Virus record (IMG/VR): IMGVR_UViG_3300004369_000096
Span: 1 to 29,539 of that record
Direction: 5' to 3' (one strand)
Source: a virus
Length of the DNA stretch: 29,539 bases
Under the pieces are notes generated by a model. That model was given only the letters and a program-made list of their open reading frames with translations, made no database searches and was not told where the DNA came from. Below are positions 1 to 29,539 of this stretch, in pieces. Positions within the stretch are counted from its first letter, which is position 1. Each line of letters starts with the position of its first letter. The position numbers and the translations under genes are program-made.

Positions 1-345
1 CCAAGTTGTACACTCATAGATGTATGATTTGGTTTGTCTCTTTGGTCTCTTTGGTGGTTGAGTTTGTTTCTTCGGTTTCACTTCAATCACATAGGTCTTG
101 ATTTGACCAGTACTTTCTTTTACTTTGATGATGAAGTCTGGATAATACTTATGAATTCTTCTATCAACAGGTGAGATGTATGGGATATGAAACTCTTCAC
201 TTCCCCATTGGAGAATGTTTTCGTTCAGATCACACCACCTACAAAACTTGCGTTCCCAACTACTTCGGCATATAATATTGTTGGGATCACCCTTATATTT
301 ACTTGGAAATGACGGTCTGTATTTACTCTTGATACTTTCTGCCAT
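1..345 (-). CDS. gp4: gp4-like head completion protein (nuclease fold), partial
   Basis: The reading frame begins at 345 on the minus strand and stays open to position 1, giving the first 115 residues; the C-terminus lies outside the window. T4 gp4 (also called gp50/65) is about 150 residues, so most of the protein is present. It acts late in head maturation, preparing the DNA-filled head for tail joining. The sequence shows a TnsA-like PD-(D/E)xK layout: an SSWERKF helix with E31, YYPDF with D70, and IEVKPK with E88 and K90. Early SKYRPSFPSKYKGD and FHIPYISPVDRR motifs are also as I recall them from T4-like gp4 proteins. It is the only gene on the minus strand and diverges from the tail block. 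A perfect TATAAATA late-promoter octamer lies 23 nt upstream of its ATG. Family assignment is confident; nuclease activity is inferred from the motifs. Confidence 0.85.
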   Translation of the reverse strand, partial: MAESIKSKYRPSFPSKYKGDPNNIICRSSWERKFCRWCDLNENILQWGSEEFHIPYISPVDRRIHKYYPDFIIKVKESTGQIKTYVIEVKPKKQTQPPKRPKRQTKSYIYECTTW

Positions 346-368
346 ACATAATATATAAGGTTAAAAAT

Positions 369-376
369 TATTTATA
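369..376 (-). promoter_or_regulatory. T4-type late promoter (TATAAATA) for gp4
   Basis: On the minus strand these eight bases read TATAAATA, the exact T4 late-promoter consensus. They lie 23 nt upstream of the gp4 ATG (345). The same octamer core, ATAAATA, precedes several plus-strand late genes in this window. It sits directly beside the ATG at 378 of the divergent gene. Confidence 0.65.
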
Positions 377-377
377 A

Positions 378-1235
378 ATGCCTGCACCAAAGTCAGTATC
401 ACAAATCAAATCGGCATTATTAAGACCTGCACTTACTTCTCACTTTGAAGTTGAAGTACCATTTCCTTCTGCACTTAGAAGTATCATTGGTACTGATCAA
501 GGATCTTTTAACTTATCTTGTAGTGAAGCAAGTCTTCCAGGATCTCAGTTAGCAACTCTTGAAATTAATAACGATCATACTGGTGTAACGGAAAAGCACG
601 CATATAGAAGACAGTTTGATGATAGAATTGATTTAACTTTTTATGTTGATGCTGGAAACTATACTGCGATTCGTTTCTTTGAGTCATGGATTAGTTATAT
701 AATGAATGAAGACCTTGAGGATCCAGAGAATCAAATAGCATCAAGAAGTTATAACTATAGGGCAAGATATCCAAATGAGTACATTATGGATCAAGGACTG
801 AAGGTCACAAAGTTTGAAAGAGATTATCGACAACAACTAACTTATAATTTTGTAAGAGCATTTCCTCTTTCTATCAGTTCGATGCCAGTCTCTTTTGACG
901 CATCATCTCTCTTGAAAGTCACTGTTTCTATGAGTTATATTAGATATTATATTACAGAACTCAATAGAAAAAATACTACTACACAACCCCAAGTTCAAAC
1001 ACCAGGACAGCAAGCACAATTTAATGCAAGCAACTTGACTCTTCCCGGTCTTGACGGAGCGGGAGCATTATCCCTTGATCAGGCTGCAGCTAATGAGAGA
1101 TTTTTAGGTCCTCCAAAATCAAACACGTTCTTAGGAGAACCATTAAATTCGCAGCAAACATTGAATGAGTTGTATGGAGCTGGTAGATCTGGTAAAATAA
1201 AATCTGCTGGAGATTTTATTGGACCTCTCCAATAA
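378..1235 (+). CDS. Tail-tube-like baseplate protein (gp54/gp48 family)
   Basis: This 285-residue protein has the layout of the T4 tail-tube-fold baseplate proteins gp54 (tube initiator) and gp48 (tube cap), which sit on the hub and template polymerisation of gp19. Seen in the sequence: an N-terminal TSHFEVEVPFP strand, a SEASLPGSQLATLEI segment, a YRRQFDDRIDLTFYVDAGNY strand pair followed by a helix (AIRFFESWISYI), and a strand-rich second half ending VTVSMSYIRYYI. The last ~75 residues are low in complexity (Q, N and G rich) and probably an extension. Gene context agrees: gp26, gp51 and tape-measure genes follow, as the T4 26-51-27-28-29-48-54 cluster would suggest after rearrangement. I cannot decide between gp54 and gp48. 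There is no strong Shine-Dalgarno; an AAGG lies 17 nt upstream. No other ATG near the N-terminus fits. Confidence 0.7.
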   Translation: MPAPKSVSQIKSALLRPALTSHFEVEVPFPSALRSIIGTDQGSFNLSCSEASLPGSQLATLEINNDHTGVTEKHAYRRQFDDRIDLTFYVDAGNYTAIRFFESWISYIMNEDLEDPENQIASRSYNYRARYPNEYIMDQGLKVTKFERDYRQQLTYNFVRAFPLSISSMPVSFDASSLLKVTVSMSYIRYYITELNRKNTTTQPQVQTPGQQAQFNASNLTLPGLDGAGALSLDQAAANERFLGPPKSNTFLGEPLNSQQTLNELYGAGRSGKIKSAGDFIGPLQ

Positions 1236-1237
1236 GG

Positions 1238-1245
1238 AATAAATA
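1238..1245 (+). promoter_or_regulatory. Late promoter (AATAAATA) upstream of gp26
   Basis: AATAAATA differs from the T4 late consensus TATAAATA only in its first base. It lies just after the preceding stop codon and 28 nt before the gp26 ATG, which has a good ribosome binding site (AGGA) between. The same core recurs at matching distances before three other late genes. Confidence 0.6.
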
Positions 1246-1273
1246 ATCACATCTGAAATTTCTATAGGACATC

Positions 1274-1993
1274 ATGCCTTTACCTAAGATTGCCACACCG
1301 GTATATGAACTTGAATTGCCATCCACAGGAGAAACAATTCAATATAGACCTTTCCTTGTAAAAGAAGAAAAGGTTCTTGTGATTGCTTTGGAAAGTGAAG
1401 ATGTAAAGCAAATCACAACTGCCATTAAGAATGTAATCAAGAATTGTATTAAAACAAAGGATGTTAAAGTAGAAAATCTTCCTACTTTTGACATTGAATA
1501 CTTATTTTTGAATATTCGTGGTAAGTCAGTCGGTGAGGACATTGAAGTTAATGTTACCTGCCCCGATGATGGAGAGACTCAAGTTCCAGTGACAATTAAT
1601 CTGGACGATATTAAAGTTCAGAAGAATGAAGATCATACTAATAGAATTAAATTAGATGATTCGATCATGATGGAGATGAAGTACCCATCTCTTGATCAGT
1701 TCATTAAGAACAACTTTAATTTTGAAGAAAGAAGTGCAATGGATCAATCATTTGAATTGATTGCCACTTGTATCGATAAGATTTTTACTGAGGAAGATGT
1801 CTGGGCAGCAGAGGATTGTTCAAAGAAAGAAATAGTAGAGTTTCTTGAGGGAATGAACTCTTCTCAGTTCAAAGAAATTGAGAAGTTCTTTGAGACCATG
1901 CCAAAACTTTCCCATACAATTAAAGTAAAAAATCCCAAAACTAAAAAAGAAAGTGAAGTAGTAATTGAGGGTCTGGCAGGTTTTTTCGCATAG
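1274..1993 (+). CDS. gp26: gp26 baseplate hub assembly protein (tail chaperone-like)
   Basis: A 239-residue protein of the T4 gp26 family (T4 base plate protein family; T4 gp26 is 208 residues). Family features visible are the PVYELELPSTGETIQYRPFL start, the KEEKVLVIALES helix, the FDIEYLFLNIRGKSVGE segment and a TCPDDGETQVPVTINLDDI strand region. The second half is helical (ERSAMDQSFELIATCIDKI; EFLEGMNSSQFKEIEKFFE). In T4, gp26 is needed for hub assembly; with gp51 directly downstream and tape-measure genes next, its position equals that of the G tail-assembly chaperone in lambda-like phages. Its final codons contain a T TTT TTC slippery heptamer (1981-1987), and a -1 slip there would read into the gp51 gene without a stop. 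A late promoter and a clear Shine-Dalgarno (AGGA, 1266-1269 region) precede it. Confidence 0.85.
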   Translation: MPLPKIATPVYELELPSTGETIQYRPFLVKEEKVLVIALESEDVKQITTAIKNVIKNCIKTKDVKVENLPTFDIEYLFLNIRGKSVGEDIEVNVTCPDDGETQVPVTINLDDIKVQKNEDHTNRIKLDDSIMMEMKYPSLDQFIKNNFNFEERSAMDQSFELIATCIDKIFTEEDVWAAEDCSKKEIVEFLEGMNSSQFKEIEKFFETMPKLSHTIKVKNPKTKKESEVVIEGLAGFFA

Positions 1994-2011
1994 CCATGAT
2001 CCATATGGATC
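1967..2011 (+). promoter_or_regulatory. Candidate -1 programmed ribosomal frameshift site joining gp26 to gp51
   Basis: Three elements of a classical bacterial -1 frameshift signal occur in order. A Shine-Dalgarno-like GAGGG (1967-1971) lies 9 nt upstream of the heptamer T TTT TTC (1981-1987). The heptamer is in the gp26 frame as ..T TTT TTC. Ten nt further on is a perfect 14-nt palindrome GATCCATATGGATC (1998-2011) that can fold as a 5-bp stem with an ATAT loop. A slip after TTC reads CGC ATA GCC ATG, entering the gp51 frame and giving a 301-residue fusion (238 + 3 + 60). The elements are seen directly; use of the site is inference. The stem is short, so stimulation may rest mainly on the upstream element. 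Confidence 0.6.
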
Positions 2012-2178
2012 TGGAAAATTACTATAGACTTAATTTTGCCTTGATGCAGTACCATAAATATTCATTAACTGAGATTGAAAACTTGATGCCTTGGGAACGA
2101 GACATCTATGTTGCATTATTACAACATCACCTTGAGGAAGAAGAGTTAAAACAGAAACAAAGGAATGCCATCAAGTAA
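1996..2178 (+). CDS. gp51: gp51-like baseplate hub assembly catalyst (small)
   Basis: A 60-residue, wholly helical, acidic protein (NYYRLNFALMQYHKYSLTEI, PWERDIYVALLQHHLEEEEL). I recognise it as the short gp51-like protein annotated as baseplate hub assembly catalyst in cyanomyoviruses; T4 gp51 is much longer (about 249 residues). It starts 2 nt after the gp26 stop, in the -1 frame relative to gp26, and overlaps the next gene by 14 nt. No well-spaced Shine-Dalgarno precedes either ATG (1996 or 2005), so translation must depend on coupling or on the -1 frameshift described at 1967-2011. The PWERDIY motif resembles the short alpha-helical T segment of phage tail-chaperone fusions (G-T), which recruits the tape measure. 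That parallel is inference from position and size. Confidence 0.7.
   Translation: MIHMDLENYYRLNFALMQYHKYSLTEIENLMPWERDIYVALLQHHLEEEELKQKQRNAIK
2053..2060 (+). promoter_or_regulatory. Possible internal late promoter (CATAAATA) inside gp51
   Basis: CATAAATA carries the same ATAAATA core as the other late promoters. It lies within the gp51 coding sequence, 104 nt upstream of the first tape-measure gene. The distance is longer than at the other sites and the match could be chance. Confidence 0.3.
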
Positions 2179-4330
2179 GTTCGGTTCTAAGTTTTTCGGT
2201 GAAGAAAGATATCAGCAGTATGTCGATGAACTTACTGCTGAAGGAACCCTTGGTGGCGAGCAATTATCTCCAGAAGAAAGAAAAGAAGGATTCAAGAAGA
2301 GAAATGATAAGATAGGATTTGAAGAATTTGTAAATAAAGTTCTTGAGAAAAAATCTGCTGCTACCACCATGGCAGCAAGCAAGGCATCACTTCCTGGTGG
2401 TGTTGGTGGTGGAGGAGGAGGTGCTCTTGTAAAAGCACCAAAAGGTGGATTGGTAAAAGCAGATATAAGTAAAATAACTCCACAAGAGAGTAGCAATATA
2501 CTTGAAGATATATTGAAAATTGTCACATCAATTCGTGACACTCTGATTGAAAAAAATAAATTTGATGCAGATCAATCAAAGAAAGATAAACAATCTGCAG
2601 AGAGAGAAAGAAGAGCAGGGAAAGAAAAGAAATTAGAGTCAGGTGCTTTCAAAGGTCTTAAGAAAGCAACTGAGAAAGTTCTTGCTCCAGTCAAATCTTT
2701 ATTTGAAAAAGTATTTGATTTTATAAAAACCGTTATTCTTGGTAGAATTGTATATAAAATTGTTGAATGGATGGGCAATCCAGACAACGCAGGGAAGATT
2801 GAAAGTATAATAAGATTCTTCTCTGATTGGTGGCCTGTTATTGCAGGTGCATACTTATTATTTGGAACAAAGTTTGGTGCCCTGATTAGAACCATTGGTG
2901 GTTGGGCAATACAAATAGCAAGATTTGCTATACCAAAACTTCTGAGATTTGTCACAAGAAATCCAAAAACTGCTGCTGTTCTTGCTGGTGCTGGATATCT
3001 TGGTGCAAGAATATTGACTGGTACTGAAGTTGGTGGAGATGAAGAAGGAAGTTCTGAAAAAGAGACATCACAATTCCAAGCAGATCAAACCGCTGCAAAA
3101 CAAACTGAGGGAGCAACACCCAAAACTCCAGAAGAAAAACCAAAAGAAATGTCTGCTGGTGGTCGGGTTCCAGGATCAGGTAATAGAGACACTGTTCCTG
3201 CGATGCTCACTCCTGGAGAGTTTGTGATGAGTAAAGGTGCTGTTGCAAAGTTTGGCACAAGCACTTTAGCTTCAATGAATGCAATGGGTGGTGGAACAAA
3301 CATTCCATCTTTCTCTGGTGGAGGATTGTTAGGATTCCAAGGTGGAGGATCAGTTCCTGGTGGTGATGAAGATAAAACAAAAGATCAAAGAGGTCCAATG
3401 AGTTGGTTAGGTAATCTTTTTGGTGGAGGATCGAAACCAAAAGATCAAAAACAAGCAACTAAAACCAAAAGTAGTGGTGGTGGATTAACTGATATTCAGA
3501 AGAAAGCATTGGGAGTTCTTGCTAAGTATGAATCTGGTGCGGCAGGATATAATGCTGTTAATCAAATAGGAACCGCTGGTGGTAGAGGTGTTAAAGGTTT
3601 CTCTGGAGACATTAGAAAGATGTCTCAACATAAAGGAAGATCTTTGACAGATTTTACGATCGCTGAAATTAAAAGACTTCAACATGATGATAGATCTATG
3701 TCGGATAGTCAGTGGATTTCTGCTGGTAAATTACATGCGGTTGGAAGATATCAGTTTATTGGAAACACTCTTCCTGGTGTAGCAAAGAGAGCAGGAATAC
3801 CAGACAACGCTAAGTTTAGTGAGGGTGTGCAAGATCTGATGGCACTTCAGTTAATGAAGGAACGTGGAATATCTCCATGGGTTGGACCAAGTGATAAGGC
3901 AACTCAGCCTGAGAGGGCAATCGTTGAGCAAGCAAGAAAACAACCAATTAAGTTTGATCCATCGATGCCAACAGGATCTTCTATAGCGTATGAACCAGGT
4001 GCCGGTGGTGATATTAGTAGTAGTGGAGGAGGTGGTGACATAAGTGGTTCAAGTGGGGGATCTACGCCACCTCCATTTGATCCTGTTGCAGCAGCAAAAG
4101 CAACAAAGACATTTGATTACATGTCTGTGAGAAAATCATTGGGTGTTAAGACAGCATCTATCTCCAAATCGTCAAGACCATCATCTTCAACCTCAGCATA
4201 TAATCAAACACAAAATACTCAACAGGGACAACAAAAAACAGAACAAAAACAAACCCCTGGTATTCCATCATTTGACGCAGCAGCAATGTCTTCTCCAAAG
4301 AAGATAAAAGTTCTGGGAATAACGGTGTAA
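2165..4330 (+). CDS. Tape-measure-like protein 1 (gp29-like) with lambda-R-type transglycosylase domain
   Basis: A 721-residue protein. The first ~210 residues are charged and helical, with a glycine-rich linker at ~75-90. Residues ~180-280 hold hydrophobic helices (FIKTVILGRIVYKIVEW; PVIAGAYLLFG). At ~330-370 is the motif AGGRVPGSGNRDTVPAML...GEFVMSKGAV, typical of phage tape-measure proteins. Residues ~447-590 resemble the lambda endolysin R transglycosylase (GH104-like): an LAKYESG start with E456 at the position of the catalytic Glu, HAVGRYQFIG (G527-F531), and a DLMALQLMKERG helix matching the lambda R ALQQIKERG region. The C-terminal ~130 residues are Ser, Gly and Gln rich. It overlaps gp51 by 14 nt and is followed after 3 nt by a paralogue. 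The likely role is to set tail length and locally cut peptidoglycan on ejection. T4 gp29 is the functional counterpart but has no such domain. Confidence 0.75.
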   Translation: MPSSKFGSKFFGEERYQQYVDELTAEGTLGGEQLSPEERKEGFKKRNDKIGFEEFVNKVLEKKSAATTMAASKASLPGGVGGGGGGALVKAPKGGLVKADISKITPQESSNILEDILKIVTSIRDTLIEKNKFDADQSKKDKQSAERERRAGKEKKLESGAFKGLKKATEKVLAPVKSLFEKVFDFIKTVILGRIVYKIVEWMGNPDNAGKIESIIRFFSDWWPVIAGAYLLFGTKFGALIRTIGGWAIQIARFAIPKLLRFVTRNPKTAAVLAGAGYLGARILTGTEVGGDEEGSSEKETSQFQADQTAAKQTEGATPKTPEEKPKEMSAGGRVPGSGNRDTVPAMLTPGEFVMSKGAVAKFGTSTLASMNAMGGGTNIPSFSGGGLLGFQGGGSVPGGDEDKTKDQRGPMSWLGNLFGGGSKPKDQKQATKTKSSGGGLTDIQKKALGVLAKYESGAAGYNAVNQIGTAGGRGVKGFSGDIRKMSQHKGRSLTDFTIAEIKRLQHDDRSMSDSQWISAGKLHAVGRYQFIGNTLPGVAKRAGIPDNAKFSEGVQDLMALQLMKERGISPWVGPSDKATQPERAIVEQARKQPIKFDPSMPTGSSIAYEPGAGGDISSSGGGGDISGSSGGSTPPPFDPVAAAKATKTFDYMSVRKSLGVKTASISKSSRPSSSTSAYNQTQNTQQGQQKTEQKQTPGIPSFDAAAMSSPKKIKVLGITV

Positions 4331-4333
4331 GAT

Positions 4334-6937
4334 ATGGCAATTACTGCTCAGAAGTTACTACCACAAAGTAAGGGAGGATCAATAACTCCTATAAAGAGAG
4401 GTGCCCTTACAACGATCAAACCAATAGGAGTAAAGAAATCTGTTGGTGGTAAAGAAAGTAGTGAGAAGAGAAATGTACTTTTAGTTATAAAGGAGAGAAC
4501 TATTGAGATAGAAACTCTTCTCAAAGGATCTCTTGCCCTTGATAAAATTAGAGCAGACCAAGCAAGAAAGAAGATAGAAACAAAGACACGCTCAGAAAAA
4601 GAAGATGAATTAGAAAAAGACTCAGGTGATAAGAAAGAAAAACCAAAAGGATTAAAACTTCCCAAAGTAAGTTTCTTTGATAAGATAAAGAACTTCATTA
4701 AGAATGTTATTCTTGGATTTATTTTTTATCGATTAGTTGACTTTCTTCCACAACTCACAAAGTTCATATCTTTTATAGGCCCAGTTACAGATTTTGTTTT
4801 AAATTTGGGAGGAAAACTTCTTGATGGTCTTGTCACTTTTGTAGACTGGGGATATAAAGTTTATGATTCTGCAAGAGGATTTATAGGCGATAAACTTGGT
4901 GACGAGGCACAGAAAAACTTTGATAGTTTGATGACCAATGTCAACACGATGTTGAACTTGGCACTTATTGCGGCGATGGGTGCTATAGCACTTCGTCCTA
5001 AACCACCTAAAGGTGAAAAACCAGGAGGAGTAAAACCAAGAAGAGGTCAAATCGTTGATCCAGTAACGGGTAAGGTTAGAAAGAAAACTAAATTTGAACT
5101 GGAACTTCAGAAAAAATATAAACTAAATGATGATCAGATCAATGCCTTCCGTAAGGCAAAACAAGGTGGCGCAAATACGCAACAAGCATTAGCACAGGCA
5201 AAAAAAGTTAAACCCAAAAAACCAACTAAACCACAAGGATTTTTTGGTAAGTTATTTGAAGGTGCAAAAGATTTAGCAAAGGGAGTTGGTTCTGGACTCA
5301 ACAAACTTTCTGGTGGAAATCTTGGTAAACTTGGCAACTTTTTACAAGATCAATATAAGAATGCATCTGCTGCTGTAAGGAAACAGTATGATAAAGTTGT
5401 AGCGGTTGGTGATGTTATTAAGAATAAATTTGGTGAGGGCGTTAACAAGTTAAAGAATGCTGCTGGCAATCTTGCAGAAGCAGCAAAGAAACAAATTGTT
5501 CAAAAAATTATTGAACCACTTAAACCAATTTTTGAACCAATACTTAGTAAATTGAAATCTATTGGTGATAGAATAATGAAACAGTTATCGAAGATACCAG
5601 GATTCGATAACGTCATGAAAGTCCTTCAGAAAAATGGCGTTAAAGGCCTTGATGATGCAAAAGGATTATTGAAAAAAGTTGGTCCAAAAGCAATACCTAT
5701 TCTTGGTGGTATTGTTAATCTTTTGTTTGCGTATGATAGACTTGCCCAAGGTGATTTAATTGGTGGATTACTGGAAGCAACTTCTGGTGTCTTAGATTTA
5801 TCTGGTGCATTTGGATTTGTTCCTGGCCCTGGAATCTCAATGGGTATCGATGCATACTTATTTGCCAGAGACTTCATTCCACAAATTCAAGAAGGAGAAA
5901 ATGCAGCAGTAAATGCACTTGGACTTGGAGGAATAAAGGGACAAGTAGAAGGTCTTGCCAAGAAACTCCCAGACTTATCTACTATCGTGAAGATGATTAC
6001 TGGAAAAGGTGATCCAACTCAACCAATGCTGAGTCTTCCAACAGGATCAGATGAACAAGGCACAAGACAGAGTGCTGGTGCAGATCCTATGGGTAGTGGT
6101 GTAACCGCTGGTGGAGCAACTGGAAAAGGATTAAGAACTGGTCCAAGCAGTAGAATTGGTGGTAGTGCAGAATATCATGTTGATACTAAGTTTCATAAGA
6201 GTCTTGGAATTGCTGGAATTGTATCATCTATGGATAAACTATCAAAGGAATATGCAAACAGAGGTCGAGTGATTGAGATGTCTGGACATATGGTTGCGGG
6301 TCAGAAGTATAATCATGAAGATAAGTATATGAAGAAGAGAAATCTGATGCAAGGTGCTATTGATTCTCATAGTCATTCATCATTTATGAGAGCAGAAGGA
6401 TTCTTACCATTCGATTATTACATTCCAAAAGCAAATGACCCCCAAGGAAGATTTGGTAAGTCTGCTGAGGGTGCTGAAATTCTTGTTCCAGATTTTGGTG
6501 GTAAGATAAATGTTGGTAAGTTGTATGGTGGATATGGAAAGAGTGCTGATATCTATGATGCATCTAATAAGTGGGTGGCAATGACTGGTCATGGTGACAT
6601 TGCATATATGCTTGGTGGATTTACCAAAGCAATGGCTCACAGAGCAGTTCTTGGTGAGAAAGGTAGAGAGTTTGTTATTGATGCTGATTCTACAGCAGCA
6701 ATTGAAAGCACTTTCCCAGGGTTCCTCAATGCTATTAACAAAGCAGATGGAAAACAAGCAATAGAAATATTAAGATCATATGCAGAATATGAAATGCCAG
6801 AGGTAATTCCTGTCCCAGTCGTTCAGCAGGTTCCTGTCGGCGGAGGATCATACGACACTGCTCAAAAATCTTCGATGATTTCTGGTGGAAGATCAAAGAG
6901 AAATGATCCATTCCAAGAGATTCTGTACATGCGTTAA
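4334..6937 (+). CDS. Tape-measure-like protein 2 with possible M23-like C-terminal region
   Basis: An 867-residue paralogue of the preceding protein. It shares the charged N-terminus and the hydrophobic segment FFDKIKNFIKNVILGFIFYR (compare LFEKVFDFIKTVILGRIVYK in the first copy). The middle is Lys-rich and helical (~230-460). A hydrophobic helical block at ~455-520 (GGIVNLLFAYDRLAQGDLIGG, shortened here) may be membrane active. Residues ~610-755 hold HSHSS, EGFLPFDYYIPKA, AEGAEILVPDFGGKI, GGYGKSADIYDASN and TGHGDIAY. The order resembles an M23 (LAS) metallopeptidase core, but the metal ligands are not canonical. The tail has AHRAVLGEKGREFVIDADS, a tape-measure-type motif. Starts 3 nt after the previous stop. 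Either this or the first copy could be the true ruler; the other may be a minor tail-lumen protein. Confidence 0.7.
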   Translation: MAITAQKLLPQSKGGSITPIKRGALTTIKPIGVKKSVGGKESSEKRNVLLVIKERTIEIETLLKGSLALDKIRADQARKKIETKTRSEKEDELEKDSGDKKEKPKGLKLPKVSFFDKIKNFIKNVILGFIFYRLVDFLPQLTKFISFIGPVTDFVLNLGGKLLDGLVTFVDWGYKVYDSARGFIGDKLGDEAQKNFDSLMTNVNTMLNLALIAAMGAIALRPKPPKGEKPGGVKPRRGQIVDPVTGKVRKKTKFELELQKKYKLNDDQINAFRKAKQGGANTQQALAQAKKVKPKKPTKPQGFFGKLFEGAKDLAKGVGSGLNKLSGGNLGKLGNFLQDQYKNASAAVRKQYDKVVAVGDVIKNKFGEGVNKLKNAAGNLAEAAKKQIVQKIIEPLKPIFEPILSKLKSIGDRIMKQLSKIPGFDNVMKVLQKNGVKGLDDAKGLLKKVGPKAIPILGGIVNLLFAYDRLAQGDLIGGLLEATSGVLDLSGAFGFVPGPGISMGIDAYLFARDFIPQIQEGENAAVNALGLGGIKGQVEGLAKKLPDLSTIVKMITGKGDPTQPMLSLPTGSDEQGTRQSAGADPMGSGVTAGGATGKGLRTGPSSRIGGSAEYHVDTKFHKSLGIAGIVSSMDKLSKEYANRGRVIEMSGHMVAGQKYNHEDKYMKKRNLMQGAIDSHSHSSFMRAEGFLPFDYYIPKANDPQGRFGKSAEGAEILVPDFGGKINVGKLYGGYGKSADIYDASNKWVAMTGHGDIAYMLGGFTKAMAHRAVLGEKGREFVIDADSTAAIESTFPGFLNAINKADGKQAIEILRSYAEYEMPEVIPVPVVQQVPVGGGSYDTAQKSSMISGGRSKRNDPFQEILYMR

Positions 6938-6940
6938 ATA
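6933..6940 (+). promoter_or_regulatory. Weak late-promoter-like octamer (GTTAAATA)
   Basis: GTTAAATA differs at one core base from the GATAAATA form seen elsewhere. It overlaps the previous stop codon and lies 19 nt before the gp27-like gene, which has a good ribosome binding site (AAGAGGT). It is the weakest of the proposed late promoters. Confidence 0.25.
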
Positions 6941-6959
6941 GAAATAAGAGGTAACACAC

Positions 6960-8402
6960 ATGGCAGATACAAAAGTAACAGGTGCTCAATCTACTCCAGC
7001 ATTTATTGAGAAATTAGACATATTCTCAAATAAAGATCAGAGTAAGAGTGTATCTATTGTCAACGGCACAATACAGTTGATGTATTATGAGAGCATTCTT
7101 CAAGACGCCGTAATGGCCAATGTGACCTTTGCTGACGCTGGAAATAGTATTGATGAAAAGAGTTCCTTAGAGGGACTTCCTATTGTTGGAACAGAAAAAG
7201 TTCTCTTCAAAATCAAAGATAACAATGATGTTCAAATAGAATTTACTTTCTATGTCAATAAAGTTACTCCCATAGCAGATCAGACTACAAAGGGTGCAGT
7301 TAATTTGACTTTAGTATCAAAGGAATATATCTTAAATGACGAAGTAAGAGTAAACAAAAGATTTGATGGTAAAGTTTCTGATGCAGTAAAAACAATACTT
7401 ACAGACTTCTTAGAAACTGATAAAGATATCAGCGACATTGAAGACTCTACTGATCTGAATGAAATACCAGGACAATGGAAACCAATATACACTATTAATT
7501 GGTTGTCTAAAAAATGTGGTCCTGCAAACACAACTCCAGGAAAAACCGCAGGATATTTTTTCTACGAAACATCGGAAGGATATCACTTCAAATCTATTGA
7601 TACTTTGTTAGGTCAAGAGAAAAAGAAGTCGATTATCTACAATGAAACTCCCGATTCAAGAGGTGCTAATATCCCAGAGGGATATGATATGAAAGCATTG
7701 ACTTTCTCAAAAGATAATCGAATTGATGTCCAGCAAAAAATGGAAGCAGGATTTCAATCAACCAGAATTATTCTTTTCGATCCTTACACTTGTAAGTATG
7801 AAGTTTTAAATCCAAAAGCAACAGGAGAAGACGGAGTAGAAGAATCTCTTACTAAAGCTGGAAAAGAACTTCCTGTTCTGAATCCAGAATTCAATCGCCA
7901 AGGAGAAAATAAACAGTTCTCAAGAACAACTTGCATCGTTAAAGATACTGGTACGCTACCATCAGGAACAAGTCAAGAACAGATTCAAAAGTCAAAGGAT
8001 CCAAACTTTAAACCAGAGTTGATTACCAATCAGGCAATTATGCGTTATAATCAACTATACTCTTCAGAAATTGAGATAACTATACCAGGAGATTTCTCTT
8101 TACATGCTGGAGATGCCATCCATTTTGATGCACCATCTGCACAAAAAGATACAAAGAATGATGATGTTGACCATCAAATTGGTGGACTATATATTATATC
8201 AGCATTGTGCCACTTAGTTAACGCTCAAGGAACTTATACTAAAATTAATTTAGTAAGAGACTCCTTCGGTAGAACTGGAAAAGCAAGGAAGTCCGATCCA
8301 CAATCTGGAAAACCTGCAACACCTACGGAGACTCCTGGTATACAAAATTCATATCAAAGAACAGTATCATACGCTTCAGCATCTATTACAAAATCTTTTT
8401 AA
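6960..8402 (+). CDS. gp27: gp27-like baseplate hub protein
   Basis: A 480-residue protein with the arrangement of T4 gp27 (391 residues), whose trimer forms the central hub ring joining tail tube to gp5 spike. The N-terminal third is strand rich (SIVNGTIQLMYYESILQDAV, then VTFADAGNSIDEKSSLEGLP and EKVLFKIKD), as in gp27/VgrG/gpD hub domains. Next come LVSKEYILNDEVRVNKRFDG, a helical KVSDAVKTILTDFL segment and the GQWKPIYTINWLSKKC helix, a conserved hub feature. The late region ITIPGDFSLHAGDAIHFDAP is the tube-domain strand pair that includes the usual 'hydrophilic carrier' turn. The C-terminal ~45 residues are low complexity. A Shine-Dalgarno AAGAGGT lies 8 nt upstream. It precedes the CP12-like gene and gp5, consistent with a gp27-gp5 complex. 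Confidence 0.75.
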   Translation: MADTKVTGAQSTPAFIEKLDIFSNKDQSKSVSIVNGTIQLMYYESILQDAVMANVTFADAGNSIDEKSSLEGLPIVGTEKVLFKIKDNNDVQIEFTFYVNKVTPIADQTTKGAVNLTLVSKEYILNDEVRVNKRFDGKVSDAVKTILTDFLETDKDISDIEDSTDLNEIPGQWKPIYTINWLSKKCGPANTTPGKTAGYFFYETSEGYHFKSIDTLLGQEKKKSIIYNETPDSRGANIPEGYDMKALTFSKDNRIDVQQKMEAGFQSTRIILFDPYTCKYEVLNPKATGEDGVEESLTKAGKELPVLNPEFNRQGENKQFSRTTCIVKDTGTLPSGTSQEQIQKSKDPNFKPELITNQAIMRYNQLYSSEIEITIPGDFSLHAGDAIHFDAPSAQKDTKNDDVDHQIGGLYIISALCHLVNAQGTYTKINLVRDSFGRTGKARKSDPQSGKPATPTETPGIQNSYQRTVSYASASITKSF

Positions 8403-8411
8403 AAAATAACT

Positions 8412-8627
8412 ATGGAAAAATCTATCGAAGATCATATTAACCAGGATAAAAAAATTCTTGAGGATCCAACGATCTCTCCTCAACAACGCCGTCACATTGA
8501 AGGAGAACTTCATGATCTGGAACAGTATCATGACAATCATCCAGAGGATCATCATGATCCCACTCCTCTTGAACTGTACTGCGATACTCATCCTGATGCG
8601 TCCGAGTGTAGAGTTTACGACGACTGA
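8412..8627 (+). CDS. cp12: CP12-like protein (Calvin-cycle regulator C-terminal module)
   Basis: A 71-residue acidic, His-rich protein. Its end, PLELYCDTHPDASECRVYDD, closely matches the C-terminus of plant and cyanobacterial CP12 (family pattern: LExxCxxxPDAxECRVYxD). In that family the final cysteine pair forms a redox disulphide and the loop binds GAPDH; a central AWDxVEEL motif is needed to hold phosphoribulokinase. Here the two C-terminal cysteines are present, but the N-terminal cysteine pair is absent and the central motif is replaced by EGELHDLEQYH. Cyanophages are known to carry CP12 that slows the Calvin cycle and diverts carbon to the pentose phosphate pathway. Its TGA overlaps the gp5 ATG (TGATG), so it is made with late baseplate proteins. 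There is no clear Shine-Dalgarno. An alternative role as a small virion protein cannot be excluded. Confidence 0.75.
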   Translation: MEKSIEDHINQDKKILEDPTISPQQRRHIEGELHDLEQYHDNHPEDHHDPTPLELYCDTHPDASECRVYDD

Positions 8628-10459
8628 TGGAAGCAGGAGCATTATTTAACTCTGGTTTTTTAGGTAACAACTTCATTTGGTGGGTAGGTCAGATTGCTGA
8701 CGACTCCGAATGGAGAGATAATGCTCTGTCTGGAAAATTTGAGGATGCGAATACTATTCCTGGATGGGGAAGAAGATATAAAGTTCGTATCATGGGTATC
8801 CATGATAAAGAAGAAGAATCAATCAAGTCCGAAAATCTTCCTTGGGCGAATGTTATGTACCCCATCACCGCTGGTGGTGGTCAAACAAATGCATCACAGA
8901 CTCCTTCTCTTCGCCAAGGCAATTTTGTATTTGGTTTCTTCATGGATGGGCAGGACCAACAGGTTCCTGTCATCATGGGTATTCTGGGAAACAATGCTCA
9001 GACCCCAATGGCAACAAAGACTGGTCAGAGTGATACGAATTTTTCTGCTACCAGTGGATATGCGGAAGGTAAAAAACCACCATCAGGGTCAGCAAAACCA
9101 ACAGTTCCTGATGAAGGTCTTGTAACAACAAAACCAAAAACTCCTGAGCAAGCAAGTAATTGTGCTCCTCCAGCACCAGGAGTCCAACTTAATCAGTATG
9201 GATTAGATCCAACAAAGACTCTTTCCAGGGGACAACTTCAAGCTGCTACAGATGCAAGAAACGCAGCAAGAGATGCTGGTCTTCCTAAAGAAGAAGTTGA
9301 AGCGGCAGCTCAGAGAGCAGTTGCAGACTTTAAAAAGAAAGAATGTCAACAGGCAAACTCTCCATCATCACCAAGCACGGGTAATCCAACTAAGGAAAAC
9401 CCAGATGCAATGCATCAACTCTCTGCAGCTGATGTCAAGAGAGAAACTAAACTGAAAGAATGTATTGTTGTGATGAAGCCAGATGATCTTGTTTCATCTG
9501 CAATCTCAGCAATTCAAACTGTTCTGAACACATTAACAGAAAAACTTAATTCATATCTGAGTGCTATCTCAAGTTATATTGATGCGGTATCAAGTACAAT
9601 TGAGAATATTCAAAATCTAATTGCAAATGCTGCGTGCGAAATTGCAAAGTATATGAAAATACTCTTTGATAAAATCATGGAGTATGTTTTGAAAGTATTA
9701 AACAAAGCAATGACTAAGGCAATTGCAGCACTTCCATCTGATATGAGATCGATGTTTGGTGATCTGAAGCAAACCATTACTGAACTGATTCTCTGTCTGT
9801 ATAATAAGTTGACTGCAAATCTTTGTGCGTTGATTCAAGGGATTCTTGATGATGTTTTGGATATGGATAATGCAGAAGCAAAAGCAAGAGAAAATGTCGA
9901 TAATCCTCAGAATGGTGATGTAAATAGAAAACCAACTGTTCCAACTTGTTATGCCGAAGAACTTGTCGGTCAAGTTCTTGCAGCAAATCAACAGCAAATT
10001 GATTCTGCTAACAATAATCTTCTTGATAATATGAATGCTTTCTTGGAAGATATTCAGAGTGAACTTGCAGGAGTAAGTGGAGCACTGTCAGACATTTCAA
10101 GTTTGATTGGAGATATTACTGGAAGCATAACTTCTGCTCTCTCCTTTGCAAATATCAAACTCAATATTTTTGGATGCGAATTGAGTCCAAACATTGCTGT
10201 ATCTGATAAGTATTGCATGACAGACGGTGGATCCGGACAACCAGACTCTTCACTCCCAAGTAATAAATCTATTGAGAATACTGTTGCTAATACTCCAGAA
10301 TCTAACATTACTCAAGCAGAGGAAACACCATTTGCTCAACCTCCAGCTGGAACAGCAGACGTTGAACTTGATAAACCAGTAACCCAAGCAGAGAGAGATG
10401 CTGTTAGAAGAGGTGAAATCACTAATAGTGATGGCACTGTCATTGGGAATATAGAATAA
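8627..10459 (+). CDS. gp5: gp5-like baseplate spike protein without visible lysozyme domain
   Basis: A 610-residue protein. Residues ~1-125 form the OB-fold of T4 gp5: WWVGQIADDSEWRDN, GWGRRYKVRIMGIHD, LPWANVMYPIT, then QGNFVFGFFMDGQDQQVPVIMGIL, split here as QGNFVFGFFMDG and PVIMGIL. T4 gp5 (575 residues) continues with a lysozyme and a triple-stranded beta-helix. Here I see neither. Instead there is a Pro/Gln-rich linker (~140-260), then long amphipathic helices (~285-430, LVSSAISAIQTVLNTLTEKL onward), a second helical block (~470-540) and a disordered tail. Scattered cysteines (NCAPP, KKECQ, KECIV, AACEIA, LILCLY, NLCAL, TCYAE, FGCEL, KYCM) are unusually many. It overlaps the CP12-like stop. 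Hub position is secure; lysozyme function appears to have moved to the tape-measure proteins. Confidence 0.8.
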   Translation: MEAGALFNSGFLGNNFIWWVGQIADDSEWRDNALSGKFEDANTIPGWGRRYKVRIMGIHDKEEESIKSENLPWANVMYPITAGGGQTNASQTPSLRQGNFVFGFFMDGQDQQVPVIMGILGNNAQTPMATKTGQSDTNFSATSGYAEGKKPPSGSAKPTVPDEGLVTTKPKTPEQASNCAPPAPGVQLNQYGLDPTKTLSRGQLQAATDARNAARDAGLPKEEVEAAAQRAVADFKKKECQQANSPSSPSTGNPTKENPDAMHQLSAADVKRETKLKECIVVMKPDDLVSSAISAIQTVLNTLTEKLNSYLSAISSYIDAVSSTIENIQNLIANAACEIAKYMKILFDKIMEYVLKVLNKAMTKAIAALPSDMRSMFGDLKQTITELILCLYNKLTANLCALIQGILDDVLDMDNAEAKARENVDNPQNGDVNRKPTVPTCYAEELVGQVLAANQQQIDSANNNLLDNMNAFLEDIQSELAGVSGALSDISSLIGDITGSITSALSFANIKLNIFGCELSPNIAVSDKYCMTDGGSGQPDSSLPSNKSIENTVANTPESNITQAEETPFAQPPAGTADVELDKPVTQAERDAVRRGEITNSDGTVIGNIE

Positions 10460-10462
10460 ATA
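10455..10462 (+). promoter_or_regulatory. Late promoter (AATAAATA) upstream of the PA14-repeat gene
   Basis: AATAAATA is identical to the site before gp26. It overlaps the gp5 stop codon and lies 38 nt upstream of the next ATG (10501). Confidence 0.6.
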
Positions 10463-10500
10463 TCACTATGAAGATCAGGAAATCAACGATATAATACGGA

Positions 10501-13500
10501 ATGTCATTTAATCTCTTCGGGTCAGCACAAAAGGGAGATATCAGAGTCGGATACATCGACCCTGAGAGAGGGTTCGTTGGTGGACTCACAGTTTGTGATG
10601 CCAACAAGTATGCAAAGTTAAATCCTGGAACTCAATTCATCTTCAGAAGAAGAGATAAGATTCAATTCATGAATATCAATGAAGTCAATAGACTTCAAGG
10701 AGATGATCTTACTCCAACAAACTCATCTTATGGAAGTGATGGTTGTTCTGGTATTGAAGGACTGGATATTTACGATGACGATGGAAACATTAAAGATCAA
10801 AGAGAATATCCTGTCAGGGTAGAATTTAGTGGCGGAAATGGTATTGGCGCACAAGGAAATCCAATCTTTGGAGATGATGGTGGACTCCTTGCTGTAGACT
10901 TAATCAATGGTGGATGGGGATATAGTTACGCACCGATCACAAAAGTTTTTGATCAGTATGGAATTGGAGCTGGTGCTGTAGTCCGATCTATCATGATCGG
11001 AGATCCAGATTATCCAGACTGTAAGTTTTTTTCAACTGTTCAAACTTTTGAAAATGAAGAAGACTTTGAAGACTATGATCTTTCTTCATGCCCAGAAGTA
11101 AATGGGTTTGGTAGAAGATACAATGCAGAGGGAAAAGACATTGGTCCATGGGATCCTACTGTTTATGCATCATTAGCAAATGATCCAGTAAGCATCGAAA
11201 TTCAAAGGTATCAAGACTTCCTAAAATCATTAGGGCAGGGTGTAAGAATAAGTGTTGATGATAATTTGATTCGTAATTGGTGGACTACAAGAAAAGAAAG
11301 ACCTTTAAAAGTAACTGCAAATAATAGAACAACAAGAACTGTTCATAACGTAGCTTATTATGGAAACGGTCTCCGAAGCATGATCGGATTTGATTACTCT
11401 CAAGGGAATCAAGATAATGAGGGGGTATTTTTTGGATATGAAGTTGATTATCCAAAAGCCATATCCGAAGGATTCACTGACGCAGACATCAGATATTATT
11501 TGGAAAATGATTTCCCAGGACTTCTTGGACCAAAAATGAAGGAAGTTCTCTCCGATCCAAATTGGGGAAGAATTGATCGTAATGGTGGTTGGTCTGAGTT
11601 TATGAATAAGTATGCCATCTCTCCAGTGCCACGATCCAATGCTCCTGGTAGTGATTTTGCTGGAATTGAATATACAATTGAATGGGAAGAGGACTTTCCT
11701 TATGATGGAGAATATAGATTCAGATACCTTGCAGATAATATTGCAGACATTTACTTAGACAATGAGTTAGTTGGCAGAACAAAAAGATTTAAAGGTTCTC
11801 CAGATAAATTGAAGAAATTTGTCACAGAAGGTGTACATAAAATACGAGTTGATCTTGAAAATGTTCCCATTCTTGAATCGGGCACAAGAGAAACAGAAGT
11901 CTTTAACACCAAAGAATATATTGATAAAGCAGATAGACAACTTTGGAGAATCAATCCAAATCCAGGTAAAGATGGAGATTTCTTATCTCGCTACGGTGTT
12001 CTTCCGTTTGATCCAGGTACTGAGCGAGCAAAAACTGATGATTATGCTGGTATCCATGTGATTAGATGGGAATATGTAGATTTCCCTGTCAGTGGGAATT
12101 ATAACATTGAAGTCATGGTTGATGATGAAGTTGATATCTACATTGGAAACCGTGCTGGCAATGGAAGAGCAGCAATTGGTAATGGTCTCATTGATGTTAA
12201 TGATGGTGGTGATGAAGTTATTATTAGAAAGAAAGGATTCAGTGGTCCAGGAAGAAGCACTGGTAAGAGTCTTGAAACCAGATATTTTCAAGCAGGAAAG
12301 TATAGAATTCGTGCTGAGTTAAAACAAATTAGAGGAAAGGGTATTTCTAATGGGAATCCCATGGCTCTTGCTATAAAAATACAAACTTCGGTTGTTGAGA
12401 AGAACGTTGTTTCAGCAAAATCGTGGAATGAAAACCCAATGGGAGTTTCTATTTCTATTGATGCTCCATTACCACCAATTCCTCAAGAACCAAAACCAGT
12501 TGCTGAGGGTAGGTGTCCTAATAATCCAATCTGGACAACAAGATTCCCTGGATCAAGAGACAGATGGTTCCCAGTAACTCATCCTGCATGGAGTAAATTC
12601 ACCAATCGTTATGCGATGTCTCCTATTTTACCATTAGGAACACCTGATTCTGAGGGTGGTGGTATAGTTTATAGAACCTCTTGGGTCATTGAAGCACCTT
12701 ATTCTGGGTTCTATGGGATGAAAGGCACAGTTGATAATGGTGGTAGAATTCTTGTTGATGATAAGGTCATTCTTCAGGGTGGATATTTTACAGGTGCATC
12801 ATTTGCAGGTGATACTAAAACTCTCAAAGGATTTAGAACAGAAAATCCAGAGACAGTTAAGTTTCCTTTGTCCGAAGGTAAGCATACAATCACTGTAGAA
12901 GTAGAAAATAAATCTAATACTACTCTTAAGAAAGTAGACAAAAAAGTATTCAGTACAAAAGATTGGTTGTTCCCACCCAAGGTTCAAACATCAACAACAG
13001 CGGAAACTACAGATGAATGGGTAAGAATTACTGATGAATTTGTAGCACCAATTTATACCACTCGGGGCCGTAGCGCAACAATTACTGGTGGAACATTCCA
13101 TAAGTATGACCTTGGAACTTGGTTTAGAAATAAGAGAATACGACAAGGTGGAGATTGGAATGATACAAACCCATATACAAATTACATCGAAAATCCATTT
13201 AATTCAAAGCAAAGACTGACTTTGGGAATAAACAAAGGTGGTATCTTTGCTATTGCAGTTTGGGAAAGGAAATCAACTCAAACAGAAAAAACTATAACCT
13301 CATCATCCACTGCGATCATCAGTCAATCGCCTACCGCTGCTGGTGTTGTTTATGAAGGACCAACGCCAATTGCAAACTATGTCAGTGATTTTATCTCCCC
13401 AGTATTCCAAGATGTAAATTCTAAACCTAATGAAGAAATCCAAGGTAAGACTTGGATCTTCCGTTGGTCGAATGTTGACTTCCCCGTCGATGGTAGATAC

Positions 13501-14466
13501 AAAATTAAAACGGAAGTTGATGATAGCGCAGAGATTTTTGTTGATGGAGTATTAGTATCTAAAGCATCTCTTGGAGTTCGTTCAACAAACACTGATCCCA
13601 GTCGCTATGCTGAATTCACTGCAACCGCAGGAAAGAAAACAGTTGAGATCAGATTGAGTAATATTCGTATTGCTAACACTGGATTCCAAGAAAATCCAAC
13701 TGTTGTTAAGGTTGATATAACAGTTCCTATTAATGTAGAAACGGGCCAAGGTTTGTCTTGGCAATTAAACCCTGTTGGAATTTCTGCAATCTTAATCCCA
13801 CCACCATGTCCACTGGAAGTTGTTGGAAAGGGAAAGGTATGTAGAGTTGTCGTTGATGATCCTGGTAATGGGTATCCCAAACCACCAGATAGTGGCACTG
13901 GAGATAGTACATATCCAATAATTCTTGAACTTGATGGTATTGAAGTTGTAAACCCTGGTATTAACTACAATTGTGGTGTTGATCAACTTGTGCTTCAACC
14001 AAGTAATGGTGCTTCCTTGTCTTATGAGTGTGATACCTTTGGTCGAATTGTAAAAGTAAATGTTGATAAACCAGCAAGAGGTTTCACAAGACAACCAACC
14101 ATCACAATGCCATCTGATACCGGTGTGAACTTCCAAGCAGTTCCACGATTCCGAGTTGTCAGAGATCCTGTTGGTCCAGAAATCCTACAAGAACAAATCA
14201 TTCAGGTAACTGACCTTGTAGGCCTCAAGTTGACTGGATATGTCGGTGGTCGTGCATACTACGGATCTGTCTTCTATAAAGAAGGTGTTCGTTATGCTGG
14301 TGTATATGAAACCCCTGGACAACTTATACAGGTTTATGATACACTACAAGAGAGTATTAATGCTGAGGTAACTACACCTCCATCTGCAATTCTCAGACAG
14401 GGTACTGATGTTCGCAGCAACAATCCAAGACTCAACATTCCTGGAACTCCAGATACTTTAACTTAA
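10501..14466 (+). CDS. Large virion structural protein with four PA14-like repeats
   Basis: A 1321-residue protein that I take to be a cyanophage baseplate or tail structural protein without a T4 name. Residues ~1-360 form an N-terminal region (FRRRDKIQFMNINEVNRLQG; VDLINGGWGYSYAPI). Four related beta-sandwich repeats follow at about 365-460, 490-610, 694-803 and 950-1057. Each has a W-x(2-8)-FP-x(2)-G-x-Y core and a V/A-D-x(2-3)-A/V-D/E-I-x-V/L-D hairpin, as in FPYDGEYRFRYLADNIADIY, FPVSGNYNIEVMVDDEVDIY and FPVDGRYKIKTEVDDSAEIF. That is the pattern of PA14 carbohydrate-binding domains. Each is followed by a strand segment such as NPMGVSISI. Residues ~1105-1230 contain GNGYPKPP and RGFTRQP turns. 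PA14-like domains often bind glycans, so a host-surface role is possible, but a purely structural role is equally open. Confidence 0.65.
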   Translation: MSFNLFGSAQKGDIRVGYIDPERGFVGGLTVCDANKYAKLNPGTQFIFRRRDKIQFMNINEVNRLQGDDLTPTNSSYGSDGCSGIEGLDIYDDDGNIKDQREYPVRVEFSGGNGIGAQGNPIFGDDGGLLAVDLINGGWGYSYAPITKVFDQYGIGAGAVVRSIMIGDPDYPDCKFFSTVQTFENEEDFEDYDLSSCPEVNGFGRRYNAEGKDIGPWDPTVYASLANDPVSIEIQRYQDFLKSLGQGVRISVDDNLIRNWWTTRKERPLKVTANNRTTRTVHNVAYYGNGLRSMIGFDYSQGNQDNEGVFFGYEVDYPKAISEGFTDADIRYYLENDFPGLLGPKMKEVLSDPNWGRIDRNGGWSEFMNKYAISPVPRSNAPGSDFAGIEYTIEWEEDFPYDGEYRFRYLADNIADIYLDNELVGRTKRFKGSPDKLKKFVTEGVHKIRVDLENVPILESGTRETEVFNTKEYIDKADRQLWRINPNPGKDGDFLSRYGVLPFDPGTERAKTDDYAGIHVIRWEYVDFPVSGNYNIEVMVDDEVDIYIGNRAGNGRAAIGNGLIDVNDGGDEVIIRKKGFSGPGRSTGKSLETRYFQAGKYRIRAELKQIRGKGISNGNPMALAIKIQTSVVEKNVVSAKSWNENPMGVSISIDAPLPPIPQEPKPVAEGRCPNNPIWTTRFPGSRDRWFPVTHPAWSKFTNRYAMSPILPLGTPDSEGGGIVYRTSWVIEAPYSGFYGMKGTVDNGGRILVDDKVILQGGYFTGASFAGDTKTLKGFRTENPETVKFPLSEGKHTITVEVENKSNTTLKKVDKKVFSTKDWLFPPKVQTSTTAETTDEWVRITDEFVAPIYTTRGRSATITGGTFHKYDLGTWFRNKRIRQGGDWNDTNPYTNYIENPFNSKQRLTLGINKGGIFAIAVWERKSTQTEKTITSSSTAIISQSPTAAGVVYEGPTPIANYVSDFISPVFQDVNSKPNEEIQGKTWIFRWSNVDFPVDGRYKIKTEVDDSAEIFVDGVLVSKASLGVRSTNTDPSRYAEFTATAGKKTVEIRLSNIRIANTGFQENPTVVKVDITVPINVETGQGLSWQLNPVGISAILIPPPCPLEVVGKGKVCRVVVDDPGNGYPKPPDSGTGDSTYPIILELDGIEVVNPGINYNCGVDQLVLQPSNGASLSYECDTFGRIVKVNVDKPARGFTRQPTITMPSDTGVNFQAVPRFRVVRDPVGPEILQEQIIQVTDLVGLKLTGYVGGRAYYGSVFYKEGVRYAGVYETPGQLIQVYDTLQESINAEVTTPPSAILRQGTDVRSNNPRLNIPGTPDTLT

Positions 14467-14470
14467 AACA

Positions 14471-15169
14471 ATGTCAGCACCCTCCTCAAAGAATAAAGTC
14501 AACGATAGACTTAATTATAATATTGATGCCGATAATGATGGGGTAATAACCTCAGAAGAAGCAAAGGCATTTAATAACCAAGCAAATCCTACAGACACTG
14601 CCAAGAATAACTATACTGGAATTCGTTATGGCAATGATCACGGATCACTTTCTTGTGGACATATCCACAAACAAGGTGATGTAACTGCAGGAGTTTTGCT
14701 TCAGGGAAAAGACGGAAGACATAGTTTCTTCATGGACAATGATGGACAACGAAAAGGTTGGACATCAACAATTAGTCCTGGAAATTATCAAGTTACATGT
14801 GGCGAGGATAACGAAGAAGCACAGGACTCGATGTTCCTTCATGCTTCAAACGGAAACATCGTTATTCTTGCAACCAATGGAAAACTGAGATTACAAGCAA
14901 CTGATATTGAACTTGTTGCTGTTGGTGAAGGTGGTTCAAAGGGCAACATTAAGATGACTGCCACTGAGAATGTATCCATTGACTGTAAGAAGTTTCAGTG
15001 TAATGCAAAAACCTATTATAAATTATGTACATCAGGTACTGCAGAAATGGTTGCCAATAGTGTGATGCATCTCTATAGTCCTATTATAAAAGCCGTAACA
15101 GATGGATGTGCTCTTAAGGATTCTAAGAATAACCTCAAGAGAATCAACGAAGAAAACAATCAAGTATAG
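14471..15169 (+). CDS. Needle-like beta-helix protein with N-terminal EF-hand
   Basis: A 232-residue protein. Residues 19-30 (DADNDGVITSEE) are a textbook EF-hand loop: D19, D21, D23, G24, I26 and E30 at positions 1, 3, 5, 6, 8 and 12. Residues ~45-110 form a small strand domain (GSLSCGHIHKQGDVTAGVLL; DGRHSFFMDNDGQ). From ~120 to ~215 short strands repeat: GNIVILATNGKLRLQATDIE, GNIKMTATENVSIDCKKFQC, AEMVANSVMHLYSPIIKAVT. This is the style of the triple-stranded beta-helix of gp5 (gp5C) and VgrG spikes. As the gp5-like protein here lacks a beta-helix, this protein may provide the needle as a separate subunit. It starts 4 nt after the preceding stop without a clear Shine-Dalgarno, so is probably coupled. 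Needle assignment is inference from strand pattern and context. Confidence 0.55.
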   Translation: MSAPSSKNKVNDRLNYNIDADNDGVITSEEAKAFNNQANPTDTAKNNYTGIRYGNDHGSLSCGHIHKQGDVTAGVLLQGKDGRHSFFMDNDGQRKGWTSTISPGNYQVTCGEDNEEAQDSMFLHASNGNIVILATNGKLRLQATDIELVAVGEGGSKGNIKMTATENVSIDCKKFQCNAKTYYKLCTSGTAEMVANSVMHLYSPIIKAVTDGCALKDSKNNLKRINEENNQV

Positions 15170-15177
15170 GAGTAAAA

Positions 15178-16017
15178 ATGGCATTTCAAGTCGATGATAT
15201 TGTAGTTGGCGGACAGATGAAAACTGGGACAGGAATTTGTCCTGCCACAGGAGAAGGTCCAGTAAAAGTTAATGGATCTTCCATGATCGAAGGACCTGTT
15301 GTGATTGGTAATCCCACAACATTTCCATATCCATACGGAGCATTGAACGTTGGACCATTGGTGAATAGTGATGCACCAACTCCTATTGTTCCTGGTGGAT
15401 TGTGCTTCGGAATCAACAATCCATATTCATTCTCTGTGTCTGGGCCATCTGCACTGATGGGTAACGTTGATGTCCAGGGAAATGTTACTGCTGCCATTAA
15501 TGTTCAGGCACAAGGAGATGTGATTGGAAATTGTGGAAGACATCTTCTTTCATTGAAAAAAGATCTTCCTTTTGACATGCCTCATCCCAATAAAAAGGGA
15601 TGGAGACTCCGCCATGTTTGTATTGAAGGACCTGAGATTGCCGTTTATTGTAGAGGAAGAGTTCCTGCAGACGGCATCATTCATCTTCCAGAATTTTGGG
15701 AAGGACTTGTAAATCCAGATGATATGTCTATTAACCTAACTCCTATTGGATGTTGGCAAGAACTTTTTGTCAAAGAGAAGCGTTGGGGAAAGCAGATTGT
15801 TGTGGCAAATAATGCAGGTGGCCCTATCAATGCTGACTATTATATTGTGGCACGTAGACTTGATGACGATCTTATTGTAGAATATGAAGGTGAATCTCAC
15901 GAAGATTATCCTGGTGGTAATGAAGGATATTCATTCAACTTTGAACATAACTATGTCGAAGGACTGATTCGAGACATGGTATCAGAAACCGTTAAAAACA
16001 TTGAGGAGAAAAATTAA
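15178..16017 (+). CDS. Virion structural protein with HP-RLRH-EGPE domain, copy 1
   Basis: A 279-residue protein with a good ribosome binding site (TAGGAG). Residues 1-130 are Gly, Pro and Val rich with short strand repeats (VKVNGSSMIEGPVVIGN; MGNVDVQGNVTAAINVQAQG). Residues ~132-250 are a compact domain beginning FDMPHPNKKGWRLRHVCIEG and continuing AVYCRGRV, LPEFWEGL, INLTPIGCWQEL and VEYEGESHEDYPG. Related domains (IDHP-KYLxH-VExP-LPxYF-LTPIG pattern) occur at the ends of phage fibres and bacterial repeat-rich surface proteins. The next gene carries a second copy. It follows the needle-like gene, where T4 encodes the PAAR tip gp5.4, so a tip or baseplate-periphery role is possible; I see no convincing PAAR motif. 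Its stop overlaps the next start (TAATG). Confidence 0.6.
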   Translation: MAFQVDDIVVGGQMKTGTGICPATGEGPVKVNGSSMIEGPVVIGNPTTFPYPYGALNVGPLVNSDAPTPIVPGGLCFGINNPYSFSVSGPSALMGNVDVQGNVTAAINVQAQGDVIGNCGRHLLSLKKDLPFDMPHPNKKGWRLRHVCIEGPEIAVYCRGRVPADGIIHLPEFWEGLVNPDDMSINLTPIGCWQELFVKEKRWGKQIVVANNAGGPINADYYIVARRLDDDLIVEYEGESHEDYPGGNEGYSFNFEHNYVEGLIRDMVSETVKNIEEKN

Positions 16018-16673
16018 TGGAATTTACACCAGGAAGTCGCCCAGACGGCCCCGATTGTACTGATCGTGCTGCATGGGGAGCAGCATCTACACTTAATCAA
16101 TACATCGCAAAGCAATTTATTAGATCTGAGGATGATTATCCTGCAGATGCATGTAGTCCATACTACTATTCCAGAGCACAAATTGACAACTTTCAAGTCA
16201 ATACTGCACTGACTGGTTCAGGAAATATTAACATCTCTGGCACAGTTTCAGCATCTGAAGTAACTGCTGGTGGTATTACTCTCACCTCAAGAAAAGCATT
16301 TGATATTCCTCACCCAACGAAAGAAGGATATCGACTTCGCCATATTTGTGTAGAGGGTCCAGAGTCTGCTGTTTATTTCCGTGGCAGAGTAACTAATAAG
16401 AAGGAAATTGTTTTACCCGATTACTGGAAAAAGTTAGTTGACTGGACTACAATTACTGTTAATTTGACTCCAGTTGGATCACATCAAAGTGTAATCGTAA
16501 AGCGTTTTGATGAACAAAAAATTTATCTTCAGTCAAATGGAGGTATTCCGATCGATTGTTTCTTCCATGTTTATGCAGAGAGGGCTGACGGAGAGAGACT
16601 GATCGCAGAGTATGAGGGTGAGACCTTTGAGGACTATCCAGGGGACAACAGTCAGTACACCTGCAACAAATAG
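16017..16673 (+). CDS. Virion structural protein with HP-RLRH-EGPE domain, copy 2
   Basis: A 218-residue paralogue of the preceding protein. The N-terminal ~90 residues differ: residues 1-60 are helical and acidic, then a strand repeat GSGNINISGTVSASEVTAGG. The shared domain spans ~95-210 (FDIPHPTKEGYRLRHICVEG, AVYFRGRV, LPDYWKKL, VNLTPVGSHQSV, AEYEGETFEDYPG). The order of all motifs matches copy 1, so the pair arose by domain duplication or exchange. Start and upstream stop share one base, giving tight translational coupling. It is the last gene of the late unit before the sigma70-promoter islet. The function is unknown beyond a likely virion role. Confidence 0.6.
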   Translation: MEFTPGSRPDGPDCTDRAAWGAASTLNQYIAKQFIRSEDDYPADACSPYYYSRAQIDNFQVNTALTGSGNINISGTVSASEVTAGGITLTSRKAFDIPHPTKEGYRLRHICVEGPESAVYFRGRVTNKKEIVLPDYWKKLVDWTTITVNLTPVGSHQSVIVKRFDEQKIYLQSNGGIPIDCFFHVYAERADGERLIAEYEGETFEDYPGDNSQYTCNK

Positions 16674-16674
16674 G

Positions 16675-16703
16675 TTGACACTGCCCCCGATCTGCCCTAT
16701 AAT
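16675..16703 (+). promoter_or_regulatory. Perfect sigma70 consensus promoter
   Basis: TTGACA (16675-16680), a 17-bp spacer and TATAAT (16698-16703) form an exact match to the bacterial housekeeping promoter. It begins 1 nt after the stop codon of the last structural gene. Initiation would be expected near 16710, leaving a very short leader before the ATG at 16727. Such promoters mark host-polymerase (early) transcription in T4-like cyanophages, in contrast to the NATAAATA late sites around it. Confidence 0.85.
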
Positions 16704-16726
16704 AAGCAGGTAAACAAACAAACCCC

Positions 16727-16909
16727 ATGCAAGAAGACTTCCTTTCCCGTTGCGTCGTTGATCCCGTCAAGCGCAAGTTCTATTTGTATTCTGAGCAGGG
16801 TGATGAGCGTGTCGTGGACTGCGAAACCGTGGATCAGTTCATGTCCGTGCTTGAACTTGTTCGTGATAAGTGTGATGAAAGCACTCTTGCTTATTCGAAT
16901 CCTCTCTGA
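16727..16909 (+). CDS. Small protein of unknown function, early-promoter driven
   Basis: A 60-residue acidic protein I cannot name. It reads as a strand-turn-strand start (SRCVVDPVKRKFYLYSEQGD) followed by an amphipathic helix (VDQFMSVLELVRDKCDES). It lies directly behind the perfect sigma70 promoter and is followed by a terminator-like hairpin at 16934-16963, so it may be a self-contained early transcription unit. GC content looks higher than in the neighbouring islet genes. The Shine-Dalgarno is weak. Confidence 0.6.
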   Translation: MQEDFLSRCVVDPVKRKFYLYSEQGDERVVDCETVDQFMSVLELVRDKCDESTLAYSNPL

Positions 16910-16933
16910 CCAAAATTGACTTTTAATTCCATT

Positions 16934-16963
16934 TTTGGCGGGAAAAAATCCCGGCAAATTTTT
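16934..16963 (+). terminator. Rho-independent terminator
   Basis: TTTGGCGGGA and TCCCGGCAAA pair in a 10-bp stem with one G-G mismatch around an AAAAA loop, followed by five T. It lies 24 nt after the small gene at 16727 and would end the transcript from the sigma70 promoter. Confidence 0.6.
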
Positions 16964-16986
16964 CATTCTGTAGGGTTTTCAAACAT

Positions 16987-17142
16987 ATGAGACCAGAAAC
17001 ACGTAAATCAATGGAAATGCTGTTTTCCGCAAAATGGAATGTTCCAAAAGCAGCAGAAAATTGCAATTTGTCTTGGAAGGAAATGAAAATCACATTTAAT
17101 GAATATTGTGCTTTTCATCCTCCAACTTATAAACCTGAATAG
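16987..17142 (+). CDS. Small conserved-looking protein, 51 residues
   Basis: The frame ATG (16987) to TAG (17142) encodes 51 residues: a helix-rich start (MRPETRKSMEMLFSAKWN), then VPKAAENCNLSWKEMKITFN and a C-terminal FHPPTYKPE. The middle reads like a small helix-turn-helix (KAAENCNLSWKEMK), which could bind nucleic acid, but nothing more specific can be supported. A TAGGG ribosome binding site lies 11 nt upstream. It sits between a terminator and tRNA-Leu in the islet. The regular composition and ribosome binding site argue that it is real despite its size. Confidence 0.55.
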   Translation: MRPETRKSMEMLFSAKWNVPKAAENCNLSWKEMKITFNEYCAFHPPTYKPE

Positions 17143-17148
17143 GTTTTT
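17131..17148 (+). terminator. Weak terminator-like hairpin before tRNA-Leu
   Basis: AAACCT and AGGTTT form a 6-bp stem with a GAAT loop, followed by two further T. It overlaps the stop codon of the 51-residue gene. It may be a weak terminator or a processing site before the tRNA. Confidence 0.3.
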
Positions 17149-17150
17149 AT

Positions 17151-17234
17151 GGGACGGTGGCGGAAGTGGTAGACGCACCAGACTTAAAATCTGTTGGGAG
17201 TATTCCCGTGGGGGTTCAAGTCCCCCTCGTCCTA
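17151..17234 (+). tRNA. tRNA-Leu (anticodon UAA)
   Basis: An 84-nt class II tRNA. The acceptor stem GGGACGG pairs with TCGTCCT (two G-U), the D-arm reads GCGGAAGTGGTAGACGC, the anticodon loop CTTAAAA gives UAA (17185-17187), a long variable arm (GGGAGTATTCCC) follows, and the T-arm is GGGGG-TTCAAGT-CCCCC. CCA is not encoded. It reads UUA codons. Confidence 0.93.
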
Positions 17235-17237
17235 TTG

Positions 17238-17255
17238 CCCTAAATATTCTTAGGG
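17238..17255 (+). other. Hairpin between tRNA-Leu and the next gene
   Basis: CCCTAA and TTAGGG form a 6-bp stem with loop ATATTC, three nt after the tRNA. There is no T-tract, so it is more likely a processing or translation-control element than a terminator. Its 3' arm contains AGGG, the only Shine-Dalgarno-like sequence of the following gene, so folding could mask it. Confidence 0.35.
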
Positions 17256-17256
17256 T

Positions 17257-17544
17257 ATGGAAGAACCCATGAAATACCGCATAGATACAACATATGCTTG
17301 GTATGATCACCACGATGGAAGTGTTGTGATATTGGTTTATTTTATTCAAAATATTCCATTTACATTTGATGAACTTCCTGAAATTGCAAATAACTGCCCA
17401 GAAGTAGTTAAAGTTGCTGATAGTGAAAGAAGGTGGACTCCAGAAGAAATGTACAGGGCATCAATGTACTTGATGTTAGAAGAATGTCACCCAATGTTGT
17501 ATGAACTGGAATTAGAAAATCCAGAACTATTACCTGTAGATTGA
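17257..17544 (+). CDS. Small acidic protein of unknown function
   Basis: A 95-residue protein that I do not recognise by function. It begins with a strand region (YRIDTTYAWYDHHDGSVVIL, then VYFIQNIPFTF), followed by acidic helices (ELPEIANNCPEVVKVADSER; TPEEMYRASMYLMLEECHPM) and ends ENPELLPVD. A second in-frame ATG at 17269 (MKYRIDTTYAWY) is an equally good start and would place AGGG further upstream. It is flanked by the two tRNA genes in the islet. Well-balanced composition and ordered secondary structure support a real gene. Confidence 0.6.
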   Translation: MEEPMKYRIDTTYAWYDHHDGSVVILVYFIQNIPFTFDELPEIANNCPEVVKVADSERRWTPEEMYRASMYLMLEECHPMLYELELENPELLPVD

Positions 17545-17554
17545 CATAAGACAA

Positions 17555-17626
17555 GCCACCGTAGCATAACGGTGATGCAGTGCTCTTGTAAAGCAAAGAT
17601 TGCTGGTTCAAATCCAGTCGGTGGCT
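17555..17626 (+). tRNA. tRNA-Thr (anticodon UGU)
   Basis: A 72-nt tRNA with a perfect acceptor stem GCCACCG/CGGTGGC, D-arm GCATAACGGTGATGC, anticodon loop CTTGTAA giving UGU (17587-17589), and T-arm GCTGG-TTCAAAT-CCAGT. CCA is not encoded. It reads ACA codons. Antisense reading frames across it are artefacts. Confidence 0.93.
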
Positions 17627-17641
17627 TATAAAGGAGAAAAA

Positions 17642-17806
17642 ATGAAAATAAATCTGTGGTACTGTAAACATATGAACATGTGGCGTTGGACTCTTGTCGA
17701 TGACCGTCGCCCAGTATCAAGAATGGAATCTGGACAACAGTCAGATCTTCGTGTTGCAATGAGTGATGTTGCAAACACAGTAGAGTATATGTTAGAATCA
17801 AGATAA
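17642..17806 (+). CDS. Small protein of unknown function, 54 residues
   Basis: The start at 17642 is chosen because AAGGAG lies 6 nt upstream (17630-17635); a longer frame from 17600 would begin inside tRNA-Thr. The product is 54 residues: an aromatic N-terminus (INLWYCKHMNMWRWTLVDDR) and a helical C-terminus (QQSDLRVAMSDVANTVEYML). No family can be named. It lies between tRNA-Thr and the Mom-like gene. One could ask whether it assists the next gene as Com assists Mom in phage Mu, but Com has a zinc-finger cysteine set and this protein has a single cysteine. Confidence 0.6.
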   Translation: MKINLWYCKHMNMWRWTLVDDRRPVSRMESGQQSDLRVAMSDVANTVEYMLESR

Positions 17807-17825
17807 AGTAAGTAATTATACTCAA

Positions 17826-18440
17826 GTGAAAGATGATTTTTACATAGATAGAGTTAGTAAAGATGATATTAAAGATTTACTTTATACCCATCATTACTTA
17901 AAAGACGAATCTAAAGATTTTAAATCAGGGTATAATTATGGACTTTTCAAACGTACAGAGTGGGAATGTCCTCTTAGGATTGGCAAGTGCCTTGCTGCTT
18001 GCATTTTTACTGGCCTCCCTGTTCCAGAGATTGCCAGAGGAGCATTCGGGTTAGAAAGAAATCAACAAGAAGGTCTATTTGAACTTTCAAGACTTTGTGT
18101 TGATCCAGAAATTCAGAAAGAAGAATATAACATAACGTCTTGGTTCGTAAGTCGTTGTATCAAGAGGTTCCGTAAAGATGCGGATGTTCGTGCTATTCTT
18201 AGTTATGCTGACTCTGCTCACCATAGTGGAATTATATACCGTGCTTGTAATTTCAAGTATTACGGGTTGACGGATTCTAAAAAGGATTTTTACTATTCTG
18301 ATGGCACCAAACATTCACGGGGAAGTGTCAAAGGTGTTGATGGTGAATGGCGCGATAGAAGTAGAAAATATAGATATTTGATGGTCTTTGATAAGTCACT
18401 AAAGGTCTTGTGGAATGAGGAAAAGTATGGTAATATATAA
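17826..18440 (+). CDS. Mom-like GNAT-family DNA modification protein
   Basis: A 204-residue protein resembling phage Mu Mom, a GNAT-fold enzyme that converts adenine in DNA to a carbamoylmethyl form and so protects against restriction. Features in order: THHYLKDESKDF, the early H-H motif; LAACIFTGLPVPEIARGAFG, the GNAT strand and loop; LFELSRLCVDPE, the core strand pair; YNITSWFVSRCIKRFRK, the helix after the cofactor site; ILSYADSAHHSGIIYRACNF, matching the Mom SYAD-GH-GTIYxAxN segment; and a Lys/Arg-rich C-terminus. It starts with GTG at 17826, with no clear Shine-Dalgarno. The nearest signal downstream is a strong terminator. Cofactor and chemistry cannot be read from sequence. It is the last gene of the islet. 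Confidence 0.7.
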   Translation: MKDDFYIDRVSKDDIKDLLYTHHYLKDESKDFKSGYNYGLFKRTEWECPLRIGKCLAACIFTGLPVPEIARGAFGLERNQQEGLFELSRLCVDPEIQKEEYNITSWFVSRCIKRFRKDADVRAILSYADSAHHSGIIYRACNFKYYGLTDSKKDFYYSDGTKHSRGSVKGVDGEWRDRSRKYRYLMVFDKSLKVLWNEEKYGNI

Positions 18441-18460
18441 ATGTGTGAAGGAAGTGCGAA

Positions 18461-18491
18461 AAGGGTGACCTCTTTGAGGTTGCCCTTTTTT
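18461..18491 (+). terminator. Strong rho-independent terminator closing the islet
   Basis: AAGGGTGACCTC pairs with GAGGTTGCCCTT through 12 bp (two G-U) around a TTT loop, and a run of T follows. It lies 20 nt after the Mom-like gene and just before the next late promoter. Confidence 0.85.
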
Positions 18492-18496
18492 CTTAT

Positions 18497-18504
18497 GATA
18501 AATA
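18497..18504 (+). promoter_or_regulatory. Late promoter (GATAAATA) before the 1964-residue gene
   Basis: GATAAATA carries the late-promoter core. It lies between the islet terminator and the ATG at 18535, 30 nt upstream, restarting late transcription after the islet. Confidence 0.65.
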
Positions 18505-18534
18505 ATCCATAACAGAACTTATAGTGCAAATAAG

Positions 18535-21500
18535 ATGGGTCTTTCCAGGTTAGATAATTTTCTGAAGTCATCCAGAGGGACTATTCTCTATGTTAACCCA
18601 AATGACTTAGATTCTACAGATAGTATTGAAAACCAAGGTAATTCACTGACTCGTCCATTTAAGACGATTCAGAGAGCTCTGATGGAAGCAGCAAGATTTT
18701 CCTATCAGAGAGGACTTAATAATGATAGATTTGGAAAGACTACAATCTTGGTTTATCCTGGTGATCACATTGTTGATAACAGACCAGGTTATATTCCGGA
18801 TGGACTGAATAATTACCGAACAAGAGCGGGGGCGATTACTAATGATCTTCCTCCATTCGACCTAACCTCAAACTTAAGTTTAGAATCTCCAGACAATGAA
18901 CTCTATAAGCTTAATAGTATACATGGTGGTGTAATCGTTCCAAGAGGAACTTCATTAGTCGGTCTTGATCTCCGTAAGACAAAGATTAGACCAAAATATG
19001 TTCCAGATCCCGTTAATGATAATATTGAAAGATCTACCATCTTCAGAATCACCGGTGCTTGCTATTTCTGGCAGTACAGTATGTTTGATGCAGATCCTAA
19101 CGGTGTCTGCTATAAGGATTATACAAAGAACACTTTCGTACCTAACTTTTCACATCACAAACTGTCCTGCTTTGAATATGCAGATGGCACAAACAATGTA
19201 GAAATCAATGATACCTTCCAGCAGTATTCTACGACCCGTACTGATCTGGACATGTATTATGAAAAGATCAGTCTTGTTTATGGACAATCATCTGGACGTG
19301 CAATTTCTCCAGATTATCCAAGTGCTGGTCTTGATATTCAAACCAAGATTGATGAATATCGTATCGTTGGATCAACTGGTGCTTCTGTTGGAATCTCAAG
19401 CATCAAAGCAGGTGATGGCGTAACTTCATCTTCCACGATTACAGTAACCACAGACTCTGCTGTTGCTGGACTGGATGTTGATACTCCATTCCGTGTTTCT
19501 GGAGTAACTGCAGACAGCACGATCTATAATGGTCAGTTTGTTGTCTCCGAAAAAGTAGATAGCACAAATATCAAGTACATTGTTCAAAATGCTCCAAATA
19601 ATCCATTACCATCTACTACTGGAGCTTCATTAGTTCTGCAATCTGATACCGTTACTTCTGCATCACCATATATCTTCAACATCTCTCTGAGATCTGTTTT
19701 TGGTATGTGTGGACTCCATGCAGATGGAAGCAAAGCATCTGGATTCAAATCTGTTGTTGTTGCACAATTTACTGGTATTGGTCTGCAAAAAGACGACAAA
19801 GCATTTGTCAAGTATAATTCATCTACAGGAATCTACGAAGACAACACTGTCTCTGGTAATGAGACTCTGAGTACAGACTCCAGAGCCGTTTTCAAACCAC
19901 AATATAGAAACTTCCACATCAAAGCATCGAATAATTCATTTATTCAGTGCGTTTCTATCTTCGCAATTGGATATGCAGAGCATTTCATTGCTGAAAGTGG
20001 TGGTGATATGTCAATCACCAACTCCAACTCTAACTTTGGTGCAAAAGCACTGATTGCAGATGGATTTAGAGATGTGGCATTCCCTCAAGATGATAAAGGA
20101 TATATCACACACATTATTCCCCCAAAAGAAGTTCCTTTAGCAGAATCTTCAATTGAATTTGATGCTATTGATGTTCTGAAGACTCTTCCATCAGGATATT
20201 CTTCTGTTGGTGTTGGTTCGACTGGTAACCTCTATCTGTATGGTAGAACAAACAAGGACGTTCCACCAGAAAACGTAATTGATGGTTATAGAATTGGCGC
20301 AAAAGGAAATGACGAACTGAAAGTTCTTGTATCTTCTACTGAGTATAAGGCACGTATCGTCATGCCTAACTCTCAGTCAAGTTCCGAAAAGATCTTTGCC
20401 GTCAATAGAAGTGCCACAGGTATTAATAGTATTGGTGTTTATAGTGATGGTGGAGCAGACAATGTTATTACTCTGACAGCATCTCACTCTTTCTTATCAG
20501 GTGAATCTGTTCGTATTATTAGTGATAGTGGACAACTTCCCGATGGAATTGAAGCAAATAGAGTTTATTATGTTCAAACAACTGGACTTGCTGCAAACAA
20601 TATTAAACTTGCTAAGACATTCCAAGATTCTTTAAGTGGTTCAAATCCACTTACAATTAATGAAAAAGGTGGAATTTTAAAAATTGTAAGTAGAGTCACT
20701 GACAAGAATGCTGGTGATATTGGCCACCCAATCCAATATGACACTACCAACTCTCAGTGGTATATTAAGGTATCTACTGCATCAAGTGACAATACTCTCT
20801 ATCCAATTGTAGTTGGATTTGGTTCTACTGGATTTGGTGTATCAACTCCAAGAACATTCTTCAAGAGAAGATCTGATAATAGAAATGCTACTGACACTCT
20901 CTATAGAATTAGATATGTCATTCCTGCATCCTCTGGTGGAACTGTTGCAAGACCTCCTGTTGAAGGATTTGTTCTTCAAGAATCCAACATAGGTATTGGA
21001 ACTGCAAATTCAGAGATTCAAACATATTTTGGTAGTGGATCAATTTCCAATATCAATCAACAGAGAAACTTTAGATTTATTGCCAACGCAACATATTCAA
21101 ATGGTGTTGCAAGTTTTGTAACTGAACTCCCACATGACCTGTCTGTTGGTTCCAAAGTTCAAATCGTAAATGTAACCAGTGCTAACAACACAACTGGTGC
21201 AGGTAACTCTGGATTTAACTACACAGTAGATGTCACTGGCATTACCAGTGCTAAGATGTTTACTACAGGTATCGGAACAGATCCTGGAGCATTTAGTAAT
21301 GATACTTCCACCAGAACGACTGCACTTCCTTTCTTCAAAAAGAAAGAATTTGCAGATTCTCTCTACATCTATAGAACTGAGGAAGCTCAGGAGTATAAAG
21401 TTGGTGAGCAAGATGGTATTTACTACATTACTGTTCTTACTACAAACGAAAAACCAACATTATCTCCATTTAATAACGAGAAGTATTCGCAACCAGTTGT

Positions 21501-24429
21501 ATCTCTGTTCCCACAGATTCAAAGAGATGATCCAGAATCTGATCCAGAAGCATCACGTTGTTTTGCAAGATCTGCCGTAATTGGTGATGTTGTAGTAAAC
21601 GATCCAAGAAAGAGCATTACTAAGGAAGCAGTAAACAGATACTTTAAGGCTAATGATATTGGTGTTGGAGTTACTGACATCAAGTCTTTCGGAACTGCTG
21701 GTACTGCACACACCGTTAATACTACGATTGATCATGGTCTGAATAGAATCGTTACTCTTGGTATCACCAGTGCTGGTTCAGGTTATGGTGCCGCAGATTC
21801 TACATTCTATAATGCAACCTTAGTTGGAACGGGATACTCTGATGTAGGTAAGCACGCTACTGCTAAGATTACCACAGGTTCAAGTGGAGAAATCACCGCA
21901 ATTACCATCATGGATGGTGGTAGTGCATATGGCATTGGAAACTCCATGTTCGTTAGTGGTATTTCCACTTATGCTGGATTTAGTTCTGCTATTGTAACGG
22001 TTGAGAGCATCTATAATAATGTAGGCGATACTGTTAGAATTAGTGGAGTCAGTTCTGAAGGATTCATTGATTATAACCAACTCTATAGAATTACTGGTAT
22101 TCCTGTTGGTGGAGCTACTTCAATCACTGTTGCATCTGCATCCTCAGTTGGTAACTACACCGAAACTGGTATTGGTGCAACAAATGCAACTGGAGCATTT
22201 GTACAATTAACTGGTGAGACAATCGGAATTACAAGTCTGACCTTTGATAGAAACTCTGGTATTGCAACTGTTGCAACCGATAATAGACATGGATTGAGTG
22301 TTGATCAGAAGATCACGATCACTGGAGCAACGGGTGCTGGTTCAAACGTTTATAATGGATCCTTTGTTGTAACAGAGATCGTTGGAACTGGTGGAACTGG
22401 ATTCTCAGTTCGCATTGGTGTTGGAACAACTGCACCAGAGGTCGCAGGAACTCTCTTTGGATTAAGAAATGGACTCTCCTCAAATGATGGTGTTATTACC
22501 ACAGATAATGAAAACCTGAACGGTAGAATGATTCCAACTTATGCTGGAATCACTACAACTCTGTCTGCTGCTGTTATCAATGCAACAACAGATGAAGTAA
22601 ATATCACCAACATTGGCAATCTTGACATCAGAATTGGTGATTACTTGGCAATCAATGATGAATTGGTCAGAGTCAAGACAACTGTTTCTGGCAACCCAAT
22701 CAATGTCTTCCGTGGCGTTCTTGGAACCAGACCAACAGCACACTCTCTCAATGATGTTGTAAGAAGAGTTAAGGTCAATCCTGTTGAACTCAGAAGACAC
22801 TCTATCAACAGAGCATCTGGTCATACATTTGAATATGTTGGTTTTGGTCCTGGTAACTACTCTACTGCATTACCAGATAGACATGATCGTCAGATAACAT
22901 CAGCAGAGGAACTTCTTGCACAGTCAACCAAACGTCAGGGTGGAATTAACTTCTACACTGGTATGAATGATAAGGGTATCTCTTATTCTGGAAATAAGAG
23001 ACTCAGCACAATCACTGGTAGTGAAGAAGTATTTGATACTCCATTCCAAACAATTGAAGGAGAAGATATTAGTGTTCTCCCAAGTCTCAACATTATTACT
23101 CCTATTGAAGGTAGATTTAGACGTTCTGTACAGGTAGAAGGTGGCCCAGATAACAAAGTATCCTCACAGTTTAATGGTCCAGTTATTGTTAACAACAAAC
23201 TGACTGTCAACTCTGTCAAGGGACTTGAAGCAAATAACCTGTTCTTGCAGGGAGATGCTACTGTTTCCAGAAAGTATACTGTTGGAATTGCAACACCATC
23301 CCTTGCAGGTAACCCAGGTGATTTAGTTTATAATGCCAACCCAACTGATGGTGGATATGTCGGTTGGATCTACAGTGTTCAGAACGATTGGCGTCGTTTT
23401 GGTGGAATCAGTCTTGAGACCAACTCTAATGTCATGGTATTTGATAAGGTTGGAATTGGAACCACCACCCCAGGCACGGCTACATTTAAAGTTGGAGCAG
23501 GAAGCACACAACTGACTGTTGATGGTGATGGTGTTGGTATTGGAACCACAGCAAATGGATATGACTTGCACGTCTTGGGTGACACTAATATTGGTGGTAA
23601 CATCAACGCAGGTATCATCACCGGTACATTTATTCATGGTGATGGATCCAATCTGACAAACGTCAACGTATCTGCTGCTGGTTGGACAAACGCAAGTGGA
23701 GTTCTCTATAACACCAACCTCACATCTGTTGGTATTGGAACCTCTGTAAGTTCTGTCACTCTGACCGTTGGTGATTCTGTTGCGGGAATCGGAACAACCA
23801 CACTTCTTGTTCATGGACAAGGTACATTTGTTGGTATTCTTACCACTAAAGATGCAATCGTTGTTGGTGTTCTTACTGCATCAGGATTTGACCTCAATAG
23901 TTCTTCTGGAAGAATCACGGCAGGAATCATCACTTCAACCAATATCAAGGTAGGAAGTGCTGCAACAACACTGATGACAAATGGTTTGAATGTTGGTATT
24001 GGTTCAACCTTACCTACATCTAAACTTGATATCAACGGACATACTTTCTTCAAGACATATTCTGAAAGAGTTAAGTATCTTGATATTTCATCTAATGTTG
24101 TTGTCGTTGACCTTTCACAAGCACAAACATTTATCTGTACTGCAACTTCAAACATCACTCAGTTTACTTTAACAAATGCACCTTCTGGATCAACATCATT
24201 CACACTGAGAGTTGAGCAAGATTCAACTGGCAGTCGTGCTGTTGGTATAGATACATTTAAGACTACTGGTGGAGTTTCAATTCCTGTCTATTGGCCAGGT
24301 AATGTTGTTCCTCAGGTTACAACAACCGCAAGCAGAGCAGACATTTATTCATTCAAGATCTTTGACGGCGGTAATGTAACTTCATCTGGTCTCTACGGTG
24401 TCGTAGGCGGTCAAAACTTCCAGAACTGA
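18535..24429 (+). CDS. Giant virion structural protein (1964 residues), beta-helix start and GIGTT repeats
   Basis: One of the longest genes in the window. The N-terminus (MGLSRLDNFLKSSRGTILYV, then PFKTIQRALMEAARF and TTILVYPGDHIVDNRPG) is the pattern of a right-handed beta-helix entry as in pectate-lyase-like phage fibre and baseplate proteins. YRNFHIKASNNSFIQCVSIF and SITNSNSNFGAKALIADGF continue it to ~510. The middle is made of repeated beta domains with alternating G, T and S. The segment ~1380-1600 (IRIGDYLAINDELVRVKTTV; FRGVLGTRPTAHSLNDVV) looks like an independent domain. From ~1639 on there are VGIGTTTP/VGIGSTLP repeats, ending YGVVGGQNFQN. No S74 chaperone is visible at the C-terminus. 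I take it as a cyanomyovirus-type structural protein, probably a baseplate-linked fibre base; T4 has no clear counterpart. Confidence 0.65.
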   Translation: MGLSRLDNFLKSSRGTILYVNPNDLDSTDSIENQGNSLTRPFKTIQRALMEAARFSYQRGLNNDRFGKTTILVYPGDHIVDNRPGYIPDGLNNYRTRAGAITNDLPPFDLTSNLSLESPDNELYKLNSIHGGVIVPRGTSLVGLDLRKTKIRPKYVPDPVNDNIERSTIFRITGACYFWQYSMFDADPNGVCYKDYTKNTFVPNFSHHKLSCFEYADGTNNVEINDTFQQYSTTRTDLDMYYEKISLVYGQSSGRAISPDYPSAGLDIQTKIDEYRIVGSTGASVGISSIKAGDGVTSSSTITVTTDSAVAGLDVDTPFRVSGVTADSTIYNGQFVVSEKVDSTNIKYIVQNAPNNPLPSTTGASLVLQSDTVTSASPYIFNISLRSVFGMCGLHADGSKASGFKSVVVAQFTGIGLQKDDKAFVKYNSSTGIYEDNTVSGNETLSTDSRAVFKPQYRNFHIKASNNSFIQCVSIFAIGYAEHFIAESGGDMSITNSNSNFGAKALIADGFRDVAFPQDDKGYITHIIPPKEVPLAESSIEFDAIDVLKTLPSGYSSVGVGSTGNLYLYGRTNKDVPPENVIDGYRIGAKGNDELKVLVSSTEYKARIVMPNSQSSSEKIFAVNRSATGINSIGVYSDGGADNVITLTASHSFLSGESVRIISDSGQLPDGIEANRVYYVQTTGLAANNIKLAKTFQDSLSGSNPLTINEKGGILKIVSRVTDKNAGDIGHPIQYDTTNSQWYIKVSTASSDNTLYPIVVGFGSTGFGVSTPRTFFKRRSDNRNATDTLYRIRYVIPASSGGTVARPPVEGFVLQESNIGIGTANSEIQTYFGSGSISNINQQRNFRFIANATYSNGVASFVTELPHDLSVGSKVQIVNVTSANNTTGAGNSGFNYTVDVTGITSAKMFTTGIGTDPGAFSNDTSTRTTALPFFKKKEFADSLYIYRTEEAQEYKVGEQDGIYYITVLTTNEKPTLSPFNNEKYSQPVVSLFPQIQRDDPESDPEASRCFARSAVIGDVVVNDPRKSITKEAVNRYFKANDIGVGVTDIKSFGTAGTAHTVNTTIDHGLNRIVTLGITSAGSGYGAADSTFYNATLVGTGYSDVGKHATAKITTGSSGEITAITIMDGGSAYGIGNSMFVSGISTYAGFSSAIVTVESIYNNVGDTVRISGVSSEGFIDYNQLYRITGIPVGGATSITVASASSVGNYTETGIGATNATGAFVQLTGETIGITSLTFDRNSGIATVATDNRHGLSVDQKITITGATGAGSNVYNGSFVVTEIVGTGGTGFSVRIGVGTTAPEVAGTLFGLRNGLSSNDGVITTDNENLNGRMIPTYAGITTTLSAAVINATTDEVNITNIGNLDIRIGDYLAINDELVRVKTTVSGNPINVFRGVLGTRPTAHSLNDVVRRVKVNPVELRRHSINRASGHTFEYVGFGPGNYSTALPDRHDRQITSAEELLAQSTKRQGGINFYTGMNDKGISYSGNKRLSTITGSEEVFDTPFQTIEGEDISVLPSLNIITPIEGRFRRSVQVEGGPDNKVSSQFNGPVIVNNKLTVNSVKGLEANNLFLQGDATVSRKYTVGIATPSLAGNPGDLVYNANPTDGGYVGWIYSVQNDWRRFGGISLETNSNVMVFDKVGIGTTTPGTATFKVGAGSTQLTVDGDGVGIGTTANGYDLHVLGDTNIGGNINAGIITGTFIHGDGSNLTNVNVSAAGWTNASGVLYNTNLTSVGIGTSVSSVTLTVGDSVAGIGTTTLLVHGQGTFVGILTTKDAIVVGVLTASGFDLNSSSGRITAGIITSTNIKVGSAATTLMTNGLNVGIGSTLPTSKLDINGHTFFKTYSERVKYLDISSNVVVVDLSQAQTFICTATSNITQFTLTNAPSGSTSFTLRVEQDSTGSRAVGIDTFKTTGGVSIPVYWPGNVVPQVTTTASRADIYSFKIFDGGNVTSSGLYGVVGGQNFQN

Positions 24430-24436
24430 TAAAAAA

Positions 24437-26950
24437 ATGGAAAATAATTTCTTCCGAAGAATCCCAACAGATCTGGACCTCAATGGTCCAGTTCTGGAGT
24501 ATACAACTCAACCATCAGATGCATCTGGAGATAAAGATGCATCTGTAACTTTTACGGTTGCAGCACAAGCATTATTCCCTGGTGACTCTGGTGCTGAAGA
24601 TGGGGGAACAATCACATATCAGTGGTTTGAAGTTGGAGTTGGAGCTCTATCAAATGGAGGGCAATTCTCTGGAGTAACAACAGTAACACTTACTGTAAGT
24701 GATTTAAGAACACCACAAGATCAAGGAAGAAAATTCTATTGTGAAGTAAGTTATTCTCCAAATAATGAATATGGCACTACTGGTAGTGGAACTGGAACTG
24801 CTGTCAACCAACCACTCAAGTCCAATGAGGCAACTATATCAGTAAATCCAGAACTTGAAATTATTGCACAACCGACTGATAGAACTGTTGGTAAAAATGC
24901 CACTGCAACATTTAGTATTAATGCTGGTTTGACTGATGAAACTTATTTGTCTGATGGAGCAGTCATATATCAATGGTATGTTGGTATTGGTAATGCAACT
25001 CCAATATTAGTTTCTGATGGAACTGTTCAGACAACAAATATTACTTCTGAAGTTGTAACTGTTGAAGAAGAGGGTATTGCATATGATACAGAAACCTTTA
25101 CTGAAAGTCAAAGTTTTGGTAATGATGGTAGTGTAAGTATTCCTCCCACTGGATATGATATAAGTTTTACAGTTGCTGCCGGCGGTGGTGGTAATGGTGG
25201 TTCTGATGCTGGGGGCCCTCCAGGACCAGCTGGTCAGGGAAGAGTTGGTACTTTCACAATGCCAAACCCTCAAGCAAGAGGAAACACTCTCAACTTTAGA
25301 ATTGGTAAGCAAGGTGGTGGTGGTGGAAATGGAAACTTCCCTGCATATGGTAGACCTGGTGGAAGCAATATTGCATCTGGAGGCCGTGGTGGTGGTGCTG
25401 GACCTCGTGGATGGTCTGGTGGCGGCGGAGGAGGTGGTGGTGCCTCTGGTGTTCTTCGTAATGATAGTCTTCTTCTTGCCGTAGTTGGTGGCGGTGGAGG
25501 CGGCGGCGGTGGTTCTTGGGATTCTGGAACTGGTGGTGGTGGTGGAGCCGGTCTTGGTCTTGGAGAAAGTCCATTTACATCAACCATTAATACAGATTCT
25601 GGTGGACAAGGTGGCGACAATGGTGGTGATGGAGGCGGCGGTGGCGGTGCTGGTGGCGGAGTTGCTCCCAGAAGAGGTGGCGGTGGCGCAGGAAATGATA
25701 AAACCAGTCCAGGTAGGGGTGGAGAAGGTGGTCGTTCGGGGTATCGTTCTGACATCATTAACTTTGTTCCTCCAGGAGGAGGTAATAGTGGTGATGGGTA
25801 TGCAAATGTGGATTGGAAGTATACAGTCACAACTTCAAGACCAATTACCACAACAAGACAAGAAACAGTTTATACAACAACCAATCAAAATACCACAATT
25901 TCTGGACAAGGAACAAATACTTTAACAATTAGATCAGATGAAGCATCATTTAATGCTGTTAGACAAGTATATTGTGTAGTTTCTCATGTGACCGCAACTA
26001 ACTCCGCATTGACAAGTGATACTGTTACCTCTGCCGTTGTAGATAATGCTGCACAAAATAGAGTTATTATTGAAACAATCTCAGCCGATAATACTGCTCA
26101 ATCACAAACAGTAAACCTGACGAATGGAGACCAAGAGTTTCAAGCTGGTTCTTCCAGTGTTGATACTGGTGCTGGAGCATTTTTATACTCCATGTATTCT
26201 CCTGACAAAGATCTCTCCGTAGAAATGGACCTCTATGGTGGTAAAGGTGCAGATAATAGTGATTATTCTGGTGGAGAAGGTGGATTCTCAAGAATTAGAT
26301 TTACAATGGAGCAAAATGTTGAATATGTTCTTGCAGGAATGACCGATTCGGTTCAAACACCATATCTCTACAGAAAAGCATCATTAATTGCCAATGTTGG
26401 TAAGGGTGGAGATGCAGGAAATAGAGGTAGAGGAGGATTTGGTGGTGGAGTTAGTAATGATGGTGAGAAAGCTCCTGGAAGAGATGGTGGACAAGGTGGA
26501 TCTACCTCTACTACATTATTAACTACAGGTGTATTTGGATCAGTAACATCAAAAACTGCTGTTTCTCCAGATACAAAAGCAACTACACCAAATGCTGGAA
26601 GAACTGTTACTTGCCCAAGAGGAATTTATTGGAGAAATCAAGGAGTAAGTGCATGTTCTGATGTCGGAACATCTAAGTTTAGAGCATCAGATGGAACCGA
26701 AATCTCTACTACTGCTTCAATAGAAAGAGGTTACAAAGCAGGATATAATCTTATTGAAACTGCTGGAAGAAGAGGAACCTCAACTTCTGGCAATGGAGGA
26801 AATGGATCAAGAGGTGGTGCTGGTGGATCTAATGGTTATGGTGGCGGTGGTGCAGCTGGATATACCAGTGGAGTTGTCACCGTCGTTTCCACTCAACTTG
26901 GAGGTAGTACATTTGATGATGCCAGAGCAATTCTAAGAGTTGTAACTTGA
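24437..26950 (+). CDS. Ig-like and glycine-rich adhesin-like tail protein
   Basis: An 837-residue protein beginning 7 nt after the previous stop. Residues ~15-135 form an Ig-like domain (ITYQWFEVGVGALSNGGQFS, TLTVSD, FYCEVSYSP). A second one starts at ~142 (IIAQPTDRTVGKNATATF, VIYQWYVG) but its closing half (GQGTNTLTIR, VYCVVSHVTA) only appears at ~489-540. Between them (~248-454) lies a glycine-rich block with runs of up to nine G, plus GPPGPAGQGRVG and NTLNFRIGKQGGGGG. A second glycine-rich block (~640-837) ends the protein (ANVGKGGDAGNRGRGGFGG; GGNGSRGGAGGSNGYGGGG). Glycine-rich polyglycine-type modules form the receptor-binding tips of T4-like gp38 adhesins, so a host-recognition role is likely. 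A proline-rich frame on the opposite strand is a shadow of the glycine codons. Confidence 0.65.
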   Translation: MENNFFRRIPTDLDLNGPVLEYTTQPSDASGDKDASVTFTVAAQALFPGDSGAEDGGTITYQWFEVGVGALSNGGQFSGVTTVTLTVSDLRTPQDQGRKFYCEVSYSPNNEYGTTGSGTGTAVNQPLKSNEATISVNPELEIIAQPTDRTVGKNATATFSINAGLTDETYLSDGAVIYQWYVGIGNATPILVSDGTVQTTNITSEVVTVEEEGIAYDTETFTESQSFGNDGSVSIPPTGYDISFTVAAGGGGNGGSDAGGPPGPAGQGRVGTFTMPNPQARGNTLNFRIGKQGGGGGNGNFPAYGRPGGSNIASGGRGGGAGPRGWSGGGGGGGGASGVLRNDSLLLAVVGGGGGGGGGSWDSGTGGGGGAGLGLGESPFTSTINTDSGGQGGDNGGDGGGGGGAGGGVAPRRGGGGAGNDKTSPGRGGEGGRSGYRSDIINFVPPGGGNSGDGYANVDWKYTVTTSRPITTTRQETVYTTTNQNTTISGQGTNTLTIRSDEASFNAVRQVYCVVSHVTATNSALTSDTVTSAVVDNAAQNRVIIETISADNTAQSQTVNLTNGDQEFQAGSSSVDTGAGAFLYSMYSPDKDLSVEMDLYGGKGADNSDYSGGEGGFSRIRFTMEQNVEYVLAGMTDSVQTPYLYRKASLIANVGKGGDAGNRGRGGFGGGVSNDGEKAPGRDGGQGGSTSTTLLTTGVFGSVTSKTAVSPDTKATTPNAGRTVTCPRGIYWRNQGVSACSDVGTSKFRASDGTEISTTASIERGYKAGYNLIETAGRRGTSTSGNGGNGSRGGAGGSNGYGGGGAAGYTSGVVTVVSTQLGGSTFDDARAILRVVT

Positions 26951-26956
26951 TAAATA
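26949..26956 (+). promoter_or_regulatory. Late promoter (GATAAATA) before the repetitive fibre gene
   Basis: GATAAATA overlaps the stop codon of the adhesin-like gene and lies 32 nt upstream of the ATG at 26989. It is the same octamer as at 18497. Confidence 0.65.
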
Positions 26957-26969
26957 GTAGGAAATAAGC

Positions 26970-26979
26970 GGGGGGAGAG
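26970..26979 (+). promoter_or_regulatory. Unusually G-rich ribosome binding site
   Basis: GGGGGGAGAG ends 9 nt before the ATG at 26989. It is far stronger than the Shine-Dalgarno of most genes here, which fits a highly produced structural protein and confirms the start. Confidence 0.6.
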
Positions 26980-26988
26980 TGAACCCTA

Positions 26989-29539
26989 ATGGCAGTCAAT
27001 AAGAATTTTGTCGTCAAGAACGGCTTAGAAGTCAACACAGATCTTATTGTTGCAGATACAGACAGTCAAAAGGTTGGTATTGGTACTACCATATCAAGTT
27101 ACCTTCTGCACGTCTATCAGGGGACAGGTATTGGTGCAAGCAGTGTCTATGTAACTGGAATCAGCACTGTTGCACAAACATTTAATGTAGGTCTTGGCGG
27201 ATCAGTATTTACAGTTCTGGGTAATGCAGAGGGAACTGCTGGTATTGGTCAGTCAGTCGGTGTCGGTACTGGAGAGCCTGCATATCTGCTTGACGTTAGA
27301 TCACCAGTCAGTACGGGTCAAACTGCACTGTATGTTCAAGGTGATATGTATGTCACAGGTGACATCAACCTGGATGACATCACTCTTGACCAATTAAAGG
27401 TATCTGGAATCTCAACCTTTATTGGTTTCTCTACTTTTGCATCTGGTATCAATGTCCTTGGACTTGGTGCTACAACAACAACCTTAGATGTATCTGGTGT
27501 TTCTACATTCACTGGATCCATTGATGCAAATGGCGATGTAGATATTGATGGACATACTGAACTTGATGATGTTCAGGTATCTGGAATCGCAACGATTACC
27601 AATACAACTCAATCGACAAATAAAGACAACGGTGCTTTAGTTGTTGAAGGTGGAGTTGGCATTGAGAAGAATCTCTTTGTTGGTGGTGGTGCAGAGATCA
27701 CTGGAATCACAACTCTCACCAATACAGTAGATATCAACGATAGTGTTGAAATTGCTGGTATTACCACAGTTCAAAACACAACTGATTCTGATTCCAAAGA
27801 CACTGGTGCATTAGTCGTCGAAGGTGGAGTTGGAATTGAGAAGAATCTGAACGTCGGGGCAGGTCTTTCTGTTGTTGGATTCTCCACATTTGCTGATACA
27901 GTTCAGATTCAATCTTTAACTGATAATAGAGTTGCTATTGTTGGTGCAGGAAGCACAATTGAAGATGATGGTAATTTAACGTTTGATGGTGGCCAATTAG
28001 AAGTCGGTGTTGGACTTTCTGTTGCTGGTCTCTCAACCTTTGTAGGTGTTGGTACTTTCATCAGTGATCTCTATGTTGGTGGAGATCTGTTCATTAGTGA
28101 GAACATCACTCTTGATACCAACTTAAATATTCTTGGAATTGCAACAGTTGGTACTCTTGATGTTACCAATTATTCCACTTTAGGTCTTGGACTTGAGGTT
28201 TCTGGTGCAGGATCAACCACCACAACTCTGAATGTATCTGGCGTTTCTACATTCTCTGGGGCAATTGATGCAAACGGAGATGTAGATATTGATGGACATA
28301 CTGAGTTAGATGATTTAAATGTATCTGGAGTCTCAACTTTCGTTGGTGTTGGTACATTCCAAAGCGATCTCTATGTTGGTGGAGATCTTTATATTAGTGA
28401 AGATGTCACTCTTGATACTAACTTAAACATCCTTGGTATTGCCACGATTGGAACACTTGATGTTACCAATTATGCTGATTTTGGCCTTGGAATTGATGTT
28501 GCAGGTTATGGAGTTACAAGCACAACACTGAATGTCACTGGAGTTTCTACTTTTGGTGGAACAGTAGACATCAATAATAGTGTTGAAATTGCTGGTATTA
28601 CAACTCTTCAAGACACCACTCAATCATCCAGCAAAGATACTGGAGCATTGGTTGTTGAAGGTGGTGTCGGAATTGAGAAGAATCTCTTTGTTGGTGGCGG
28701 TGCTGAAGTAACTGGTATTCTTACAGTTACTAATGATGCTGACTTTAATGGTAGCATTGATGTTGATGGACACACTGAACTTGATGATCTTCGTGTTGCT
28801 GGAGTATCAACCTTTGTAGGGATTGGTACATTTGAAAGCGACCTCTTCGTTGCTGGTAATCTGAATGTTATTGGTGATATTGTTTATGATGAGGTAACTG
28901 GTAGAAACATTGATATTACTGGTATTGCTACCATTGGAACCACCTTAGATGTCAATGGTGATCTTGATGTTGACGGTCACACTGAACTTGACAACTTAAA
29001 TGTTGCAGGATTCTCAACGTTTGCAAGCCTTGTTGACATTAATAGTGACCTTGATGTTGATGGCAGAACTGAACTTGATATTACAAACATTGCAGAGACT
29101 CTGAATGTTGTTGGAATATCAACTTTTGCATCAGCAGTTGATATTAATGCTGACCTTGATGTTGATGGCAGAACAGAATTAGATACTACGAATATCTCTG
29201 AGACTCTGAATGTTGTTGGTATCACAACTCTTGCATCTGCTGGTGGAATTACGACAACTGGTGGAGATCTCTATGTAGGTGGAGACCTTTATGTTGCAGA
29301 TGACTTAGTATTTGACGAAGCAAATGTCAGAAACCTGAATGTAACTGGTATTACTACCCTTAATAACTTAGATGTTAATGGTGGATTTGATGTTTACGAT
29401 ACGTCAGCAACTTTCCATAATGATCTCTTTATTGCTGGAAACCTGAGTATTGGTGGAACAACATCTGTTGTTCTTGCATCAGATTTATTTGTTATTGATA
29501 AAAACATAGTTCTTGGTATTACAACAAGTCTTCTAAATG
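26989..29539 (+). CDS. Repetitive tail-fibre-like protein, C-terminus outside the window
   Basis: The frame from 26989 shows no stop to the window end, giving 850 residues of a longer protein. It opens MAVNKNFVVKNGLEVNTDLI and GIGTT segments, then becomes a chain of short beta repeats: VSGISTF, DVDIDGHTELDD, KDTGALVVEGGVGIEKNLFV and SDLYVGGDLYISED variants. Two 100-residue units (nt 28021-28320 and 28321-28620) are in tandem at an exact 300-nt spacing. Composition is rich in G, V, T, D and almost free of cysteine and tryptophan. This is the shape of a long trimeric beta-structured fibre shaft, probably ended by a receptor-binding or chaperone domain beyond the window. A strong ribosome binding site and late promoter define the start. 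No T4 fibre can be equated with it from sequence alone. Confidence 0.7.
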   Translation, partial: MAVNKNFVVKNGLEVNTDLIVADTDSQKVGIGTTISSYLLHVYQGTGIGASSVYVTGISTVAQTFNVGLGGSVFTVLGNAEGTAGIGQSVGVGTGEPAYLLDVRSPVSTGQTALYVQGDMYVTGDINLDDITLDQLKVSGISTFIGFSTFASGINVLGLGATTTTLDVSGVSTFTGSIDANGDVDIDGHTELDDVQVSGIATITNTTQSTNKDNGALVVEGGVGIEKNLFVGGGAEITGITTLTNTVDINDSVEIAGITTVQNTTDSDSKDTGALVVEGGVGIEKNLNVGAGLSVVGFSTFADTVQIQSLTDNRVAIVGAGSTIEDDGNLTFDGGQLEVGVGLSVAGLSTFVGVGTFISDLYVGGDLFISENITLDTNLNILGIATVGTLDVTNYSTLGLGLEVSGAGSTTTTLNVSGVSTFSGAIDANGDVDIDGHTELDDLNVSGVSTFVGVGTFQSDLYVGGDLYISEDVTLDTNLNILGIATIGTLDVTNYADFGLGIDVAGYGVTSTTLNVTGVSTFGGTVDINNSVEIAGITTLQDTTQSSSKDTGALVVEGGVGIEKNLFVGGGAEVTGILTVTNDADFNGSIDVDGHTELDDLRVAGVSTFVGIGTFESDLFVAGNLNVIGDIVYDEVTGRNIDITGIATIGTTLDVNGDLDVDGHTELDNLNVAGFSTFASLVDINSDLDVDGRTELDITNIAETLNVVGISTFASAVDINADLDVDGRTELDTTNISETLNVVGITTLASAGGITTTGGDLYVGGDLYVADDLVFDEANVRNLNVTGITTLNNLDVNGGFDVYDTSATFHNDLFIAGNLSIGGTTSVVLASDLFVIDKNIVLGITTSLLN
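28021..28620 (+). repeat. Two tandem 300-nt coding repeats in the fibre gene
   Basis: Segments starting at 28021 and 28321 align at an exact 300-nt offset. Examples are TCTCAAC at 28031 and 28331, GATCTCTATGTTGGTGGAGA in both, and CTTGATGTTACCAATTATKC in both. Third-position changes dominate, and the second unit diverges after ~28560, where it resembles 27740-27780. Related shorter units recur across 27480-29240. The repeat encodes 100 residues of fibre shaft. Confidence 0.7.

Follow-up and report, generated by a model that had tools for sequence, protein, structure and literature searches.

A conserved candidate -1 frameshift cassette at the gp26/gp51 junction of a T4-type marine phage

The stretch of viral DNA analysed here (29,539 nucleotides, hereafter the window) belongs to a marine phage of the T4 type, with Synechococcus phage S-SM2 as a close cultured relative (gp26 91% identical). 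Its gene for the short tail assembly chaperone gp26 is followed by a small open reading frame (ORF) that can be annotated as gp51, and the locus raises the question of whether these are two genes or one gene read in two ways. Tail chaperones made by frameshifting are already known from lambda and from T4-like phages; in several groups of the latter frameshifting is reportedly conserved, and T4 is said to use its genes 26 and 51. The first-pass annotation of the window had proposed that a programmed -1 frameshift fuses gp26 to gp51, as the T4-type equivalent of lambda G and GT. Our analysis makes it very probable that gp26 and gp51 constitute a single tail assembly chaperone gene with two readings by -1 slippage, and the equivalence with G and GT is supported by conservation, by the natural fusion that T4 gp51 represents and by the chaperone-like fold predicted for gp26.

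The junction and its surroundings

The gp26 ORF encodes 239 residues and closes with T TTT TTC, GCA and TAG. The slippery heptamer does lie in the gp26 frame, as first described, but its placement two codons before the stop does not hold, as one sense codon (GCA) intervenes. After a -1 slip the reading would continue as CGC ATA GCC ATG and run stop-free into the ORF at 1996-2178, giving a predicted fusion of 238 + 63 = 301 residues; both the open frame and the length of the fusion claimed earlier are borne out by direct reading. In-frame T TTT TTN is found three times in the 8467 codons of all ORFs of the window. The two flanking elements that had been pointed out were also found, namely GAGGG, 9 nt upstream, and a 14-nt palindrome, GATCCATATGGATC, that begins 10 nt past the heptamer. 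The full predicted hairpin exceeds this palindrome, with 3 + 5 base pairs and a one-base bulge, and leaves a spacer of 6 nt after the heptamer. Over the 38 nt folded, the energy is -10.1 kcal/mol with a z of -2.2, and an equally good fold arises in 8 of 200 shuffled sequences. Taken from one sequence, such a palindrome would have been weak evidence by itself; covariation across relatives adds support.

Table 1. Features of the gp26/gp51 locus in the window.
Feature	Position	Strand	Evidence
Tail-tube-family protein, upstream of gp26	378..1235	+	phrog_45 tail tube 8e-38; PF23849 5e-17
gp26, short tail assembly chaperone (G / TAC-N equivalent), PF12322	1274..1993	+	PF12322 2e-78; phrog_150 5e-83; AlphaFold2 pLDDT 88
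Shine-Dalgarno-like candidate stimulator GAGGG	1967..1971	+	9 nt 5' of slippery site; correlated codons in 78 relatives
Slippery heptamer T TTT TTC	1981..1987	+	invariant in 80 distinct loci; T TTT TTN in 146/160 junctions
-1 extension, gp51 / TAC-C domain, 63 residues post-slip	1987..2178	+	phrog_634 5e-28; fusion compared with T4 gp51
gp26 (0-frame) stop TAG	1991..1993	+	direct reading
Predicted downstream hairpin, core palindrome 1998-2011	1994..2014	+	fold -10.1 kcal/mol; covariation at 5/5 core pairs
ORF annotatable as separate gp51 from ATG 1996	1996..2178	+	ORF list; ATG not conserved
Next gene, tape-measure candidate with lysozyme-like part	2165..4330	+	phrog_35029 1e-171; weak tape-measure family matches

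By family matches, a tail tube gene precedes the chaperone pair, as it does for frameshift-made tail assembly chaperones. The ORF that directly follows gp51, with a start overlapping the end of gp51, has only weak matches to tape-measure families, and the picture is similar in distant relatives. This ORF and the one after it (4334-6937) are both large, each shows weak matches to tape-measure and endolysin-like families, and either of them might be the tape measure. Elsewhere in the window, genes for tRNA-Leu (TAA, 17150-17235) and tRNA-Thr (TGT, 17554-17627) adjoin an ORF (17826-18437) with matches to Mom-like and HNH endonuclease families.

Conservation in close and distant relatives

Conservation of the heptamer and of its -1 relation to gp51, proposed as a check by the first-pass annotation, was examined in close and very distant relatives. 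Both are kept, and the attempt to refute the frameshift at the level of the sequence failed; conservation in relatives thereby confirms that the cassette observed in the window is real. The close set comprises 78 to 80 distinct relatives, the count of 80 loci including the window, whose gp26 proteins are 70-91% identical. At this level (at least 70% gp26 identity), the heptamer codons are TTT and TTC in 80/80 distinct loci, and the codon in front of them alternates between AGT and TCT, ending in T in all 80. At conserved degenerate positions of the same gene, the top codon is retained in 69% of sequences on average.

The Glu-Gly pair upstream of the heptamer is encoded by GAG GGN in 60 and by GAA GGG in 18 of the 78 relatives, and by GAA GGH in none (Fisher 1.6e-13, uncorrected for relatedness), so that correlated codon choice always keeps an AGGG upstream, with 8 or 9 nt between it and the heptamer. 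At the hairpin, two-sided changes affect all five core pairs and amount to 43 cells, compared with 11.4 in shuffled data, in a count likewise uncorrected for relatedness; none of 500 shuffles reaches 43, and the signal is lost when the pairing partners are slid. All five core pairs are complete in 47 of the 78 close relatives, and the hairpin is therefore likely to be an aid to slippage rather than an essential element.

Among very different phages of the T4 superfamily, the -1 frame stays open for at least 49 codons beyond the gp26 stop in all 160 distinct junctions compared, and the +1 frame reaches 45 codons in one of them. Where the 3' end of gp26 has a T TTT TTN heptamer in register, the last codon of the heptamer is mostly TTC, with TTT and TTA also found and TTG once. 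The same cassette is present in the Desulfovibrio 7757, Cronobacter S13, Aeh1, Stenotrophomonas Ps15, Delftia phiW-14, Vibrio K575, Agrobacterium OLIVR6, Sinorhizobium phiM12, Pelagibacter Mosig and Methylophilales Melnitz phages. In both Cronobacter S13 and Aeromonas Aeh1, an unannotated gp51 follows gp26 in the -1 frame with no ATG nearby. A query of viral contigs with the gp26 of Vibrio K575 returned no matches.

The junctions without the heptamer belong to the Ackermannviridae (13 of the 160) and to Vibrio phage K469. After their gp26 homologue, the Ackermannviridae carry an unannotated gp51-like -1 extension, about 50 residues long, whose start has no ATG close by. Their junction, [AG]ATTTTC AT[TC] TAA, lacks an X XXY YYZ heptamer, and slippage of a single tRNA on T TTC could occur there. 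The K469 junction, CTTTTTGCGTAATG (locus positions ~3207-3226), lacks a canonical heptamer, and an ATG in the -1 frame overlaps its stop; this phage may use stop-start coupling or, alternatively, a single-tRNA slip. In Pelagibacter phage Mosig (locus ~2486-2519), the heptamer lies 24 nt upstream of the 0-frame stop, with a longer overlap of the frames, and the annotated gp51 begins at an internal ATG and is truncated.

Both parts of the window fusion are homologous to the T4 gp26/gp51 family (PF12322, phrog_150 and phrog_634). T4 gp26 consists of PF12322 only, and T4 gp51 of PF12322 followed by the gp51 family part within one ORF, the two genes being divergently transcribed. A profile of the predicted fusions aligns with T4-type gp51 over residues 13-286 (E 4e-21), gap-free at the junction. 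Judged by its sequence, T4 gp51 is a natural, in-frame fused long form.

As for structure, the best three VIA-align matches of the AlphaFold2 model of gp26 are 3fgx (Z 8.1), 2ob9 (Z 7.9) and 3klu (Z 7.3), each extending over 84-86 residues within gp26 residues 1-96 and scoring above unrelated entries. All three are phage tail assembly chaperones (PMC9603447). These best matches suggest a known chaperone fold for the N-terminal domain, with the reservation that the Z scores are modest and that a common fold is no proof of function. Unlike the gp26 model, the model of T4 gp51 gave no chaperone match in a Foldseek search against the PDB or in a second look with VIA, and a profile search of solved-structure sequences returned nothing useful.

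Alternatives to the frameshift

The alternative that survives best is a variant of frameshifting rather than its opposite: the fusion would be the essential long chaperone, and some free gp51 would be made in addition from ATG 1996 where that codon is present. An ATG is kept at this position in 48 of the 78 close relatives. Nevertheless, its Shine-Dalgarno context is weak, the ATG column overlaps both the hairpin and coding constraint, and the ATG is missing in many distant relatives, which makes this variant rather unlikely, though compatible with our main interpretation.

It could also be that gp51 is an ordinary independent gene whose translation is coupled to the gp26 stop and begins at ATG 1996 or further on at another ATG, with the T tract being incidental. 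The ATG lies only 2 nt past the stop in the window, its codon is retained in the close relatives just mentioned, and gp51 is entered as a gene of its own in public records. However, the small gene lacks a Shine-Dalgarno sequence at the right spacing, as had been noted at the outset, the heptamer codons are frozen, T4 gp51 is fused, and the ATG is absent from many relatives. In 52 of 153 distinct loci no ATG occurs within the first 10 codons of the -1 frame. Conservation of gp51 starts immediately past the heptamer, as in FF-RIALSHDSLENYY, that is, within the overlap of the frames and upstream of any ATG there; in those 52 loci a separate gp51 gene starting at an ATG is hardly conceivable, as none precedes its conserved sequence. 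We therefore reject an independent gp51 as very improbable, given that its start codons are not conserved.

Preservation of the heptamer merely because the protein requires Phe-Phe and codon usage is rich in T, an idea to which the conserved GFF, SFF or DFF and the commoner use of TTT might lend some credit, is scarcely believable and was rejected on codon evidence, since the second codon is TTC in every close locus against a 29% share of TTC among Phe codons, other conserved Phe positions mostly have mixed codons, Ser before the heptamer is encoded by AGT or TCT only, and the openness of the -1 frame and the covariation of the Shine-Dalgarno-like element and hairpin are left unexplained.

Proposed mechanism and comparison with known systems

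If gp26 and gp51 are two readings of one gene, the majority of ribosomes would terminate at TAG 1991 and release the 239-residue gp26, the short form. A minority would slip one base back on T TTT TTC, bypass the stop and make the 301-residue gp26-gp51 long form, the slip being favoured by the Shine-Dalgarno-like AGGG behind the ribosome and the hairpin ahead of it. On the model of lambda G/GT, the tape-measure protein would be coated by the short form and linked to the tail tube by the long form. The sequences themselves show the heptamer, the frame relation, the conserved stimulators, the fused form in T4 and a chaperone-like fold, whereas the occurrence of slippage, its rate and this division of labour are inferred. 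Chaperones of this type bind tape measure and tail tube and are absent from the virion; T4 gp51 is needed for assembly and does not occur in the particle (PMC3004832).

An evolutionary scenario that we hold tentatively, as somewhat less likely than not, would make a composite, dnaX-like cassette (AGGG and T TTT TTN, with a hairpin that covaries in the cyanophage branch) the ancestral route of the T4 superfamily to a long chaperone. The T4 group would then have lost the cassette by gene duplication and in-frame fusion of one copy, and the Ackermannviridae would keep the -1 extension through a single-tRNA slip on TTTTC, without the heptamer.

Frameshifting at this junction would also account for observations on public genomes. 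Cyanophage gp51 was described as lacking ~200 N-terminal residues, and gp51 as missing only in Aeh1 (Sullivan et al. 2010, PMC3037559). Presumably, the cyanophage protein looked truncated because the lacking N-terminal part is gp26, supplied by the frameshift, and gp51 seemed absent from Aeh1 because its extension lies in the -1 frame and has no start codon close by. The same arrangement would explain why the gene is mis-started or omitted in some public genomes. The cassettes collected here provide a ready test set for how a Shine-Dalgarno-like element and a hairpin tune frameshifting in abundant marine viruses.

As to earlier work, tail assembly chaperones of T4-like phages were identified by Vladimirov, Gautam and Davidson (Virology 2022, 566:9-15), according to the citing papers PMC10885494 and PMC12846349; as cited there, some T4-like phages have separate short and long chaperone genes (PMC10885494), and poly-T slippery sequences are known in their TAC-N genes (PMC12846349). 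The gene family is the same as ours (T4 26 and 51). The remark of the first-pass annotation that T4 is not described as frameshifting is right for T4 itself, which does without, but the literature already covers T4-like chaperones. A literature search that covered the 2022 study through papers citing it found no direct description of the cyanophage gp26/gp51 frameshift, of the covarying Shine-Dalgarno-like element and hairpin or of the heptamer-less variant of the Ackermannviridae.

Like the T4 gp26/gp51 pair, the window would encode a short form with PF12322 only and a long form with PF12322 plus the gp51 part; in T4, unlike the window, the pair consists of two divergently transcribed genes and no frameshift is needed. 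Lambda G/GT comprises a short form and a long form made by -1 frameshifting on G GGA AAG. The predicted products of the window follow the same scheme, from a gene located between a tail-tube-family gene and a candidate tape-measure gene, whereas the slippery site is T TTT TTC, flanked by a Shine-Dalgarno-like element and a hairpin. At the protein level, the likeness is one of fold and concerns the HK97 chaperone only. In its architecture, the cassette resembles that of Escherichia coli dnaX, with a Shine-Dalgarno-like element upstream, a heptamer and a downstream hairpin at similar spacings. In dnaX, slippage on A AAA AAG yields a truncated product, whereas in the window the heptamer is T TTT TTC and the frameshift would extend the product.
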